Shown: one piece after another, positions 1 to 64,000 of the stretch | How positions within the stretch are numbered: the stretch's first letter is position 1 | Layout: each line of letters starts with the position of its first letter | Assembly (NCBI GenBank): GCA_016234495.1 | Contig: JACRBI010000009.1 | Span: 1 to 64,000, forward strand | Reading direction: 5' to 3' | Length of the DNA stretch: 64,000 bases | DNA from: Chloroflexota bacterium | Lineage (GTDB): Bacteria; Chloroflexota; Anaerolineae; Anaerolineales; Villigracilaceae | The notes under the pieces: generated by a model | The model's input: the letters and a program-made list of their open reading frames with translations, nothing else | What the model was told of the DNA's origin: nothing | The model's database searches: none | Position numbers and translations under genes: made by a program

Positions 1-108
1 AAATATGAATTGCAAGCCAATGTTTTTGCTGGTATTTCTCGAACCCGTAATTCTCAAAAACGCTTATTCGCTTGTTTGCGTAACTCTAAAGTCGACTGGT
101 TCGATTAA
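1..108 (+). CDS. 3' end of an unrecognised gene
   Basis: An open frame runs from the window edge to a TAA at 106-108 and gives a 35-residue C-terminus ending in SKVDWFD. It is basic, with several Arg and Lys residues. I do not recognise the family. The only support is that the frame stays open and stops about 90 bases before leuB, on the same strand. It is more AT-rich than the genes that follow, so it could belong to a different kind of gene, for example a mobile or accessory one, but this cannot be decided from 35 residues. Confidence 0.35.
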   Translation, partial: KYELQANVFAGISRTRNSQKRLFACLRNSKVDWFD

Positions 109-129
109 TTGACTTACTTTTTTCAAAAA

Positions 130-182
130 TCAATAGTAATTGATAAGTCAATCCCCAATTACTAATTACCAATTACAAAAAA
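130..182 (+). repeat. AT-rich periodic repeat upstream of leuB
   Basis: This stretch repeats variants of AATTACTAATTACC with a period near 8 bases just before the leuB ribosome-binding site. It extends the open frame of leuB upstream without being plausible protein. It resembles in style the other short-period repeats at gene junctions in this window (1262, 2511, 21355, 21992). Confidence 0.5.
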
Positions 183-196
183 AACTGGAGAACGCC

Positions 197-1267
197 TTGA
201 CATACCAAATCACCCTCCTCCCCGGCGACGGCATCGGCCCAGAAGTGGTCGCTGAAGCCGTGCGCGTGCTGGACTTCATTGCCAGTAAATATAATCACAC
301 TTTCGAATATAAAGAGCGTTTGATGGGCGGCTGTTCGATCGATGCGTACGGTTCATCGTTGACCGAAGAAACTCTCGCCGATTGCAAATCCTCCGATGCA
401 GTTCTGCTCGGTGCAGTGGGCGGACCGAAATGGGATGACCCGGCCGCCAAAGACCGCCCCGAACGCGGATTGCTTGCCTTGCGAAAAGGACTCGGCGTGT
501 TCGCGAATCTGCGACCTGTCAAAGTTCACCCCGCGCTGATGGAATGGTCGCCGCTCAAGCCTGAGAAGTTGCAAGGCGTGGACATCCTCGTCGTGCGCGA
601 ACTGACGGGCGGGCTGTACTTCGGCTGGCCCAAGGGACGCGATGTCAAAGACGGTCGTGAGCGCGCAGTTGATACGCTTGAATATTACGACTATGAAGTG
701 AAGCGCGTGATGGAACTTGCCTTTAACCTTGCCCGCGGACGCAAAAAGAAAGTAACATCAGTGGATAAAGCCAACGTGCTGGAATCATCACGACTGTGGC
801 GTCAGATCGCGACTCGCATTGGAAAAGAGAATCCTGACATTGAGCTTGAGCATACGCTGGTGGATACCGCTTCGATGAAACTGATAACTGGTCCCGCGTG
901 GATGGATGTGGTCGTCACTGAGAACATGTTCGGCGACATCCTCACGGACGAGGCGTCCGTGCTGGCAGGGTCAATGGGGATGCTGCCCTCTGCCAGTTTG
1001 GGCCGCATCGATGATGCGTCAACTGTCGGGTTATACGAGCCGATCCACGGCTCCGCGCCAGATATCGCAGGCAGGGGAATCGCAAATCCGATTGGCACGA
1101 TTCTTTCATCGGCAATGTTGTTGCGTCATTCATTGAAGTTGGAAGTTGAAGCATCTGCCATTGAAAAAGCTGTCGAGCAGACCATCACCGATGGCGCGCG
1201 CACCGCAGACATCGGCGGCAAGTTAACCACCCGCCAAATGGCGGAAGAAATTATTCAAAGACTATAG
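197..1267 (+). CDS. leuB: 3-isopropylmalate dehydrogenase
   Basis: This cytoplasmic enzyme oxidises and decarboxylates 3-isopropylmalate with NAD+ to give 2-oxoisocaproate, the third step of leucine synthesis. The 356-residue protein has the family N-terminus [12 protein letters not shown], the substrate loop [10 protein letters not shown] near residue 134, the catalytic Lys in SVDKANV (K191) and the metal-binding Asp residues in [12 protein letters not shown] (D247, D251). I chose the TTG at 197 because GGAG lies six bases upstream and the known N-terminus begins there; the frame is open to 140, but those codons come from an AT-rich repeat. An aminotransferase that could act on the product follows 73 bases downstream. 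Confidence 0.96.
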
Positions 1268-1325
1268 ACGATGGACCGTGGACGATGGATTACGGTCAAT
1301 GGTCTGCGGTCTATGGTCGAATAAA
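1262..1325 (+). repeat. Dispersed GACGATGG/GGTCAA repeat, intergenic copy
   Basis: The stop codon of leuB runs into TAGACGATGGACCGTGGACG and then degenerate GGTCAATGGTCT units. A nearly identical copy lies inside the leuS reading frame at 4793-4850, and a shorter relative lies at 2264-2292. This identifies a dispersed short-period repeat family rather than gene-specific sequence. Confidence 0.7.
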
Positions 1326-1340
1326 AAAGGAGAAATCATC

Positions 1341-2261
1341 ATGGGAATGGAATCAAAATTTGTGTGGATGAATGGCGAACTTGTGCCGTTCGAAAAAGCG
1401 ACCATGCACGTGCTTACCCCCGCCATTCATTATGGCGCGGCTGTGTTCGAAGGCATCCGCGCATACGACACGCCCAAGGGGCCGGCCGTGTTCCGCCTGA
1501 CGGATCATGCCGAACGTTTGCTGGATTCGGCGCGCGTCTTTGGCTTCCGTGATTTGCCGTGGACAACAGAAGACATCGTGAAGGCCATCAAAGACACGGT
1601 GAGAGCCAATGGGTTCAAGGACTGTTATATTCGTCCGCTTTTGTATTTGGATGGCGGCGGCTGGAACTTGAACGTGGATAATGGAAAACCGTCGCTGGCG
1701 ATTGCTGCGTGGGAATGGGGCAATTACCTCGGCGAAGAAGCGATGGCAAAAGGTATACGCGCCAACATCTCATCATTCACGCGTCATCACCCCAACGTGT
1801 TGATGACCAAGGCCAAGGTGTCTGGAAATTACGCAAACAGTTTCCTCGCCAAGACCGAGTCTGAGAGATTGGGCTTTCAGGAAGCCATCATGCTCGACCC
1901 GCAGGGATATGTGGCTGAATGTACCGGTGAGAATCTGTTCATGGTGCGGCATGGCAAGATCATCACTCCATCCACCGCGCCTGTGCTGGAAGGCGTGACG
2001 CGCCACTCAATTCACACCATTGCAAAAGACCTGGGATACCGCATTTTGGAACAACCCATCTCCCGCGACCAGCTCTATATCGCGGATGAAGTCTTCGTGT
2101 GCGGAACCGCCGCTGAGTGCATTGGTCTGAGCGAAATTGACTTCCGCACCATCGGCGACGGCAAGACAGGTCCCACCACGCGCAAGATCCAGCATATCTA
2201 TCACGATGCAATTCGCGGCAAATTACCGAGGTACGAGTCGTGGTGCGAATATGTGGGGTAA
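1341..2261 (+). CDS. ilvE: Branched-chain amino-acid aminotransferase, paralog 1
   Basis: This PLP enzyme of fold type IV transfers amino groups between glutamate and the 2-oxo acids of Leu, Ile and Val. The 306-residue protein has the family landmarks HYGAAVFEGIRAY near residue 32, the Schiff-base lysine at K159 (AKVSGNYAN, the same number as in E. coli IlvE) and the phosphate-binding region AECTGENLF. Start at ATG 1341 is set by AAAAGGAG about seven bases upstream. It follows leuB on the same strand and is closed by a hairpin at 2297. A second paralog, 3015-3938, lies 0.75 kb downstream under T-box control, so this copy is probably regulated differently. Confidence 0.93.
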   Translation: MGMESKFVWMNGELVPFEKATMHVLTPAIHYGAAVFEGIRAYDTPKGPAVFRLTDHAERLLDSARVFGFRDLPWTTEDIVKAIKDTVRANGFKDCYIRPLLYLDGGGWNLNVDNGKPSLAIAAWEWGNYLGEEAMAKGIRANISSFTRHHPNVLMTKAKVSGNYANSFLAKTESERLGFQEAIMLDPQGYVAECTGENLFMVRHGKIITPSTAPVLEGVTRHSIHTIAKDLGYRILEQPISRDQLYIADEVFVCGTAAECIGLSEIDFRTIGDGKTGPTTRKIQHIYHDAIRGKLPRYESWCEYVG

Positions 2262-2296
2262 GCCGACGATGGATTATAGACAATAGACGATGAGTG

Positions 2297-2346
2297 CAAA
2301 CAGGCATGTCCATGAGGGTGATGTGCCTGTTTGATGTCTCTTTTTT
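2297..2346 (+). terminator. Terminator-like hairpin after ilvE paralog 1
   Basis: The arms CAAACAGGCA (2297-2306) and TGCCTGTTTG (2324-2333) form a perfect 10-bp stem, and a T6 run follows after seven bases. The gap before the T run makes it an imperfect but plausible intrinsic terminator separating the leuB-ilvE unit from the tRNA genes. Confidence 0.6.
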
Positions 2347-2384
2347 GCGCGATACAATTTATGAATGTGAAATCAAAATTTACA

Positions 2385-2413
2385 TTGACATTCCCAAATG
2401 CCTCAGGTAGAAT
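2385..2413 (+). promoter_or_regulatory. Consensus promoter for the tRNA-Ala genes
   Basis: TTGACA at 2385-2390 is followed after exactly 17 bases by TAGAAT at 2408-2413, which is a near-consensus housekeeping-sigma promoter. Transcription would start about 10 bases before the first tRNA. Confidence 0.8.
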
Positions 2414-2431
2414 ACGGGTCGCCTTCAATAT

Positions 2432-2504
2432 GGGCCTGTAGCGCAGTTGGGAGCGCGCCTCAATCGCACTGAGGAGGCCAGGGGTTCGAATCCCCTCAGG
2501 TCCA
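2432..2504 (+). tRNA. tRNA-Ala (anticodon CGC)
   Basis: The 73-base cloverleaf has acceptor stem GGGCCTG/CAGGTCC, D-arm GCGC/GCGC, anticodon stem CCTCA/TGAGG around loop ATCGCAC, and T-arm with GGTTCGAATCC. The anticodon CGC reads GCG alanine codons. The acceptor carries the G3:U70 wobble pair that defines alanine tRNAs. No CCA is encoded after the discriminator A. Confidence 0.93.
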
Positions 2505-2510
2505 CTGGGC

Positions 2511-2583
2511 AGTAATCAGTAAGGAGTGATCAGTTTCAATCCGCAAAAACTGTTTACTGGTTACAAGACAACTGATTACTGAA
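2511..2583 (+). repeat. AGTAATCAGT-type repeat between two tRNAs
   Basis: The spacer between the tRNA-Ala genes consists of variants of AGTAATCAGT and ACTGATTACTGA in both orientations. Relatives occur at 25006-25025 after the slipin gene and at 31617-31662 after nadE. It is a dispersed short-period repeat family without coding content. Confidence 0.6.
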
Positions 2584-2586
2584 TAT

Positions 2587-2659
2587 GGGCCCATAGCGCA
2601 GTTGGGAGCGCGTCTCAATGGCATTGAGAAGGTCGAGGGTTCGAATCCCTCTGGGTCCA
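2587..2659 (+). tRNA. tRNA-Ala (anticodon GGC)
   Basis: The 73-base cloverleaf has acceptor GGGCCCA/TGGGTCC with a G3:U70 pair, anticodon stem TCTCA/TGAGA around loop ATGGCAT, and T-arm GAGGG/CCCTC. Anticodon GGC reads GCC and GCT. It closely resembles the preceding tRNA-Ala, suggesting tandem duplication followed by anticodon change. No CCA is encoded. Confidence 0.93.
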
Positions 2660-2676
2660 CAAAATAAAAAAGTCAT

Positions 2677-3000
2677 GACAGGAGTATTAGGTTAACCCGT
2701 CAGCGAGTTGGGAGAGCGAGGTGGAAGCCCAGCGATTGTGTTCAACGGGTACGCATAAGACCGAACTCGCCTGTTCCTCGCAAGAGAGACTTCGCCGGTG
2801 AAATGAGCAGTAGTCGGTGACGGGAAAGCCCGTTATAGCAATCAAGAGCGTTAGTTAGTCTCGTAGTCAGCTAGTTAAGTAGTCGTGTGGTCGGTTGACC
2901 AGGCGGCCATGTGACTGGGCAACCATCAGACTGATTGACGAATTCGGGTGGTACCGCGGAGCGTTCCTTCGTCCCTGATGTGGATGAAGGAATTTTTGTT
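2677..3000 (+). promoter_or_regulatory. T-box leader, leucine type, upstream of ilvE paralog 2 and leuS
   Basis: The core GGGTGGTACCGCGG (2946-2959) is the T-box sequence that pairs with the 3' end of an uncharged tRNA. It is followed by a terminator stem TTCCTTCGTCC/GGATGAAGGAA (2965-2992) and a T run, so control is by transcription attenuation. Stem I can be drawn from base pairs GACAGG/CCTGTT (2677/2770) and ACCCGT/ACGGGT (2695/2745), with AGTA at 2683 facing GAACTCGC on the other side and a distal AGAG...GGTGG loop. This places CTC (2766-2768), a leucine codon, in the specifier position, as in ilv-leu leaders of Firmicutes. The fold was drawn by eye; the T-box call is firm, the Leu specifier is likely. 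Confidence 0.9.
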
Positions 3001-3014
3001 TTCAGGAGACTCGA

Positions 3015-3938
3015 ATGGCAATACCGAAAACGGAATGGATCTGGCATAACGGTCAATTCGTAAAATGGGATGATGCGAACGTCCACATCACGACGCATGC
3101 CCTGCATTATGGATCGAGCGTCTTCGAGGGACTTCGGTCATACGCAACCGGGGCTGGCCCAGCGATTCTGGGACTTGGCCCGCACGTACAGAGACTGTTC
3201 GACTCGTGCCGTATCCTGCGCATGGATCTGCCATATTCGCAGGAACAGATTTCATCTGCCATCAGCGAAACTGTGCGCCGCAATGGATTGAATGCCTGTT
3301 ACATCCGTCCGCTGGCATATAAAGGCACAGGGACAATCACCCTCGACTCACGCGGCGCACAAACTGAATTTGCCATCATGGCTTTTGACTTTGGCCGCCT
3401 GCTCGGCGCGGACGGAATTGAAAACGGCGTGGACGTCATGGTCAGCAGCTGGCGGCGCATGGCTCCTGATACGCACGCAGGTATGAGCAAGGCTGGAGGA
3501 AATTACGTCAACTCCGGCTTTGTGACGATGGAGGCCAATGACCTCGGCTACATGGAAGGCATCACGCTGGATGTGAACGGTCATGTCAGCGAAGGCAGCG
3601 GCGAAAATATTTTCGTCGTCTATCGCGGCGCGATTTATACTCCGCCTGTAGGCGCGTCCATTTTGATGGGCGTGAATCGCGGTTACATCATCACCCTTGC
3701 CCGCGAGTTGGGTTACGAAGTCCGCGAAGAGACCTTTCCGCGCGAAATGCTGTATGTGGCTGACGAACTCTTCTTCACCGGTACAGCCGTGGAAGTGACC
3801 CCCATCCGCTCGGTGGATAGGATCAAGGTCGGGAATGGCTCGCGCGGTACGATCACCAAACAAATTCAGGATCAATTCTTCGGTATCATCAGCGGAGAAA
3901 TCCCCGACAGGCACGGATGGATGACCATTGTGAAGTAA
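3015..3938 (+). CDS. ilvE: Branched-chain amino-acid aminotransferase, paralog 2 (T-box controlled)
   Basis: This is a second fold-type-IV PLP aminotransferase of 307 residues. It has HYGSSVFEGLRSY, the catalytic lysine K159 in SKAGGNYVNS and the phosphate-binding loop SEGSGENIF. KAGGNY and DVNGHVSEGSGEN match the classic IlvE form, whereas paralog 1 has KVSGNY and AECTGEN. ATG at 3015 has CAGGAG eight bases upstream. It sits directly behind the T-box terminator and shares the leader with leuS, so it should be induced when charged tRNA-Leu falls. Confidence 0.95.
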   Translation: MAIPKTEWIWHNGQFVKWDDANVHITTHALHYGSSVFEGLRSYATGAGPAILGLGPHVQRLFDSCRILRMDLPYSQEQISSAISETVRRNGLNACYIRPLAYKGTGTITLDSRGAQTEFAIMAFDFGRLLGADGIENGVDVMVSSWRRMAPDTHAGMSKAGGNYVNSGFVTMEANDLGYMEGITLDVNGHVSEGSGENIFVVYRGAIYTPPVGASILMGVNRGYIITLARELGYEVREETFPREMLYVADELFFTGTAVEVTPIRSVDRIKVGNGSRGTITKQIQDQFFGIISGEIPDRHGWMTIVK

Positions 3939-3956
3939 CTCAAAAAGGAGGCACGT

Positions 3957-4034
3957 ATGAACATGCAAGTCAACCAAATTTTCTGGAAACAGGGACCATT
4001 GCTTGCAGGCCTCCAGATTCAATTACGACCTTGA
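3957..4034 (+). CDS. Possible 25-residue peptide between ilvE and leuS
   Basis: A strong ribosome-binding site AAAAAGGAGG precedes an ATG at 3957, opening a frame of 25 codons that ends TTGCGACCT-TGA-like at 4032-4034 (peptide MNMQVNQIFWKQG and on). It lies in the leuS transcript. It could be a real short peptide, a remnant of a deleted gene that kept its initiation region, or chance. The 3' part runs into a CTTGAAAC/CTTCAAAC repeat typical of gene junctions here. I know no family for it. Confidence 0.25.
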   Translation: MNMQVNQIFWKQGPLLAGLQIQLRP

Positions 4035-4078
4035 AACTATTAAACCTGCAACCTTCAAACTAGATCAATGAGGAACGA

Positions 4079-6613
4079 ATGACTGACATACATTACAACT
4101 CGAAAGAGATTGAAAGCAAGTGGCAAGCCAAATGGGACGCCGACCAGTTATACCGCTCGGTGATCGACAACAGCAAGCCGAAGCATTACGCGCTGACCAT
4201 GCTGCCTTATCCCAGCGGTGACCTGCACATCGGACACTGGTACGCGATGACTCCGTCCGACGCGCGCGCGCGTTATATGCGGATGAAAGGCTACAACGTA
4301 CTCTTCCCGATGGGCTTCGACGCATTCGGTCTGCCTGCGGAGAATGCCGCCATCAAAAGCGGAGTCCACCCGATGACCCGCACGCGCGAGAACATCGTGC
4401 GGATGCGAAAGCAGCTGCGCTCGATGGGCGCGATGTTCGACTGGGAGCGCGAAGCCGTTTCCTGCGAACCCGAATATTACAAGTGGACGGAATGGTTTTT
4501 CATTCAGTTATACAAGACCGGACTGGCCTACCGCAAAATGTCGCCGGTGGATTTTTGCCCGAACTGCAACACGACTTTGGCACGCGAACAAGTCTGGGGT
4601 GACGACCGTCACTGCGAACGCTGCGGCACGCCGGTCATCAAAAAGGATTTGGATCAGTGGTTCTTCAAGGCGACGAAATATGCCGATGAACTGTTGAACT
4701 TTGATGGCATTGACTGGCCCCAAACGGTCAAGACCTTGCAGACCAATTGGATTGACCGCAGCGAGGGGGCGGAGGTGAAATTTAAGATAGACGATGGACA
4801 GTGGACGATGGACGGTCAACGGTCAACGGTCAACGGTCAATCAATTACCATCTTCACCACCCGCCCGGATACGCTCTGGGGTGCGACCTTCATGGTCTTC
4901 TCGCCGGAACATCCGTTAGTGAGTGAAATTACCACTCCCAAAAATAAAGCGGCGGTCGAAGAATACAAAGCACAGGCCGCGCGTCAGACAGAAATTCAAC
5001 GCGGCGCAGTGGACAAGGAAAAGACAGGTGTGTTCACCGGCGGTTATGCCATCAACCCGGTCAATCAGGCGCGCATCCCGATCTGGATCGCGGATTATGT
5101 GATGATGTCCTACGGCACGGGCGCGATCATGGCTGTGCCCGCGCACGACGAGCGCGATTTTGCTTTTGCCAAAAAATATGACTTGCCCATTGTCGAAGTG
5201 ATCAGCCCCACCCCCCACCAACTCCCCCCAAATTCGGGGAATTTGGGGGGAGAGAAAGAGGGGGGTATGGAGTCCGCATACATCGGCGCGGGCGTCATGG
5301 TCAACTCCGCTCAATTCAACGGGACGAAAGTCAGCACTGAAAAAGGAAGAAAGAATCCCGGTATCGCAAAAGTTTTGGATTGGATCGCAGAGCAGGGCAT
5401 TGGAAAAGAATCGGTGAACTATCGCTACCGCGATTGGTTGATCAGTCGTCAGCGTTATTGGGGCGCGCCCATCCCGATGGTCAACTGCGAGATACACGGC
5501 TGGAATCCAGTTCCCAATGATCAACTGCCCGTGATTTTGCCTGAAGATGTGGAGTGGCGGCCAACTGGCGAAAGCCCGTTGAAACTGCACCCGACCTGGA
5601 AGAATACCACCTGCCCCGTCTGCAACGGACCTGCCACGCGCGAGACCGATACGATGGATACATTCATGTGTTCGTCGTGGTATCACTTGCGTTACCTGTC
5701 GCCAAAGTATGACAAGGGACCCTTTGACCCCGCCGAGTACGATTACTGGATGCCCGTTGACACGTATACCGGCGGCATCGAACACGCCACCATGCATTTG
5801 CTGTACACGCGCTTCTTCCACAAGGCACTGCGCGACTCGGGCATCGTGGAAGGTCACGAGCCGATGCTGCAATTGCGTAATCAGGGCATGGTGCTGGGCG
5901 AAGACGGCGACAAGATGTCGAAGAGCAAGGGCAACGTCATAGCGCCGGATGTGCTGGTGGATAAATACGGCGCAGACACTGTGCGCGCCTACATCATGTT
6001 CTTTGCGCGTTGGGAAATGGGCGCGCCGTGGGACTCGCAGGGCATTGAGGGAGCTGCGCGCTGGGTGAGGAGAGTGTGGACTTTGTTCACCGATCAAACC
6101 CCGCCCGCGGCTGCTTCTGACGAAACGAAAAAGAATCTGCGCCGAAAGGTTCACCAGACCCTGCGCAAAGTGACGCGTGACTTCGACAACTTTGAATTCA
6201 ACACCATCATCTCATCGCTGATGGAATTGATGAACGAAATGTACAAGGCGCGTGAAGCAGGCGCGGCTGGCACTGACGAGTGGAAGGAAGCCCAGGAAAT
6301 CTACCTGAAGATGATGGCGCCTGTCACGCCGCATGTGGCGGAAGAATTGTGGGCATACCTGGGCAGGCCGTATTCTGTCCATACGCAGCAATGGCCGCAA
6401 GTGGACGAAGCAGCAGCGAAGGAAGATGTCATCGAATTGCCGGTACAGGTCAATGGTAAGGTGCGTGACCGCATCTCTGTCCCCGCTGAGGCAGGCGAAG
6501 AGGAGATCAAGTCTGCGGCGCTGGCGAGCGAGGCAATCCAGAAGTTTTTGGAAGGCAAAGAGCCAAAGAAGGTGATCGTGGCCAAGGGGCGGCTGGTCAG
6601 CATTGTGATCTAG
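4079..6613 (+). CDS. leuS: Leucyl-tRNA synthetase
   Basis: LeuRS charges tRNA-Leu in the cytoplasm. The 844-residue class-I synthetase has the HIGH motif at H50-H53, the KMSKS motif at 612-616, a zinc-ribbon pair CPNC/CERC in the ZN-1 region and the editing-domain sequence TTRPDTLWGA. It belongs to the T-box transcription unit. Two stretches look like inserted repeats read in frame: residues about 239-258 (nt 4793-4850) and about 377-398 (nt 5204-5272). They lie in loops between conserved blocks, and all catalytic and editing motifs are intact, so the protein should still work. ATG 4079 has GAGGA upstream. Confidence 0.97.
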   Translation: MTDIHYNSKEIESKWQAKWDADQLYRSVIDNSKPKHYALTMLPYPSGDLHIGHWYAMTPSDARARYMRMKGYNVLFPMGFDAFGLPAENAAIKSGVHPMTRTRENIVRMRKQLRSMGAMFDWEREAVSCEPEYYKWTEWFFIQLYKTGLAYRKMSPVDFCPNCNTTLAREQVWGDDRHCERCGTPVIKKDLDQWFFKATKYADELLNFDGIDWPQTVKTLQTNWIDRSEGAEVKFKIDDGQWTMDGQRSTVNGQSITIFTTRPDTLWGATFMVFSPEHPLVSEITTPKNKAAVEEYKAQAARQTEIQRGAVDKEKTGVFTGGYAINPVNQARIPIWIADYVMMSYGTGAIMAVPAHDERDFAFAKKYDLPIVEVISPTPHQLPPNSGNLGGEKEGGMESAYIGAGVMVNSAQFNGTKVSTEKGRKNPGIAKVLDWIAEQGIGKESVNYRYRDWLISRQRYWGAPIPMVNCEIHGWNPVPNDQLPVILPEDVEWRPTGESPLKLHPTWKNTTCPVCNGPATRETDTMDTFMCSSWYHLRYLSPKYDKGPFDPAEYDYWMPVDTYTGGIEHATMHLLYTRFFHKALRDSGIVEGHEPMLQLRNQGMVLGEDGDKMSKSKGNVIAPDVLVDKYGADTVRAYIMFFARWEMGAPWDSQGIEGAARWVRRVWTLFTDQTPPAAASDETKKNLRRKVHQTLRKVTRDFDNFEFNTIISSLMELMNEMYKAREAGAAGTDEWKEAQEIYLKMMAPVTPHVAEELWAYLGRPYSVHTQQWPQVDEAAAKEDVIELPVQVNGKVRDRISVPAEAGEEEIKSAALASEAIQKFLEGKEPKKVIVAKGRLVSIVI
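4793..4850 (+). repeat. GACGATGG/GGTCAA repeat inside leuS
   Basis: TAGACGATGGACAGTGGACG followed by four GGTCAAC units matches the intergenic copy at 1262-1325 with few changes. The unit is 7 bases, and the insert keeps the reading frame, encoding Asp/Gly/Gln/Thr-rich residues just before the conserved editing-domain strand TIFTTRPDT. Confidence 0.8.
5204..5272 (+). repeat. C-rich/G-rich palindromic element inside leuS
   Basis: The arms CTCCCCCCAAATTC (5222-5235) and GAATTTGGGGGGAG (5239-5252) are a perfect 14-bp inverted repeat with a GGG loop, nested inside ACCCCCC/GGGGGGT outer arms. It is read through in frame as a Pro/Gly/Asn-rich loop. It looks like a small mobile palindrome of the kind normally found between genes. 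Confidence 0.75.
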
Positions 6614-6633
6614 AGAAAACAGGAATACAAAAA

Positions 6634-6672
6634 GGCAGCGGCATTCCCAGAAGAGTGCCCGCTGCCTTTTTT
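6634..6672. terminator. Bidirectional terminator between leuS and the CAP lipoprotein gene
   Basis: GGCAGCGG (6634-6641) pairs with CCGCTGCC (6659-6666). A T6 run follows on the plus strand and an A-rich stretch precedes it, so the hairpin can serve both the leuS transcript and the convergent gene ending at 6688. Confidence 0.85.
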
Positions 6673-6687
6673 GATGTGTTGGCTTAT

Positions 6688-7758
6688 TTACGGTTTGGCA
6701 AAAACGACCACGTAATATCCGTAGTTGTTGAAGAACGTATATGCCACGCCAATTTCAGTGTATGTGGTGCTGAGCAAATTCTGGTTGTGACGGACGTCGG
6801 CCAGGTCATTCTTCCACCAATCGACCGCGCCCTGACCTGTTAAGGGCGGATAGCTTCCATAGACATTTTCCGAAACGAACGAGGCTTTATATCCGCTGGC
6901 AGCCACACGCGTAGTCGGGGTTGACCCGTCTGAGCCTTTGTGTGTAAACAGGTTATTGCAGGCGATGTCGCCGGCGTGTGCCTGGGCAGCCTTATTCAAC
7001 AAGTCATTGACCGCGTAAGCAGCCAGTCCATTTTGCGAACGATAGGCATTTACGGTATTGATCGTTTCGGCGACTCTCGCGGCGTCGGTAGTGTATGCGC
7101 AAGCTGCGTTGGTCAGCCCGCCTGTTTGTGTGGCGCTGGGTGGGACGGCTCCTGTGCCGGAAGCAGTGGTCGCTGAAGGCACGCTGGCTGGCTGTCCAGT
7201 AACATTGATAACCAGCCATAGGCGCGAATCATTGTCAATTTTCATGATCAGGCCAGCAGGACTCTTTATGACAAAATTGCCCCTATGTTTGCCGCCTGTG
7301 CTGGGTGCCACCAGGTCCACGCTGATATCCGCGGTTTGATCGGGGAAGGTCACGCTCAACGGCACTGAATCCGGCGCCGCCATTCGTTCTTCAGAGTAAT
7401 GGGTTAGCAGGTAGTCCGGTCCCCAGATGCACGTGCCGGAGTTCCTGATCCGCCAGGTTTTTGTGAAGGTTGAACTCGCCGCGATGTCGCTGTTATCGGG
7501 GAAGTTTACATCAGCGACGAATGCCGCGCGATTTGTGCAGTCTGCGGAGTTGGTGGGGATCGGCGTTTCAGGCGTAACCGTGGCAGGATTCTGCGCGAGC
7601 GGCGTGACCGTGGCTGTGGGCGGCGCTTCAGTCGCAGGCGCAACGGGAGCCGATGTCTCAGTCGATACCGGCACGACTGTTCCTGTGGCGCTTTGCCCAC
7701 CGCAGGCAGAAATGACCAACACCAGCAGAGTGGAAATTAACAGAAACTTTTTTCTCAT
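6688..7758 (-). CDS. CAP/SCP-domain lipoprotein with NBR1-like Ig domain
   Basis: The protein (356 residues) starts with a lipoprotein signal, MRKKFLLISTLLVLVISACGG, so it should be anchored outside the membrane through Cys19. A Thr/Pro/Ala linker follows (about 20-70), then an Ig-like domain of the NBR1 central-domain type (FTKTWRIRNSGTCIW, about 95-190), a second linker, and a C-terminal CAP domain (VNAYRSQNGLAAY, HAGDIACNNLFTH, SENVYGSYP). ATG 7758 was preferred over a codon 12 bases upstream because GGAGG lies at the right distance. The role is unknown; CAP domains are common in secreted proteins. A promoter lies at 7806-7835. Confidence 0.85.
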   Translation of the reverse strand: MRKKFLLISTLLVLVISACGGQSATGTVVPVSTETSAPVAPATEAPPTATVTPLAQNPATVTPETPIPTNSADCTNRAAFVADVNFPDNSDIAASSTFTKTWRIRNSGTCIWGPDYLLTHYSEERMAAPDSVPLSVTFPDQTADISVDLVAPSTGGKHRGNFVIKSPAGLIMKIDNDSRLWLVINVTGQPASVPSATTASGTGAVPPSATQTGGLTNAACAYTTDAARVAETINTVNAYRSQNGLAAYAVNDLLNKAAQAHAGDIACNNLFTHKGSDGSTPTTRVAASGYKASFVSENVYGSYPPLTGQGAVDWWKNDLADVRHNQNLLSTTYTEIGVAYTFFNNYGYYVVVFAKP

Positions 7759-7805
7759 GTGAACCTCCATAGGATTAACGATAAACGGCAGGGGAAGGCA
7801 ACTTC

Positions 7806-7835
7806 ATTATATACAAAAGTGAACGATTAATTCAA
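7806..7835 (-). promoter_or_regulatory. Promoter of the CAP lipoprotein gene
   Basis: Read on the minus strand, TTGAAT (7830-7835) and TATAAT (7806-7811) are separated by 18 bases. The start codon is about 48 bases downstream behind a GGAGG site. Confidence 0.6.
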
Positions 7836-7885
7836 ATTTCAATAACTCATCCACTTTACAAAATTCAATTGACTTGTCGCAAAGT

Positions 7886-8404
7886 TCATTGCGGAGATTG
7901 ATCTTTGCTCAAGTTGCGCGCTGCCAGGTTCCGTCCGCCGACCCATGCGCCGACCATTGTGGCAATACAGGAAACTAAAAAACTTAGCAGGACGGCGGTT
8001 TCAAACCTGCCCTGAGTGAGCACATCCAAAACCAGCACATGGAAAGCTGCGACACTGGCGCGGAATGAATCGGGGATGAAAATGCCAAACATGCCGCCGA
8101 GCACCGCTCCAAATAACATGCCTGTATATGCGCCCGTACTGACCCCGCCTGTGCGCCCGCCGACGCGTACTGTGAGCGCGCCGGTCAATAAACCAGTCAG
8201 GGCGCCGATTACAAGCCCGGCGACCGCTCCAAACTGAACGCCGCTCCAACTGGCGCTTAGGGCGCCTGTGGCTGCCCCGAGCGCCAGACCCGATCCGCCC
8301 CCGAGGCTTGCGCCGAAGATGCTGCTTTTTAGGTAAAGGTCTTTGTTTTCCAAGTGAATTTCTCTTTCTTCGATGTGTTGATGTGCCTGAAAATTATAGT
8401 TCAT
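7886..8404 (-). CDS. Gly-rich integral membrane protein
   Basis: The 172-residue protein has a short hydrophilic N-terminus (HQHIEEREIHLENKDLYLK) and then a long stretch of glycine- and alanine-rich helices with GxxxG spacing, typical of packed membrane segments, ending in a small basic tail. I know no functional family. The frame is open further upstream, but that part overlaps the preceding ACT gene, so a start at the Met near 8404, 17 bases after that gene's stop, is most sensible; no strong ribosome-binding site decides it. Confidence 0.6.
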   Translation of the reverse strand: MNYNFQAHQHIEEREIHLENKDLYLKSSIFGASLGGGSGLALGAATGALSASWSGVQFGAVAGLVIGALTGLLTGALTVRVGGRTGGVSTGAYTGMLFGAVLGGMFGIFIPDSFRASVAAFHVLVLDVLTQGRFETAVLLSFLVSCIATMVGAWVGGRNLAARNLSKDQSPQ

Positions 8405-8420
8405 TCCGTTTGCGGGTGCG

Positions 8421-8825
8421 TCATCCATGATCGGCACGTGCCAGACTTTGCAACGCGCGCATGGCGCGCGCTGAATCATTCACGGGCACGAAAATATGAT
8501 CATGATAAAAAGCAGCAACCACGTTGCAGCTGATGTTTGCCTCTGTCAGGGATTTGGAAACTGCCGCAGTCAAGCCAACAGCTTCGAGCGCGGAATGAAC
8601 CGTGAGTGTGATCCAGGCAAATGTCGTTGTGTAGGGGATGTTCATCGCATCGGCTTTTTCCTTTGGCAGGATCAGCGTCATCCCTTCTTTTTCGCGGAAG
8701 CAGAAAAGCGGATCAAGCGCCGCGGCATGTTCTTTAGAATCTGCAAGACAGTAAACATATTGACCCGCGTTAAGTTCAGGCTTCATGTCCATGATGAGTT
8801 TTTGCAGGTCAGTTTCGCCGGGCAT
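8421..8825 (-). CDS. ACT-domain protein
   Basis: The 134-residue protein matches the small stand-alone ACT-like proteins (COG3602 style). The first half is PELNAGQYVYCLAD and LDPLFCFREKEGMTLILP, and the second half is an ACT fold, TTFAWITLTVHSALEAVGL followed by NISCNVVAAFYHDHIFVP. Such proteins are thought to bind amino acids, but the ligand is unknown. It starts one base after the methyltransferase stop in a tight minus-strand operon. Confidence 0.75.
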   Translation of the reverse strand: MPGETDLQKLIMDMKPELNAGQYVYCLADSKEHAAALDPLFCFREKEGMTLILPKEKADAMNIPYTTTFAWITLTVHSALEAVGLTAAVSKSLTEANISCNVVAAFYHDHIFVPVNDSARAMRALQSLARADHG

Positions 8826-8826
8826 T

Positions 8827-9807
8827 TTACTTTCGCTTTACATTCAAAATGGCGATCTTGGTCGAGTGGTTGAACGGGCTGGGGTCTGTGATCGGTTTGC
8901 CGACAGGGTTGTAGCCAGTGAAATCTTGCGGCACAGGCATAAGCTTGCTGATATTCAGGTAGCCATCTTTGCAGAGGGCTTCAAGCGTTTGCAAATATTC
9001 GGTCCCGCTGACAAATACTGCGTTGTTGATGGCGATCAGCCAGCCGCCGTCATTGATCAGCGGACGGACTTTGTTGATGAGCCGCGCGCTTTCCTTCTCC
9101 TGATCGACCCTGCCTTTGGCGGTAGTTGAAAAAAAAGGTGGATCGATGATGACGCAGTCGAAGGATTTTTTATCGCGCTTCAAGTTGCCGACCTGCTCAA
9201 AGAAATCACGCGAAATGAAATCACCTTTTTGAATGGGAAATCCGTTAAGCGAGCAGGATGTTTTGGCGAGGTTTAGAAATTCGCGATTTAAATCGATTTG
9301 CACTACGCGGCTGGCTCCGCCTTTCAGCGCGGCGACGCCAAAACTGCCGGTGTAGGCAAATGTGTTTAAGACAGATTTATTTTTCAGGTTGTCGATGATC
9401 CAATTCCGCAGGCTGCGCGTGTCGAGGTAAAGGCTGGCGTCGCGGTTCATGGTCAGGTCAATGGCATACCAGACGCCATGTTCCTTTATTTTGCGGTCAG
9501 GCGCTGTGCCGAATAAAAGCATTCCGCATTTTTCCTCCTGTGACTTGCCATTGCGGGTCTTGACTATCCCAGCGTGCAGCCAGCTCATGGAGTTGTTCAG
9601 GAAACTCATGGACTCCTGAACAAGCGCGACGCCTTGTTCGGGGTTGTCGGCGTAATTGTGGATGAGGGCAGTCGAGGCGTAGATGTCAATTACGAGATCG
9701 GGGCAGCCTTCGGTGAATCCGTTGAACAGACGGAATGCTGATTCATGTTCGGGGTCGATCAACGAGGCGCGCGAAGCGAGGGCTTTTTCCAGCAGGGGAG
9801 TGATCAT
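8827..9807 (-). CDS. Class I SAM-dependent methyltransferase, RlmI-like
   Basis: The 326-residue protein resembles the rRNA large-subunit methyltransferases of the RlmI/COG1092 group. It has the N-terminal substrate region, the SAM motif VLNTFAYTGSFGVAALKGG, the acidic loop VVQIDLNREFL and the catalytic loop VIIDPPFFS. The likely reaction is base methylation of 23S rRNA, although the position is inferred only from family resemblance. It lacks the N-terminal PUA domain of E. coli RlmI. It overlaps the previous gene by four bases (ATGA), indicating translational coupling. Confidence 0.75.
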   Translation of the reverse strand: MITPLLEKALASRASLIDPEHESAFRLFNGFTEGCPDLVIDIYASTALIHNYADNPEQGVALVQESMSFLNNSMSWLHAGIVKTRNGKSQEEKCGMLLFGTAPDRKIKEHGVWYAIDLTMNRDASLYLDTRSLRNWIIDNLKNKSVLNTFAYTGSFGVAALKGGASRVVQIDLNREFLNLAKTSCSLNGFPIQKGDFISRDFFEQVGNLKRDKKSFDCVIIDPPFFSTTAKGRVDQEKESARLINKVRPLINDGGWLIAINNAVFVSGTEYLQTLEALCKDGYLNISKLMPVPQDFTGYNPVGKPITDPSPFNHSTKIAILNVKRK

Positions 9808-10031
9808 TTTTTTTTCTGAATCTTTTGAATGTTCTTTGGATTAAAAACTGAAATCTGTTTGATGCCCAGCAGGGTCTGGGCATCTTCATCCAGCCGCACC
9901 CAGTAAAAATTGCGATGTTCGGAATACGGATCAATGCGGATGACAATGCCTTCGTGCCAGCCTTCGTTCAACCCAAATTTTGAGCCCAGGAAAACTTTTA
10001 CGCGATCCCCAATGCAAATTGGATCGGTCAT
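9804..10031 (-). CDS. 75-residue SH3-like small protein
   Basis: The protein starts MTDPICIGDRVKVFLGSKFG and continues GWHEGIVIRIDPYSEHRNFYWVRLD, a pattern of short beta strands with a GDRV...G.V motif like SH3/KOW barrels, and ends in a lysine-rich tail. I do not recognise a named family. AGGA lies nine bases before the ATG. It lies between a PPOX-fold protein and the RlmI-like methyltransferase, and overlaps the latter by four bases. A role with RNA or the ribosome is only a guess from context. Confidence 0.6.
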   Translation of the reverse strand: MTDPICIGDRVKVFLGSKFGLNEGWHEGIVIRIDPYSEHRNFYWVRLDEDAQTLLGIKQISVFNPKNIQKIQKKK

Positions 10032-10039
10032 TGTTCCTG

Positions 10040-10459
10040 TTACCAGCCGCGCAACGAAGTCGGTTTGACACGGATCGCAACGGAATACTCGCTGCTGAAT
10101 TGCGCGGGCGTCGTTTTTAGCGCAGCGATCCCGTTGCGGTATTTTCTCAAATAAGCAGGCACCTTGTTCGCAGGAGGTGAATTCGAGTCAAGTTCTGCCT
10201 TGCCGATATAGACGATCACATCTCCGTCGCCGCTCTCGTCCGTGTTGAAATGAAGCGAAACACTGGAGTTTTGCCGGATGTGAGTCACCTTGTGCGCTTT
10301 GGGCTGGCTGAAGATTAGGAATGAGTCTTTATCCCAAATGAACCAGACCGGTCTCGGCTGCGGGGTCTGGTCAGAATCGACGGTTGTCAGCCAGATGATG
10401 TATTCGCTTTTTGCGAGCCGTTTCGCCTTGCGCTCAAGCGCTGCTTTGGAGTTGTTCAT
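10040..10459 (-). CDS. PPOX-fold (pyridoxamine 5'-phosphate oxidase family) protein
   Basis: This 139-residue split-barrel protein has the strands YIIWLTTVDSDQTPQPRPVW, WDKDSFLIFSQPKAHKVTHI and SVSLHFNTDESGDGDVIVY, matching the short actinobacterial-type group (Rv3369-like) of flavin- or F420-binding reductases. The cofactor cannot be settled from sequence alone. GGAGGA precedes the ATG, and it starts 13 bases behind the membrane-protein gene, so it belongs to the same operon. Confidence 0.75.
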   Translation of the reverse strand: MNNSKAALERKAKRLAKSEYIIWLTTVDSDQTPQPRPVWFIWDKDSFLIFSQPKAHKVTHIRQNSSVSLHFNTDESGDGDVIVYIGKAELDSNSPPANKVPAYLRKYRNGIAALKTTPAQFSSEYSVAIRVKPTSLRGW

Positions 10460-10471
10460 GATCTCCTCCGT

Positions 10472-11116
10472 TCAGGTTGATGATATTTTTTGCCTAATGG
10501 TTTCATAGCCAAGGGATGTGTAATATCCGAACCAGGTCAGGATGCCGATGAATTTTGAGCCGTCTTCCAGCAGGTTTTCGCCGGGAATATCGTCGAGAAA
10601 AGTGTCCACAGAAAGGGAGAAGCCAAAGAACATCAAGCTGGAGAGCAGGATGAAGTACTGGCTTGGCAGGATGAATTTTCTGTGCCTGAAATAGATCAAT
10701 ATGGCAATGGCGCTGTAGAGTGCCAAGACCAATTCTTCCGGGATGTGCAGGTCGTATTGAAAAAAGCCTTCATGCAGTTGGAGCAGATCATCCAGTAAAA
10801 GCAGGGCGGAAAAAATTCCCGAATAGATTAAGAAGGATGCTGCCGAAGGGGCTTTGCTTTTTCCGATCAGCCCGGCAAAGATGCTGACTGCCGCGCTCGC
10901 GCCCCAAAAGATGACGCCCAGGTTTGAGATCAGCCCAATGTAGAACGGCTGTCCGGCCACGCTGTTTGGATCCTGTGTCAGGTCGCTGGTATCTATATCG
11001 AACCTGAGTTTGAGGAATAAAACCAAGAGCATGATCAAGCCGGCCGGTATTTGCAGGAAGATCAATACATTTCGCAGCGAATGGAACTGTCGGGATATTT
11101 CTGATTTAATGTTCAT
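10472..11116 (-). CDS. Hypothetical integral membrane protein
   Basis: The 214-residue protein has about six hydrophobic segments (LIFLQIPAGLIMLLVLFL, LISNLGVIFWGASAAVSIF, SFLIYSGIFSALLLL, LVLALYSAIAILIYF, YFILLSSLMFFGFSL and a last one near ILTWFGYY). The acidic patch DDLLQLHEGFFQYD lies between helices. I do not recognise the family. I took the ATG at 11116; the frame continues to a TTG 14 codons upstream, but that region lies in a terminator hairpin. Downstream genes follow closely. Confidence 0.6.
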   Translation of the reverse strand: MNIKSEISRQFHSLRNVLIFLQIPAGLIMLLVLFLKLRFDIDTSDLTQDPNSVAGQPFYIGLISNLGVIFWGASAAVSIFAGLIGKSKAPSAASFLIYSGIFSALLLLDDLLQLHEGFFQYDLHIPEELVLALYSAIAILIYFRHRKFILPSQYFILLSSLMFFGFSLSVDTFLDDIPGENLLEDGSKFIGILTWFGYYTSLGYETIRQKISST

Positions 11117-11142
11117 ATTTTGGTCAACACCAGAGAATAAAA

Positions 11143-11182
11143 ACAAGGAGACAGCCAATTGGAAAAATGACCATCTCCTTGT
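11143..11182 (-). terminator. Terminator after the zinc-ribbon/LysM gene
   Basis: On the minus strand ACAAGGAGA (11182-11174) pairs with TCTCCTTGT (11151-11143), followed by TTTTATT. It lies directly behind the gene ending at 11205 and ahead of the next gene. Confidence 0.7.
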
Positions 11183-11204
11183 TCGCTAAATTTTCCAGGT
11201 TTTC

Positions 11205-12380
11205 TTACGGAACCGGCGTGCCTGCCACGGCAACACCGACCCAGGTAAAGACGCGCTTCTCGCTGACCGCGCCGGAAGCGACCCAGATCGGTTGTCCCTG
11301 CTCGTCGGTGCCAGATTGGCGAACCGGGGTGACCCACCAGCGCAGGACATGGGCGACATTGTCATTCGGGCGGAAGGAGGTCGGCACGATGAATTTGGTG
11401 TCTGTCACATAATCTGTCAGGCGGTGAGTTTGGTTGGCGGTCACATCTTCCACTGTGACTTGATATGCCTCACCGTCGCGCAGCGTGCCGACAGATGCCC
11501 ATTGCAGGGTCACGATGTCATTTGCCAGGGTGAAGGCTGCTCCGTCCGCAGGCAGAAGCAGGTTCGAGGCGGGGTACGGAGGCGGAATCGTCGCTGTGGG
11601 GGTGGGCTTGTTGGGGTCAGCCGCCCGCATACAAAGCGGAATCAGCAAATTCGATCCGACAAAGACGTTGTCAGTAGTCAAGCCGTTGAATTCCTTGATG
11701 GCCGCCATAGGCACGGCATAATTCAGCGAAATGCTGGAAAGGGTATCGCCATCCTGAACGGTGATCGGAACAGTCTCGCAGGCCTGCTTGGTCGCGTCTA
11801 CGGGCAGGGAGGTGCTGGTTGCCGCAGGCGGTATGGTGGCTGTGGGGTATGGAATCTTGAGCACCTGTCCTACGCTGATCGGGCAGGTGGAAGGCAGGTT
11901 ATTTTCGATGATGATGCTCTGAACGGAAATGCCAAAATTAAACGCGATTTGGGAACAACTGCCGTCGCTGGCCGAGACTGTGTAATTTTCAGGCGGGATG
12001 GGTGTGGGGGTCGGCACATCAGTCGGCGGGAGCGTGGCTGTGGGGGGCAGGCTTGCTGTCGCCGTTACGGTAGGCGTCGGCGATTCGGCCGGGGTAAGCG
12101 GAGTTCCGCCGCCTGCGCCGGTGCGCAACACGAAGAACATAATGACTGCGGCCACGATGATCACGACAGCGAGCACTCCAATTGCGGCTGGCAGGCTGAG
12201 GGTGATCTCTGGCATACGGCTGGCCTGCACCGATTTTTGTGTCTGTTTCACTGCTTTCGGGCCGGGCTGCGCATTGAATTCAGTGCCGCACACCAGGCAG
12301 CGCGCAGCGTTTTCGCTCAAGCGCGTGCCGCAAGTGGGGCAAACTTTTGTTTTACTACTTGAAGTGGGTTCCTGGTTCAT
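11205..12380 (-). CDS. Zinc-ribbon, single-pass, LysM-domain membrane protein
   Basis: The 391-residue protein has a cytoplasmic zinc ribbon (CPTCGTRL and CLVCGTEF, residues about 13-35), one membrane segment (LPAAIGVLAVVIIVAAVIMFFVL), a Thr/Pro-rich wall-spanning linker, and two LysM repeats (YTVSASDGSCSQIAFNFG; ITVQDGDTLSSISLNYAVP). A C-terminal beta domain of Ig type follows. LysM domains usually bind peptidoglycan or related glycans. The start is the ATG at 12380; TATAAT lies ten bases upstream with no ribosome-binding site, suggesting a leaderless message. The architecture joins an intracellular metal-binding head to an external glycan binder. Confidence 0.8.
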   Translation of the reverse strand: MNQEPTSSSKTKVCPTCGTRLSENAARCLVCGTEFNAQPGPKAVKQTQKSVQASRMPEITLSLPAAIGVLAVVIIVAAVIMFFVLRTGAGGGTPLTPAESPTPTVTATASLPPTATLPPTDVPTPTPIPPENYTVSASDGSCSQIAFNFGISVQSIIIENNLPSTCPISVGQVLKIPYPTATIPPAATSTSLPVDATKQACETVPITVQDGDTLSSISLNYAVPMAAIKEFNGLTTDNVFVGSNLLIPLCMRAADPNKPTPTATIPPPYPASNLLLPADGAAFTLANDIVTLQWASVGTLRDGEAYQVTVEDVTANQTHRLTDYVTDTKFIVPTSFRPNDNVAHVLRWWVTPVRQSGTDEQGQPIWVASGAVSEKRVFTWVGVAVAGTPVP

Positions 12381-12416
12381 ACGAGAAAAAATTATACCAT
12401 TGAACAAAAATAGGAT

Positions 12417-14036
12417 TTACAACGTCATCGCGCAGCCATCGGCGCGGGAATCGGAGCCGGCGATGAGAACCCCGCTTCTTTCGCGGACGATGACCTGACC
12501 CCGTCCGAAGAGAGCACGTTCCCAGCCTGAGATTTTCCGGGTCGGGTGCCCGAGGCGGGTCAGCGCGGCGACGGTTTTTTCAGGGATGCCTTCTTCGAGG
12601 CTGGCAAAGCCGCCATCTTCGGCTGGCTCGATGCAGAAGCGCGGCATGTCCAGCGCGGTTTGCGGATCCATGCCATCGTCGATCAACGCACAGGCCACTT
12701 GCATGTGTCCCTGCGGCTGCATGAATCCGCCCATCACGCCGAAGGAGGCGTATAAACTTCCGTCCTCTTCGCGGGTTGCCATGGCTGGAATGATGGTGTG
12801 ATATGGCCGCTTATTTGGTTGCAACGAGTTGGGATGATTCGCTTCGAGGTTGAAGTTATGTCCGCGGTTTTGCAGGGTGAATCCCCAGCCTTTGGGGACG
12901 ATGCCTGTCCCGAACCCCATGTAATTGCTGATGATGAAGGAACAGGCATTGCCAGCTTGATCCACGACTGAGAAATACACTGTGCCGTGAGATTGAATCG
13001 GCGTGCCGTGGGCTTGATCCAATGTGGCTTTTTTCAAGTTGACGAGTTTTCTGCGCTCATCGGCATAGGCTTTTGAAAGCAGTTCGTCCAACGGGATGGA
13101 GGTGAAGGCCGGGTCGGAAACGTACCAGCGCGCATCTGCAAAGGCAAGGCGCATTGCTTCGATTTGCAAGTGCAGGCGTCGGGTGGAGAGAGGCGCATCC
13201 TGGGATGGGTCAAAACCTTCGAGCAGGTTCAATGCCAAAAGCGCAGCGAGTCCCTGCCCATTGGGTGGACATTCCCAAATCCGATAGCCGCGATAATTGA
13301 CCGAGATGGGTGCGTCCCACGTGGAGTGGTGCGCGGCGAGGTCGGCTGAGCTGAGGCATCCGCCCGCCTGTTGGATGACCTGCGCTATAGACTCGGCGAT
13401 CTCGCCTTCGTAATATGCGCGTTTGCCTTCCTCGGCAATTTTGCGAAAGGTGCGGGCAAGCCCTTTGTTGCTGAAAATTTCTCCAGCCTGCGGAGCGCGG
13501 CCTTCAATGGTTAACTCATGCCCGTTTAAAGCAGATGCAAGCTGACGCCCCGCGCCACGTTCCCAAAAATGGGCGGTGATCGGCGCAACGGGGAAACCGT
13601 CTTCGGCAAGTTTGATAGCGGGCGCGAGGATTTGAGTCATCGGGAGCGTGCCGTGCTTTTCGATGAGGTCGAACCAGCCCGCGCACGCGCCGGGCACGGT
13701 GATGGTGTATGGGTGAAAGGGCGGAAGTTCCTTGATGTTTTCTTTTTGCAGGCGTTCGAGCGAAAGCAAGGCAGGCGCGCGGCCAGAGCCGTTCAACGCG
13801 CTGACTTGTTTTGTGTGCGCGTCAAAATACAGCGCGAACATGTCGCCGCCGATGCCGGTGGATGTGGGTTCGGTCACATTGAGCGCGGCGGCTGTCGCAA
13901 CTGCCGCGTCTGCCGCGTTGCCGCCTGCCGCGAGAATTGAAAGTCCCGCTGCGGTGGCTAATGGCTGGGATGTTGCGACTGTTCCATTGCGCCCCATGAC
14001 GGGTGAACGGCGCGAGGAGAATTGGGGATTTGTCAT
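12417..14036 (-). CDS. ggt: Gamma-glutamyltransferase
   Basis: This N-terminal-nucleophile hydrolase cleaves and transfers the gamma-glutamyl group of glutathione and related peptides. The 539-residue precursor has the large-subunit sequence AAGLSILAAGGNAADAAVATAAAL and the predicted self-cleavage/catalytic threonine in SHGTVYFSVVD, followed by the substrate loop of the small subunit, SNYMGFGTG. No clear signal peptide is visible, so a cytoplasmic location is possible. The ATG at 14036 was chosen because earlier codons come from the REP element at 14046. The gene ends 37 bases before the LysM gene. Confidence 0.92.
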   Translation of the reverse strand: MTNPQFSSRRSPVMGRNGTVATSQPLATAAGLSILAAGGNAADAAVATAAALNVTEPTSTGIGGDMFALYFDAHTKQVSALNGSGRAPALLSLERLQKENIKELPPFHPYTITVPGACAGWFDLIEKHGTLPMTQILAPAIKLAEDGFPVAPITAHFWERGAGRQLASALNGHELTIEGRAPQAGEIFSNKGLARTFRKIAEEGKRAYYEGEIAESIAQVIQQAGGCLSSADLAAHHSTWDAPISVNYRGYRIWECPPNGQGLAALLALNLLEGFDPSQDAPLSTRRLHLQIEAMRLAFADARWYVSDPAFTSIPLDELLSKAYADERRKLVNLKKATLDQAHGTPIQSHGTVYFSVVDQAGNACSFIISNYMGFGTGIVPKGWGFTLQNRGHNFNLEANHPNSLQPNKRPYHTIIPAMATREEDGSLYASFGVMGGFMQPQGHMQVACALIDDGMDPQTALDMPRFCIEPAEDGGFASLEEGIPEKTVAALTRLGHPTRKISGWERALFGRGQVIVRERSGVLIAGSDSRADGCAMTL

Positions 14037-14045
14037 TTTTGGTTC

Positions 14046-14112
14046 GTAGGTCACGTCTGTGACGTGACTATTTTAAGGATGATGCAATCATCACGCTGGA
14101 AGCGTGACCTAC
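14046..14112. repeat. REP pair left of the RAYT gene
   Basis: Two GTAG-headed hairpins lie in inverted orientation. GTAGGTCACGTCTGTGACGT and on (14046-14068) is GTAG plus a GTCACG/CGTGAC stem. The second, read on the minus strand from 14112, is GTAG plus GTCACGC/GCGTGA. The tetranucleotide GTAG at the foot of a short hairpin is the hallmark of REP sequences handled by REP-associated tyrosine transposases. Confidence 0.85.
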
Positions 14113-14136
14113 AGGCAGAGCATGTATAATTTGCGC

Positions 14137-14649
14137 ATGAACTTTCGCCGTTATTATATCCCCGGGTCGGCGGTATTTATTACGCAAGTGGTTGAAGGTC
14201 GTGAACCTGTTTTTCACAAATCAGAGAACGTGATCTTGTTGCGCGAAACCCTGCACAATGTAAAGGAACTCCATCCATTTTCCATGTTGGGATATGTCTT
14301 TTTGCCTGAACATCTCCATGTGTTAATTCAACCAACGGGTGAGGAAAATTTTAGCGATATTATGCATTCCCTAAAAATGAACTTTACAAGAGAATTCAAG
14401 AAGAAACTCGGGCTTGAACAATCCCAGTCCATGAAATTCTGGCAGAAGCGATTTTGGGATCATGTCATTCGGGATGACAAAGACCTTGAGAATCACCTGC
14501 ATTACATGCACTATAACCCTGTAAAACATGGATATACAAAAGACCCGCGTGACTGGCAGGATAGCAGTTATATGGAATGGGAAAAGCGGGGATTGTATCC
14601 GCCTGCTTTTGGCTGGGATGAGCCGAAAAATATTGAGTGGGGTGAGTAG
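14137..14649 (+). CDS. REP-associated tyrosine transposase (RAYT, Y1/HUH family)
   Basis: The 170-residue protein is a single-strand-specific transposase of the IS200-like Y1 family. The metal-binding HUH motif is HLH (H59-L60-H61 in PEHLHVLI), the catalytic tyrosine is in HYMHYNPVKHG (Y123, less likely Y126), and the domain opens with RRYYIPGSAVFITQVV. It would nick and join DNA through a phosphotyrosine link at REP hairpins. ATG 14137 follows TATAAT by six bases, so the message is probably leaderless. REP pairs lie on both sides (14046-14112 and 14653-14717), exactly the arrangement expected for a REP-RAYT unit. Confidence 0.93.
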   Translation: MNFRRYYIPGSAVFITQVVEGREPVFHKSENVILLRETLHNVKELHPFSMLGYVFLPEHLHVLIQPTGEENFSDIMHSLKMNFTREFKKKLGLEQSQSMKFWQKRFWDHVIRDDKDLENHLHYMHYNPVKHGYTKDPRDWQDSSYMEWEKRGLYPPAFGWDEPKNIEWGE

Positions 14650-14652
14650 TGA

Positions 14653-14717
14653 GTAGGTCACGTCTGTGACGTGACGGTTTCAAAGATAAAAAAAGTCACG
14701 TCTTAGACGTGACCTAC
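14653..14717. repeat. REP pair right of the RAYT gene
   Basis: GTAGGTCACGTCTGTGACGT (14653-14675) is identical to the left outer hairpin. The partner on the minus strand (14717-14695) is GTAG plus GTCACGTCTAAGACGTGAC-like stem. The pair starts three bases after the RAYT stop and ends seven bases before the CorC-family stop. Confidence 0.85.
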
Positions 14718-14723
14718 AAGGTG

Positions 14724-16016
14724 TCATTTGGTTTGCGCTTTCGGCAGGGTCGTCACCAGCACCTTGTCTACGCGGCGGCCATCCATGTCCATTACTTCGA
14801 AACGAAAACTATTCCACTCAAAGTTGTCGGCGGGCATTGGCACGCGCCCAAGCAGGGTCATGATGAAACCGCTGAGGGTTTCATATTCATCCTCATGCGG
14901 GAGCGAATTGAAGTTGAACAGGTCTTTGAACTCGTCCACTTCCAACATGCCATCGAGCAGCCACGATCCGTCCTGACGTTGGGTGGCTTGCGGCTCTTCG
15001 AATTCCATCGCCCCGACGATTTCTTCGAGGATGTCGTTGATGGTCAGCAGGCCTTGCAGGCCGCCGAACTCGTCCACCACCAAAAGTAATTCGGTGTTTT
15101 TCTCCTTGAAGATCTCCAGCGCACGCGAAGCGAACATGGTCTCAGGAATGAAGTACGCGGGTTTGATCAGAGTCTTAAGGTCAATATCCTTGCCGGACAA
15201 ACTTTCAACCAGAAGGTCGCGCGATTTGACAATGCCCAAAATCGTTTCGAGTGAATCCTGTCTGACAGGAAACCGCGAATACGGACACTCAGCAATTTTT
15301 TCGCGAATCTCCTCAATTGAGTCGGCAATGTCCAGCCAGACCACATCGGTGCGCGGAGTCATGAGCGAGTAAACGCGTGAATCACCGAGGCTGAAAATTC
15401 CCTCCACCATGTCTTGTTCAGCTTCTTCAAAAACGCCTGCCTGCTTGCCCTGATCGATCAGAATTTGAAGTTCCTCTTCTGTAATGGGTGGCCCAGCGGA
15501 AGCATTGACACCCATCAAGCGTAGAACTAAATTTGTTGACGCACTCATAAGTTTTATGAATGGGGAGAACACCTTTGAAAGAAAGAGCATGGGGCCCGCC
15601 ACGATCTGGGCTATTTTTTCAGGGCTATTAAGTCCCAGCCTTTTTGGTACAAGTTCACCCAGCCAAATTGTCAGAATGGTGATGGATATGACTACAGTAC
15701 CCAATGCAATTGAAGTACTGTAGTCTCCTATGTAAGGGACAGTTTGTAATGCGGCGGCCAATGACTCTGCAATTGTGGCGCCGCCGACCGCACCAGCCAA
15801 AACCCCGATCAATGTGATACCGATTTGGACTGTAGAGAGGAAAATATTTGGATCTTCGATTAACTTGATTGCCAAAGCCGATGAATTATTCCCCTCGCTT
15901 GCCTGCTGTTGCAAGCGTGCTTTGCGTGAAGCAACCAGCGCGGCCTCTGACATGGCAAGAATGGCGTTCACCAAAATCAGAATAAAAATTATTATTATTT
16001 CGTTAGTAACGCTCAT
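14724..16016 (-). CDS. HlyC/CorC (CNNM-CBS) family membrane protein
   Basis: The 430-residue protein has an N-terminal four-helix CNNM membrane domain (about 1-190), a CBS pair (SRVYSLMTPRTDVVWLD through VDEFGGLQGLLTINDILEEIVG, about 205-340) and a C-terminal CorC/HlyC domain (DGSWLLDGMLEVDEFKDLF). The family exports or regulates magnesium and cobalt; in CNNM proteins the CBS domains bind ATP-Mg. AAAAGG precedes the ATG. It is the first gene after a 185-base spacer in which I see nothing beyond AT-rich sequence. Confidence 0.88.
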   Translation of the reverse strand: MSVTNEIIIIFILILVNAILAMSEAALVASRKARLQQQASEGNNSSALAIKLIEDPNIFLSTVQIGITLIGVLAGAVGGATIAESLAAALQTVPYIGDYSTSIALGTVVISITILTIWLGELVPKRLGLNSPEKIAQIVAGPMLFLSKVFSPFIKLMSASTNLVLRLMGVNASAGPPITEEELQILIDQGKQAGVFEEAEQDMVEGIFSLGDSRVYSLMTPRTDVVWLDIADSIEEIREKIAECPYSRFPVRQDSLETILGIVKSRDLLVESLSGKDIDLKTLIKPAYFIPETMFASRALEIFKEKNTELLLVVDEFGGLQGLLTINDILEEIVGAMEFEEPQATQRQDGSWLLDGMLEVDEFKDLFNFNSLPHEDEYETLSGFIMTLLGRVPMPADNFEWNSFRFEVMDMDGRRVDKVLVTTLPKAQTK

Positions 16017-16201
16017 GTTTTCCTTTTAGTTCAAAATTTACTCTGCGAAATTAAAGTTGTTATTCCGCGAAAAATGGATTCGCGGCAGGGTTGGGTATCA
16101 TCAATTTGGATGAACGAATAATATGGGGGGAACACAAAGAAACTTGGATCAGGTTCTATGGGGATTTCAGACATGATGTTTGTAGGTGACTTCTCTTTTT
16201 C

Positions 16202-16843
16202 TTATTGTACCTGATTGGCAAGCCAATCAAAGGCCAAATTTGCAGGCAATCCTGCTTGTTGCCGTGTGCGGAGTTCTTTTGAGCGGTAAAGCGCGATTCC
16301 CAATTCCACAGCCTGCGGCGACATTTCACGCCACTCAGCGAAAAAGCGACTCGTGATGATGGAATCTCCGCGCAGGGTAATTTCTGTTTCCACCATCATT
16401 GCGATCAAACTGATTTCAAGCGTGGCGTCAAACGGTGGGACAACGCGGATCGGTTTTCGGCTGAGGTAGGGAGTTGTGCCGAGAAGGTTTGTGCTTCCGG
16501 CATACGGGTCGCGTGCTGCAAAATGAATCGTCCTCACACTGGACATATAAAACGCGCCCATGCACAAGGGGCATGGTTCCATTGTTGTATAAAGAGCCGA
16601 GGTATGACGGCTTTCCTGATCAAGCTTTAATGACAGCAAAGCGTTAATCTCGGCATGTGCCAACATATCGTTGAAAACCTGACCCTTCGGAGCAGAGGTA
16701 TCCAAAATGCGGTTGCGTCCGCGAGAAATGATATTTCCTTGTGTGTCTGCAACGGCCGCGCCGATCGGGATTGTCCCGGCACAATAGGCTTCCCATGCCA
16801 TTTCGAGTGCGGCCTGCCACGGAGGTGAAAGACTTTCCCACAT
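16202..16843 (-). CDS. Cytidine/deoxycytidylate-type nucleoside or base deaminase
   Basis: The 213-residue protein has the zinc site HAEINALL (His ligand and proton-shuttling Glu) and PCPLCMGAF (two Cys ligands), as in TadA and guanine deaminase. The N-terminal helix WQAALEMAWEAYCAGTIPIGA replaces the usual FMxxALxxA. It carries about 60 extra residues at the C-terminus beyond a typical TadA, so it may deaminate a free base or nucleoside rather than tRNA. ATG 16843 has AAGGAG upstream, which lies inside the end of the preceding 49-codon gene. Confidence 0.8.
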   Translation of the reverse strand: MWESLSPPWQAALEMAWEAYCAGTIPIGAAVADTQGNIISRGRNRILDTSAPKGQVFNDMLAHAEINALLSLKLDQESRHTSALYTTMEPCPLCMGAFYMSSVRTIHFAARDPYAGSTNLLGTTPYLSRKPIRVVPPFDATLEISLIAMMVETEITLRGDSIITSRFFAEWREMSPQAVELGIALYRSKELRTRQQAGLPANLAFDWLANQVQ

Positions 16844-16845
16844 GT

Positions 16846-16995
16846 TCACTCCTTCTTTTTTTTCAGCCTGTTTTCGATATCCTTTAAACGTCTGTTCATC
16901 TGCGCGTGATAACGCGAGACCATAAGCGGGATGACGATCACCAAAAACAGCAGCCCGCAGGTCAGACCCAATTCCATGACGCTGATGCGAACCAT
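16846..16995 (-). CDS. 49-residue membrane micro-protein behind selD
   Basis: A frame of 49 codons starts at ATG 16995, overlapping the selD stop (TAATG), and ends with TGA two bases before the deaminase ATG. The product has one membrane helix (LGLTCGLLFLVIVIPLMV) and then a basic amphipathic tail ending NRLKKKKE with heptad-like spacing. Its last codons, AAG-AAG-GAG, form the ribosome-binding site for the deaminase. Tight overlap on both sides argues that it is translated. No known family. It may simply couple translation through the operon. Confidence 0.6.
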   Translation of the reverse strand: MVRISVMELGLTCGLLFLVIVIPLMVSRYHAQMNRRLKDIENRLKKKKE

Positions 16996-18056
16996 TATGC
17001 CCGGACCTCAATGCCTTTCCCCTTGCGGACTTCACCGATAACCCAGACAGGCTGGTTTAATTCCTCGGCGCGCTTCTTGAACGCATCCAGTTTTTCCTGC
17101 GGGACGCCGAGCAGCAATCCGCCGCTGGTCTGCGGGTCGAAATAAAGCATTTGGACAGGCTCGCTTATCTTTTCATCAAAACGGACTTTCCTGCCGACAT
17201 GCAGTTTGTTATCAAATGCGCCGCCAGGGAAGATTCCTTTTTCGGCATAGCCGTGCGCGCCGCTTAAGAGGGGCAGTTGCGAATTGTCAAAGAACAATAA
17301 GACTTTTGACGCTTCCGCCATTTCCATGCCGTGACCGAGCAGGCCAAAGCCGGTAATATCCGTCCCGCCGCGCAGGTCAAATTCAGTGGCGAGCCGTCCC
17401 GCTGTTTTGTTCAGGCGCGACATCCACTGGACGGCCTCCTTGATATGTCGATCCGAGGCCTTCTCCTGTTTGATTGCGGTGGTCGTCACCCCGCCGCCGA
17501 GCGGTTTTGTGAGCACGAGCGCATCGCTGACCTTTAGACCGCCTTTGCTGATCATCTTGCGCGGATCGACAAACCCGATCACCACCAAACCGTATTTTGG
17601 TTCCTTGTCTTTGACAGTGTGCCCCCCGGCAATGACGACGCCCGCCTCACGCGCCTTCTCGGCCCCGCCGCGCATTATTTCGCTTGAGATTTCAAACGGA
17701 AGATGATCCGGCAGGGCGGCAATGTTCAACGCCAGGAAGGGCTGCCCGCCCATGGCGTACACATCCGAGAGACTGTTCGCCGCAGCAATGGCGCCGTATT
17801 CATACGGAGTATCCACCACTGGAGTGAAAAAATCTGTTGTGACTACGATCGCCTTGTCATCGCTCAAACGCCAAACGGCCGCATCATCCGGGGAAGCAAG
17901 ACCCACCAACAGGTCCGGATATGAAGCGGGGTCAAAAATGTTTTGAATCGGACGCAGGACCTGCGTCAGCGCATCGGCGCTTAATTTGGATGCTCAGCCC
18001 GCGCAGGCTGAAAGAGTCGTCAGACGGATTTCGCGTCCAGTTTTCGGGGTCGGCAT
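16995..18056 (-). CDS. selD: Selenide, water dikinase, itself a selenoprotein (in-frame UGA at codon 21)
   Basis: SelD makes selenophosphate from selenide and ATP, the selenium donor for tRNA-Sec and for 2-selenouridine. Translation from ATG 18056 (GGAG six bases upstream) gives LTTLSACAG, then a UGA at 17996-17994, then ASKLSADALTQVLRPI, matching the SelD active site where E. coli has Cys17 and many anaerobes have Sec. The frame then continues through the Asp/Gly ATP-binding motifs (SPDDAAV, GGHTVKDKEPKYG, GGTDITGFGLLGHG) to TAA at 16995, 353 residues in all. A SECIS-like hairpin lies 26 bases after the UGA. A gene model starting at the GTG 17909 would lose the catalytic residue. Confidence 0.93.
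17951..17967 (-). promoter_or_regulatory. SECIS-like hairpin for selenocysteine insertion in selD
   Basis: On the minus strand GACGCAG-GTC-CTGCGTC forms a 7-bp stem with a GUC loop. The tip GCAGGUC followed by UGC is the same as the SelB-binding tip of E. coli fdhF (GCAGGUCUGC). It begins 26 bases downstream of the UGA, inside the usual distance range for bacterial SECIS elements. Confidence 0.8.
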
Positions 18057-18065
18057 TTTATCTCC

Positions 18066-18112
18066 AAAAAAAGAAGACCTGACAGGTTTTCTCGAAGCGA
18101 CCTGTCAGGTCT
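18066..18112 (-). terminator. Hairpin plus T run between the SPFH gene and selD
   Basis: On the minus strand AGACCTGACAGGT (18112-18100) and ACCTGTCAGGTCT (18087-18075) form a 13-bp perfect stem, followed by TCTTTTTTT, and then at once by the GGAG site of selD. It is a strong intrinsic terminator for the SPFH gene whose stop is 15 bases away, or an attenuator for selD. Confidence 0.8.
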
Positions 18113-18126
18113 GAGTGGTCAATAAT

Positions 18127-19146
18127 TTACTGGGCCGGCACTGTTCCCGTATCCGGCAAAGGCAAAATAAATTGATTGCCGCTTGGGATGAAGATGGTTT
18201 GCACTCCCGGCGCAAGTTTCAAAATATATTGATATTGTAAAAGCGTCGGGGTCAGCGATTCTGCCAGCAATTGATTGGCCTTGGCTTCGGCTTCCGCGTT
18301 GATCAAACGCGCTTCCGCCGCGCCTTTGGCTGATATGACAGCTGCATCTGCCACACCTTGCGCGGTTTGACGCGCCTGCTCAGCTTCCTGCTTTTTTTGC
18401 TCAACTACGAACTTCGCTTGCTGCGCCTGTTGTTCAGCCACCTGCTTTTGTTCAACTGCGGCGGCATACTCATCGCTAAAGCGGATGTTGCGCATCAGGA
18501 AATCGGTCATGGTGATATTGTTTTCTTTTAATTTTGATTCGATCTCATCACGGATCGCCAGCTCCAATTCAGCGCGTTTCGTGCTGACCAGTTCCTCGAC
18601 GCCAAATTGCGAAACCGCATTGCGGATGGCCGCGCGCGACACCGGGCGCACCACGTTTTCTTCATAGCGGTTCTGCCAGTTGATGTGCAGTTGAATGATC
18701 TGATCGGCATCCGCCTTGTAAATGACGGAAGCGTCAATGAAAACCTGCTGGCCGTCTTTTGTGCGCGCCTGAATTGAATCGTCACCCTGCACAGCGCCTT
18801 CGCTGGTCGTGGACGACATGGTATATGTTTGCCGCGCGACGGAATATTTTTGCACGCTCTCGATGAATGGGATGATCCAATGCAAGCCCGGTCCCAAAGC
18901 CTGCGTGCGATAACCGTTCGGCTGGAAGGCTGAGATCACCACGCCATACTCATTGGCTTGCAGGAACACCAGTCCCGCGCCGGCGGTGGTGAGGAGAAGC
19001 GCAGCCACAAGCAAAATAACCACAAGCGATGTCAGTCCTTTTGCAGGTTGATTGCGGCTCGTGCGCACGAAGATCAAAACCAGTACGCCGATAAACCCGA
19101 TCCAGGCAAAGGAGGCAATTCCTTGCAGTAAAGTTGAAATATTCAT
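18127..19146 (-). CDS. SPFH/prohibitin-domain membrane protein
   Basis: The 339-residue protein has two N-terminal hydrophobic segments, a SPFH domain (YGVVISAFQPNGYRTQALGPGLHWI through STKRAELELAIRDEIESKL) and a long charged coiled coil rich in Gln, Lys and Ala (QKQVAEQQAQQAKFVVEQ). SPFH proteins form ring-like scaffolds on membranes. GGAGGA precedes the ATG, and TATAAT lies further upstream on the minus strand near 19175. Its terminator hairpin sits directly before selD. Confidence 0.88.
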   Translation of the reverse strand: MNISTLLQGIASFAWIGFIGVLVLIFVRTSRNQPAKGLTSLVVILLVAALLLTTAGAGLVFLQANEYGVVISAFQPNGYRTQALGPGLHWIIPFIESVQKYSVARQTYTMSSTTSEGAVQGDDSIQARTKDGQQVFIDASVIYKADADQIIQLHINWQNRYEENVVRPVSRAAIRNAVSQFGVEELVSTKRAELELAIRDEIESKLKENNITMTDFLMRNIRFSDEYAAAVEQKQVAEQQAQQAKFVVEQKKQEAEQARQTAQGVADAAVISAKGAAEARLINAEAEAKANQLLAESLTPTLLQYQYILKLAPGVQTIFIPSGNQFILPLPDTGTVPAQ

Positions 19147-19221
19147 GGTTTCCTCCGAAACATATTTTTTGCAATTATAACTCTCTTGCCCATGCCTCCG
19201 ATGCGTGTTAATATTTCTCCT

Positions 19222-19896
19222 ATGAAATCAGGCGCGGGTCAACTAATCGAAATTTATTTGGATTCTTCTGCGAGAATCATTTGTCCACCCGATTTGATTC
19301 CATCTCCGGGACAATATATTCTTGCCCATGCATCCGCTTCATACTCACCTTTGGCTGTTCCCGTTTTCTTCAGCGACTCAGCGCCGAATGGATTCCGCTC
19401 CGCGCCGTTGAACGAGTCAACGTGGATGCCCGGCACACAATTAAATTTGCGCGGCCCGCTCGGGCATGGCTTCTCGATTTCAACGGGTGCGCGCAAAGTG
19501 GCATTGATCGCATTCGATGATTCTCCGGCGCGATTGCGCGGTTTGATTTCCATTGCGCTGAAACAAGGCGCGGAAGTTGTGCTCGTATCCAACTCTGCGA
19601 TGGATGATGTGCCCGAAGCTGTCGAAGTCCAGCCATTGCAGGCGATGATGGAAATTTATCAATGGGCTGATTACGCCGCGTTCGACGTGGCGCGCGAGAA
19701 TCTGAATCAGCTGAGAGAAATGCTTGGGAATGGGAAGCAGGCCAAGGCGCCGCGCGAGGCGCAGGTTTTAATCCGCGCCCCCATGCCGTGCGGAGCGCTC
19801 GCCGAGTGCGGCATCTGCGCGTTGACCAACCGCCATGAATGGAAGATGATCTGTAAAGACGGGCCTGTGTTTGAAATGGGGGAGTTGAAAATTTAA
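19222..19896 (+). CDS. PyrK-like flavin/[2Fe-2S] electron-transfer protein
   Basis: The 224-residue protein resembles the dihydroorotate dehydrogenase electron-transfer subunit. It has a ferredoxin-reductase-like barrel with GPLGHGFSI, a nucleotide-binding half with RLRGLISIALKQGAEVVLV, and a C-terminal cysteine cluster PCGALAECGICAL plus a fourth Cys in MICKDG, the PyrK [2Fe-2S] pattern. No pyrD lies next to it, so its partner is unknown. I chose ATG 19222: a TAATAT box lies seven bases upstream and no ribosome-binding site is visible; a longer start at 19204 or 19186 is possible. Confidence 0.75.
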   Translation: MKSGAGQLIEIYLDSSARIICPPDLIPSPGQYILAHASASYSPLAVPVFFSDSAPNGFRSAPLNESTWMPGTQLNLRGPLGHGFSISTGARKVALIAFDDSPARLRGLISIALKQGAEVVLVSNSAMDDVPEAVEVQPLQAMMEIYQWADYAAFDVARENLNQLREMLGNGKQAKAPREAQVLIRAPMPCGALAECGICALTNRHEWKMICKDGPVFEMGELKI

Positions 19897-20825
19897 TGCC
19901 AAATTCTAAAAGATGTTTTTGTATTTTCATGCAGGTCGTTGGCGGCGCAGGCGACATCAATATTTATCAGGCTGCCCTGCGGCTGGTCTGTGAACGAGAA
20001 CGCCGCCAGCCCCACGCCATTTGCGTTCGTGGAAATGATGTTTGAATCTGTTCGTCCATTTGCCCAATGAATGGATGTGGCGCAGCTTGCATTCGCCAGC
20101 GGGCGCAGGGCCTGATCTTGCACGATGATAAAGACCTGCTGCGAATCCGCTGCATGTGTGACGGCTTTCAAAACAAACGCACGCACCTGCAAGCGAGTGA
20201 CAGCTTGAATGGTGTTATCGAGCGGTTGAACCTGCCGCAATAGCGCCGGGTCTTCGTGAAGCTTTTCGAAGTAAATGCGGCCAAGATCAGAAACCGCCAC
20301 GCGCTGACCTTCAATTTTCCAGGGCTGCCATTCGAGTCGCGCCTTTTCAAAATATTGAACGAGTTTATTTTCGTGATACTCAAATCCAGAAATTGGATAA
20401 CCGAATTGCGCCGCTCCGCCGTGTTGGTCGAAAAATTCAAGGAAGGCAAGGCAGACCGAAAACCCTGTTTCTGAATAGGTTCGGCAGGCGAAGGAATTGT
20501 TGACCTTCAGTGGTTCGCTGGTGGCGGTGTATGTTTCGAAGCCAAGAGAGGTTAGCATCACAGCACCCTGTCGAAACTCAAAACGCGCGCGCTGAAAATA
20601 TTGAACAAGCGTGCCCTCTTTGGTTTTAAATTCCTCAGTAATGGGGTAGCCGTATAAAAATAACGCGTCGTTGTTGCTGTTGTAAAATTTTAGAAAAGTC
20701 CCTTTTACATTATGCCCCGTCTCGTCAAAAAATCGGACGGTTGGAGTCTGCTGCGCATGAGCAGAACTCCAGCCTGCGCCGAGCAAACAAACCACGATGG
20801 CGAGTGTGAAAAGTTTGCGAATCAT
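19893..20825 (-). CDS. Secreted protein with paired Phe-Gly-Tyr-Pro-Ile repeats
   Basis: The 310-residue protein has a signal peptide (MIRKLFTLAIVVCLLGAGWS, cleavage near AHA-QQ). Two copies of a roughly 45-residue motif follow: FLKFYNSNNDALFLYGYPIT...LVQYFQRARFEF (about 37-80) and FLEFFDQHGGAAQFGYPIS...LVQYFEKARLEW (about 120-165). The C-terminal part looks like an Ig-type beta sandwich. I cannot name a function; secretion and the aromatic repeat suggest a surface or glycan-binding role. ATG 20825 follows TATAAT by 13 bases. It converges with the PyrK-like gene, with the 3' ends overlapping by four bases. Confidence 0.65.
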   Translation of the reverse strand: MIRKLFTLAIVVCLLGAGWSSAHAQQTPTVRFFDETGHNVKGTFLKFYNSNNDALFLYGYPITEEFKTKEGTLVQYFQRARFEFRQGAVMLTSLGFETYTATSEPLKVNNSFACRTYSETGFSVCLAFLEFFDQHGGAAQFGYPISGFEYHENKLVQYFEKARLEWQPWKIEGQRVAVSDLGRIYFEKLHEDPALLRQVQPLDNTIQAVTRLQVRAFVLKAVTHAADSQQVFIIVQDQALRPLANASCATSIHWANGRTDSNIISTNANGVGLAAFSFTDQPQGSLINIDVACAANDLHENTKTSFRIWH

Positions 20826-20865
20826 AAATCTTGATTCCATTATACTCACAAAAAATTTTGCGGCA

Positions 20866-21990
20866 TTAATTATTTACAAGCTCCTGAATTATTTTCTCTG
20901 CTGCGTGTCCATCTCCATACGGATTGGCTGCCTTTGCCATTTGTTCATAAGCGGATGGATCTTCCAAAAGCCGCGTCGCTTCTTTGACGATGTTGCTGGT
21001 TTCTGTTCCGACGAGTTTGAGCGTCCCTGCGGCCACTCCCTCCGGGCGTTCGGTCACATCCCGCAGAACAAGGGTGGGGATGCCGAAAGCAGGCGCTTCC
21101 TCCTGAATGCCGCCTGAGTCGGTCAGGATGAGCGATGCGTGTTTCATCAAATGTACCAGCGGCAGATAGTCCAGCGGAGGGAGCAGGGTGATATGCTCCG
21201 CGCCTTTGAGCAATCTGTTGACAGGCTTCTGCACATTTGGATTCAAATGGACAGGATAAACGATCTCCACATCTCCGCGGCTTGCCAGCTCACGCAGAGA
21301 ATGGCAGACCCCTTCCATCGGCTCCCCAAAATTTTCACGCCTGTGGGCAGTGACGAGAATCAATCTTCGATTTTCGATTTCCGATTTTCTATTTCCGATT
21401 CTCAACTTCCCAATTAATTCACTCACATCCGACGGTTCGTTTTGCTTTGAAACAAACTGCAGCGCGTCTATGACCGTGTTGCCGGTAACTTTGATCGTGC
21501 TTTCATCAATTCCTTCGCGCAGCAGGTTTTGCCTTGACCAGTCAGTCGGCGCGAAGTGCAGGTCGGCTGTCACACCAGCCACGCGCCGATTGATCTCCTC
21601 GGGAAAAGGCGCCCACTTATCGTGGGTGCGGAGTCCCGCTTCCACGTGCCCGAATTTGATGCGATGGTAATAAGCCAGCAAGGAAGTGATCGCGACCGTG
21701 GTTGTGTCGCCTTGCGCCAGCACCCAATCTGGTTTGAAATCTGCCAAGACAGGGTCGAGGTTCGTAAAGATGGCCGCGCTTAATTGTGAAAGGGATTGAT
21801 TCTCGCGCATCAAGTCAAGGTCATATTCTGTTTTGATCTCAAACAGATTCAGCACCTGATCGAGCATTTGACGATGCTGCGCCGTGACGCAGACCCGCGA
21901 TTCAATGCCCGCGGTCGCTTTCAACAAACGGACAATGGGGGCCATTTTCACGGCTTCCGGTCTTGTGCCAAATACAGAGAGGATTCTCAA
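20866..21990 (-). CDS. wecB: UDP-N-acetylglucosamine 2-epimerase (non-hydrolysing)
   Basis: This enzyme interconverts UDP-GlcNAc and UDP-ManNAc for surface polysaccharide synthesis. The 374-residue protein has the family N-terminus FGTRPEAVKMAPIV, VQGDTTT-like AQGDTTTVA, HVEAGLRT, VTGNTVID, TAHRRENFGEP and DSGGIQEEAP. It starts with TTG at 21990; GGAAG eight bases upstream comes from the junction repeat. Residues about 194-210 (KLRIGNRKSEIENRRL) come from a GAAAATCG-type repeat read in frame. It forms a pair with the dehydrogenase upstream. Confidence 0.94.
   Translation of the reverse strand: MRILSVFGTRPEAVKMAPIVRLLKATAGIESRVCVTAQHRQMLDQVLNLFEIKTEYDLDLMRENQSLSQLSAAIFTNLDPVLADFKPDWVLAQGDTTTVAITSLLAYYHRIKFGHVEAGLRTHDKWAPFPEEINRRVAGVTADLHFAPTDWSRQNLLREGIDESTIKVTGNTVIDALQFVSKQNEPSDVSELIGKLRIGNRKSEIENRRLILVTAHRRENFGEPMEGVCHSLRELASRGDVEIVYPVHLNPNVQKPVNRLLKGAEHITLLPPLDYLPLVHLMKHASLILTDSGGIQEEAPAFGIPTLVLRDVTERPEGVAAGTLKLVGTETSNIVKEATRLLEDPSAYEQMAKAANPYGDGHAAEKIIQELVNN
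21355..21418 (-). repeat. GAAAATCG-type periodic repeat inside wecB
   Basis: On the minus strand the sequence is a run of degenerate AATCGGAAATAGAAAATCGG units. The same family occurs 0.6 kb away at 21992-22036 at the gene junction. It keeps the frame of wecB and lies just before the conserved TAHRREN block. Confidence 0.7.
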
Positions 21991-21991
21991 G

Positions 21992-22036
21992 TTGTAACTT
22001 CCGATTTACGATTTTGGATTTACGATTTGCGATTTG
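21992..22036 (-). repeat. CAAATCGTAAATC repeat at the wecC/wecB junction
   Basis: The repeat CAAATCGCAAATCGTAAATC and further units encodes the last residues of the dehydrogenase (NKSQIVNPKS), contains its TAA stop, and supplies the GGAAG site used by the downstream epimerase. Confidence 0.7.
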
Positions 22037-23334
22037 TTGCTGCCGAGACGGAATACTTTAAAGCCGGCGCTTTTCCATGCTTTGTCATTCAAGCCATTTA
22101 CGGTGTCAATAACGATGCGGGCTTTGGTTTTATTTGCGATTTCAGAGGGAACCAGATTTGAAAATTCCGTGTGCTTCACCATTAACACAATTGCATCGGC
22201 TTCTGATAACGCATTTTCCAGAGAGGGTGCCATGTCAATGCCCGGCATGACTGCGTCAGGCTTAAACGGCTCCCACGCCTTCACCTGCGCGCCTTCGTGT
22301 TGAAGCAGATGCACAACCTCATTCGCCGGGCTTTCACGCAGATCATCTACATCCGGTTTATAAGCCAGACCAAGCGCGGCGACTTTTTTTCCGTTGAGCG
22401 AGCCAAGCGCGCGCTTGACGATATCCACAACAAAATGAGGTTGGGCATCATTGACCTGACGCGCGTGATAAATGAGCGGCGTGATTTCAGGCGCGGCTTC
22501 CACGAAGAACCACGGGTCCACGCTGATGCAATGTCCGCCGACGCCGGGGCCGGGACTGAGGATTTTTACACGCGGGTGCAGGTTTGCAATCGAAATGGCT
22601 TCCCAGACATCCACACCGAATTTATCCGCCAAGCGCGAGAATTCATTAGCGATGGCAATATTCACGTCGCGGTAGGTATTCTCCATCAGCTTGACCATTT
22701 CTGCGGTGGTTGCGTCGGTCTGGATGATCTGACCTTTGACGAATGTGGCGTAAAGGTCCCTGCCTGCCTGCGCAGACTCCGGCGTTACGCCGCCGATGAC
22801 GCGCGCGTTTTCGATCAACTCGCGCAAAATTTGTCCCGGCAAAACTCTTTCGGGTGAATAAGCCAAATGGAAGTCGCGCCCAGCCACAAGTCCAGAATGA
22901 GCGAGGATGGGAGCGACAAGATCAACGGTCGTGCGCGGAGGAGAAGTCGATTCGAGCACGACCAGATTCCCCTTCCTCAAAAATGGCACGATGGATTCGG
23001 CGGCGGATGTCACTGCGCGCATATCCGCAAGCTTGTAGGTCACGCCGCTGTATTCGCCGAATTTATTTTCCTGAAAAGGCGTTGGCACGGCAATGATGAA
23101 TGCATCGGCCTCTTCTGGTTTGGTCGCGGCTTTGAAGTTCCCCGATCGAATCGCTTTCTGCACTTCTTCGAGCAGGCCGGGTTCGTGGATGTGAATCTCG
23201 CCTTGGTTGATGGTGTCAATGATGCGCGGGCTGATGTCCACGCCGAGGACGTTGATTCCGCGCGCGGCAAATGTGGATGCGGTGGGGAGGCCGATATAGC
23301 CGAGGCCGATGACACAAATTTTTTGAAAGTTCAC
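22006..23334 (-). CDS. wecC: UDP-N-acetyl-D-mannosamine dehydrogenase (nucleotide-sugar dehydrogenase)
   Basis: This enzyme oxidises UDP-ManNAc twice with NAD+ to UDP-ManNAcA. The 442-residue protein has the Rossmann start ICVIGLGYIGLPTASTFA, the catalytic cysteine in GGHCISVDPWFF, and the C-terminal domain LGLAYKPDVDDLRESPA. The neighbouring 2-epimerase supplies its substrate, so the pair makes ManNAcA for an envelope glycan; membership in UDP-ManNAc rather than UDP-Glc dehydrogenases is inferred from this pairing and the motifs. AGGAG precedes the start. A TATAAT box near 23375 on the minus strand is back to back with the NfeD promoter. The last ten residues are repeat-derived. Confidence 0.92.
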   Translation of the reverse strand: MNFQKICVIGLGYIGLPTASTFAARGINVLGVDISPRIIDTINQGEIHIHEPGLLEEVQKAIRSGNFKAATKPEEADAFIIAVPTPFQENKFGEYSGVTYKLADMRAVTSAAESIVPFLRKGNLVVLESTSPPRTTVDLVAPILAHSGLVAGRDFHLAYSPERVLPGQILRELIENARVIGGVTPESAQAGRDLYATFVKGQIIQTDATTAEMVKLMENTYRDVNIAIANEFSRLADKFGVDVWEAISIANLHPRVKILSPGPGVGGHCISVDPWFFVEAAPEITPLIYHARQVNDAQPHFVVDIVKRALGSLNGKKVAALGLAYKPDVDDLRESPANEVVHLLQHEGAQVKAWEPFKPDAVMPGIDMAPSLENALSEADAIVLMVKHTEFSNLVPSEIANKTKARIVIDTVNGLNDKAWKSAGFKVFRLGSNKSQIVNPKS

Positions 23335-23475
23335 ATATGCTCCTGTGGGAGAGAAATTTTTATGAGGTCGTTATTATAATGCCGCTCGCGCCCATGTAAT
23401 TCACAACCTTTATGTGAGAAACATCGTAAGTGGAGTTGAGTGTACTCATCTGTTGTATAATCAAATGGAGGCACA

Positions 23476-24069
23476 ATGGACATTCTATTGGAACCGAACA
23501 TTGCGTATCTGATTTTGCTGGGCGGTATATTCCTTGGATTGATGGCGATCGTTTCACCCGGGACAGGTGTCTTTGAAGTGGGAGCCTTATTCTGCCTTGC
23601 GCTGGCAGGATATGCAGTTTACAACATGTCTTTCAATTGGTGGGCGATCGTTTTACTTGCGTTGAGCATCGTGCCTTTCATCTATTCCATTCAAAAACCC
23701 AAACGGGAACTGTACCTCGGGATTTCGATTTTATTACTCGTTGCCGGCTCGGTTTTCCTGTTTGCTGTGGATGGCTGGAAGCCCGCAGTTGACCCGCTCG
23801 TTTCACTGGCCGCATCGGGATTGGTGGCCGCGTTTTTATGGATCGCTGTGCGAAAAACTGTCCAGGCTGCAGGTGCGCGCCCAGTGCATGACCTTGAAGC
23901 GCTGGCAGGCTTGCTTGGCGAAGCCAGGTCACGAATTCATCAGGACGGAAGTGTGTATGTGGCAGGGGAACTGTGGTCAGCCAGAAGCGATAAGGCAATT
24001 CCCGCAGGCAGTCCCATTCGTGTGGTTCGCCGCGAGGGTTTTATCCTCGTTGTTGAAAAAGTCGGTTAG
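23476..24069 (+). CDS. NfeD-like membrane protein
   Basis: The 197-residue protein has four or five membrane helices (YLILLGGIFLGLMAIVSPG opens the first) and a C-terminal OB-fold domain (LLGEARSRIHQDGSVYVAGELWSA... IPAGSPIRVVRREGFILVV), the short NfeD architecture. NfeD proteins usually work with a stomatin/slipin, which is encoded 30 bases downstream here. GGAGG precedes the ATG; TATAAT lies at 23455-23460. Confidence 0.88.
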   Translation: MDILLEPNIAYLILLGGIFLGLMAIVSPGTGVFEVGALFCLALAGYAVYNMSFNWWAIVLLALSIVPFIYSIQKPKRELYLGISILLLVAGSVFLFAVDGWKPAVDPLVSLAASGLVAAFLWIAVRKTVQAAGARPVHDLEALAGLLGEARSRIHQDGSVYVAGELWSARSDKAIPAGSPIRVVRREGFILVVEKVG

Positions 24070-24099
24070 TCAAATTTATATATTTGAAGGAGAAAAATT

Positions 24100-25008
24100 A
24101 TGGATCCCTTTGCAACTGGCGGCGCTGTTTTCTGTTTCGTTGGCGCAATTGTGGTGATTGGCTTTGTATTCCTTGCCAATGCCATCCGCATCATTCCTGA
24201 ATACCAACGCCTCGTGGTCTTTCGACTGGGACGCGTATTGCCGCAGCCGAAAGGCCCCGGTATCGTCCTGTTGATCCCGATCATTGACCGGGCTGTAAAA
24301 GTTGACCTGCGCGAGCAGATTCGCGAAGTGCCGCATCAGGTATCAATCACCAAGGATAACGCGCCCATCTCGATTGACTTCCTGTGGTACTACAAAATTT
24401 TAGACCCTGCCATGTCCGTCTTGCAGGTTGGGAACTTTGAATTATCCGCGGCGGGTATTGCGGCTACAACCTTGAGAGCGGTCATCGGTGGCATTCCATT
24501 GGATGATGTACTTTCAGAACGCGAACACATCAATAATATGCTCCGCACCCGCTTGGATGAAGTGACCGAGCGCTGGGGCGTCAAAGTCACCAATGTTGAA
24601 ATCCGCGAGATCATTCCTCCGCGTGAAGTGCAGGATGCAATGAACCGCCAGATGACAGCGGAACGTGTCCGCCGCGCGCTTGTGACCGAATCCATGGGCG
24701 ATCAGGAAGCCGCGAAAAACCGCGCCGAAGGCACCAAGCAAGCCGCCATTCTGACAGCCGACGGCGAGAAACAATCCAACATCTTGCGCGCCGAAGGTGA
24801 AAAACAAGCGCAGGCTTTACGCGCCGAAGGTTTTGCGGTCGCCCTGGAAGCAATTTACAATGCGGCAAAATCGGTTGACCAGAAAACCATGACGCTTCAA
24901 TATTTTGAAACGCTCAAATCCGTTGGCGCAAGCCCGTCTACCAAATTCATCTTCCCGATGGAATTCACCAGCATGCTGGATAACTTCCTCGGCAAAGAAA
25001 AGAAGTAA
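24100..25008 (+). CDS. Slipin (stomatin-like SPFH protein)
   Basis: The 302-residue protein has one N-terminal membrane segment (FVGAIVVIGFVFLANAI) and the canonical stomatin core: IIPEYQRLVVFRLGRVLPQPKGPG, DNAPISIDFLWYYKI, ERVRRALVTESMGDQEAAK and the coiled coil AEGEKQAQALRAEGFAVAL. It forms membrane-bound oligomers with its NfeD partner. AAGGAG precedes the ATG. An AGTAATCAGT repeat follows the stop. A 12-base TAGAAAGTGGAA/TTCCCACTTTCTA hairpin with a T run (25033-25066) is a likely terminator. Confidence 0.93.
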   Translation: MDPFATGGAVFCFVGAIVVIGFVFLANAIRIIPEYQRLVVFRLGRVLPQPKGPGIVLLIPIIDRAVKVDLREQIREVPHQVSITKDNAPISIDFLWYYKILDPAMSVLQVGNFELSAAGIAATTLRAVIGGIPLDDVLSEREHINNMLRTRLDEVTERWGVKVTNVEIREIIPPREVQDAMNRQMTAERVRRALVTESMGDQEAAKNRAEGTKQAAILTADGEKQSNILRAEGEKQAQALRAEGFAVALEAIYNAAKSVDQKTMTLQYFETLKSVGASPSTKFIFPMEFTSMLDNFLGKEKK

Positions 25009-25032
25009 TCAGTAATCAGTGGCCTGATAAAA

Positions 25033-25066
25033 GTAGAAAGTGGAATTCCCACTTTCTACTTTTTTA
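25033..25066 (+). terminator. Terminator after the NfeD-slipin operon
   Basis: AGTAGAAAGTGG pairs with CCACTTTCTACT across the short AATT... centre, followed by TTTTTTATT. It separates the operon from the acetyltransferase promoter. Confidence 0.85.
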
Positions 25067-25085
25067 TTGATACAATCGCCCCGCC

Positions 25086-25517
25086 ATGGAAATTGTCAAA
25101 GCATCTCTTCTCGACCTCAACGCCCTCCGCAAACTCGAACAGGAAAGTTTTGGAAAGGACGCCTGGCCGTTGCTGGACCTGGTCGCAGTTTTAACCTTCG
25201 CAGAAGTGATTAGACTCAAGGCTGTGGAAGACAGCCAAATGATCGGATTCGTAGCCGGCGACCCGCATCCACGCGACGGATGGGGCTGGATCTCCACCAT
25301 TGCAGTGGATCCACGCTTTAGGCGGCGCGGAATCGGGCTGGCGCTGCTGCATGCCTGCGAAAGTAAACTTGGTGTAGCCCAATCGCGGCTGACTGTGCGC
25401 ATCTCGAATCAGGCGGCGATCACCATGTACGAAAAAGATGGGTACAAAACAATGGACGTCTGGAAGACCTATTACAATGACGGTGAAGACGGCATCGTAA
25501 TGGAAAAGAATTTATAG
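25086..25517 (+). CDS. GNAT-family N-acetyltransferase
   Basis: The 143-residue protein has the acetyl-CoA loop in ISTIAVDPRFRRRGIGLALL (R-R-x-G-I-G) and the typical start LLDLNALRKLEQESFGKDAW. The C-terminal VRISNQAAITMYEKDGY is the RimI-like strand-helix. RimI-type N-terminal protein acetylation is possible, but the substrate is unknown. TACAAT (25071-25076) lies nine bases before the ATG without a ribosome-binding site, so the message is probably leaderless. Confidence 0.85.
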   Translation: MEIVKASLLDLNALRKLEQESFGKDAWPLLDLVAVLTFAEVIRLKAVEDSQMIGFVAGDPHPRDGWGWISTIAVDPRFRRRGIGLALLHACESKLGVAQSRLTVRISNQAAITMYEKDGYKTMDVWKTYYNDGEDGIVMEKNL

Positions 25518-25568
25518 AAAATGGGAATAATTCCTTGCCCGCAGATAACGGGTTTATAATCAGCCAAT

Positions 25569-26705
25569 ATGCCTGAAATTTTGCCCCCCCCAATTTGGGT
25601 TAATACAAAGCAATTATTGCAACAATTGATGGACGATCTCGTCACACAAAAACGCGTGGCAGTGGATACCGAATCCAACAGCCTGCACGCTTTTCGAGAA
25701 CAGGTTTGTTTGGTTCAGTTTTCAACCACCAATGCAGACTATCTTGTTGACCCGCTTGCGCTGAAAGACCTGAGCGCGCTCGCCCCCATATTTTCAGACC
25801 CGAAGATCGAGAAGATATTCCACGCAGCAGAGTATGATCTGGTCTGCCTCAGGCGTGATTTTAATTTCTCGTTTGCGAATCTGTTTGACACAATGCAGGC
25901 CGCGCGCGTGCTTGGATATCCCGCCGTTGGGTTGGACAGGCTGCTCGGCGACAAGTTCAAAATACAAACGGATAAGCGTCATCAAAAAGCAAATTGGGCG
26001 GCGCGCCCGCTGACGAAGGAACAGATCCACTATGCGCGGCTGGATACGCATTATCTTTTTGCCCTGCGGGATGTGCTGGAGCAGGAACTTCTTGAAAAAG
26101 GCCGCCTGGTGTTTGCAAAAGAAGACTTTGCGCGCGCCTGTATTTTTGAGGAAAACAAACAAAAGGCAAATGGTGAATCATGGGGTCGGTTTTCGGCGCG
26201 CAAAGACCTCTCCCTGCGCGAGTTGACCATCCTGGCATATCTTTGCAAGTGGCGGGATAAGGAAGCCGAGAAGCTGAACCGCCCTCCTTATAAAGTCATC
26301 ATGGATGATGTGTTTGTGTTACTGGCGAAGAACCCGCCCGAAAAGAAGGTTGACCTTTCGGCTGTGGGGCTGAGCGAGAAGCAGATCATGCTGTGGGGTG
26401 ACGGGGTTTTGGCGGCGATCCGCCATGGGATTACGGCCCCGCTCGTTGAACGGAAGCAGATCGAGGCGAAGAATGATGCGATCCTCCGTCGATTGGAAAA
26501 ATTAAAGGCGTGGCGAAAAAATCTCGGGTTGGAAATGGGCGTCGAGTCAGATGTCATCCTTCCCAAACCATATTTATCTGCTCTGGCTGAAAACCCGCCG
26601 AAGAATGCCGATGAACTTGCGCTTGTCATGAAGGGAACGCCGTCGCGGGTTGAAAAATACGGGGCGCAAATTTTGAAAGTGCTTGGCGTGAAAAACGCGA
26701 ATTAG
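25569..26705 (+). CDS. rnd: Ribonuclease D
   Basis: This 3'-5' exonuclease matures tRNA and other small RNA ends. The 378-residue protein has DEDDy-type motifs: VAVDTESNSL (Exo I), HAAEYDLVCL and DTMQAARVLG (Exo II), and HYARLDTHYLFAL (Exo III, Tyr and Asp), followed by HRDC-type helical domains (SLRELTILAYLCKWRDKEAEKL). TATAAT at 25555-25560 lies eight bases before the ATG. It immediately precedes tRNA-Ser. Confidence 0.92.
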   Translation: MPEILPPPIWVNTKQLLQQLMDDLVTQKRVAVDTESNSLHAFREQVCLVQFSTTNADYLVDPLALKDLSALAPIFSDPKIEKIFHAAEYDLVCLRRDFNFSFANLFDTMQAARVLGYPAVGLDRLLGDKFKIQTDKRHQKANWAARPLTKEQIHYARLDTHYLFALRDVLEQELLEKGRLVFAKEDFARACIFEENKQKANGESWGRFSARKDLSLRELTILAYLCKWRDKEAEKLNRPPYKVIMDDVFVLLAKNPPEKKVDLSAVGLSEKQIMLWGDGVLAAIRHGITAPLVERKQIEAKNDAILRRLEKLKAWRKNLGLEMGVESDVILPKPYLSALAENPPKNADELALVMKGTPSRVEKYGAQILKVLGVKNAN

Positions 26706-26744
26706 TTGCTCTGCCTCGCGCGCTAAATACGAATAAACATCGGT

Positions 26745-26750
26745 TATAAT
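26745..26750 (+). promoter_or_regulatory. -10 box of tRNA-Ser
   Basis: TATAAT preceded by T (cggTTATAATttc) lies 20 bases before the mature tRNA start. A -35 box is not obvious. Confidence 0.5.
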
Positions 26751-26769
26751 TTCGCGCGCCTCACAATTT

Positions 26770-26856
26770 GGGGAGGTGCCAGAGTGGTTGAATGGGACAG
26801 TCTCGAAAACTGTTGTAGGCTCCGGTCTACCGAGGGTTCGAATCCCTCCCTCCCCG
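26770..26856 (+). tRNA. tRNA-Ser (anticodon CGA)
   Basis: The 87-base class II tRNA has acceptor GGGGAGG/CCTCCCC with discriminator G, anticodon stem ACAGT/ACTGT around CTCGAAA, a long variable arm (TGTAGGCTCCGGTCTACC region) and T-arm GAGGG/CCCTC with TTCGAAT. Anticodon CGA reads TCG serine codons. No CCA is encoded. Confidence 0.93.
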
Positions 26857-26942
26857 CTGAAGACTCAATCTCAAAAGGTTGGGTCTTTTTGTTTCTGAAA
26901 ATGCTACAATATCTTTAACCCTTTCACAGCTTGGAGAGCAGC

Positions 26943-28145
26943 ATGGAAAACAGGTCAATCTTCTCCATTCAGCAAACACAGCAGGCGCGCAACCTGCTCA
27001 TCTTCCTTGTGGTGGTGGGATACATCGTCACCTTCATCATTGCCTCGCGCAGCGACTTTCAATTTACCGCGCTCCAAATTGTGATTGGCGTGTCGCTGGG
27101 GGCGGGGTATCTCATCCTGGCATTGTTCGATGCCGAAATCTTTCGCCGCTTTCCCGAAAACACTCGAAACTTAATCTTCTTTTCCGCCCAATGCGCGTTC
27201 GTCTTTGGCATCGGAATTGCCCTCGGGCCTGGGGGCAACTGGCTGATCGGCCTGCCGACGGTGGGCGTGGCCGTCGAACGCCTCTCGCTGCGTTGGCGCT
27301 GGTCGGTCTATCTCGGAATGTTGGCCGCCATTGTTCTTCCGATTCTGTATTACTCCACTTGGGAATATGCGCTGATGAACGCGCTGATCGACTCGACCGC
27401 GATCTTCTTCGTCGCCCTCATCACGCAGGTGCGGATGAACGAACAGCGCGCCCGGGAAAACGCCGAGCGCCTCACGCGTGACCTTGAAGCGGCCAACCGC
27501 AAACTTGCCGAATACGCTGCCCAGGCCGAGGAACTGGCCGCCACGCAGGAACGCAACCGACTCGCCCGTGAAATTCACGACAACCTCGGCCACTACCTGA
27601 CCATCGTCAACGTGCAGATCGAAGCCGCCCGCGTCACTTGCGAATCCGATCCCGTCCGCGCGTTGGACGCGTTGACCAAAGCCCAGGACATGGCGCGCAA
27701 AGGCTTGAACTCCGTGCGCGAATCTGTCGCCGCGCTGCGCATCTCACCCGTCGAGAATCGCCCGCTCGAAGAGGCCATTGCTGAATTGGTGGATGAATCG
27801 CGATCGGCGGGAATTATTGTCGAATTTCACCTCCGCGGCGAATCGCGCTCCGTCGAACCCAAGTCCGCGCTCGCGCTCTACCGCGTTGCACAGGAGGGAC
27901 TGACCAACGTCCGCAAGCACGCCCATGCCACCCGCGTGGATGTCTCGTTGGACTTTTCTCAAGTTGACAGAATCCGCCTCGCGGTCCTTGACGATGGGGC
28001 GGGCGCGGTCAATACGGACGGCGGCTTCGGGCTGACAGGCATCCGCGAACGCGTCCACTTGCTGGGCGGCGAGTTTAGAGTGGAGACTCAGCCCGAAAAG
28101 GGCTTTCGTCTCGAAGTCAGTATTCCAATTGCAGAGATGCAATGA
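26943..28145 (+). CDS. NarL-type sensor histidine kinase
   Basis: The 400-residue protein has about six N-terminal membrane helices (residues 15-165, no large external sensor), a coiled coil (ARENAERLTRDLEAANRKLAEYAAQAEEL), a HisKA_3 dimerisation domain with phospho-acceptor His in RLAREIHDNLGHYL, and a HATPase domain ending in DDGAGAVNTDGGFGLTGIRERV. ATG 26943 has GGAG upstream. Its partner regulator follows after 121 bases containing a dispersed hairpin repeat. The stimulus is probably sensed inside the membrane. Confidence 0.9.
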   Translation: MENRSIFSIQQTQQARNLLIFLVVVGYIVTFIIASRSDFQFTALQIVIGVSLGAGYLILALFDAEIFRRFPENTRNLIFFSAQCAFVFGIGIALGPGGNWLIGLPTVGVAVERLSLRWRWSVYLGMLAAIVLPILYYSTWEYALMNALIDSTAIFFVALITQVRMNEQRARENAERLTRDLEAANRKLAEYAAQAEELAATQERNRLAREIHDNLGHYLTIVNVQIEAARVTCESDPVRALDALTKAQDMARKGLNSVRESVAALRISPVENRPLEEAIAELVDESRSAGIIVEFHLRGESRSVEPKSALALYRVAQEGLTNVRKHAHATRVDVSLDFSQVDRIRLAVLDDGAGAVNTDGGFGLTGIRERVHLLGGEFRVETQPEKGFRLEVSIPIAEMQ

Positions 28146-28159
28146 TGAATTCCAAAGAA

Positions 28160-28256
28160 CAAACCACGGAGACACGAAGGCACAGAGAATTAAAAACTCC
28201 GTGTCTCCCCTGGCGCCGCCCGCCAGGGCAGGTGTGTGTCTCTGTGGTTCAAATTG
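28160..28256. repeat. CACGGAGACAC-type inverted repeat between kinase and regulator genes
   Basis: AACCACGGAGACACGAAGGC at the left is inverted as GTGTCTCTGTGGTT at the right. A second short palindrome (CCCTGGCG/CGCCAGGG) is nested inside. The outer arms belong to a repeat type found at gene junctions in many environmental bacteria. It sits between two genes that should be co-transcribed. Confidence 0.65.
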
Positions 28257-28266
28257 AGGGGAAACC

Positions 28267-28920
28267 ATGACCATCCGCGTGCTCCTCGCTGACGACCAGG
28301 CTCTCTTTCGTGAGGGACTGGATACGTTGTTATCTGTCCACAAGGATATTCAAGTGGTCGGTCAAGCCGCGCATGGACAGGAAGCCGTGGACCTCGCGCT
28401 CAAACTTCGCCCCGACGTGATTCTAATGGACATGCAAATGCCCATCCTCAACGGCGTGGGCGCGACGCGGCGGGTGATGCAATCGCTGTCCGAGTGTCGC
28501 GTCATCGCGCTGACCACCTTCGACGACAAGGAAACCATCTTTGACGCGTTGCGCGCGGGCGCGGTGGGATATCTGCTCAAGGATGTCGGCTCGGCGCAAT
28601 TGGCGGAGTCCATTCGCCGCACGGCGCGCGGCGAGTCGATTCTCGATCCGTCGGTGGCGGCGAAGGTGGTGGCCGAGTTCAGCCGCGTATCGTCCCTCGT
28701 GACCGCGACCCGCTCCGAGGTCCTGCCTGAACCGCTTTCGGAGAGGGAGATCGAAGTCCTGCGACTAGTCACGCTTGGGTTGTCGAATCAAGAAATCGCC
28801 GACAGGTTGTTCATCAGCGCGGGGACGGCCAAGACGCATATCCATAATTTGTGCGCGAAGTTGGGCGCGCATAACCGCACCGAGGCGGCGATGCGGGCGA
28901 GGGAGTTGGGATTGGCGTAG
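28267..28920 (+). CDS. NarL/LuxR-type response regulator
   Basis: The 217-residue protein has a receiver domain (RVLLADDQALFREGL; phospho-acceptor Asp in VILMDMQMP; conserved Lys in YLLKD) and a C-terminal LuxR helix-turn-helix (LSEREIEVLRLVTLGLSNQEIADRLF). It should be phosphorylated by the kinase just upstream and control transcription as a dimer. Likely targets include the small membrane proteins that follow. A terminator is at 28940. Confidence 0.93.
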   Translation: MTIRVLLADDQALFREGLDTLLSVHKDIQVVGQAAHGQEAVDLALKLRPDVILMDMQMPILNGVGATRRVMQSLSECRVIALTTFDDKETIFDALRAGAVGYLLKDVGSAQLAESIRRTARGESILDPSVAAKVVAEFSRVSSLVTATRSEVLPEPLSEREIEVLRLVTLGLSNQEIADRLFISAGTAKTHIHNLCAKLGAHNRTEAAMRARELGLA

Positions 28921-28939
28921 CGGAAAAATCAGTTGCAAG

Positions 28940-28973
28940 AGGCGATGGTCGGGAGGTCGTCGCCTTTTTGTTT
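28940..28973 (+). terminator. Terminator after the NarL-type regulator
   Basis: AGGCGA (28940-28945) pairs with TCGCCT (28960-28965), followed by TTTTTGTTT. The short stem makes it moderate in strength. Confidence 0.6.
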
Positions 28974-29093
28974 ATTTCCAATCCATCTTTTCTAAACCCC
29001 CGCCTCTACCGTTCGGTAGATGACCGGCGTTGCGTAAGGGGGTAAAGTGGGAGCGTACGTTCAAACCGATTTTTCAAACAAAAGGAGATAAAC

Positions 29094-29210
29094 ATGGACA
29101 TGTGGCTGGTTCTCTACTGGGGAGGCCCGATCGGTCTCGGCGCTTTCTTCGCTGGTCTCGGCGTTCTGTTCATGGGCATCGCGAAGGTGTCCCAGATCCA
29201 GAAGAAGTAA
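29094..29210 (+). CDS. 38-residue membrane micro-protein
   Basis: A frame of 38 codons starts at ATG 29094 behind AAAAGGAG at ideal spacing and stops at TAA 29208. The product MDMWLVLYWGGPIGLGAFFA and on is almost wholly hydrophobic and Gly-rich, with a C-terminal basic tail QIQKK, which fits one membrane helix with the tail in the cytoplasm. It lies between a two-component system and another membrane protein. No known family. Confidence 0.7.
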   Translation: MDMWLVLYWGGPIGLGAFFAGLGVLFMGIAKVSQIQKK

Positions 29211-29230
29211 ACGGCGCGCGTTGAATCCGC

Positions 29231-29263
29231 AAAGTGACAGCCGCTTCATGTGGCTGTCACTTT
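29231..29263 (+). other. Intercistronic hairpin
   Basis: AAAGTGACAGCC (29231-29242) and GGCTGTCACTTT (29252-29263) form a perfect 12-bp stem with a 9-base loop. No T run follows. It lies between the micro-protein stop and the ribosome-binding site of the next gene, so it may stabilise or partly terminate the first message. Confidence 0.6.
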
Positions 29264-29283
29264 GAATGTTCAGGAGAAATAAA

Positions 29284-29868
29284 ATGAAAATGTCGAATCT
29301 GGTTTTTGGCTCTCTCAGTCTGCTGGCCGCGTTGGGATTGATCTACGCCAACCTGACCTTGCCGTCTGAGAGTCTCTGGTTCGACTTGGGCTATGGCAAT
29401 ATGCCCTGGGCTCCGCCCATTATTTTTGCCGTCGTCGGCATCATCCTGCTCGCAACTTCCACAAAAGGAGAATCTGAAATGTCTGAAGAAACACCCAAAC
29501 CCACCCCCGTTATTGATCCCGCAAAGGCGGCGCTCAATAAAAACCTGGAAACCGCTTTCTGGGGACTCTTTCTCATCATGCTTGGCGGCCAGTTCCTGCT
29601 GAAAAACGCCAACCTTCCCGAAGGAATCTGGGACGTTGGCATCGGCCTGATCTTCCTCGGCCTGAACGCGGCGCGCTATTTCAACGGCCTCAAGATGAGC
29701 GGCTTTACAACTTTCCTCGGCATCCTTGCCCTGGTTGGCGGCCTCGCCCAAATGTTCTTCAAGTTTGACCTCGGCGGCGCGCTCCTGCTCATTGTCCTTG
29801 GCGCGTACCTGATCCTCAAGCCGTGGTTCGACAGGCAGGGATTGTTTGGCAAGGCGGAAGAAAGTTAA
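29284..29868 (+). CDS. Hypothetical membrane protein behind the NarL-type system
   Basis: The 194-residue protein has two N-terminal helices (LVFGSLSLLAALGLIYA; PIIFAVVGIILLATS), a short acidic Pro-rich linker (SEETPKPTPVID), and about four C-terminal helices (LFLIMLGGQFLLKN; IGLIFLGLNAARYF; FLGILALVGGLAQMFF; ALLLIVLGAYLILKPWF). ATG 29284 has AGGAG upstream. No family recognised. The proximity to a micro-protein and a NarL-type pair suggests an envelope response, as an inference. Confidence 0.7.
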   Translation: MKMSNLVFGSLSLLAALGLIYANLTLPSESLWFDLGYGNMPWAPPIIFAVVGIILLATSTKGESEMSEETPKPTPVIDPAKAALNKNLETAFWGLFLIMLGGQFLLKNANLPEGIWDVGIGLIFLGLNAARYFNGLKMSGFTTFLGILALVGGLAQMFFKFDLGGALLLIVLGAYLILKPWFDRQGLFGKAEES

Positions 29869-29945
29869 TCAAACTTCCGGCGTCAAATTCCTCCAAAGCA
29901 TGTGCAAGGCTTTGGAGGTTTATTTTTAGTGGTAAGATTCGCCCG

Positions 29946-30797
29946 ATGAAACTCAACCTCGCGCTTGCCCAGATCAACACAAAATTGGGAGATGTCGATT
30001 CGAACCTCGCCAAGCACATGGATTACATCAAGCAGGCAAAATCTGAAAAAGCGGATTTGCTGGTCTTCCCCGAACTTTCATTAACTGGATATGTCTTGCA
30101 GGATCTTGTTGCCTCGGTCGCACACAAACCGACAGAGGATGACCCCATCTTCAAACATTTGCTGCGGGAAAGCCGTGACCTTGACCTGGTCGTCGGCTTT
30201 GTGGACGAAGACTCGCGCCACCGTTTTTACGTTGCCTCAGCCTATCTTTCCGGTGGCAGCGTGGTTCACGTCCACCACAAGATCTACCTGCCCACCTACG
30301 GTCTCTTTGACGAAGGCCGTTTTTTCGCCTGGGGAGATTCGATCCGCGCATTTGACACCCGCTTCGGCCGTGTGGGCATGTTGATCTGCGAGGATTTTTG
30401 GCACGCCTCCCCGCCATATTTGCTCTGGCTGGATGGCGCAGACATCATGTTGTTTTCATCTGCCTCGCCCGGCCGCGGCTTGAACGACAAGGAGAAACTC
30501 GAATCTGCGCGCTGGGTGGAACGTGTGACCAAAGCCTACGCCAGCATGTTCACTTCCTTTGTGGCGCACGCCAACCGCGTCGGCTATGAAGACGGCCTGC
30601 ACTTCTGGGGCGGCGCGACCCTCTTCGACCCGAATGGGGAGGAGGTCGTCATCGGCCCGTACAATGAAGAGGCCTTGGTCTTCGCGCAAATGGATTTGAA
30701 CCAGTTGCGCCGTACGCGCGCCCGCCTGCCGCTGTTGAGGGACGAAAGAACGAATCTCGTGCAAAAAGAATTGAACAGGATACTTGGCAGTGATTAA
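29946..30797 (+). CDS. Nitrilase-superfamily amidase paired with NAD synthetase
   Basis: The 283-residue protein matches the glutaminase half of glutamine-dependent NAD synthetase. The catalytic triad is E43 (FPELSLTGY), K112 (HHKIYLPTYG) and C148 (MLICEDFWH). It overlaps the nadE gene by eight bases, and the pair corresponds to the single fused chain of many bacteria. It would supply ammonia from glutamine to nadE. TAAGAT (29933-29938) lies seven bases before the ATG, so the mRNA is probably leaderless. Confidence 0.88.
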   Translation: MKLNLALAQINTKLGDVDSNLAKHMDYIKQAKSEKADLLVFPELSLTGYVLQDLVASVAHKPTEDDPIFKHLLRESRDLDLVVGFVDEDSRHRFYVASAYLSGGSVVHVHHKIYLPTYGLFDEGRFFAWGDSIRAFDTRFGRVGMLICEDFWHASPPYLLWLDGADIMLFSSASPGRGLNDKEKLESARWVERVTKAYASMFTSFVAHANRVGYEDGLHFWGGATLFDPNGEEVVIGPYNEEALVFAQMDLNQLRRTRARLPLLRDERTNLVQKELNRILGSD

Positions 30798-31617
30798 CCC
30801 TTCCCTTTCAATTAACACAGACCTTGCGCGTGAAATCCTCTCTGGTTTTATCAAAAGCGAAGTGACCCGCGCCGGGTTTTCACGTGCCATTGTCAACCTC
30901 TCCGGCGGGCTGGACTCGGCGCTCTCGTGCGCGCTGGCGGTGGATGCCCTCGGCGCTGAGAATGTGCTGGCGCTGCGGCTGCCCTATTGCAAGTCATCCC
31001 CTGATTCGCTGACTCATGCCCAATTGATGATTGACCAGTTCAAGGTGAAGAGTGAAACGATTGACATCACTCCGATGGTTGATCCATTAATTAATCGCGA
31101 ACCGAATATCTCCAATGTCCGCAAGGGAAATATCATGGCGCGCGCGCGCATGATCATTTTGTACGATCAGTCTGAAGTGTTCAAGGCATTGCCCATCGGC
31201 ACAAGCAACAAGACCGAAATTTTGCTGGGGTATAGCACGCAATGGGGAGACGCCGCTTCTGCGATCAATCCAATCGGCGATTTGTATAAAACACAGGCGC
31301 GCCAGCTTTCACGCGCGATGAACATCCCCGCGCCGATCATTGACAAGGCTCCGTCCGCTGATTTGTGGGAAGGCCAGACCGATGAAGGCGAATTGGGATT
31401 CACCTATGAAGAAGTGGATAAACTCCTTTATCTGCTGGTTGACCAACGCTACAGCCCGCAGGAATGTATTGATGCAGGCTTCGGCGAAAAGTTTGTGGAT
31501 GTGGTCGTGAAGCGCATCCGCCGCAACCAATTCAAACGGATGCAGCCGCCGATCGCAAAGATCAGCAATCGCACCATCGGCTATGACTTTTTATATCTCC
31601 GCGATTGGGGAACTTGA
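30790..31617 (+). CDS. nadE: NAD+ synthetase
   Basis: This enzyme converts nicotinic acid adenine dinucleotide to NAD+ with ATP and ammonia. The 275-residue ATP-pyrophosphatase has the P-loop-like SGGLDSALS, the substrate region GTSNKTEILLGYSTQWGD, and KAPSADLWEGQTDEGELG. The start is uncertain: GTG 30790 overlaps the previous gene's stop, and TTG 30784 is an alternative. An AGTAATCAGT-type repeat follows the stop. Confidence 0.93.
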   Translation: MINPSLSINTDLAREILSGFIKSEVTRAGFSRAIVNLSGGLDSALSCALAVDALGAENVLALRLPYCKSSPDSLTHAQLMIDQFKVKSETIDITPMVDPLINREPNISNVRKGNIMARARMIILYDQSEVFKALPIGTSNKTEILLGYSTQWGDAASAINPIGDLYKTQARQLSRAMNIPAPIIDKAPSADLWEGQTDEGELGFTYEEVDKLLYLLVDQRYSPQECIDAGFGEKFVDVVVKRIRRNQFKRMQPPIAKISNRTIGYDFLYLRDWGT

Positions 31618-31663
31618 TTAGCACTGATTACTGACTACCGATCACTGGATACTGATTCCTGAC

Positions 31664-32905
31664 ATGCAACTCCCTCCCGCTTTACAACATTATCGTTATC
31701 GCTATTTGTGGTTCGGCTTGTTGATCTCCATCGCCGGGTCGCAGATGCAGAGCGCCGCCATCCACTGGCATATCCGCGACTTGACCGGTGTGCCAGATCC
31801 GATGGCACTTGGCGGCATTGGACTTGCGCGCATTCTGCCCGTGATTATTTTTTCCATCATCGGCGGGACAGTTGCGGATAATTTCAACCGCCGCAATATT
31901 TTATTTATCACTCAGACGGTGCTGGCTTTGCAGGCGCTCGTCCTCGCGTATCTGACCTTTAGCGGATTGATCACCATTCAATATATTTATTTTCTGACAG
32001 CGGTTCAAGCCTCTGCCATGGCATTTGACTTGCCTGCGCGGCAATCGCTCGTGCCGAATTTGGTTCCGCGTGATGTGCTGCCGTCCGCATTTAGTTTGAA
32101 CACCATCGCATTCAACGTCGGCGCAATTGGCGGACCTTTGCTGCTCGGCCTCGTTCCCGAAGGCGCGCTGGGCTATGCTTACATTATTAATTCCGTTTCG
32201 TTTTTGGCTGTGCTTCTGGCGTTGTTCTTCATGGGAGATGTCCCGCAGAATCTAAACAAGGCCGGCGGAATTAACCTTTCTGCCATGTGGGACGGCGTTC
32301 GGTTTATTTTCAAACGCCCGCTGATCTCTTCCACGATGCTGATGGATTTCATCGCGACATTTTTTGCGTCCGCAAACACCATGCTTCCGATCGTGGCGCG
32401 TGATATTTTGAACGTCGGCAAGACCGGGTTTGTCTGGCTTACCTCTGCCCAGGCAATTGGATCAGTCGGCGCGGGGCTGGTGGTTTCGCAATTACCAAAA
32501 TTACGCAAACAGGGGATGTTATTTTTCGGCTCGGTCTTTGTCTTCGGACTTGCGACCATCCTTTTTGGATTCAGCACAACCTTTGCTGTTGCGATGATCG
32601 CCTTGTTCCTGATTGGCGCGGCGGATGCGCTCAGCACGGTCATCCGCAACACCATCCGCCAGATGCAGACCCCCGATCACATCCGCGGACGAATGACCAG
32701 CGTCAATCAAATATTTTTTATGGGCGGACCTCAACTTGGTGAAGTGGAAGCGGGACTCGTGGCAGTCGCATTCGGCGTGCCGTTCGCCATCATCAGCGGG
32801 GGAGTCGGCTGTATTCTCGGGCTGGGATTTGTGGCATGGAAATGGCCGCAACTTGCGGCATATAATGGCGATGAGCCAACGCTCGCTGGCGCGCCGGCAG
32901 ATTAA
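31664..32905 (+). CDS. Major facilitator superfamily exporter
   Basis: The 413-residue protein has about 12 membrane helices and the MFS loop GGTVADNFNRRNI between helices 2 and 3. It opens with RYLWFGLLISIAGSQMQSAAIHWHI, the pattern of the EntS/DHA3 subfamily of drug and siderophore exporters. The substrate is unknown. It is a single gene; the ending is followed by the GGGCGACCCT inverted repeat shared with the convergent methyltransferase. Confidence 0.85.
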   Translation: MQLPPALQHYRYRYLWFGLLISIAGSQMQSAAIHWHIRDLTGVPDPMALGGIGLARILPVIIFSIIGGTVADNFNRRNILFITQTVLALQALVLAYLTFSGLITIQYIYFLTAVQASAMAFDLPARQSLVPNLVPRDVLPSAFSLNTIAFNVGAIGGPLLLGLVPEGALGYAYIINSVSFLAVLLALFFMGDVPQNLNKAGGINLSAMWDGVRFIFKRPLISSTMLMDFIATFFASANTMLPIVARDILNVGKTGFVWLTSAQAIGSVGAGLVVSQLPKLRKQGMLFFGSVFVFGLATILFGFSTTFAVAMIALFLIGAADALSTVIRNTIRQMQTPDHIRGRMTSVNQIFFMGGPQLGEVEAGLVAVAFGVPFAIISGGVGCILGLGFVAWKWPQLAAYNGDEPTLAGAPAD

Positions 32906-32918
32906 CTTTGCACAGCAA

Positions 32919-32971
32919 GGGCGACCCTTCAAAATTTATCAGACCGCTTTGCCTCGCTGGGAGGGTCGCCC
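32919..32971. repeat. GGGCGACCCT inverted repeat at a convergent gene end
   Basis: GGGCGACCCT (32919-32928) and AGGGTCGCCC (32962-32971) are perfect 10-bp arms 33 bases apart. The element spans the stop codon of the minus-strand methyltransferase and encodes its last residues. It could act as a terminator for both genes and looks like a dispersed palindrome. Confidence 0.65.
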
Positions 32972-33846
32972 CTACTTGCCAAAAAATCCATTTGATGCGC
33001 AATGTAAACCAGTTCGCCGCGTTCGATTTGAGCGCGGCGTTCTTTTATCCAGTTCGCAAAATCCGCCGCGTTTAATTCAGAATGTCCCGTCAGCGACTCT
33101 TCAAAGAAATGCAAAATGAAATTTAGAAAATATTTTTCATCGGCGGGGTACTTCCCATTCACGGCATGAACCACCCAATCAGACGCGCCCGCCGCCAGAA
33201 CCTCTGCGCCCGCTTTTCGCAAATGGCTAAATAGATGTCTTCCTGCGCGGCTATCGCCGCCAGTCGGGCGCGCGTCCATCGTCGCGTGATACAGCCGCTC
33301 GATTCGTTCATCCAACCCGGCATCAATCGCTGGTTCAAGCGAGGTCACTCCGTCAAAATTAATTGTCAGCCACGCCAAATGTTTGGTTAGCGCAAGCAGC
33401 TTCGGCATACTCTCGGGCATCGGCAGTAAATCCAAAAACGCATGCGCGATCAACAAATCAGCAGGCGCGGGATTCTTTTTTATGAAATCGAAAACGTCTG
33501 CACACTCAAACTGGATGCAGAAATCGTGAGTCTCGTCAAACACTCGCAGTTCATTCTGCTCGATTCTTTCCACGCTCATGCCTGCGTTGACAGCCCAAAG
33601 CGGAATCCATCTGCGGGCTGAGTCGATGTTCTGCGCCATCTCGTCCACGAGAATGTAGCTAGTTTTTGCAACCAACTCCCAGCGCAGCAGACGCGTCATC
33701 ATCGTCCCGATCCCCGCGCCGACTTCGATGATCCGAATTGGCGCGGGGGGCAGGTTAACTTTCAAAGCATCGATGACCGTTTTGTTTAATGCGCGGTCAT
33801 CCACGCTTTGTTTGGAAAGCAGGTAATGGGGAAAGGAAAATTCCAC
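32929..33846 (-). CDS. Class I SAM-dependent methyltransferase
   Basis: The 305-residue protein has the SAM motif IRIIEVGAGIGTMMTRLL, the acidic strand YILVDEMAQN, and ADLLIAHAFLDLLP (post-II region). The substrate is unknown; no RNA-binding extension is seen. It starts four bases inside the end of the preceding membrane-protein gene (ATGGA overlap). The C-terminal residues SRGDPPSEAKRSDKF derive from the palindromic repeat at 32919 and are unlike the rest of the protein, so the natural C-terminus was probably replaced. Confidence 0.75.
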   Translation of the reverse strand: MEFSFPHYLLSKQSVDDRALNKTVIDALKVNLPPAPIRIIEVGAGIGTMMTRLLRWELVAKTSYILVDEMAQNIDSARRWIPLWAVNAGMSVERIEQNELRVFDETHDFCIQFECADVFDFIKKNPAPADLLIAHAFLDLLPMPESMPKLLALTKHLAWLTINFDGVTSLEPAIDAGLDERIERLYHATMDARPTGGDSRAGRHLFSHLRKAGAEVLAAGASDWVVHAVNGKYPADEKYFLNFILHFFEESLTGHSELNAADFANWIKERRAQIERGELVYIAHQMDFLASRGDPPSEAKRSDKF

Positions 33847-34223
33847 TACGGTTTCTCAGCCCACAATAAAAACAGCAAAGTGACTTCGGCGATCTTGGCC
33901 GGCACGCCGTAAATGGAGTCGTGCGCAAAGAAAGGTTCGCCGCGGATGATGACATACTGGATGACCCAGATGAAGATCCAAGCGGCAATGGTCAGAATGG
34001 TGTAGATGAACAATGCCCACCATGTCAGTTTGTGACGGTCTTGAAAAAACTTGATCGGCAAAAAATATGCGCCGAGCAAACCCAGGAATCCCAAGCCGTT
34101 CAAAATAAATAATGGGTCTGCATGGGTCGGGTAGAGGACTTTATCAAAAGCTGCCGCAAGATGCAAAACAGCGGTAAAGATAATTAACAGAGCCATCAAA
34201 ATTTGTTTACCGGTAAGTTTCAT
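33846..34223 (-). CDS. Small four-helix membrane protein
   Basis: The 125-residue protein has four hydrophobic segments (ILMALLIIFTAVLHLAAAF, LFILNGLGFLGLLGAYFL, WWALFIYTILTIAAWIFIW, and IAEVTLLFLLW). GGAGATG precedes the ATG. It lies in a minus-strand run of membrane and lipid genes. No family recognised. Confidence 0.65.
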   Translation of the reverse strand: MKLTGKQILMALLIIFTAVLHLAAAFDKVLYPTHADPLFILNGLGFLGLLGAYFLPIKFFQDRHKLTWWALFIYTILTIAAWIFIWVIQYVIIRGEPFFAHDSIYGVPAKIAEVTLLFLLWAEKP

Positions 34224-34321
34224 GATTCATCTCCTTGTAAAGTTATCCGTTAGACGGCGAGGGCGCATCGCACCTTACCCGCCGAACTCGCCTGCCTGTT
34301 TATGTGCGACGCACTGCCACG

Positions 34322-35305
34322 TTACTTCTTAACTCCGCGGCCTGCCAATATCAATCCCAATCCGCCGATCAACAGATCGCGCGCGCGGATGAGCAATGTC
34401 ACGCCGATGGCAGATGCCGCTGAAACGCCGAATGCGCCGAGCGCAAAAACCTGACTCGCTTCGAGCGCGCCCAATCCGCCGGGCAGGGGCACGAGAAAAG
34501 CCAGCCAGCCTGCCGTCCACGCGGCAATGGTCTGCCAGAACGATAAATGAATTCCGAGGAAAGAAGTGATCAGAAAAAATTCACTGACCATTCCCAGCGC
34601 GGCCAGCACCGAAACAAAAATCGCAGATATCAATGACGATAAATGTCTGCGGCAGAATGTGCCTGCCATGCGTTCCGACGCCGCGATAAAACGCACGGCT
34701 TTATTGTTTGAGAATTTCCGCAGGACAGCCGAGACGGGATATTTGCCGTTATACATAAAAGCGATATGGACCGGCGGCCACAATAACAGGATGATCAATC
34801 CGCTCAGACTCAGGATGGGCCTGCTTCCGTTTGCAGAGAGAATCCCAGCCTGAAGAATCGCGGTCAACCCGAAACTGAGCAAAACAAAATTTGCGAGGAA
34901 CTCCAGCAGTTTATCCATCACTACCGTGGATGTGGCGCGGGTGTACGTCATGCCGTAATTGCGTTGCAGGTATAAAACCTGCAGCGGTTCACCGCCCACT
35001 TGCGGCCCGAGTGTGAAGTAACTGACGCCAAAGACAGCCACGCGGATTGCCATCAGCGGGAGAAACGAAATATCCTTCATCTCAGCACGGACGATCAGCC
35101 ACCAGCGCAGGGAAATAAGCAAATAAATGACCACATTGATTCCCAGCAAGCTGAGGATTTGCCAGAGTTGCAGGTTATTTAATGCCAGCCAAATTTCTGT
35201 CAACGGGGCGTTGCGCAAGGCGAAATAAAGTAACGCAAACAGCAGAATGTAAACTGCAATCGGGCGTGCCTTCTTCCAGAAGGAGGAGGGTGAGGGCTTT
35301 TTCAT
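34322..35305 (-). CDS. Lysylphosphatidylglycerol-synthase-type flippase domain protein (UPF0104)
   Basis: The 327-residue polytopic protein has the MprF N-terminal/AglD-like membrane architecture, about eight helices, with SYFTLGPQVGGEPLQVLYLQ and the C-terminal LVPLPGGLGALEASQVFAL motif, the conserved P-P-G-x-G-x-x-E signature. Proteins of this type move lipids or lipid-linked sugars between leaflets. It overlaps the acyltransferase by four bases, so the two are translationally coupled. Confidence 0.85.
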   Translation of the reverse strand: MKKPSPSSFWKKARPIAVYILLFALLYFALRNAPLTEIWLALNNLQLWQILSLLGINVVIYLLISLRWWLIVRAEMKDISFLPLMAIRVAVFGVSYFTLGPQVGGEPLQVLYLQRNYGMTYTRATSTVVMDKLLEFLANFVLLSFGLTAILQAGILSANGSRPILSLSGLIILLLWPPVHIAFMYNGKYPVSAVLRKFSNNKAVRFIAASERMAGTFCRRHLSSLISAIFVSVLAALGMVSEFFLITSFLGIHLSFWQTIAAWTAGWLAFLVPLPGGLGALEASQVFALGAFGVSAASAIGVTLLIRARDLLIGGLGLILAGRGVKK

Positions 35306-36195
35306 AGCACGCTGATGCCCTCGCCCACAGGCGGATTTTCAATGAGGCGTTTCATCTCTGCCAGCACTGCTTCGTGAATGATCTTTGTATCGATTGTCCC
35401 CAATTCCTTCACGGTGATTGGTCTGCCGATTTGCACAGTCACGCTGACGGGTTTTACACCCCACAAAATCATCGCCAGTAATTGCAGCGCAGCGGCCAGT
35501 TTCTCTCGTTCTTCTTTTGACTTTTTGATCTTGAGCAATGGGAATTTGGCGGTTTTTTCCCAGATCACGTTCCGCACCAGCACAGGCAGGATCGCGGTTT
35601 CAGGGGCCATGCGGATAAACACGCCGACGCTGTCTGTCCAGGTTTGCAGGGATTCTGTCGCGCCGGGATAAACAGCCGGGTCGGGTTCGATCTCTCCGGC
35701 GGGGAAGGTGAGCGCTGCTCCGCCGGAGCGTAAATGTCCGCTGACCTGACGGACGAGAGTCATGCGTGAGGCTGGGTCATCTTTGACGTAGAAAAGCTGC
35801 CTGCTTGTGTTGGGCAACGCAACCAGAAACGGACGGTCAAGCGCGATGATCTTTAACTGCGGGATGTTGAGCGCGCAAAATAGCGAGACGGTGTCGGTCA
35901 TGCCCGGGTGGTTGGACAATGCCAGAAAAGCGGAATCAGGTATCAGGTCAGAACCGAAGACGCGCACATCTTTGACGAAGCGTTTTGTTATCAGGCGCGA
36001 GGCATCCACCAGGCCGAGGGCTGCCACAGCGTTGTCAAATTCAGCCACAAATTTTGCAAGGGTTTGCGCTGGCTTGTAGAAAATTTTTCGCAAGATGCGC
36101 GCCAACAGCGGACGATCCTGCCAGCCAAATGCCGAGACAAGATCGTCGAGGTTGATGGAAGTGAGGAGTTCGAGTTGATCACCCACGTCTTTCAT
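35302..36195 (-). CDS. Lysophospholipid acyltransferase-like protein
   Basis: The 297-residue protein has the acyltransferase motif NHPGMTD (NHxxxxD form) followed by ALDRPFLV and LTFPAGEIEPD (the FPEG-like block), as in PlsC-type glycerophosphate acyltransferases. It probably acylates a lipid at the inner membrane face. It has no obvious membrane segment. It shares its end with the flippase-like gene. Confidence 0.8.
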   Translation of the reverse strand: MKDVGDQLELLTSINLDDLVSAFGWQDRPLLARILRKIFYKPAQTLAKFVAEFDNAVAALGLVDASRLITKRFVKDVRVFGSDLIPDSAFLALSNHPGMTDTVSLFCALNIPQLKIIALDRPFLVALPNTSRQLFYVKDDPASRMTLVRQVSGHLRSGGAALTFPAGEIEPDPAVYPGATESLQTWTDSVGVFIRMAPETAILPVLVRNVIWEKTAKFPLLKIKKSKEEREKLAAALQLLAMILWGVKPVSVTVQIGRPITVKELGTIDTKIIHEAVLAEMKRLIENPPVGEGISVL

Positions 36196-36206
36196 TAACA
36201 GGCATG

Positions 36207-37145
36207 TTATTTATTTCTATTAATTGCATAGATTCTCAATTTCCGTTCGTATTCTTCCATGGAGTGACAGGTGACCCAGCGCGGCCAGTTAAGCGGTATG
36301 ACGATGGCGAGCAGCATTTCCCACAGCCTGCGGAAGAAAGGGATGCTGCGATAGAAATGAAATTTTTCGCTGTCGGGGCTGCAATAGGAAAGGTAGCGCG
36401 CGTCTCCGATATGCCTGAAGCCGATGTTCGGGACGAGAGTGACGATGTCGGTGCTGTGGACAATGCGGTAGAACGGGGCTTTGGTGCTGCGTTCATAGTT
36501 TTTATTGCCCACGCGCGGACTGCCGAAGGTGTAACACGCCGCGATCTGCGATTTGATCTTGTGTTCGAGATTCTGCGTTGCGACAGTGGCAAGCGCGCCT
36601 CCGAGGGAGTGACCCGTGATGTACAAAGGCCAGACCCAGCTTTCACTTTTTAGAAAACTTTTTTCGATCTCCTCGGCAACATCATCGTATGCCTCCTGAA
36701 AACCCGCATGGACTCTGCCTTGTTGTGTGGAGAGTTTATAAGCGCGTATATCGGCGTTGATGTCTTCGATCTTTTTGGGCTCGGTGCCTCTGAAGGCGAG
36801 TACGTACATACTGGTATTTTTTGCCAGAAAGGCTTGCGTGCTGCCTTTGGAAAAGGTGCTGACCAATTCGAAGCCCCCGCTTTTCAGGTTGAAATTAAGG
36901 CGGGCGAGTTCCTCTTCGCTGCTCTCGAATTCAACGTATGCCAATTTGGCCATGACCGCCATCACCCAGGCCACCCTATCGGAGTAGGCGGCTCTCATTA
37001 CAAGTGAAGTTGATTGCGCAAGCCTTGGCTCGGCAAAGGCCTGTAAGCCTTCAATCGCCTTAAAGTATTCCTGTCTTGCGCCTTCAAATTTTTCCTGTGC
37101 GTCCGCGAATTTTTTTTCCTGCAGTTTGATGGGGTTGGTTTTCAT
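36207..37145 (-). CDS. Class 3 lipase
   Basis: The 312-residue alpha/beta hydrolase has the lipase_3 nucleophile elbow ITGHSLGGALATVA and FRGTEPKKIEDINADI earlier, with SPRVGNKNY and HSTDIVTLVP completing the catalytic Asp/His region. No signal peptide is present, so it may be cytoplasmic, acting on acylglycerols or a lipid next to the acyltransferase. ATG 37145 has GGAGG upstream and was preferred to an upstream in-frame ATG. Confidence 0.85.
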   Translation of the reverse strand: MKTNPIKLQEKKFADAQEKFEGARQEYFKAIEGLQAFAEPRLAQSTSLVMRAAYSDRVAWVMAVMAKLAYVEFESSEEELARLNFNLKSGGFELVSTFSKGSTQAFLAKNTSMYVLAFRGTEPKKIEDINADIRAYKLSTQQGRVHAGFQEAYDDVAEEIEKSFLKSESWVWPLYITGHSLGGALATVATQNLEHKIKSQIAACYTFGSPRVGNKNYERSTKAPFYRIVHSTDIVTLVPNIGFRHIGDARYLSYCSPDSEKFHFYRSIPFFRRLWEMLLAIVIPLNWPRWVTCHSMEEYERKLRIYAINRNK

Positions 37146-37239
37146 ACGGCCTCCAGCCTTGGCGGGTGAAATCGTTAGAGACACTATACAGTAAATTTAC
37201 GATAAATACAACAGACTTTATCAGAATTAACTTTTTTTG

Positions 37240-37312
37240 TCCACGACGGGCACGAATTTTCACGAAAACGCGAAAGAAATTCGTGTTCATTTGTGAACTT
37301 CGCGGATTGATT
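37240..37312. repeat. CACGAATTT repeat between lipase and clpS
   Basis: The spacer holds CACGAATTTTCACGAAAACG with inverted AAATTCGTG and related units. A relative is at 41906-41963. It is non-coding and of the same dispersed type seen at other junctions. Confidence 0.55.
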
Positions 37313-37334
37313 TTCCCGTTTCCAATAATGCCAG

Positions 37335-37640
37335 TTATTCTGGTTCGATTGAAAAATGAAGCGGATAGCCTTCGAGTCCGGCTGCGAAGTGCGCCTTGTT
37401 AATGCGCTTTTCCGCTTCAGACTTGGGGAGTGTTTGAACATACGCTGCGCCATTGTAATGAGCTGTCAGCATTACATCCATTGAGTCCTGCTGGCTTAGC
37501 GTGAAAATGGAAGTGAGCACGTTCACCACAAAATCCATCGGTGTGACATCGTCATTGTGGATGATGACGCGGTAAAGCGGTTCGAGTTCTGTTTCGGATT
37601 CTTCGACGATCTCAATTTGCGGAGTGACCTGGTATTTCAT
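37335..37640 (-). CDS. clpS: ClpS adaptor
   Basis: ClpS delivers N-degron proteins to ClpAP/ClpCP. The 101-residue protein has the family core LYRVIIHNDDVTPMDFVVNVL and HYNGAAYVQTLPKSEAEKRI. The longer N-terminal tail EIVEESETEL is typical of an intrinsically disordered adaptor tail. The binding pocket residues N-D-D are intact. Upstream on the minus strand is a 22-base motif followed by TATACAAT, shared with the DMT-permease region. Confidence 0.9.
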   Translation of the reverse strand: MKYQVTPQIEIVEESETELEPLYRVIIHNDDVTPMDFVVNVLTSIFTLSQQDSMDVMLTAHYNGAAYVQTLPKSEAEKRINKAHFAAGLEGYPLHFSIEPE

Positions 37641-37650
37641 TTCCCAATTG

Positions 37651-37672
37651 TATACCGCACTCGGTCACAAAT
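37651..37672 (-). promoter_or_regulatory. 22-base motif overlapping the clpS promoter
   Basis: On the minus strand ATTTGTGACCGAGTGCGGTA, plus two more bases, runs into the -10 box TATACAAT of clpS. The same 22 bases occur once more, on the plus strand, at 38857-38878, and a shorter form (AATTTGTGACCG) lies in the promoter region of the DMT permease. Confidence 0.5.
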
Positions 37673-37688
37673 CCAATTGATTGGTGAA

Positions 37689-38765
37689 TCAACTTCCTGA
37701 AACTGTCGAGTGGGTATGGCGGTGATGTGTGTCAGGCAGATGGTGATGCGAATGAGTTACGTCATCGTGACTGTGAATGTGCGAATGTTTTTGCTTGTGC
37801 CCGCCTTCATGCTCGTGAATGTGATGCCCGTCATCGTGAGTGTGTGAATGTTCATGAACAGTCATTTCATGGACATGATCGTGTTCATGCTCTTCGCTCA
37901 CTAAAAATAAAGTTCCGATCACCATGAGCGGCAAGGCAATAAAAAACATCCAGTTTGGGAATTCTCTTATCAGAATAAAAGACAAGATCATGCCCGCCAG
38001 CGGCGCAATGCCGAATAAGGCGCTGGTGCGGGCGGCTCCCAACCCGCGCATGGCGTGAATAAATAACACGATACTCACTCCGTAGCTCAAACTGCCCAAC
38101 AGCATGGCCCCCAAAGCGATGCCCGCAGCGGGGAATTTGCTCCCTAAAATATTAGCCAGAATAAATGAAAAACTACCTGCCGCCAACCCTTTTATGGTGA
38201 CGATCATCAAAGGGTCTTTGGCAGATATATTGCGGGTAAAGTTATTGTCAATTCCCCAAAGGATGCAAGCGCCGACGACTCCCAGCGCGCCGAGGGATAA
38301 TCCCCAGTTTAAATTTAAGTTGACCGAGAGAAATATGCTTGAAAGGGTAATAAAAACGATAGCCCACCATGCGCGCCGGCTGATGGATTCGTGAAAGGCG
38401 AGAGCGGCAATCAGGGTTGTTGCCACCCCTTCAAAATTTAAGAGCAACGATGCAGTTGCGGCAGGCGTATTTTTTAAACTAAACAATAACGTGATCGGCG
38501 CGGCGACTCCACCCGCAAGGATTGCCCCCGCCAGCCATGGAATATCCGACTTTTTAATTTGCGCTTCACTGTCCGGTCCGCGCTGGCTGATGCGCTGATA
38601 AACCTTGATGCCAAGCAACCCCAGCCCGCTGCCAAGATATAAAAAGGCGGCGAGTGGAATTGGCTCCACCTCGCCTAAAAGTAATTTTGCCAACGGGGCG
38701 CTGGCGCCAAATAATACGGCGGCGATTAAAGCCTGTGTGATTGGGTAGATGTGTTGTCGATTCAT
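37689..38765 (-). CDS. EamA/DMT-family permease with a histidine-rich C-terminal tail
   Basis: The 358-residue protein has about ten membrane helices in two EamA halves (ALIAAVLFGASAPLAKLLL; ILWGIDNNFTRNISAKDP) and then a cytoplasmic or external tail of about 70 residues with roughly 25 His, for example HEHSHTHDDGHH and THSHHHLPDTHHRH. His-rich tails occur on zinc, nickel and cobalt transporters, so metal transport or metal sensing is likely; EamA proteins otherwise move small metabolites. It is flanked by inverted 22-base motifs. Confidence 0.85.
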   Translation of the reverse strand: MNRQHIYPITQALIAAVLFGASAPLAKLLLGEVEPIPLAAFLYLGSGLGLLGIKVYQRISQRGPDSEAQIKKSDIPWLAGAILAGGVAAPITLLFSLKNTPAATASLLLNFEGVATTLIAALAFHESISRRAWWAIVFITLSSIFLSVNLNLNWGLSLGALGVVGACILWGIDNNFTRNISAKDPLMIVTIKGLAAGSFSFILANILGSKFPAAGIALGAMLLGSLSYGVSIVLFIHAMRGLGAARTSALFGIAPLAGMILSFILIREFPNWMFFIALPLMVIGTLFLVSEEHEHDHVHEMTVHEHSHTHDDGHHIHEHEGGHKQKHSHIHSHDDVTHSHHHLPDTHHRHTHSTVSGS

Positions 38766-38856
38766 GATTGAGAAGTTTTTTATGGGTTAAGAAAATTCAC
38801 ACCGTATATAATACCCACGGTCACAAATTGCGCTTTCCACCTTCCAAATAAGCGAA

Positions 38857-38878
38857 ATTTGTGACCGAGTGCGGTATA
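38857..38878 (+). promoter_or_regulatory. Second copy of the 22-base motif, inverted
   Basis: ATTTGTGACCGAGTGCGGTA plus two bases is identical to the motif in the clpS promoter but opposite in strand. It also forms a 12-bp inverted repeat with CGGTCACAAATT at 38818-38829. It lies 92 bases upstream of the permease start codon and points toward the 3' end of the oxidoreductase gene. Confidence 0.45.
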
Positions 38879-38927
38879 AACCGATTGGTCGTTCTATACG
38901 GTTTGAGTAATTAATGTTAAAGTCAAT

Positions 38928-39485
38928 TTACGCCGCAACCGCCATCTGCTCTTTCGCGGATTCAAAACCACGGCGCAGGGCTTCGAAGTTCTTTGGAAGC
39001 AGATGCTGATGTCTTGCCGGCAGATGCGCTTTCAGCGCCGCTTCGAGCGTTTCAAGCGTGACCTCGGGCAGGGCTGCCAGCAAGGCGCCGACTGTGACCA
39101 TGTTGGTTAATTTCTTGTCTCCGATCTGTTCCGCGATCTCGTTCGCTGAAACAAAGACCGTGTTGATGTCAGCGCGTTTTGCGCCGCGATCCACCATGGA
39201 TTGATTCACGACCAATGTCCCGCCGGCCTGCATCAGGGGTTCGTATTTGTCAAACGAAGGCAGGTTCAGGGCAATGACAAGGGGTGGATTCTTCACCAGC
39301 GGCGAACCAATTTCATGGTCGGCAATGACCACGGTGCAGTTCGCTGTCCCGCCGCGCATTTCAGGCCCGTAGGATGGAATCCAGGTTACTTCCTTGCCTG
39401 AGTCCATGGCCGCGTACGCAATGACCTGACCTGCAAACAGCACACCCTGTCCGCCAAATCCTGAGATGATGATTTCTTTTTGCAT
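38928..39485 (-). CDS. 2-ketoacid:ferredoxin oxidoreductase gamma subunit
   Basis: The 185-residue protein is the POR/KOR gamma subunit: [42 protein letters not shown] and LVVNQSMVD. It links the alpha and beta subunits in anaerobic decarboxylation of 2-keto acids to acyl-CoA. It is last in a four-gene minus-strand operon in the order delta, alpha, beta, gamma. Confidence 0.92.
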
Positions 39486-39503
39486 TTGTTTTCCTCTTTT
39501 TCA

Positions 39504-39560
39504 AACACAAAGGACACAAAGAGATTTAATTTTCATCCTTCATCCTTCATAATTCATACT
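39504..39560 (-). repeat. CACAAAGGACACAAAG/CATCCTTCATCC junction repeat
   Basis: The spacer between beta and gamma genes is CACAAAGGACACAAAGAG followed by CATCCTTCATCCTTCAT. Nearly the same pair occurs at 41463-41513 between the delta and alpha genes. The spacers within this operon are therefore repeats. Confidence 0.6.
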
Positions 39561-40321
39561 TTGATTTGCTTGATCGCATCGCTGACTTTGAAATCGCCCA
39601 GCGGATAAAACGGCAGCATGTGTTCTTCGACAAACTTCAACGAGCTGACTGGTGTCATGCCCCAGTTGGTTGGGCAGGTGGAAAGCAGCTCGACCATCGA
39701 GAAGCCAAGTCCACGCGCCTGCGTTTCAAACGCCATGCGGATTGCTTTCTTGGCGAGGCGAATATTCTTTGGGTCATGCAGCGAGCGGCGCACGCAATAG
39801 CCGACGCCGTCCAGTGTTGAAAGCATCTCAGAGACTTTGATCGGGTAGCCCTGAGTCTCCACGTCACGGCCATTGACCGAAGAAGTGGTCTTCATGCCGG
39901 GCAAGGTGGTCGGCGCCATCTGACCGCCTGTCATGCCATAGTTGGCGTTGTTGATGAAGATCACGGTGATATTCTCTCCGCGCGCGGCGGCATGAACAAT
40001 TTCACCCATGCCGATTGAGGCGAGGTCGCCATCACCTTGATAGGTGAAAACGATTCGGTCAGGCATCACACGCTTTACGCCGGTTGCCATCGCGGGCGCG
40101 CGTCCGTGCGGAGCTTCGACAAAATCTGTATCAAAATAGTTGTAAGCAAACACCGAACAGCCCACAGGCGCAACGCCGATCGTGCGGTCAATCGCGCCCA
40201 TCTCTTCTAAAACTTCCGCAACCAAACGGTGCGCCACACCATGCGTGCAGCCCGGGCAGTAATGGGTGGGCGTGTCTGTAAAACCTTCGGGTCTATCGTA
40301 AACTAAATTTTCAGTTGCCAT
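39554..40321 (-). CDS. 2-ketoacid:ferredoxin oxidoreductase beta subunit (TPP-binding)
   Basis: The 255-residue protein has a four-Cys iron-sulfur/TPP region, [14 protein letters not shown], the TPP motif [20 protein letters not shown] and the pairing NN in [13 protein letters not shown]. It decarboxylates the 2-keto acid and passes electrons to the ferredoxin subunit. Length and motifs fit the VOR/KOR (2-ketoisovalerate or 2-oxoglutarate) type. Confidence 0.93.
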
Positions 40322-40329
40322 GATTACCT

Positions 40330-41442
40330 CTAAATATGCGCCATTCGTTCAAGCCATGCATCGCGCGGATGAACAGTCGAACTCAATTTGCTCTCAGCCA
40401 TGCGATGAATTTCGCCCAGGATTTCATCCGGGAACGGGACGACCCCGCCCAAGCGCCCATAGAACTCGACGGGCACTCGGCCTTTCACCGCCAGGCGGAC
40501 ATCTTCCAGCATTTGACCTGAATTCATCTCTGTGACAAGGAACGCTTCCGCCCGCCCTGCGAGTTGGTCAATCACCTCATACGGAAACGGGCTGACAGTA
40601 ATCGGTCTTAACAACCCCACTTTGATTCCCTGAGCACGTGCATCGCGGACAGCGGATAATGCCACGCGTCCAGCAGTGCCAAAGCCGACGATCACGATTT
40701 CCGCGTCATCGAGGAAATATTCCTTGTAACGGACTTCATTCGCCTGAATGGTCTTCCAGCGATTCAACAGGCGCAGATTCATGTGCTCTTCGTCAACGGG
40801 ATCGATATAGATCGAGGAGAGAACGCGTCGTTCGCGTTTGCCCATCTTGCCGTCGGTGTTCCAATCCCAGTTCTCGCGATGGACGGGTTTCATCTCCGGC
40901 ATTTCGGCAGGCTCCATCATTTGCCCCACACAGCCGTCGAGGATGACCATGCAAATTGCGCGGTACTTCTCCGCCAGGTCGAAGGAAAGAACCGTTAAAT
41001 CAATTGCTTCCTGCACCGAAGCGGGCGCCAGCACGATGGGTTGATAATCCCCATGTCCGCCGCCGTGGACTGCCTGATTGTAGTCACCTTGCGCCGGCGC
41101 GATGTTCCCGAGGCCGGGTCCGCCGCGCATCACGTTGACCAGCACCGCGGGGATTTCTGTGCCGGCGATGTAGGAAATTCCTTCCATCATTAAACTCACG
41201 CCCGGGCTGGAGGAGGATGACATGACGCGCACGCCCGTGCAAGCCGCGCCATAGACCATGTTGATCGCGCCGAGTTCGGATTCTGCCTGCACGAAGGTTC
41301 TTCCAAGTTCGGGCATGCGGCGCGAGAGGTATTCCAGGATTTCTGTCTGGGGGGTGATCGGGTAACCGAAGTACGCCTCCAGCCCCGCGCGGACGGCGGC
41401 TTCGGCTATGGCTTCGTTGCCTTTCCATAATTCTTTTGGCAT
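40330..41442 (-). CDS. 2-ketoacid:ferredoxin oxidoreductase alpha subunit
   Basis: The 370-residue protein has the alpha-subunit start [58 protein letters not shown], and the core [18 protein letters not shown]. It is of the VorB/KorA type with separate gamma subunit. Substrate is probably a branched-chain 2-keto acid, given the aminotransferases in the same window, but 2-oxoglutarate cannot be excluded. Confidence 0.93.
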
Positions 41443-41462
41443 TTGATCTCCGTAAAATCACT

Positions 41463-41513
41463 AAACACAAAGGATACAAAGGATTTTTTCATCCTTCATC
41501 TTTCATCCTTTTT
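41463..41513 (-). repeat. CACAAAGGATACAAAGG/CATCCTTCATC junction repeat
   Basis: This is the second copy of the repeat pair at 39504-39560, here between the ferredoxin (delta) and alpha genes. It makes up nearly the whole 70-base spacer. Confidence 0.6.
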
Positions 41514-41755
41514 TATGCAGGTACAGGTACAGCCTTTGCCACTTCACGATACACCGTAATCGCGGCGTCTGGGCAAACCAGCGCACAAATAGCACACCCC
41601 GTGCAACCGTCCTTGAACGTGTGCGCGGGGTGGTAGCCCTTGGGGGTCAGGTGTGACATATTTAGTTCCATCACACCCTGTGGACAGGCGCTAATGCAAA
41701 GTTCACATCCTTTGCAGTAAGTATCACTGACTTCGATCCAACCTTTAGCTGGCAT
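41513..41755 (-). CDS. 2-ketoacid:ferredoxin oxidoreductase delta subunit (2[4Fe-4S] ferredoxin)
   Basis: The 80-residue protein has two [4Fe-4S] motifs, CKGCELCISACPQGV and CTGCAICALVCPDAA. It accepts the electrons released by the beta subunit. AAAGGAGGCGG precedes the ATG and it is the first gene of the operon. The 254-base stretch upstream to the M50-like gene has only the CACGAATTTTCGCC-type repeat. Confidence 0.93.
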   Translation of the reverse strand: MPAKGWIEVSDTYCKGCELCISACPQGVMELNMSHLTPKGYHPAHTFKDGCTGCAICALVCPDAAITVYREVAKAVPVPA

Positions 41756-41905
41756 TCCGCCTCCTTTATTCGAGAAGTTAGACAGTAATTAGCGGGAATT
41801 CCCGCCAGCCTGATTATGTCGTTTTCCGACAAATGCGAGTAGTGCCATGCGTCACAGACAGGAACGCCGAAGGTCATTGCTTTTCTGAAGCAGCATAAAT
41901 ATTTT

Positions 41906-41963
41906 TCCGCTAATCTTCACGAATTTTCGCCAATCTTTTTACAATTTGTGTAGATTGGCGTAG
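41906..41963. repeat. Dispersed CGAATTTTCGCC/AGATTGGCG repeat
   Basis: TTCACGAATTTTCGCCAATC and TAGATTGGCGTAG form a degenerate inverted repeat related in composition to the element at 37240-37312. It lies in the 254-base spacer before the oxidoreductase operon; nothing coding is seen there. Confidence 0.5.
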
Positions 41964-42009
41964 ACACCTGCACTGCGGCGTACGCAGTACGGTGCATATG
42001 TTAGCGGAT

Positions 42010-42555
42010 TCACTTGGGGTTTGGTGTGAGTGACTTCCTTCGCAGATTTCTCCAAATCGTACCACCGTCATTGAAGCTGAGCGGGAGAAAGACTTGCAGG
42101 GTATAAACAAAAAGATTTTCAAATAGCGCGAACATGCCGAGCCAGTACCAGTTTCCGCGCCAGAGGGGGAGGAGTAAAAAGAAAGCGATGGACAACAGCC
42201 CGTTGATGATCGGTCCGCCCAACGCACGGCGGATGTGAATCGACGGCGGCAGTTCAGGCTCATCTGACGGGTAAACTGTCAGCGCGAAGATGGCGAGTGC
42301 GCCAAGGGTGATGCCAGTCATCGGGTAGCCGGTCTGTTTGGATGCAATGGCATGTCCCAGTCCGTGAACCAGTTCAAAGGTCCAGTGCAGAAGCGCGGCA
42401 ATGAATCCAAGCAGGACGGATTCGCTGAACGCGATTCTGATTCCGTAAAAACTGACGACTGAGAATCCGATCCAAAGAATCAATGTCCCGAAAAACGCCA
42501 GCGGCAATACTTTGATCTGCAAACCAGATAATCTGCCAACGTGAAACGCCTTCAT
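42010..42555 (-). CDS. M50-like membrane protein with altered HExxH
   Basis: The 181-residue polytopic protein has the topology of site-2 proteases: a helix ending ELVHGLGHAIASKQTG where M50 has HExGH, and a C-terminal PLSFNDGGTIWRN where M50 has N-x-x-P-x-DGG. The first site is HGLGH, so the catalytic Glu is Gly. Either the enzyme is inactive and acts as a chaperone-like regulator, or the residue is supplied elsewhere. Start at 42555 overlaps the stop of the epimerase gene by inclusion in GTAGCATG. Confidence 0.65.
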   Translation of the reverse strand: MKAFHVGRLSGLQIKVLPLAFFGTLILWIGFSVVSFYGIRIAFSESVLLGFIAALLHWTFELVHGLGHAIASKQTGYPMTGITLGALAIFALTVYPSDEPELPPSIHIRRALGGPIINGLLSIAFFLLLPLWRGNWYWLGMFALFENLFVYTLQVFLPLSFNDGGTIWRNLRRKSLTPNPK

Positions 42556-42556
42556 G

Positions 42557-43531
42557 CTACATCCCAAGCAAATTCATTTCATGCTTTACGGTTTCGGTAA
42601 GCCCTTCCCGAAGCGGGCGCGGATCGTAACCAAGTTCGCGTTTTGCTTTTGCGTTTGTTCCAATATAGGTTCTGCCAGCGATGATGCGCAGACCTTCGCC
42701 GGTGTAACTCTCCGGCAGCGGAATGAACCTGTCGAAGACAGACATCACCGCAGACATGGCTTTGAGCATCGGCGCCGGCGCGGCCATCGGAAGTCTGATG
42801 CCGGAAACTTCCTTTGCCATTTCAAGCGCATCCGTGAATTTATGCGTCGGCCCGCAGATGTGGTAGCTTTCGCCGACCCTGCCTTTTTCCATGGCGAGCC
42901 AATGAGCGTGAGCGATGTCATCCACATGTGCCCAGGAGAAAGCGGTTTGTTTCGGCATGACGGGCAATTGCTTTTTCAAATATTGGATCAACGATGTACG
43001 CACACTGCTCGTGTCGCCGGGGCCATAAACGAGTCCCGGTTGAACGATGACCAGCGGTAGCCCTTCCCTCATCATTTTCACAGCAAGGTCATGTGCTTCG
43101 GCTTTGGTCTGGTCGTACACGCTCAGGTGTTTGCCGCTGAAGCGATAGGTTTCATCCGCTTCGACACCGCACGTATCGGAGTTGAGGGCAAGCGTGCTGG
43201 TGTACACGCCTTTGGGAATATTGAGTTCCTTCATCATCTCCAGCACATTGCGCGTGCCTTCCACATTGATGGCGAATGCCTGACTCTTATCCCGCACGCC
43301 GACTTTATACCAGCCCGCCACATGGAAGACTCCGTCCACGCCGCTCATCGGTTTGCGCATGGATTCTTTTTCGGTCACATCGCCCTGATGCAGGGTGACT
43401 CCCAATTGGGCAAGGTCTTGCGCTTTGGCAGTGTTGCGCACAACAGCAGCGACTTCGTGTCCTGCCTCTCGCAGTTGACGTGCCAGCCGTCCGCCGATAA
43501 AACCTGTCGCGCCTGTGATGAAGTATTTCAT
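42557..43531 (-). CDS. NAD-dependent epimerase/dehydratase (dihydroflavonol-reductase-like SDR)
   Basis: The 324-residue extended SDR has the Rossmann start YFITGATGFIGGRLARQLREAG, the catalytic motif YDQTKAEAH (Y-x-x-x-K) and QPGLVYGPGD. It resembles dihydroflavonol-4-reductase-like NAD(P)-dependent reductases with unknown substrates. GATACAAT upstream (near 43575 on the minus strand) is a likely -10 box, and GGAAT acts as a weak binding site. Confidence 0.8.
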   Translation of the reverse strand: MKYFITGATGFIGGRLARQLREAGHEVAAVVRNTAKAQDLAQLGVTLHQGDVTEKESMRKPMSGVDGVFHVAGWYKVGVRDKSQAFAINVEGTRNVLEMMKELNIPKGVYTSTLALNSDTCGVEADETYRFSGKHLSVYDQTKAEAHDLAVKMMREGLPLVIVQPGLVYGPGDTSSVRTSLIQYLKKQLPVMPKQTAFSWAHVDDIAHAHWLAMEKGRVGESYHICGPTHKFTDALEMAKEVSGIRLPMAAPAPMLKAMSAVMSVFDRFIPLPESYTGEGLRIIAGRTYIGTNAKAKRELGYDPRPLREGLTETVKHEMNLLGM

Positions 43532-43633
43532 GGAGTGATTCCTTTTTTGGTTGAAGTTGCCCCGATTGTATCAATTTTTGTATGCATCTGAGGCTGCTCC
43601 CGCATTGCAACCTGATTCAGCGCTCCATCAGCT

Positions 43634-43744
43634 TTACCATTTCTCCACTTCATAAAAAACATAATCAAAGATGTGCTCGAACCCGAATTTTTGATAAAGC
43701 GGAAAACCTTTGTGCGAGGCGGTCAGGGCGATTTGCATTTGTTG
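43634..43744 (-). pseudogene. C-terminal fragment of a GNAT acetyltransferase
   Basis: The translated tail QIALTASHKGFPLYQKFGF and EHIFDYVFYEVEKW matches the last strand and helix of GNAT enzymes ('lt.s..g.plYekfGF'). Upstream the frame runs into unrelated sequence with no acetyl-CoA loop, so it is a truncated remnant between the epimerase and nucleotidyltransferase genes. Confidence 0.45.
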
Positions 43745-43785
43745 TCCCTGAGTTTTTTGCGAAGAAGAAAGAATAGCAACGGATT

Positions 43786-44598
43786 CTATTTTGTAGTTCG
43801 TTGGTACACATCCGTCCTTGAAACTTCCCCGATGACAAAATCCAAAAAGGCGAGGGCTCGTTCGCGCAGACTCAACTCCACGCCGTAATGCCATGATTCA
43901 GCCGCGACAACCAGTCCCGCCCACGGCTCGCCGTAATGGGATTTCACCCACGACGCGGCGATTTGCTTCGAGCCAGCAGACTTGCACATGACCGTGTACA
44001 AAATTCGACACAGGTTCAGGATGAAATACGCTTCATAGTGGCTGTCATCCCGAAACCAACTCGGGTCGCGCTTCTTTGGCTCCCATTCGGCGAAAAGGTC
44101 ACGGATGCAGGCTTTTTGCACTTCGGCGATGTCCACTTCGTCGGTCAACGTTTTGAAGTCTGCGCCGACCAGCGCAATGGCGTAATGCCAGAGCAGATAT
44201 TTGTTGATGATCCACTCGTTGCCGTATGGCGCTTCTTCGTAGAGAATCCCGTCGCCGCCCCAGTACCACGGACGCGGTTTCGCGGGCGGCAGGACGTTGG
44301 GCAACATTTCAAGCGGCGTGTACGAACATTCGAGTCGCTTCGACCATTTCTCGAACTGTTTCTCCATTTGCGTGTGAAGTTGTTTAATGGCCGAAAGTTC
44401 GCTCGCAGAGATCGGGGATTTCAGAATCACGGTCAGGTCAATGTCGCTGGTTTCGTATTGAAAGGCATCGTACGAAAGCGATCCCGTGAGATACACGCCG
44501 ACCAGGTTCTCCCTCAAAATTGGAACGACGCCTTCAACAAAATAGTGCAGGATGGCGTTGACATCTTCAAATGGCGTGATTTGGCGGGCGTGTCCCAT
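43786..44598 (-). CDS. Nucleotidyltransferase (AadA/ANT-like) with helical C-terminal domain
   Basis: The 270-residue protein has the polymerase-beta-type motif VGVYLTGSLSYDAFQYETSDIDLTVIL (G-S...D-x-D), and a C-terminal four-helix domain (ECEARRPILCRILYTVMCKSAGSKQIAAS region) as in aminoglycoside nucleotidyltransferases with DUF4111. Whether it modifies an antibiotic is unknown; many chromosomal homologs have no shown resistance role. It is followed after four bases by the NarL-type regulator gene in the upstream direction. Confidence 0.75.
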   Translation of the reverse strand: MGHARQITPFEDVNAILHYFVEGVVPILRENLVGVYLTGSLSYDAFQYETSDIDLTVILKSPISASELSAIKQLHTQMEKQFEKWSKRLECSYTPLEMLPNVLPPAKPRPWYWGGDGILYEEAPYGNEWIINKYLLWHYAIALVGADFKTLTDEVDIAEVQKACIRDLFAEWEPKKRDPSWFRDDSHYEAYFILNLCRILYTVMCKSAGSKQIAASWVKSHYGEPWAGLVVAAESWHYGVELSLRERALAFLDFVIGEVSRTDVYQRTTK

Positions 44599-44601
44599 GC
44601 G

Positions 44602-45228
44602 CTACTCCAATCGAATGATTCTTTTTTCCAGCGCGGTGGTCACTGCGGCGGTGCGGTCTGCGACGCCGAGTTTCTCGAAGATGTGGACGAAGTGTGATTT
44701 GACCGTAGCTTCGGTGATGTGCAGCTTGGCGGCAATGGCTTTGTTCGAGTCGCCGCGCGCAGCCAATGTCAGCGCTTCGATCTCGCGGGCGCTCAACGAT
44801 TTTTCGGAGGTGTTGGTCAGGTGGCGAGTCAACCTGGCGGCGACGCTGGGGGCGAGAGTCACTTCGCCTTTGGCCGCGGCGCGGATGGCACGGAAGAGTT
44901 CTTCGGGCGGCGCGTCTTTAAGCAAATAGCCCGTCGCGCCCGCGTCGAGGGCGCGCAGGATATCGGCGTCGGTGTCGTAGGTGGTGAGGACGAGAATGCG
45001 CGCGGCGGGAAACACCGCATGGATGCGCGCGGTGGCGGTCACGCCGTCCATGACGGGCATTTGCAAGTCCATCAGAATCACGTCAGGGCGCAGGGTGGCG
45101 GAAAGGCTCACAGCGGCCTCCCCATTGTCCACATCGGCGACCAGTTCAAAGTCAGGTTGGGAGGCGAGGATGGCTTTGAGTCCACTGCGGACAACGGGAT
45201 GGTCGTCGGCGATGATGAGTCGAATCAT
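44602..45228 (-). CDS. NarL/LuxR-type response regulator 2
   Basis: The 208-residue protein has a receiver (LIIADDHPVVRSGLKAILAS; Asp in VILMDLQMPVMDG; Lys in GYLLKDAPPEE) and LuxR HTH (LSAREIEALTLAARGDSNKAIAAKLH). It overlaps the kinase by four bases (ATGA) so the two are co-translated. Its target may include the micro-protein and M50-like gene just upstream in the chromosome. Confidence 0.93.
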   Translation of the reverse strand: MIRLIIADDHPVVRSGLKAILASQPDFELVADVDNGEAAVSLSATLRPDVILMDLQMPVMDGVTATARIHAVFPAARILVLTTYDTDADILRALDAGATGYLLKDAPPEELFRAIRAAAKGEVTLAPSVAARLTRHLTNTSEKSLSAREIEALTLAARGDSNKAIAAKLHITEATVKSHFVHIFEKLGVADRTAAVTTALEKRIIRLE

Positions 45229-46403
45229 TTTGTCTCCACAGGAATCGAAATCCCAATCGCAACGCCGCGCTCGCTTTCGATGGTGAGCGTCCCGTCAAAT
45301 TCTTCGATGCGTTCGCGCATGGCCTTCAATCCAAATCCGCTTTCGATGTTTTGGACAATCTTCGACGGATCGAATCCAACGCCGTCGTCCACGATGTCGA
45401 GCGCGACGAGGTCGTCCATGTAGGAGAGCGTGACGTTGACGCGGCGCGCGCGCGAATGTTTTTTGACGTTGGTCAGCGCTTCCTGCACGACGCGCAATAA
45501 CGCCGCTTCTTTTTCTGGACGGAGTGGGCGGGGCGCGCCTGTAACAGCCGTTTCCACGCTAACGGTTGTCTCCACCGAAAAACGCGCGGCGAGTTGTTCG
45601 ATGCCCTGCGCGAGGGAGGCGCGTTCGGGTTGCAGCGCCCAGACGAGATGCCGCGCTTCGTTGAGTCCGTCGCGGGCGGTCTGCTCGGCCTGTTCGATGT
45701 GATGACCCGCTTCGGCGGAGTTGAGCCGCGCCGCGTTGAGGTGCATCACAATGCTGGTAAAGTCCTGCGCGAGGGTGTCGTGAATTTCACGCGCCAGTCG
45801 TTGACGTTCGGCCAGCATCCCCGCTTCGCGTTCGGCGCGGGCGAGGTCGGCGCGAGTCTGTTGCAGTTGTTCGAGCAATTCAAAGCGTTGATTGCTTTGT
45901 TGAATAAGCGCGTTGATGAATGCGCCGATGATGATTTGCGAAACGAGCACGAGCGCGAGGATGAGGAAATACGTCGGCCAGGCGTCGCGCGGGCTATCGA
46001 GCAGGAAGCCGACGACGAACGCGTCCACGGTGAGAATGATCGAGCCGATCACCGCCCAGCGAAACGGCAGGCGCATGTAGACTTGGGGATAGAACAACGC
46101 CGCGAGCATCATGGCAGGCGCGTGGAAATAAATCAGCCCCATCCAGATCAGCCAGCCGAGAAGGAAGTACAGAAAAGCAGGCAGGACGTTGCGCTTCCAC
46201 GTGGTTGAGGGCAGCGCCATAAACGGCACGTACCACAGCGCGAGAATGACCGTGAGCCAAAACGTTACCTGAACAGAGCCGCGCCGCGCGTCATTGTCCC
46301 AGGCAATGATGAGATCAAGAGTCATCAAGCCATAGGCGAGAGTGTGCCAGACCCAATCCCATTGTTCCCACGTGTGCGTTTTTGACTGTGCGGAATTGTC
46401 CAT
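45225..46403 (-). CDS. NarL-type sensor histidine kinase 2
   Basis: The 392-residue protein has about six membrane helices, a linker coiled coil, HisKA_3 with RLAREIHDTLAQDF, and a HATPase ending DDGVGFDPSKIVQNIESGFG. The start is the ATG at 46403, because TATAAT lies at 46410-46415 on the minus strand, six bases upstream, with no ribosome-binding site. It is the second kinase of the same design in the window. Confidence 0.9.
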   Translation of the reverse strand: MDNSAQSKTHTWEQWDWVWHTLAYGLMTLDLIIAWDNDARRGSVQVTFWLTVILALWYVPFMALPSTTWKRNVLPAFLYFLLGWLIWMGLIYFHAPAMMLAALFYPQVYMRLPFRWAVIGSIILTVDAFVVGFLLDSPRDAWPTYFLILALVLVSQIIIGAFINALIQQSNQRFELLEQLQQTRADLARAEREAGMLAERQRLAREIHDTLAQDFTSIVMHLNAARLNSAEAGHHIEQAEQTARDGLNEARHLVWALQPERASLAQGIEQLAARFSVETTVSVETAVTGAPRPLRPEKEAALLRVVQEALTNVKKHSRARRVNVTLSYMDDLVALDIVDDGVGFDPSKIVQNIESGFGLKAMRERIEEFDGTLTIESERGVAIGISIPVETK

Positions 46404-46425
46404 GGCGATATTATATGTCCAATAC

Positions 46426-46457
46426 AACGCCCTCCGAGTTTTTCATCGGAGGGCGTT
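46426..46457 (-). terminator. Hairpin between the micro-protein gene and the kinase promoter
   Basis: AACGCCCTCCGA (46426-46437) and TCGGAGGGCGTT (46446-46457) are perfect 12-bp arms with an 8-base loop. It lies nine bases behind the stop of the small membrane gene and 10 bases before the kinase -10 box. Confidence 0.7.
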
Positions 46458-46465
46458 TTCGATTC

Positions 46466-46645
46466 CTACTTCTCTTCTTCCTTTTTTTCCTTCTTCGGCC
46501 AGAACGCCCAGGCAAAGCCTGAAAGCATGAAGAAGGCCACGCCTCCAAACGTGCTGACGTTCTTCGCCAGCACGTCGAACGCGATGGCGAGGAAGAAGAT
46601 CACGCCGATGAAGGCCAATCCCATGGCGACAGTTTTCTTGTTCAT
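46466..46645 (-). CDS. 59-residue small membrane protein
   Basis: The product has a hydrophobic helix MGLAFIGVIFFLAIAFDVLA and a second one VAFFMLSGFAWAFW and ends in a charged PKKEKKEEEK tail. AAAGGAG precedes the ATG at 46645. It lies between the second NarL kinase and the M50-like gene. The family is unknown. Confidence 0.65.
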   Translation of the reverse strand: MNKKTVAMGLAFIGVIFFLAIAFDVLAKNVSTFGGVAFFMLSGFAWAFWPKKEKKEEEK

Positions 46646-46667
46646 TTTTTCTCCTTTGAAATGTGGT

Positions 46668-47477
46668 TTACAAAAATATCGTCCGCCCAAAAACGGCGGC
46701 GTACACCATGAGGAAAGCCGCGCTCGCGCCGATCCATGCCCAACTGCGCTCGAAGACGAACGGCGATTCGCCCGTATCCTTTTTGCGGTTGAGCATTTGC
46801 ATCATCCACGCCAAGCCCGATGTGCCACCCACACATGAAGCGACGGAAGAAATCAACACGATGATGATTCCGTGTGGGTTGAGGAAACCTATCAGAACCG
46901 CCGCGACCCCGCCCGAGATCCAGGAAAGAAGCGAAAGCATCTGGGCGCGATTGACGCGTTCCTGTCCAGCGCCGCCGATGAATGTGTCCATCTTCTTCAT
47001 CGAAAACAACACGACGCCGAAATAGGCCGTCAGGCCGACTATGGTCAGACTGACGCGCACCAACCATGCGGGTTCAACTTGATAGAACACGCCGTATTGA
47101 TCCAGCCCAAAGTCGCCGATGCCGATGATGCCCGAGAACAGGAAATAGCCCGTGGCGATCATCAGGTTGACCGTGGCGAAATGCCAGAGGAAAAATTTCA
47201 TTTGCGAGTTCGCACGGGACGTGCGGTTGAAGAGGAACATGCCAAGCAAGCCCGCCAGCAAACTGGCAAATGGTCCCGCGAAGGCGACGAAGCGATAGCC
47301 CATACTGGTCACTGATTCGTACTGGCAGTCAATGTAGAACGCGCCAAGTTCCAGTAATTTTCCGCCCTGCGCGGCGCAGGCCAGCGCGTGTCCGCCATGC
47401 TCGTGGAGCGCGGTGGCGAAGATGGCGGAAAACGCGGAGATCGCAATTAGTGTAAGAAAATCTTTTTTTGAATTCAT
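46668..47477 (-). CDS. Polytopic membrane protein with an EHGGH motif, M50-like
   Basis: The 269-residue protein has about seven helices and near its N-terminus ATALHEHGGHALACAAQGG, which resembles the metal-binding helix of M50 proteases but with a shifted pattern (HEHGGH rather than HExxH). No DGG is seen at the C-terminal half, which is NRKKDTGESPFVFERS. It is either a divergent peptidase or a non-catalytic relative. ATG 47477 has GGAGAG upstream. It converts no known substrate. Confidence 0.6.
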   Translation of the reverse strand: MNSKKDFLTLIAISAFSAIFATALHEHGGHALACAAQGGKLLELGAFYIDCQYESVTSMGYRFVAFAGPFASLLAGLLGMFLFNRTSRANSQMKFFLWHFATVNLMIATGYFLFSGIIGIGDFGLDQYGVFYQVEPAWLVRVSLTIVGLTAYFGVVLFSMKKMDTFIGGAGQERVNRAQMLSLLSWISGGVAAVLIGFLNPHGIIIVLISSVASCVGGTSGLAWMMQMLNRKKDTGESPFVFERSWAWIGASAAFLMVYAAVFGRTIFL

Positions 47478-47647
47478 GTCACTCTCCTTTGATAGCGAGA
47501 GTATAGGCGAGCATGCGCCAACCGTCATCACTCAGTCGTTTCATTCTGGCATCCATCTTCCGATGGATGGGCGAAATGGGCGAGTTGTGGCAATATTTCA
47601 AATCTGCGACGATCGCATCATTTCACCAAACGGAGCAAGGATTATCC

Positions 47648-48238
47648 ATGAACCCCAACATTGACTGGACGTACTCAGGCAAGCCCGATGGCTTTTTCGG
47701 TACGGGCGCAACTTCATCGGAACGAAACCTGGTGTGGATCTTCGGACTGCTCGGCGCTGGTCTGCTGGCATGGCATTGGAGCCAGAGCGCGCTGGATTGG
47801 ACATGGTGGCAATACGCTCTCGCCCTGGCGCTCGCGCTGGACGTGTTGGGCGGCTTGGTTGCCAACTCGCTCAACAGTTGCAAGCGGTTCTATCACTCTC
47901 CCATCCAGCCCGAAGAGACAGGCTTCACTGCGCTGGCGAAAAATCATTTCATCTTCACCGCGCTTCACGTCCACCCCATCTTGATCGGCCTGCTGTTTGG
48001 AAACATGAACCTGACCTATGGAGCGCTCTGGTATTTCATCCTGGTCGCGTTCAGCGGAAATATTTTGCGCCTGCCGTTATATCTTCACCGCCCCGCCGCA
48101 ATGGGAATCATTATGCTGGCGATTCTAGCGAACTACTATTTCATTCCACCCGTCGCGGGATTCGAGTGGTTTGTCCCTGCCTTGTTTTTGAAGATCGTGT
48201 ATGGGCATCTTGTGAGGGAAGAGCCGTATCGAGATTAA
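47648..48238 (+). CDS. Hypothetical integral membrane protein
   Basis: The 196-residue protein has about five helices (LVWIFGLLGAGLLAWHW; WWQYALALALALDVLGGLVA; FTALHVHPILIGLLFGNM; YFILVAFSGNILRLPLYL; GFEWFVPALFLKIVYGHL). AAGGA precedes ATG 47648. It starts back to back with the M50-like gene and ends before the MarR promoter. No family recognised. The motif NSLNSCKRFYHS in the first loop is striking but unassigned. Confidence 0.6.
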   Translation: MNPNIDWTYSGKPDGFFGTGATSSERNLVWIFGLLGAGLLAWHWSQSALDWTWWQYALALALALDVLGGLVANSLNSCKRFYHSPIQPEETGFTALAKNHFIFTALHVHPILIGLLFGNMNLTYGALWYFILVAFSGNILRLPLYLHRPAAMGIIMLAILANYYFIPPVAGFEWFVPALFLKIVYGHLVREEPYRD

Positions 48239-48263
48239 CGAGGGGGACAATCCGCGCAATGGG

Positions 48264-48295
48264 TTGACATTTGTGTCAAATACGTGTATATACAC
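48264..48295 (+). promoter_or_regulatory. Promoter and probable operator of the MarR gene
   Basis: TTGACA (48264-48269) and TATATA (48287-48292) are 17 bases apart. The -35 box is part of the palindrome TTGACATTTGTGTCAA (48264-48279), and the -10 box of GTGTATATACAC (48284-48295). Such palindromes fit MarR dimer binding and autorepression. The ATG is eight bases after the -10 box. Confidence 0.75.
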
Positions 48296-48300
48296 TCATT

Positions 48301-48768
48301 ATGTTCAAGAATATGCCAAAGGAAACCCTGTACGAGTTTGCGCGTCAAGCCGTACCCTGTGTGGGGTTCAACACCCGACGCGCTACGCGGCTGATCACGC
48401 AGTATTACGACAAGGCGCTGGCTCCCGCGGGGCTCCGCTCCACGCAGTATTCGTTGTTGACGTTGCTCGCGATGATGGGCGAAGCGCCCATGCAGGAAGT
48501 GGCGTACGTGCTGGCGATGGATCGGACGACGCTCACCCGCAACCTGAATCCCCTGCTGAGGCAGGGGCTGGTCAAGGTCACGGTGGGAAGCGACCGCCGC
48601 GCCCGTCCGCTGGCGCTCACGCCGAAGGGACAGTCCACGCTGGAGAAGGCGCTTCCCCTTTGGCAGGCGGCGCAGTCGCGCATCGTGGACGCGATCGGCG
48701 CGGAGCAATGGGAGGCGATGATGCGCGGATTGCATCAAATTTCAATGATCGTGGAAGAAGACTTGTAA
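48301..48768 (+). CDS. MarR-family transcriptional regulator
   Basis: The 155-residue protein has a winged helix: ITQYYDKALAPAGLRSTQYSLLTLL, MQEVAYVLAMDRTTLTRNL (recognition helix) and VTVGSDRRARPLALTPKG (wing). It probably represses its own gene and the dehalogenase-like gene 97 bases downstream, responding to a small organic molecule. ATG 48301 is favoured by the promoter position; an internal ATG at codon 5 is possible. Confidence 0.88.
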   Translation: MFKNMPKETLYEFARQAVPCVGFNTRRATRLITQYYDKALAPAGLRSTQYSLLTLLAMMGEAPMQEVAYVLAMDRTTLTRNLNPLLRQGLVKVTVGSDRRARPLALTPKGQSTLEKALPLWQAAQSRIVDAIGAEQWEAMMRGLHQISMIVEEDL

Positions 48769-48771
48769 TCC

Positions 48772-48843
48772 GTCATTGCTCGCTCGGTCTCGATACGCCC
48801 CGACAAACACGGGGCTACTCGACCAGCGATTATTCGCAATGAC
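48772..48843. repeat. 72-base dispersed palindrome with GGTCTCGATACGCC arms
   Basis: GTCATTGC (48772) and GCAATGAC (48836) form the outer arms. Inside, GGTCTCGATACGCCCC pairs imperfectly with GGGGCTACTCGACC. This kind of element (GGTCTCGATACG.../...CTACTCGACC) is a dispersed repeat between genes in various bacteria. It occupies almost the entire spacer between marR and the next gene. Confidence 0.6.
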
Positions 48844-48865
48844 AAAACCACACTGAGGAGAAACC

Positions 48866-49729
48866 ATGAAACAAAAACCCACCTGGCTCGACGAAAACGA
48901 ATTCCCTTTCAAGTCGCATTATTTTTCCACCCCGCACGGCGAGATGCACTACATTGACGAAGGCGCGGGCGATCCGATCGTCTTTGTGCCTGGCAACCCA
49001 TCGTGGTCGTTTGAAGCGCGCAATGTGATCAAAGCGCTTTCGGGAACGTTTCGCTGTATCGCAGTGGATCATATCGGATTCGGGTTTTCGGACAAGCCGC
49101 AAGATTTTTCCTACACCCCGAAGGATCACGCCGCCAATCTCGAAGCGCTGCTCGACTCGTTGAAGTTGGAGCGCATCACCTTCGTCGTTGGCGATTGGGG
49201 CGGCCCGATCGGACTCGCGTACGCGCTCAAGCATCCCGAACGCACAAAGTCTGCCGTCATCACCAATACCTTCCTCTGGTCAGTGAAGAACGATTGGTAT
49301 TATCAAATGTTCAGCAAGTTCATGGGCGGCGCGCTGGGCGGATGGTTGATCCGCAACAAGAATTTCTTCGCGCAAAATGTGATGACGATGGCCTACGGCG
49401 ATAAAGCGAAACTGACGCCGAGCATCCACAAGCATTATCTCAACACCGACCCGAACGAGCGCAAGGGACATTGGGTCTTCCCTGGGCAGATCATAGGCGC
49501 GTCGGATTGGCTCGCTTCGTTGTGGGAAAAACGCGCCGCGCTGAACGGCAAGGTGAAACTCATCGCCTGGGGCGGAAAAGACATCGCCTTCCGCGAGAAG
49601 CAACTGCAAACCTGGATGGCGGAATTTCCACAGGCGCGCGTGATTCGCTTCCCCGAGTCGGGACATTACATCACCGAAGAGAATCCTATCGAGTTGGCTG
49701 AAGCGATTCGAGGTCTGGGCGGAAAGTGA
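48866..49729 (+). CDS. Haloalkane-dehalogenase-like alpha/beta hydrolase
   Basis: The 287-residue protein has the haloalkane dehalogenase layout. The halide-binding Asn is N44 in PGNPSW, the nucleophile is Asp D110 in GDWGGPIGLAYA with the halide-binding Trp W111, a catalytic acid is likely near WGGKDIAF, and His is H267 in SGHYITEE. An Asp nucleophile separates it from ordinary esterases. Substrate is unknown. GAGGAG precedes the ATG. The adjacent MarR regulator suggests induction by a ligand. Confidence 0.8.
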   Translation: MKQKPTWLDENEFPFKSHYFSTPHGEMHYIDEGAGDPIVFVPGNPSWSFEARNVIKALSGTFRCIAVDHIGFGFSDKPQDFSYTPKDHAANLEALLDSLKLERITFVVGDWGGPIGLAYALKHPERTKSAVITNTFLWSVKNDWYYQMFSKFMGGALGGWLIRNKNFFAQNVMTMAYGDKAKLTPSIHKHYLNTDPNERKGHWVFPGQIIGASDWLASLWEKRAALNGKVKLIAWGGKDIAFREKQLQTWMAEFPQARVIRFPESGHYITEENPIELAEAIRGLGGK

Positions 49730-49745
49730 TTGCTAGGGCCAATTA

Positions 49746-49784
49746 AACAAAGAGGCGCGTCCATAAAAGGCGCGCCTCTTTGTT
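49746..49784. terminator. Bidirectional terminator after the dehalogenase-like gene
   Basis: AACAAAGAGGCGCG (49746-49759) and CGCGCCTCTTTGTT (49771-49784) form a perfect 14-bp stem. The A-rich and T-rich ends let it act in both directions, also for the minus-strand fragment ending at 49795. Confidence 0.85.
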
Positions 49785-49794
49785 ATTCCTGACT

Positions 49795-49960
49795 TCACTG
49801 AAACTTATTCCAAAACCTTTCCATCACCTTCAACTCGTCTTCACTAAATTTGCTGAGAAAATTTTCACGGACGCACTTACCATGCTTTTGCGCGGCAATA
49901 CGGAAGCGCTCCGCGCCCGCTTCGGTCAGGACGGCGTATGCGCCGCGTCGGTCTTCGGGG
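49795..49960 (-). pseudogene. C-terminal remnant of a MarR-family regulator
   Basis: A minus-strand frame encodes EDRRGAYAVLTEAGAERFRI, then NFLSKFSEDELKVMERFWNK, which is the wing and last helix of a MarR protein. The DNA-binding helices are missing: upstream, the sequence belongs in another frame to the 3' end of the NmrA-like gene. A deletion has joined the two genes. Confidence 0.6.
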
Positions 49961-50813
49961 GCTTCTTCGCAACCCATTCCCGTACATTTATTTGTGGCGC
50001 GCCGAGCAAACGGTTCGCTTCTTCAGGCGAGCCGTCTTCGCCCCAGCGTTCGTAATGTCCCATCAACGTTGACATGCTTTTCCATTCGGTGTTGAAGGTC
50101 AGTGTTCCCATCAGCGCGAGCATCTTCGTCGAAACGGGAGCAACTTTCAGCCCCGCGTGATCGGCGTACATTTTCATCGCATCGCCCATCGTCAACGCTT
50201 CGGGTCCGAAAATATAAAGTTCCTTGTTCAAGGCTTCATCGCCTTGATAACTTTGCGACACCATGCGCGCATAATCTTCGGCGGCGACCCAGTGCAATGG
50301 GTGGATCTGATTCCCGATCAGCGAAATGCTTTTACCCTGAACGAATAACGGCAGAGTCTCCATGAACCACGTGCAGCGGAAGATGGTGTACGGCACGCCG
50401 CTGGATTTAAGAGCCGTTTCGCCCCTGACCTTTGAGCGGCTCTCCGGCGTGTCAGCTTTTTCTCCGCTGACGGCATACGCCGAGATGAGCGTAACGCGCC
50501 CAACGCCGACGGCTTTGGCAGTCTCCGCGATGCGCTTCACACCCAAGTGATCGGCGCGTTCGAAGTCCGCTTCGCTGGGGCCGCCTTTGATGTTGACGTG
50601 GACTCCGTCACAGCCTTGCATGGCAGACTTGAGCGAGTCCGCATCTTCGTAATCGCCATTGACAAATTCATAGCCTTTGCCGAGCATGGACTTTGCCTTG
50701 TCCACATTCCGCGCCAGCAGGCGGACGGTGAACCCGTCTTTCAACAGTCGTTCAGCGACGGGTTTTCCCAACATCCCCGTCCCGCCAATAACAAGAATGG
50801 TCTTATTTTTCAT
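49926..50813 (-). CDS. NmrA-like NAD(P)-binding protein
   Basis: The 295-residue atypical SDR starts ILVIGGTGMLGKPVAERLLKDGFTV and lacks the catalytic Tyr-x-x-x-Lys, so it may sense redox state or act as quinone reductase-like enzyme. Motif ISAYAVSGEKADTPESRSK and IHPLHWVAAEDYARMV are typical of the NmrA group. The last residues (AKKPPKTDAAHTPS) derive from the fused MarR remnant. The gene starts inside the end of the CPBP protease gene. Confidence 0.75.
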   Translation of the reverse strand: MKNKTILVIGGTGMLGKPVAERLLKDGFTVRLLARNVDKAKSMLGKGYEFVNGDYEDADSLKSAMQGCDGVHVNIKGGPSEADFERADHLGVKRIAETAKAVGVGRVTLISAYAVSGEKADTPESRSKVRGETALKSSGVPYTIFRCTWFMETLPLFVQGKSISLIGNQIHPLHWVAAEDYARMVSQSYQGDEALNKELYIFGPEALTMGDAMKMYADHAGLKVAPVSTKMLALMGTLTFNTEWKSMSTLMGHYERWGEDGSPEEANRLLGAPQINVREWVAKKPPKTDAAHTPS

Positions 50814-51543
50814 CGGCTTTTGCCTGCATTGCAAACATGCTGACGAAGATGACTACATCCTGTACGAAGTGGATTGCCCATGCGATGAACAATCCCTGCG
50901 TTTCGAGTAGGGAGAGAGCCAGCAGCCAGCCGAGAAATCCCGCCATCAACACGCCGACGGGTCCGCTTGGTTGACCGAAGTAGTGCGGCAGGCCGAAGAG
51001 GATGCCAGAGATCAAAGCGACGATCGGCAGGGCGAGTAGTCCGTAAAGCGGCGAGACGAGTCCCATGCGGAAGATGGCTTCCTCCGAGAAGGCGTTGGCA
51101 ATCGAAAAGAGAATCGCCCAGCCGATGAAACCTCCGAGGTCTTTACCCACAGGGTGCTTCGCAAGACCTCGGAGGTTTGTCTTGCCTGCCTTTTTCACTT
51201 GCAGGAACATGAAAATGCCAGTGCCGAGCGTGATGAACAACCCAAGTGTGAGTGCAACCTGCAACCACGTCTCGTTGCCGCTGATTCCCAGCCAGGGAAT
51301 TTTGCCGATGTGAGCGTTCACGTCGCCAAAGCGGAAGAAAACTGTGAAGTTGACAGGGTTGAGTAGATAGACGAAAGCCAGCGCCAGTGCAGCAAGAATC
51401 AACTGCATGGATTGAAACTTGATTTGTGAATCGATCACCGCGTTAGGATGGAACACGGTCTTGATTTTGGCGGTCAAAGGTCGAAGGATGAAAATGCCCG
51501 CGAGGGCGAGACCAACTATCAGGGCGGTAAGAAGCGGGGTCAT
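50803..51543 (-). CDS. CPBP-family intramembrane metalloprotease (CAAX/Abi type)
   Basis: The 246-residue polytopic protein has the family motifs SEEAIFR (E-E-x-x-x-R, about residues 153-159), FGLPHYFG (H) and HFVQDVVIF (H). CPBP enzymes cleave prenylated or other membrane-associated proteins and serve bacteriocin self-immunity in some cases; the role here is unknown. Residues 122-139 are encoded by a 16-bp-arm palindrome (51128-51178) between membrane helices. GGAGATA precedes the start. Confidence 0.8.
   Translation of the reverse strand: MTPLLTALIVGLALAGIFILRPLTAKIKTVFHPNAVIDSQIKFQSMQLILAALALAFVYLLNPVNFTVFFRFGDVNAHIGKIPWLGISGNETWLQVALTLGLFITLGTGIFMFLQVKKAGKTNLRGLAKHPVGKDLGGFIGWAILFSIANAFSEEAIFRMGLVSPLYGLLALPIVALISGILFGLPHYFGQPSGPVGVLMAGFLGWLLALSLLETQGLFIAWAIHFVQDVVIFVSMFAMQAKADEK
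51128..51178. repeat. 16-bp-arm palindrome inside the CPBP gene
   Basis: AAACCTCCGAGGTCTT (51128-51143) and AAGACCTCGGAGGTTT (51163-51178) are perfect inverted arms with a 19-base loop, translated in frame (residues 122-139). Its sequence style is like that of the hairpin before selD (AGACCTGACAGGT). Confidence 0.8.
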
Positions 51544-51558
51544 TTCTTATCTCCACAA

Positions 51559-52005
51559 CTACGGCTTGACAACCATCAAAAAGGTGATCGCCAACACCGT
51601 CAAATTGAGAACGCCGCCGAGGATATTCGTGCGCTTCGCGATGGACTTGTATTCTGCCGAGTCTGCGCCGAGGGTTTCGGCCAGCGCGATCTGCTTTTTG
51701 AGCCAGGGCGAGTAGACGAAGAGTCCCAGCACGGAGACGAGCGCGTACAGAATCAGCGCGGAGAGAATCCACGGCATGAGGTAGGACAAGCCCGCAATCT
51801 CGATCATGCCCGCGCCTGTGAAGAATGCCAGCACATAGGACGGATTCGCCATCCAATCATCCATGATTTTGATGGTGCGCAGCGTGAACAACAGCGACTC
51901 GCGATTCTTCTCCATGCGGAAAAGCCAGAGCATGTAGGTGAGATTCGCTCCAAAGGCGACGATGGCGGAGAGGATGTGAAGCCATTTGACAATTGGGTAA
52001 AGCAT
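51559..52005 (-). CDS. DUF2269-like membrane protein
   Basis: The 148-residue protein has four helices, starting IVKWLHILSAIVAFGANLTYMLWLF, with H10 and W residues typical of DUF2269/ copper-resistance-D-like families. GGAGAATC precedes the ATG at 52005. It lies between CPBP and PadR genes; the function is unknown. The first helix motif W-L-H-I-L is conserved in this group. Confidence 0.65.
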   Translation of the reverse strand: MLYPIVKWLHILSAIVAFGANLTYMLWLFRMEKNRESLLFTLRTIKIMDDWMANPSYVLAFFTGAGMIEIAGLSYLMPWILSALILYALVSVLGLFVYSPWLKKQIALAETLGADSAEYKSIAKRTNILGGVLNLTVLAITFLMVVKP

Positions 52006-52092
52006 TTGATTCTCCTGTTTTGCATTTAGATATGTTGAATACACCCGCCTTCATTCAGGCGGTTTCTTTCTTCTTTCCTGTGTCTTTTGTTC

Positions 52093-52662
52093 TTAAGAAT
52101 TTGGCGGTATCAGCGGCTGCAAGTTGCGGATGGTCTTCAATGTCTTCTCGTGCCAAGCCAGCTCAAACTCGTAATAGTCAACGCCATAATCGAGCGTGAT
52201 CTGCCAGAGTTGACGGGCGCGCTCAATGCCGACCTGTTGCGCGCTTTCATCAATTGCCGTTTGCGCCGCCGTCTTCAATAATTGAATCTGCTCGCGGATT
52301 TCTTTCATGCGCGTTTCAAACAACGCGGCAATCTCTTCATTGCTGCTGAAATGGGAAAAGAAAATTTGGATCAGACATGCCTCGCGGACAGGTTCCATCG
52401 GCAGGGGAGTGACCAGCCAGCGGCGCAGCTCGCTTCTTCCTTCAACTGTGGGCTGATACTCTTTTCTGTTGGGTTTTCCATCCTGTTGAATGACGCGCGC
52501 CTCAGCCCAACCTTTTTTCTCCAAACCTTCCAGTGATTTGTAAATATGGCTTTGTGTTGCCGACCAAAAGTGGGCGACCGAGACATCGAAGAATTTCTTC
52601 AAGTCGTACCCAGACATGGGCTGGTATTCGAGCATGGCAAGAATGGCGTGTTCTAACGGCAT
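52093..52662 (-). CDS. PadR-family transcriptional regulator
   Basis: The 189-residue protein has the PadR winged helix ILAMLEYQPMSGYDLKKFF, SHIYKSLEGLEKKGWAEARV and a long C-terminal helical dimerisation domain (ETRMKEIREQIQLLKTAAQ), i.e. subfamily s1 PadR. It is likely to repress its own gene and the membrane genes downstream. An operator-like palindrome lies upstream (52681-52698). Confidence 0.88.
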   Translation of the reverse strand: MPLEHAILAMLEYQPMSGYDLKKFFDVSVAHFWSATQSHIYKSLEGLEKKGWAEARVIQQDGKPNRKEYQPTVEGRSELRRWLVTPLPMEPVREACLIQIFFSHFSSNEEIAALFETRMKEIREQIQLLKTAAQTAIDESAQQVGIERARQLWQITLDYGVDYYEFELAWHEKTLKTIRNLQPLIPPNS

Positions 52663-52680
52663 GATACTCCTTTAGATTTA

Positions 52681-52698
52681 TATAACTATATAGGTATA
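52681..52698 (-). promoter_or_regulatory. Operator-like palindrome upstream of padR
   Basis: TATAACTATATAGGTATA is palindromic at 8 of 9 pairs. It lies 19 bases before the ATG, overlaps the expected promoter and fits a PadR dimer site. Confidence 0.55.
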
Positions 52699-52868
52699 TT
52701 ATCAAACAGGGCTATTCTTGTCAAGGGAAAGTTCCTCTCAAAACAAACAGAAATTGTCAGCAGAAAGCTGAATTATTGTCACATTGTCAAACCTAAAGAA
52801 TGGGCTAAAATATGGAAAGGAAATGCCAGGTTTTAAATCTTCACAATTTACAAATACAAGGAAAATAT

Positions 52869-53684
52869 ATGAATACACTGCAGAACAGGCGCCCGCGACT
52901 TCCGGTAGTCCCGTACAAACTTGGGATCATAAAACAGTCGGATAAACCACTTCAACGCACGTTTGACCCACAAACACAGCCACTAATGGATAACCCCAAA
53001 GGAGTAAACAAGGGACATACTTATATCGTGCCCTGGAGTTGGTTCGAGTACATGCGAAAACTCATGACGGCTCAGGCGTGGGGCTGGTGGAAACAGCCAG
53101 ATTTGATGATGGTCAACCGTCGTCACAAATATGACGAAATGGATCCGCCGAGCGACGATGAATGCCGATTTGAAAACATCATGCTGCCTTGTAACTTTAT
53201 TGCTCTCGACCAAATGACTGACACGCATGGGCGGGTGGTCGGCAGGATGAACACCTATGATACGAGAAAACTCAATCCGTTGATTAATAACTGGTTCTAT
53301 GAACCATATTTATTCTGGAAAGCCAGTATGCACAATGAAGAGGGTGTTGTCCGCAATGTCGGCAAAGGACTGGACGTGTACACTCCTGTCATTCGTCAAC
53401 AGCCTGAACAATGGGCGAACTTGAGCATGATCGAGTTGTTTCCCAAACTGCCATTTGACATTGAATACGAAGGCAAGATCGAAACGATCACAGGTTATTG
53501 CCTGCTTGGCGCAAATGTAATCGGTCATGCAGCAACACGGGATATTCCGCTGAGGCTTTGTACAAAGCCGGGCGAACTTATTCATCCTACTAAATGGGAA
53601 CTGGATACTAAGCCGGTAATACCGGAAATATTTAATATTGGAGTTTCCCAGATCTTGAAAGAAGCAGACGCTCTCTGGCGCTGA
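52869..53684 (+). CDS. Unrecognised protein, Trp-rich
   Basis: The 271-residue protein has no family I know. It has no signal peptide or membrane helix and is rich in Trp and Tyr (IVPWSWFEYMRKLM, GWWKQPDLMMVNRR, NNWFYEPYLFWKASMHN). It also has motifs DMETDTHGRVVGRMN-like and CLLGANVIGHAAT. The codon use is more AT-rich than the neighbours. ATG 52869 has AAGGAAA upstream, and TTGTCA-N16-TAAAAT is a promoter candidate. It is isolated between padR and thiolase genes. Confidence 0.65.
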   Translation: MNTLQNRRPRLPVVPYKLGIIKQSDKPLQRTFDPQTQPLMDNPKGVNKGHTYIVPWSWFEYMRKLMTAQAWGWWKQPDLMMVNRRHKYDEMDPPSDDECRFENIMLPCNFIALDQMTDTHGRVVGRMNTYDTRKLNPLINNWFYEPYLFWKASMHNEEGVVRNVGKGLDVYTPVIRQQPEQWANLSMIELFPKLPFDIEYEGKIETITGYCLLGANVIGHAATRDIPLRLCTKPGELIHPTKWELDTKPVIPEIFNIGVSQILKEADALWR

Positions 53685-53783
53685 AGCCACACACTTCTTT
53701 ATCAAGACAACTTCAACGTTGTGTATTTAAGCGCGCCGATGTGCGAACACTTTTTTGCTGAAAATTAAGTTGGAGGATTCCAA

Positions 53784-55004
53784 ATGTCCACTTTGAAAAC
53801 TGCTGTCATCATTGACGCGATCCGCACGCCGATCGGCGCATTGGGAGGCATACTCGCCTCGGTCCGCCCCGACGATCTGGCGGCACATGTCATCAAAGCC
53901 ATTCTCGAACGCAATCAATTTGACCCTGCGCTGGTGGAGGAAGTTTTTTTTGGATGTGCGAATCAGGCGGGTGAGGATAACCGCAACGTGGCGCGCATGG
54001 CCGCGCTGCTGGCTGGTTTGCCGCTTGAGGTTGGGGGCGTCACTGTGAATCGACTGTGCGCCTCGGGGCTGAATGCCGTCAATCAGGCGGCGCGCGCCAT
54101 CAAAGCGGGCGAGGGAGATGTTTATATCGCGGGCGGAGTCGAATCCATGAGCCGCGCGCCCTACTCGCTTCCAAAAGCAGAAGCGGGTTATTCTTTTGGA
54201 AATCTCACGGCCTATGACACAGCGCTTGGCTGGCGTTACCCGAATCCAAAAATGAAAGAAATGTACGGAACAGATTCGATGGGCGAGACTGCTGAGAACA
54301 TCGCGAAGGAGCGCCCGCACATCACCCGCCAAAAGCAGGATGAATTCTCGGTTCGTTCGCACCAGCTTGCAGTGAAGGCAATCGACTCGGGCAGATTCAA
54401 AGAGGAGATCATCCCCGTAACCATTCCACAGAAAAAAGGCGAACCAAAAATTGTGGATACGGATGAACGTCCGCGGCGCGATACGACGCTCGAATCACTC
54501 TCCAAGCTGAAGCCTGCTTTTTCCAAAGAGGGGGGAACTGTCACCGCTGGAAATTCGTCTGGATTAAATGACGGCGCGTCAGCAGTGTTGATCATGAGCG
54601 AAGAGAAGGCCAGCGAATTAAATTTGAAACCGCTTGCGCGAATTGTGACCTCTGTCTCGGCGGGTGTGCCTCCGCGAGTGATGGGTTATGGCCCCGTGCC
54701 CGCCACGAAGAAAGCATTGAATCGCGCGGGCTTGCAAATGAAGGATGTCGGTTTGATGGAATTGAACGAAGCCTTTGCTGTTCAATCGTTGGCGGTGATC
54801 GAAGATTTGGGCATTGACCCCGAGCTTGTCAACGTGAATGGCGGCGCGATTGCCATTGGGCATCCGCTTGGCTGTTCGGGTGCGCGTCTCGTCACCACGC
54901 TCGTCCATGAAATGCGGCTGCGCGGAAATGTGAAGTTTGGCGTCGCGACGCTTTGTGTTGGGGTTGGTCAGGGTGAAGCGACGGTGATTGAGTTTTTGGG
55001 TTAG
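53784..55004 (+). CDS. Acetyl-CoA acetyltransferase (thiolase)
   Basis: This thiolase either condenses two acetyl-CoA or cleaves 3-ketoacyl-CoA. The 406-residue protein has the active-site Cys in [11 protein letters not shown] (about residue 92), the His in [17 protein letters not shown] and the second Cys in [10 protein letters not shown]. The motif [11 protein letters not shown] is typical of bacterial PhaA/FadA type. GGAGGA precedes the ATG. It stands alone; a beta-oxidation or polyhydroxyalkanoate role cannot be chosen. Confidence 0.93.
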
Positions 55005-55047
55005 AGAGTTTTCAGGTTTGAAGGCTTTTACGTGACACGGAGATGAA

Positions 55048-56085
55048 ATGAAAAAAATAATATTCGCCATTTCGTTTTTGATCCTTGCTGTTGTTGCTTG
55101 CAGTGTGTTTTCAGGGACGCCCGCCAGCGCGCCTGAGATTTTGTCAATTTCACCAACTGTAAAGCCTGTTGTTGTCACAGCGACAGTTCTGCCAACACAA
55201 GCCGTTCAAACACCGGCGTTTACTCCGCTCGCGACAGTTCAACCTGACCCGTCAAATACGATTCGATTTGGCGCAGGCGGCACGTGGACGGACTTGTCTG
55301 ATAGCGTTAGCTCAAGCGGGAGCAAAATCTATACCCTGAGCGCCATGCAGGGACAGATCATGTCCGTCTCCGTTCTTGCCGAGGGCGATCCTGGTGTTTG
55401 GGGATATTTTCCAATTGAAATAGCCGGCAGCGATGGGACTCTCTTGTGCCCAGTCGGAGCCAATAACGAATGTAGTTTTTGGCGCGGCAAATTGCCTTTG
55501 ACCCAGGATTATTTTATAAAGGTCAAGGCGGGCGGCGACCTGACGAATTTCACCTTGCGCGTCGCCATCAACCCGCCCGGGAAATCGGAACAGACTTTTC
55601 GTTACAAAAATCCATCCTCGGGAATCGCTCTCGTTTACACAGACCAATTTGCCCCCATGCGCTTTCCTTCCATGGCCAACAACAAAACCGATATTGAATT
55701 GGCGCTCCAATATATTGACACCGCCTCATATCAACACACAAATCTGGGCGAGGCGTATTTCCTGCTTGGCTCATCCTCTGACCCGCAAATAGTCGCCGCG
55801 TGTACCGACCCGAATCCAAATGGCGGAGCGCCGGAAGAAGCAAAAGGGACAGAGTCTATTAATGGTTACAATTTTGTCCGCAGTCAGTCTGTGGGCGCAG
55901 GCGCGGGAAATATTTATGACCAGGAAATTTATCGCGTGGCGAAGAATGGAGTTTGCTATGAGGTTATATATTTCATCCATTATTCAAATATTGGAAATTA
56001 CGCCCCTGGCGCGGCAACTGAATTTGATATGGACGGGTTGCTGCAGAAGTTCGATGAAATTCTTTCCACGATTCAGGTGAAATAG
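55048..56085 (+). CDS. Lipoprotein of unknown function
   Basis: The 345-residue protein has a lipoprotein signal (MKKIIFAISFLILAVVACSV, Cys18), a Thr/Pro/Val linker, a beta-sandwich resembling a pre-peptidase C-terminal fold (TWTDLSDSVSSSGSKIYTL; QDYFIKVKAGGDLTNFTL), and a C-terminal mixed domain with ACTDPNPNGG. It is exposed on the outer face. The start is 43 bases after the thiolase stop. No firm family. Confidence 0.7.
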   Translation: MKKIIFAISFLILAVVACSVFSGTPASAPEILSISPTVKPVVVTATVLPTQAVQTPAFTPLATVQPDPSNTIRFGAGGTWTDLSDSVSSSGSKIYTLSAMQGQIMSVSVLAEGDPGVWGYFPIEIAGSDGTLLCPVGANNECSFWRGKLPLTQDYFIKVKAGGDLTNFTLRVAINPPGKSEQTFRYKNPSSGIALVYTDQFAPMRFPSMANNKTDIELALQYIDTASYQHTNLGEAYFLLGSSSDPQIVAACTDPNPNGGAPEEAKGTESINGYNFVRSQSVGAGAGNIYDQEIYRVAKNGVCYEVIYFIHYSNIGNYAPGAATEFDMDGLLQKFDEILSTIQVK

Positions 56086-56096
56086 CGCTTACCTCG

Positions 56097-56135
56097 AAAA
56101 ATGAGCCTCCGTTATTTATGCGGAGGCTCATTTTT
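56097..56135. terminator. Bidirectional terminator between lipoprotein and sufE-like genes
   Basis: AAAAATGAGCCTCCG (56097-56111) pairs with CGGAGGCTCATTTTT (56121-56135). The 15-bp stem with A and T flanks works for both convergent genes. Confidence 0.9.
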
Positions 56136-56565
56136 ATTTATCCATCAAATTTACTGCGGTTTGTTTCATGTGCGCCAGCACGCCCATAAATCCGTTGATG
56201 CGCTGCTGGGTGATGGCTTCCTGCAAATTCATCGTGTGATAAAAATCCGGGGGAACCGCAAGAATTTCCTGCGGCGTGCATCCGTTCAGCCCTGTGGCGA
56301 GGATATTTGCCAGCCCTTGCACGGTAGGGGATTGCGGCGGTATGTCAAAGTGAAAAATGATTCCGCCGTCAGCCTGCTTTTCGCCAAATAAAAACACCGG
56401 CGTCATGCACTCCGGGATGGGTTCCATTTTTGCGCGTTCTTCGGCAAACCGCGCTGGCAGGGGCGGCAAGGATTCGGCGTAGGCGATCAGGGTCTCGATC
56501 TTTTCTTCACGGCTCAAGCCGGCGAAGTCATCCACGATCTCTTGTAATTTGAGAGGTATGCTCAT
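56134..56565 (-). CDS. SufE-family sulfur-acceptor protein
   Basis: SufE passes sulfur from a cysteine desulfurase to the Fe-S scaffold. The 143-residue protein has the acceptor cysteine in MEPIPECMTPVFLFG, and DIPPQSPTVQGLANILATGLNG and PPDFYHTMNLQEAIT, the family core. ATG 56565 is in frame. It is next to the rhodanese, so the pair may handle sulfane sulfur. The hairpin GCACGGCATCGCCGTGC between them (near 56577) is a junction palindrome. Confidence 0.88.
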   Translation of the reverse strand: MSIPLKLQEIVDDFAGLSREEKIETLIAYAESLPPLPARFAEERAKMEPIPECMTPVFLFGEKQADGGIIFHFDIPPQSPTVQGLANILATGLNGCTPQEILAVPPDFYHTMNLQEAITQQRINGFMGVLAHMKQTAVNLMDK

Positions 56566-56596
56566 TATTTCGTTGGGGCACGGCATCGCCGTGCTC

Positions 56597-57436
56597 TTAC
56601 TTCTCTATCGGCGCATCCACGAGGTTGCCCCATTCAGTCCATGAACCGTCATAGTTCTTGACGTTGGGATAACCAAGCAGATATTTCAACACGAACCACG
56701 TCAACGATGACCGCTCACCGATGCGACAGTAGGCGATGATCTCTCCGTCAGCTTTGATGTTTTTGCCTTTGTAAAGAGCAGCCAGCTCCTCGGGAGTCTT
56801 GAACGTTGCGTCCGCTTCGTTCACTGCCTGCGACCAGGGAATGCTGACCGCGCCGGGAATGTGCCCGCCGCGAGTCGCGCCTTCCTGCGGATAGTTCGGC
56901 ATGTGCAGCATTTCGCCCGTGTATTCCTTCGGCGAGCGGACATCCACCATCGGTTTCTTTTTCTCGATCTGTTGGAAGATGTCGTCGCGGAATGCGCGAA
57001 TCGACTTGTCCGCTTCTTTCGCCCTGTAAGTTGTTCTGGCATACGAGGGGACATCCTTCACGAGCGGGCGTTTTTCCTGCTCCCATTTGATGCGCCCGCC
57101 ATTCATGATCTTGACATTGTTGTGGCCGTAATATTGAAAAAGCCAAAGCGCGTAACATGCGAACCAGTTGGATTTGTCGCCGTAAAAAATGACGATGGTG
57201 TTGTTGGTGATTCCAAATTTGGAACACATTTCTTCAAACTGTTCCCGCGTCATGAAATCGCGCCGCAGCGGGTGCTGCAATGTGCTGAACCAATCCACTT
57301 GCACTGCGCCTTCGATATGACCCATTGCATACAGCAGCGCATCTTCGTCTGATTCAATGATGCGGATCGTGGGATCGGTGAGATGATTCGCGACCCATTC
57401 TGTTTCAACCAAATATTCGGGGTGTGCGTAGGACAT
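56597..57436 (-). CDS. Two-domain rhodanese (thiosulfate sulfurtransferase)
   Basis: The 279-residue protein carries two rhodanese domains: [20 protein letters not shown] onward and a second with [12 protein letters not shown] and the catalytic Cys in [13 protein letters not shown]. It transfers sulfur from thiosulfate or a persulfide to a thiol acceptor. ATG 57436 has AGGAG upstream and was chosen over an upstream frame extension. It precedes the SufE-like gene, which could accept the sulfur. Confidence 0.92.
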
Positions 57437-57577
57437 GTTTTTACTCCTATTTATAAGGTCGTTCAAAAGTGATGCGCCACTTTTACCACAACCCGGCAAA
57501 AGATTACAGCCAAAAATTACCTGCATGACCAAAATAAACCATCCTCGGTTTATTTCGCTTTGATGTAAAATTGGCTC

Positions 57578-58201
57578 ATGCCAAAGCAAAAGTATTACGT
57601 TGTTTGGAAGGGACGCAAGACAGGCATCTTCACTTCATGGGCGGAGTGTGAAAAACAGGTGAAGGGCGTTGTTGACGCGCAGTTCAAGGCCTTTGAAAGC
57701 GAAGCCGAAGCCGATGCCGCGTTCCTTGCCAGATACGACGATTACAAAGGCAAAGTTTCCTCCAGCGGAAAATGGAAGACCGCCAGTGTGCAGCCCACCC
57801 TGCCGTCCATTTGCGTGGATGCGGCCTGCAGCGGCTCACCCGGCAAAGTGGAATATCGCGGGGTGAATACCCAAACGGGCGAGCAGATCTTTCACGCCGG
57901 GCCGTACGCGCAGGGAACGAATAATGTGGGTGAGTTCCTCGCCATTGTCCATGCGCTGACGTGGGAGGCAAAGCACAATTCGCACGTCACCATTTATTCT
58001 GATTCGGAAAATGCCATCTCGTGGGTCATCACAGGAATTTGCAAAACCAACCTAAAACATACGCCAAAAAACGCCCTGCTCTTTGCTCTCATTCACAGCG
58101 CGGAGAATTGGCTGGCCGAGAACGAACTTCCTGAAGATAAGATCTTGAAATGGGACACAAAGCTATGGGGCGAGAATCCCGCAGACTTCGGGCGCAAGTA
58201 A
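57578..58201 (+). CDS. rnhA: Ribonuclease HI with viroplasmin-type N-terminus
   Basis: The 207-residue protein has an RNA/DNA-hybrid-binding N-terminal domain ([32 protein letters not shown]) and an RNase H domain starting [18 protein letters not shown], with catalytic acidic residues in [12 protein letters not shown] and [11 protein letters not shown]. It removes RNA from hybrids during replication. TAAAAT (57566-57571) lies six bases before the ATG without ribosome-binding site, implying a leaderless message. Confidence 0.88.
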
Positions 58202-58229
58202 ATCGCAGAGATTGAATGGATAATTTATT

Positions 58230-59816
58230 ATGAAGTGGCTATCGTGGTCATGGTCATTTGGCCGCATCCGCGGTGTGGATATCCGCTTTCATTTTTCCAT
58301 GCTGTTCAGCATTCCGATCGCGTACTATTTATTTCAGCCCGTCAACCTGAGGGAAATCCTTGTCGCAGTTTTATGGGTGACTGGTTTTCTAGCCTGTATT
58401 TTCCTGCATGAATTTGGTCACATGCTTGCCGCCCAACTTGTCGGCGTGGAAGTGAAAAGCATCGTCATCTGGCTGCTCGGCGGATTCACGAATCTCAGCC
58501 GCAAAGCGGAAAAGCCATCGCACCATCTGGTCATCTCTGCGGCGGGGCCGTTGGTCAATATGTTTCTCGCCTTTCTCTGTGTGCTGTTTTATATCATTTT
58601 GTCTTTTGTGTTTTTACCAAACCTTCAAAACGTCGATCTATTCCTGTGGGCGCAGACCATTGTCAATTTGATGTTTTCGCTCACGATTGTGAATCTTGTC
58701 CTGGTCGCCTTTAATATCCTGCCCATCTATCCGTTGGACGGAGGCAATATCCTGCATTCGTTTTTGGAGATCTTCTTCGGCAAAACAAACGCAGACTTGA
58801 TTACGCTGGTCGTCAGTATTCCAATATTAATTGGCCTGGTCATTTTCGGCCTTCTCACCCGCGATTACTTGCTTCTCTTTTCCTGCGCGTTGATCGGGCT
58901 TGCGGTCAGCACGCTCAATCGTTCTTCACAGTATTGGATCAACCTGGGAGTCAATTACCTGTTCAAACGCTCGGGCTATTTCTATCTCAAAGGTGATTAC
59001 GAACAAGCCGTTCAATACTATTCCCGCGAGATCGACCGCGAGCCGCATCAGCCGAATCATTATCTGGCGCGCGCCGCCTGCCATTTGAATCTTCTGCAAA
59101 AAGAGCGGGCGCTTGCAGATGCTGAACGCGCTTTAAAGCTTGCCCCAAAAAGCGCGCTTGCGCTGCAACTGCGCGGCGAGTTGTATTCGATGGACAAGGA
59201 TTATGATTCTGCGCTGGAATATTTCAACCGCGCGCAGGAAATCAACCCCCATTGGGCGGTTCCCTACTTTGACCGTGGGTCTGTGCTGCTGGAAAAAAAG
59301 GATTTTTCCTCCGCTTTGGAAGAGTTGAACAAAGCCATCTCACTTAATGGACAATTTTCCCTGTTCCATGTGATTCGCTCGCAGATTCATTTCAGGCTCG
59401 GGAATCTCGACGCCGCGCATAAAGATCAAGACTACGCTGTGAACCTCTCGGAAAAAGATGCTTTGACGATGGTCGAGGTGAATATGCAGGTTTATGAAAA
59501 CTACCTCGACTGGGCTGAGGATTATTACGCGCGCATTTTGTCGAGGCAGCCAAATTCATGGTACGCCTATCAAGGCCGCGCAGATGCTTATCGCGCCAAC
59601 AATGAACATGAAAAAGCAGTGATGGATTACACCCGCGCCATAGCAATCGCTCCGCGCGAGGCGCACCTGTACCTGTCGCGCGGCAAATCCTTTTTTACGT
59701 CAACGCAAATTGACAAGGCACGGGATGATTTTCAAAAGAGCCTGACTCTGACGGACAAGCAGCATTTGAAACGGCAGGCGGAAGAGATGTTGAAAAGCAT
59801 TCAGGAGCTTACATGA
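58230..59816 (+). CDS. Site-2-protease (M50) with C-terminal TPR repeats
   Basis: The 528-residue protein has about six membrane helices with the zinc-binding motif FLHEFGHMLAAQL and the second motif LPIYPLDGGNIL, both intact, then about seven TPR units (EQAVQYYSREIDREPHQPN, ALEYFNRAQEINPHWA and others). It probably cleaves within the membrane, with the TPRs binding partners. It overlaps the isochorismatase-like gene by four bases. In contrast, the window's two other M50-like proteins have altered motifs. Confidence 0.88.
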   Translation: MKWLSWSWSFGRIRGVDIRFHFSMLFSIPIAYYLFQPVNLREILVAVLWVTGFLACIFLHEFGHMLAAQLVGVEVKSIVIWLLGGFTNLSRKAEKPSHHLVISAAGPLVNMFLAFLCVLFYIILSFVFLPNLQNVDLFLWAQTIVNLMFSLTIVNLVLVAFNILPIYPLDGGNILHSFLEIFFGKTNADLITLVVSIPILIGLVIFGLLTRDYLLLFSCALIGLAVSTLNRSSQYWINLGVNYLFKRSGYFYLKGDYEQAVQYYSREIDREPHQPNHYLARAACHLNLLQKERALADAERALKLAPKSALALQLRGELYSMDKDYDSALEYFNRAQEINPHWAVPYFDRGSVLLEKKDFSSALEELNKAISLNGQFSLFHVIRSQIHFRLGNLDAAHKDQDYAVNLSEKDALTMVEVNMQVYENYLDWAEDYYARILSRQPNSWYAYQGRADAYRANNEHEKAVMDYTRAIAIAPREAHLYLSRGKSFFTSTQIDKARDDFQKSLTLTDKQHLKRQAEEMLKSIQELT

Positions 59817-60376
59817 AAACTGCATTGCTGGTAATTGACATTCAAAAAGACTATTTCCCCGGTGGCAAGATGGAACTTGTAAATCCGCTCGAGGCCGCGA
59901 AGAAAGCCTATATGCTTCTTCAATGCTTCCGTGAACATGGCGGGCGTCACGTCCACATTCAACATATTGCGCTGAAACCTGATGCGCCTTTTTTTGTGAG
60001 AGGCACAACAGGGTCAGACATTCATGATTCCGTTGCGCATTTCGAGGGTGAGCCGATCGTTTATAAACATTATCCAAACTCATTCCGCGAAACGAATCTG
60101 CTTGATTTGTTGAAGGAGTGGGGGATCGAGCGTGTGGTCATCTCAGGCATGATGACCCACATGTGCGTGGACGCCACGGCCCGCGCCGCCGCAGACTTTG
60201 GCTTTCAGGTCTGGGTCGCAGAAGATGCCTGCGCCGCGCGTGACCTGAAATATGGTGAAACGACGATTCCCGCGGAACACGTCCACAAGGCGTTTCTGGC
60301 GGCGCTGAAGTCTTACGGGCAGGTGATGACGTCAGAGCAAATCATGGCTCAGTTGGCAGCAGAGCAATATGCGTAA
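59813..60376 (+). CDS. Isochorismatase-family cysteine hydrolase
   Basis: The 187-residue protein has ALLVIDIQKDYFPGG (Asp), the Lys in PIVYKHYPNSF, and the nucleophile Cys in GMMTHMCVDATARAAADFG. Members cleave amides such as nicotinamide or N-carbamoyl compounds; the substrate here is unknown. It overlaps the M50-TPR gene. Confidence 0.85.
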   Translation: MKTALLVIDIQKDYFPGGKMELVNPLEAAKKAYMLLQCFREHGGRHVHIQHIALKPDAPFFVRGTTGSDIHDSVAHFEGEPIVYKHYPNSFRETNLLDLLKEWGIERVVISGMMTHMCVDATARAAADFGFQVWVAEDACAARDLKYGETTIPAEHVHKAFLAALKSYGQVMTSEQIMAQLAAEQYA

Positions 60377-60401
60377 TAAAACTTAGAGGGTGAAGAGGGG
60401 A

Positions 60402-61157
60402 CTATTCCCTGATCTTCACGAAGAATCCACCCGTGTCTTTTTCGTGGATTTCAAACTGATCCTTGAATTTCATCATCATCTTCGAAAGTTGTTTGTGACC
60501 GTACGTGCGCGGGTCAAAGCCGGGGTCAAGCTGATAAAGCGCGTTGCCCATGTTCGCCAGCGAAGCCCAGCCATCCTGCTGGACTGCCATTTCAAATGCC
60601 TGAGTGAGCAAAGGCACGGGGTCAACTTCCTCTTTTTCTTCCTTGATTTTCTTTGCCCCATCTTTTGGTTTATTGCGCTGCTGTGGGGCAGCCTTTTTCA
60701 CAGTCACCAGATTTTCGGTATAGACGAACACGTCACAGGCGTTGACAAAAGGCTTGGGCGTTTTCTTCTCGCCGATGCCCATGACAAAGATACCCGTCTC
60801 TCGAATGCGGGTAGCAAGCCTGGTGTAATCGCTGTCAGATGAGACGAGGCAGAAGCCGTCCACCACATCCGCGTGCAGGATGTCCATCGCGTCGATGATC
60901 ATGGCGCTGTCGGTGGCGTTCTTGCCGATCGTATAGCGAAACTGCTGAATGGGTTGGAAGGCGTGAAAGTTCAACGTCTCCTTCCATGAATTCATGTTGG
61001 CTGTCGTCCAGTCGCCGTAGATGCGGCGGACGGTCACTTGTCCGTGACGGCCAGCTTCCACCAGCATTTGTGAGAGCAGCCCGGCCTGGGCATTATCGCC
61101 GTCGATCAACATGGCGATTTTGTTGCGTGCGAGGGATTTTATCTGTTCGTCTGTCAT
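60402..61157 (-). CDS. NYN (LabA-like PIN) domain protein with OST-HTH/LOTUS domain
   Basis: The 251-residue protein starts with a NYN domain (AMLIDGDNAQAGLLSQML, GKNATDSAMIIDAMDIL, FCLVSSDSDYTRLATRI; the acidic metal residues are present) and has a C-terminal LOTUS-like domain (PLLTQAFEMAVQQDGWASLANMGNALYQLDP) with GFFVKIRE. Family members cut RNA. The ATG at 61157 lies six bases after TATAAT (61164-61169), so it is leaderless. Confidence 0.9.
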   Translation of the reverse strand: MTDEQIKSLARNKIAMLIDGDNAQAGLLSQMLVEAGRHGQVTVRRIYGDWTTANMNSWKETLNFHAFQPIQQFRYTIGKNATDSAMIIDAMDILHADVVDGFCLVSSDSDYTRLATRIRETGIFVMGIGEKKTPKPFVNACDVFVYTENLVTVKKAAPQQRNKPKDGAKKIKEEKEEVDPVPLLTQAFEMAVQQDGWASLANMGNALYQLDPGFDPRTYGHKQLSKMMMKFKDQFEIHEKDTGGFFVKIRE

Positions 61158-61247
61158 GTGGTCATTATACACTCCTCTCCGCAATCCTTTACCAAACCTT
61201 TACAATGGCTTTATGATAAGCAAACCCAAACATAAGAGAATCGCGCC

Positions 61248-61931
61248 ATGACAAAAATACTCGTAATCGATGATGAACCTTCCATTGTGAATCTTGTTCA
61301 GGCGTACCTGAAGCCAGAGGGATATGAAGTGTTCACTGCAGCGGACGGACCTGCTGGACTTAAGGCCGTCCGCGCCTTTAAGCCCGACCTGGTTGTGCTG
61401 GATGTCATGCTGCCCGGCATGGATGGATTGGAATTGCTCTCGCGCCTGCGCCGCGAGTCGCAAGTGTATGTCATTTTGCTGACCGCCCGCACCGAAGAGA
61501 CCGATAAGATTGTCGGCCTCTCTGTCGGGGCGGATGATTACGTGACAAAGCCATTCAGCCCGCGCGAGTTGGTGGCCAGAGTCAAGGCAGCGTTAAGGCG
61601 CATTCAAACAGGAGCAGGCCTGGGCGAAGTCGGAAGCGTGCTGGCTTTTCGTCATGTCCGAGTCGATAAAGGCGCGCGCCAAGTCACAGTGGATGATCAT
61701 CCCATTGACCTGACAGCCAGCGAATTCGACCTGCTGCTTGCGCTTGCAGAGAATCGCGGACGCGTGCTTTCGCGCGAGCAATTGCTGGAGCGCGTTTGGG
61801 GTGGTACGTATTTTGGCGAGATGCGTGTGGTGGATGTTCATCTTGGGCACGTGCGCCAGAAATTAGGCGACCCCGATCTGATTGCCACTGTGCGCGGTGT
61901 TGGCTATCGTTTCGATGACGAGCCTTTATAG
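61248..61931 (+). CDS. OmpR/PhoB-type response regulator
   Basis: The 227-residue protein has a receiver (LVIDDEPSIVNLVQAYL; Asp in LVVLDVMLPGMDG; Lys in DYVTKPFSPREL) and a winged-helix output domain (LTASEFDLLLALAENRGRVLSREQLLERVWG). It is co-transcribed with the kinase 12 bases downstream. Confidence 0.93.
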   Translation: MTKILVIDDEPSIVNLVQAYLKPEGYEVFTAADGPAGLKAVRAFKPDLVVLDVMLPGMDGLELLSRLRRESQVYVILLTARTEETDKIVGLSVGADDYVTKPFSPRELVARVKAALRRIQTGAGLGEVGSVLAFRHVRVDKGARQVTVDDHPIDLTASEFDLLLALAENRGRVLSREQLLERVWGGTYFGEMRVVDVHLGHVRQKLGDPDLIATVRGVGYRFDDEPL

Positions 61932-61943
61932 AATTGGTGACCC

Positions 61944-63095
61944 ATGAAAATCATCCGCTCGCATTTGGGTATAAAACTTTTCCTTTCATATTTTGTTGTG
62001 ATTCTGGTCGGCATGTCAGTCATCGGAATCACCACAAAGTTTGTCATGCCGGCTGCGTACGCGCGGCACTTGTCTTTTATGGAATCGCAGTTCGGCGCTG
62101 AAACCGGTACAGGCCAGGGATTAATGGGGCAGGGGCGCGGACAGGGCATGGGTATGATGTCTGAGTTTTATACCAATTTTCAAGCCACGTTTAATGAGTC
62201 GTTGGTCATCGCGGTGATCGCGGCATCACTCGTTGCCTTGATTGTCAGCCTGGTTTTTAGCCGAAGTATTCTTGCCCCCGTCAATGTGATGATGAATGCC
62301 AGCCAGCGAATCGCGGATGGGCATTATGACGAACGCGTGGAATCTCGCGGCGATGATGAGCTGAATCAACTTGCGGGAAGTTTCAATCAAATGGCAGAAC
62401 AGCTTGAACAGGTCGAATCCATGCGCCGCCGTTTGATCGGCGATGTGGCGCATGAACTCCGCACGCCGCTCACTGCCATCAAGGGTTATGCCGAAGGGTT
62501 GATGGACGGCGTGCTTCCCGCCGCATCCGAAAGTTATCAACAAATTCATGCCGAGTCCGAGCGCTTGAATCGGCTGGTCGATGACTTGCAGGAATTGAGT
62601 CGGGTTGAATCTCGCGCGACTCAACTTGATGTTCACCCTGTGGATTCGGCTGCCATCATCAAAACGGTGACAAAGCGATTGCAGCATCAGTTCGATGACA
62701 AGCGCGTCAATCTGACCTCGAGCCTGCCGCGTGAACCCATACATCTCCTGGCTGACGAAGACCGGGTGATCCAGATTCTTACCAATTTGATCGGGAATGC
62801 TTTGCAATACACGCCTGAGGAAGGATCGGTTACTGTTTCCATCGTCAGTGAAAAAGAGGAAGCGCGCATCTCCGTCCGCGATACTGGCGCTGGCATCCCT
62901 CCCGAGCACCTTGCTAAAATTTTTGATCGCTTCTACCGCGTGGACAAATCGCGGGCGCGTTCTCGTGGCGGCTCAGGCATTGGGCTAACGATTGCGAAGC
63001 ACCTGGTCGAAGCGCATGGCGGTCAAATTTGGGCGGAGAGCGCAGGCGAAAATAAAGGCAGTGTATTTGTGTTTACACTGCCTCTGTCAAAATAG
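61944..63095 (+). CDS. Sensor histidine kinase (HAMP, HisKA)
   Basis: The 383-residue protein has two membrane helices bordering a short extracytoplasmic loop rich in Gly, Met and Gln (GTGQGLMGQGRGQGMGMM), a HAMP domain (NASQRIADGHYDERVESRGDDELNQLAGSFNQM), HisKA with GDVAHELRTPLTAIKG, and a HATPase domain (NLIGNALQYTP, DTGAGIPPEHLAKIFDRFYR). The loop may bind a metal such as copper. It sits with the OmpR regulator and probably feeds a membrane or metal response. Confidence 0.9.
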   Translation: MKIIRSHLGIKLFLSYFVVILVGMSVIGITTKFVMPAAYARHLSFMESQFGAETGTGQGLMGQGRGQGMGMMSEFYTNFQATFNESLVIAVIAASLVALIVSLVFSRSILAPVNVMMNASQRIADGHYDERVESRGDDELNQLAGSFNQMAEQLEQVESMRRRLIGDVAHELRTPLTAIKGYAEGLMDGVLPAASESYQQIHAESERLNRLVDDLQELSRVESRATQLDVHPVDSAAIIKTVTKRLQHQFDDKRVNLTSSLPREPIHLLADEDRVIQILTNLIGNALQYTPEEGSVTVSIVSEKEEARISVRDTGAGIPPEHLAKIFDRFYRVDKSRARSRGGSGIGLTIAKHLVEAHGGQIWAESAGENKGSVFVFTLPLSK

Positions 63096-63107
63096 ATTAT
63101 TCTGAAG

Positions 63108-63791
63108 CTATGGCTGAATTGGTTTGATCACGCCGACATCAGATGGGGCGCCGCCGAATAAGCCAATATCTGTGCAGGAGGGTTTGTCCACCCGCAGCAA
63201 GACCACATCATTCGATGAAACATCCACCTGAATCAGCGTCTCCTGCTTGTAAGCCGAGTCGACGGTTAACTTCAACGTCACCTGATATTGAGCTGGCAAG
63301 TTTGGAATGCAGACCTTTTTGTCGGGATGTTCGCGGTCTTCGTCGAGCGCGCGCAGCAGGGCGCAGGTGTTGGGCAGATCAACTGTGCCGGTGTTTTTCA
63401 CTGTCACATAGGCGTTCGTTACTTCGCCCATGCCATGGGTAATGTCGATGCTGGTATTGCAGCCGAGGATGTCTACTACGGCAGATTGAATCGGCGCGGT
63501 GGTTGGCGTATCCGAAGGGATGGTCGGCGCAAGCGTCAATGTCAGTGTGGGAGTTTCGGTATTCGTCGGTGTGGCAGAGGCGGTGACGGTAAAGTCTGTT
63601 GCAGGCGTTTGTGTGATGATTGCGGTGGGAAACGTCGGCGGCGGCAGGATGAACGGGGTGGCAGTAACAACTCCCGGCGTCCGTGAGGGAATCGGAGTCC
63701 AGATGGGGAATGGCTGAGGCGGAATCCCCCATGTATCGCAGGCTGAAAGGAAAATCGCGCAAATAAGTAAAGTGAATAAACCCTTCTTCAT
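63108..63791 (-). CDS. Thr/Pro-linker lipoprotein with Ig-like tail
   Basis: The roughly 227-residue protein has a lipobox (FLSACDTW), a Thr/Pro-rich linker with TPTNTETPTLTLTLAP and then a beta domain with VTNAYVTVKNTGTVDLP and YQVTLKLTVDSAYKQ, probably Ig-like. The start is an ATGATG pair; TATAAT (63798-63803) lies three bases before the first ATG, so leaderless translation from the second ATG (63791) fits best. The 3' end is 12 bases from the histidine kinase stop. Confidence 0.75.
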   Translation of the reverse strand: MKKGLFTLLICAIFLSACDTWGIPPQPFPIWTPIPSRTPGVVTATPFILPPPTFPTAIITQTPATDFTVTASATPTNTETPTLTLTLAPTIPSDTPTTAPIQSAVVDILGCNTSIDITHGMGEVTNAYVTVKNTGTVDLPNTCALLRALDEDREHPDKKVCIPNLPAQYQVTLKLTVDSAYKQETLIQVDVSSNDVVLLRVDKPSCTDIGLFGGAPSDVGVIKPIQP

Positions 63792-63834
63792 CATGCCATT
63801 ATACCTTCTGATTTTGCGAGGTCGTTTGGGGAAA

Positions 63835-64000
63835 TCATCTGCTCGAAGTTTTTTCTTCTAATTCCTTCCAGCTTGGCTCTACAAGGATCGACCCGTCCGG
63901 GAAGATGATGGTTGGGACGCTTCGGTAACCGTTGTTTATGTCCATCACAAACTTAATGGCGGCCTCATTTCCCTCAAGTCCCACGCGAAGGTACTCGATG
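63835..64000 (-). CDS. 3' part of a glutaredoxin/thioredoxin-fold protein
   Basis: The frame entering from the window edge ends at TGA 63835 and encodes IEYLRVGLEGNEAAIKFVMD, then NNGYRSVPTIIFPDGSILVE. The cis-Pro motif SVPTIIFPDG is typical of glutaredoxin-like proteins (mycoredoxin/NrdH type). The CxxC part lies outside the window. It is likely to be a disulfide reductase, although this cannot be checked from the fragment. Confidence 0.75.
   Translation of the reverse strand, partial: IEYLRVGLEGNEAAIKFVMDINNGYRSVPTIIFPDGSILVEPSWKELEEKTSSR

Follow-up and report, generated by a model that had tools for sequence, protein, structure and literature searches.

The window, i.e. the whole stretch of 64,000 nucleotides analysed here, lies on contig C49 of a Chloroflexota genome of 4.10 Mb in 57 contigs. 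Two palindromic elements lie in frame in its leuS gene, and a second element of the first kind sits between leuB and ilvE. The features concerned are as follows (window coordinates):

155–176, + strand: tract of AATTACC-type heptads upstream of leuB, representing another heptad family of this genome
1258–1320, + strand: second GAC-heptad palindromic element, in the leuB-ilvE spacer (core 1260–1318)
4079–6613, + strand: leuS, leucyl-tRNA synthetase, 844 aa, reading frame open through both inserts
4787–4843, + strand: GAC-heptad palindromic element in leuS, in frame, residues about 237–254 = IDDGQWTMDGQRSTVNGQ
about 5206–5265, + strand: unrelated palindromic element in leuS, in frame, residues about 376–396
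21353–22041, + strand: two CGATTTT-type heptad tracts (21353–21408 and 21992–22041)

The sequence TAGACGATGGACMGTGGACG occurs without mismatch at 1265–1284 and 4788–4807 and in none of 100 dinucleotide-shuffled windows, which bears out the claim of a first-pass annotation that the leuB-ilvE spacer and leuS have a repeat in common. Its coordinates needed small shifts, in leuS from 4793–4850 to about 4787–4843 (residues about 239–258 becoming about 237–254) and in the spacer from 1262–1325 to a core of 1260–1318. In the leuS element the GAC..GTC core spans 4790–4838; the left arm is TAGACGATGGACAGTGGACGATGGAC and the right arm is four units of GGTCAAC, the sole clean tandem repeat within the element (Tandem Repeats Finder row 4812–4840). 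The spacer element covers the final leuB codons, and its TAG is the leuB stop codon. The 7-base period is characteristic of this genome: 10 of the 22 Tandem Repeats Finder rows in the window have period 7, and in 857 kb of the genome there are 23 tracts at lag 7 and 14 at lag 14, with 0–1 at each of lags 5, 6, 8, 9, 10, 11 and 13. Between leuB and leuS, the spacer of two tandem tRNA genes (2432–2504 and 2587–2659) is made of inverted AGTAATC-type heptads. It is followed by a T-box-like leader (2666–2979; 55.9 bits, short of the gathering score, 93), in which 76 nt stand at a point for which the model has 3; this stretch is rich in AGTC/GGTC, and about 69 nt of it are absent from the congener G044.

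When aligned with the leuS product (E 1.8e-238), the solved structure 1h3n of T. thermophilus shows gaps at both inserts. The first occupies the hairpin with which the CP1 editing domain begins, just before TTRPDT, as the first-pass annotation had placed it; the second occupies another loop within the same CP1 editing region. In an AlphaFold model built from 30 sequences (mean pLDDT 84.4), confidence falls below 50 at residues 242–247 and 383–395, and both inserts are predicted as low-confidence loops. Inspection by eye of LeuRS from 80 relatives revealed a mostly short loop (K-TE-xGD), with other long inserts at this position in seven; the GAC-heptad insert is in none of 29 congener LeuRS. 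Neither outcome that the first-pass annotation had named as refuting came about: the same insert did not turn up in the other LeuRS compared, and other copies do exist in the genome. The second palindrome of leuS, which had escaped the first-pass annotation, has the core CTCCCCCCAAATT-CGGGG-AATTTGGGGGG and can also be read as CCCCCCAAATT..AATTTGGGGGG. A regular expression finds it at 5 places in 857 kb; other copies lie on contigs C22 and C30.

Allowing up to three mismatches, TAGACGATGGACMGTGGACG matches the genome 86 times (46 forward, 40 reverse) versus twice for the reversed pattern. These matches group into 69 clusters, of which 53 are two-armed imperfect palindromes: GAC recurs every 7 bases, a gap of 1–25 nt follows, and then GTC recurs every 7 bases, the GAC..GTC span being 38–74 nt. 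The same parser detects no second arm in the remaining 16. Four heptads are found in 37 of the 53 left arms and 40 of the 53 right arms. Since the arms are inverted, GAC-heptads being followed by GTC-heptads, the result is a palindrome with heptads as its units. A heptad starts with GAC; G or C (0.49/0.36), A or G, T (0.88) and mostly G or A follow. Position 4 is the same between paired arms in only 0.18–0.20 of cases versus 0.36 for swapped arms (z about -5; 188 heptad pairs, 50 elements), and because it disagrees between paired heptads, the palindrome carries a regular mismatch. Selection for a perfect hairpin therefore failed as an explanation: owing to position 4, an element's own arms are less complementary (0.44) than swapped arms (0.49). 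When four elements were folded as DNA, two were better than all 200 of their shuffles (z -3.67 and -3.85) and two were not (20/200 and 48/200 as good). The leuB-ilvE spacer copy belongs to the former (-12.1 kcal/mol, z -3.67, 0/200 shuffles as good), whereas the fold of the leuS copy is no better than its own shuffles (z -0.70, 48/200 as good). By eye, CGTC appears within the right arm of many copies, but it belongs to each heptad and is not one terminal tag.

What the GAC-heptad copies have in common is a rule and not the letters themselves. In a set of 84 arms with three or more linkers, no pair is identical across all 12 linker letters, and identities to the nearest neighbour equal those of random heptad draws. 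Adjacent heptads within an arm are not more alike than chance either (15 of 178 identical, 11.6 expected). As the linkers match no better than random draws, the copies show no sign of descent from one another; either the linkers are saturated while the core has been kept, or the copies were not made by copying.

Counts of the GAC-heptad motif in 41 genomes range within the genus from 0–1 (G022, G007) to 110 (G019) and 123 (G016), and G030, from another family of the same order, has 151 matches. The pattern is not clean everywhere, because some reversed controls are also high (46 vs 29 in G005, 30 vs 1 in G026 and 26 vs 21 in G040). In 301 genomes of the phylum, a clear excess is seen only in the own family and in some parts of the order; genomes from elsewhere have at most 6 matches, and most of the phylum is at background level. 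Reversed controls reach 36–41 in G086, G311 and G208, so other repeats are present there. In G016, a genome of 2 contigs and 78% completeness, leuS and acnA are split over frames, probably through assembly error.

GAC-heptad copies lie mostly outside genes. An automatic test, which called a copy in-gene if the frame was open across the element and the coding score exceeded 5 on both flanks, flagged 19 of the 69 clusters; two of these calls, which lacked a right arm (C30:30581 and C43:3703), were removed by eye as chance. The remaining 17 clusters are in frame inside 15 ORFs, including leuS, acnA, aroA, pheT, queA, prmA and recJ. Of eight proteins tested with the insert in place, PheT, QueA, AroA, PrmA, RecJ and AcnA passed the NCBIfam cut-offs, and a FAD-binding subunit and a dihydrolipoamide acyltransferase matched below them. 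Other host ORFs were named by eye (molybdopterin oxidoreductase, membrane proteins, ABC transporter, NADH dehydrogenase fusion). Of 12 left arms, nine have their first GAC in codon phase 0, three in phase 2 and none in phase 1.

Congeners carry other repeat families at both leuS sites, which goes beyond the first-pass annotation. We read the leuS, acnA and prmA sites in the best 30 loci each (the genus comprises 57 genomes). At leuS site 1, reading by eye of the best 30 of the 57 genomes gave one GAC-heptad element, that of the window, seven AGTAATC-type, one GGAATTA-type and three GGGAATC-like elements, two other sequences and 16 without any. Site 2 holds, in frame, GTAG-type palindromes, a CCCTCTCCC-type palindrome or CCCTTCGACAGGCTCAGGG, and some congeners have no insert there. 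The 30 acnA loci comprise five with GAC-heptads, five with AACGTT-heptads and 20 with nothing. The prmA linker (30 loci read out of 55 matching genomes) contains a recognisable element in most loci, from many families, GTAG-type palindromes among them. All 30 are open in one frame across both flanks; the multiple-of-three lengths are no separate result, because the search pattern required an open frame. The queA site was readable in 11 of 30 loci. Lag-7 self-match exceeds that of codon shuffles at prmA (0.497 vs 0.254, sd 0.011; other lags from 4 to 13 at 0.20–0.29), at acnA (0.585 vs 0.253; 10 loci of at least 36 nt) and at leuS site 1 (0.354 vs 0.239). Leucyl-tRNA synthetase site 2 shows no such excess (0.256 vs 0.246), as expected, since its palindromes are non-heptad. 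In prmA of G042 (L272) a CCCTTCGG..CTCAGGG palindrome is nested inside a GAGGAAA-type element, and a second small palindrome also lies within or beside a heptad element in queA of G053 (L313) and acnA of G068 (L235). This suggests that elements insert into elements.

With states assigned by eye, a quick 38-species tree requires no fewer than 15 family changes at prmA (24 species), 10 at acnA and 11 at leuS site 1 (30 species each), counts that may be inflated by the weak support of 14 of the 35 inner branches. Automatic clustering of prmA (49 rows, 30 species) yielded 7–11 sequence clusters depending on linkage and 10, 16 and 17 changes for single, average and complete linkage, at cut-offs set by the analyst; three linkages are reported because the single one fused visibly different families. 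The well-supported sisters G051 and G071 are unlike at prmA, acnA and leuS site 1 alike. Inside essential genes, repeat families thus seem to displace each other time and again.

Close genome pairs and transposase loci were inspected for traces of movement. Elements are largely stable between close pairs, and no gain or loss of GAC-heptads was caught in G020/G060 or G008/G062. The aligned blocks of the first pair (190.7 kb, 96.5–97.8%) contain three indels of at least 15 nt, none of them a clean heptad gain or loss; at one, near 23,708, a REP-like stretch stands opposite a CTTTCCT-like stretch. The second pair (56.2 kb, 92.4%) has 11 indels of at least 14 nt, one of which is a GTAG-type palindrome, and a REP-like 44-nt palindrome present in G008 is missing from G062 (92% identical). 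Near 9560 in L339, and at the corresponding place in L343, these 92%-identical genomes have a GGATGA-type stretch in one and AGTAACC-type sequence in the other. A clean empty site with target-site duplication was not found, and a duplication is unreadable because filled and empty genes do not have the same loop flanks. We also sought a RAYT origin of the GAC family and did not find it, as no GAC-heptad copy lies within 1.5 kb of any of the six Y1 transposase loci of this genome. One of these, the RAYT-like gene at 14188–14508, has GTAGGTCACGTCTGTGACGTGAC palindromes on both sides (about 14046 and 14653), with which it likely forms a REP-carrying unit.

Taken together, it is reasonable to propose that the leuS insert is probably one copy of a REP/RPE-like family of imperfect GAC/GTC-heptad palindromes of about 55–75 bp, whose in-frame members are survivors in permissive loops and whose families turn over. 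Small palindromes would enter many places in the genome. In-gene copies may survive only if they are of a length that preserves the frame, if none of their heptads creates a stop codon in that frame and if the encoded peptide comes to lie in a permissive surface loop. Later, the resident element could be lost, or another family could insert into or beside it, so that the same loop would hold different families in different species.

A different view, which we regard as unlikely, is that the elements are not decaying inserts but functional DNA or RNA sites under selection, e.g. protein-bound or transcribed imperfect hairpins, and that the nucleic acid matters inside genes too. Orthologous in-gene copies of equal length (14 pairs, from prmA, acnA and queA) differ at 30 of 390 positions in the GAC/GTC core versus 168 of 516 in the rest, and four-fold sites of the same genes differ by 32–55%; these pairs overlap and were chosen by eye as GAC-type, so that copies without the core would be missed. 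The core also occupies all three codon phases in turn, and the position-4 mismatch would be a shared structural rule. Against this, the motif is at background level across most of the phylum. Sister species, moreover, carry unrelated families at the same site, so that a fixed function of that site is not needed.

Rather unlikely, too, is a scenario in which no master sequence exists: some process would write a hairpin with a 7-base rule (e.g. GAC-N-R-T-D, the arms being mirrored and one mismatch recurring in each seven bases) at permissive sites and later overwrite it according to another rule. If this were true, a given codon position in essential genes would pass from one unrelated 7-base palindrome to the next.

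Exchange of gene segments between species, with each family entering each loop once and recombination spreading the alleles, appears quite improbable as the whole explanation. The leuS alleles with heptads tend to have EGAEV and empty ones EGASV, and this association means that such exchange may explain part of the pattern; the stability of elements between close pairs would fit as well. However, many donor alleles at several genes would be needed, prmA alone having its 7–11 clusters. Local tandem slippage of resident sequence is very improbable as the origin of the leuS insert. The unvaried GGTCAAC units indicate that recent slippage acted on this copy, but the inverted arms, the same motif and two-arm layout in dispersed clusters and the chance-level identity of neighbouring heptads led us to reject pure slippage. 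Finally, an ancestral LeuRS loop is hardly conceivable and was rejected, as the loop is short in most relatives and in 1h3n, and the seven long stretches that might speak for it are other repeat families at the DNA level.

With the turnover of in-frame palindromes as the preferred reading, about 57 genomes of one genus allow a single codon position to be followed as unrelated repeat families succeed one another. The spread of such tiny repeats, and the way in which essential proteins tolerate or use the encoded peptides, thereby become testable. The LeuRS, PrmA and AcnA loops considered here are repeat-derived, which calls for caution in annotation, phylogenetic alignments and structure work.

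Several known systems invite comparison. Cyanobacterial STRR are seven-base-unit repeats akin to heptameric repeats. The GAC element resembles such simple tandem heptamers in its dispersed 7-base periodicity, but its arms are inverted and it does not consist of near-identical 7-mers head to tail. MITEs and small dispersed repeats of Nostoc are said, by Elhai and co-workers in 2008, to be very small, dispersed and sometimes nested in heptamer tracts. The GAC arms are inverted, and neither a terminal repeat with duplication nor shared sequence by descent was seen. Among the titles and openings of the matches listed in a literature search, with subscription journals mostly outside its scope, none dealt with in-frame heptad palindromes in Chloroflexota or with same-site exchange of repeat families.

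Passages of PMC4692102 describe the heptameric repeats GGGAATC of Xanthomonas and GGGGA(C/T)T of Nostoc as near-constant units, preferably four, mostly intergenic and under-represented in coding regions; the Xanthomonas repeats form convergent pairs in 70 and 75 cases. The GAC family shares the 7-base unit, the preference for four units and the mostly intergenic location, but its heptads vary at 3–4 of 7 positions, two arms are the rule and copies are in frame in core enzymes. GTAG/CGTC REPs, according to passages of PMC3733652, are short palindromes that lie close to ORFs or in them, in some cases in genes whose function is known; the TAG can serve as stop codon of the upstream ORF, and the GTAG type is reported in Chloroflexi. 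Likewise, the TAG of the leuB-ilvE spacer copy ends leuB, and GTAG-type palindromes occur at leuS site 2 and prmA of congeners. The GAC-heptad element differs in not adjoining a RAYT-like gene and appears to have no single GTAG/CGTC-tagged stem.

Rickettsia palindromic elements (RPEs) are portrayed in sections of PMC2229807 and PMC3733652 as palindromes that are scattered between genes and also occur, in frame, within conserved protein genes, with sequence families of 105–146 bp. The resemblance to RPEs drawn in the first-pass annotation stands, since the GAC element is likewise palindromic and found both between genes and in frame, while the contrast with a tandem-type sequence does not. It differs in its smaller size, its GAC/GTC heptad rule, the lack of a common long sequence among copies and the fact that relatives swap repeat families at one site. 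The best-known examples of palindromes in frame within conserved genes come from Rickettsia; the present case is a free-living Chloroflexota genus, with examples in many core enzymes.
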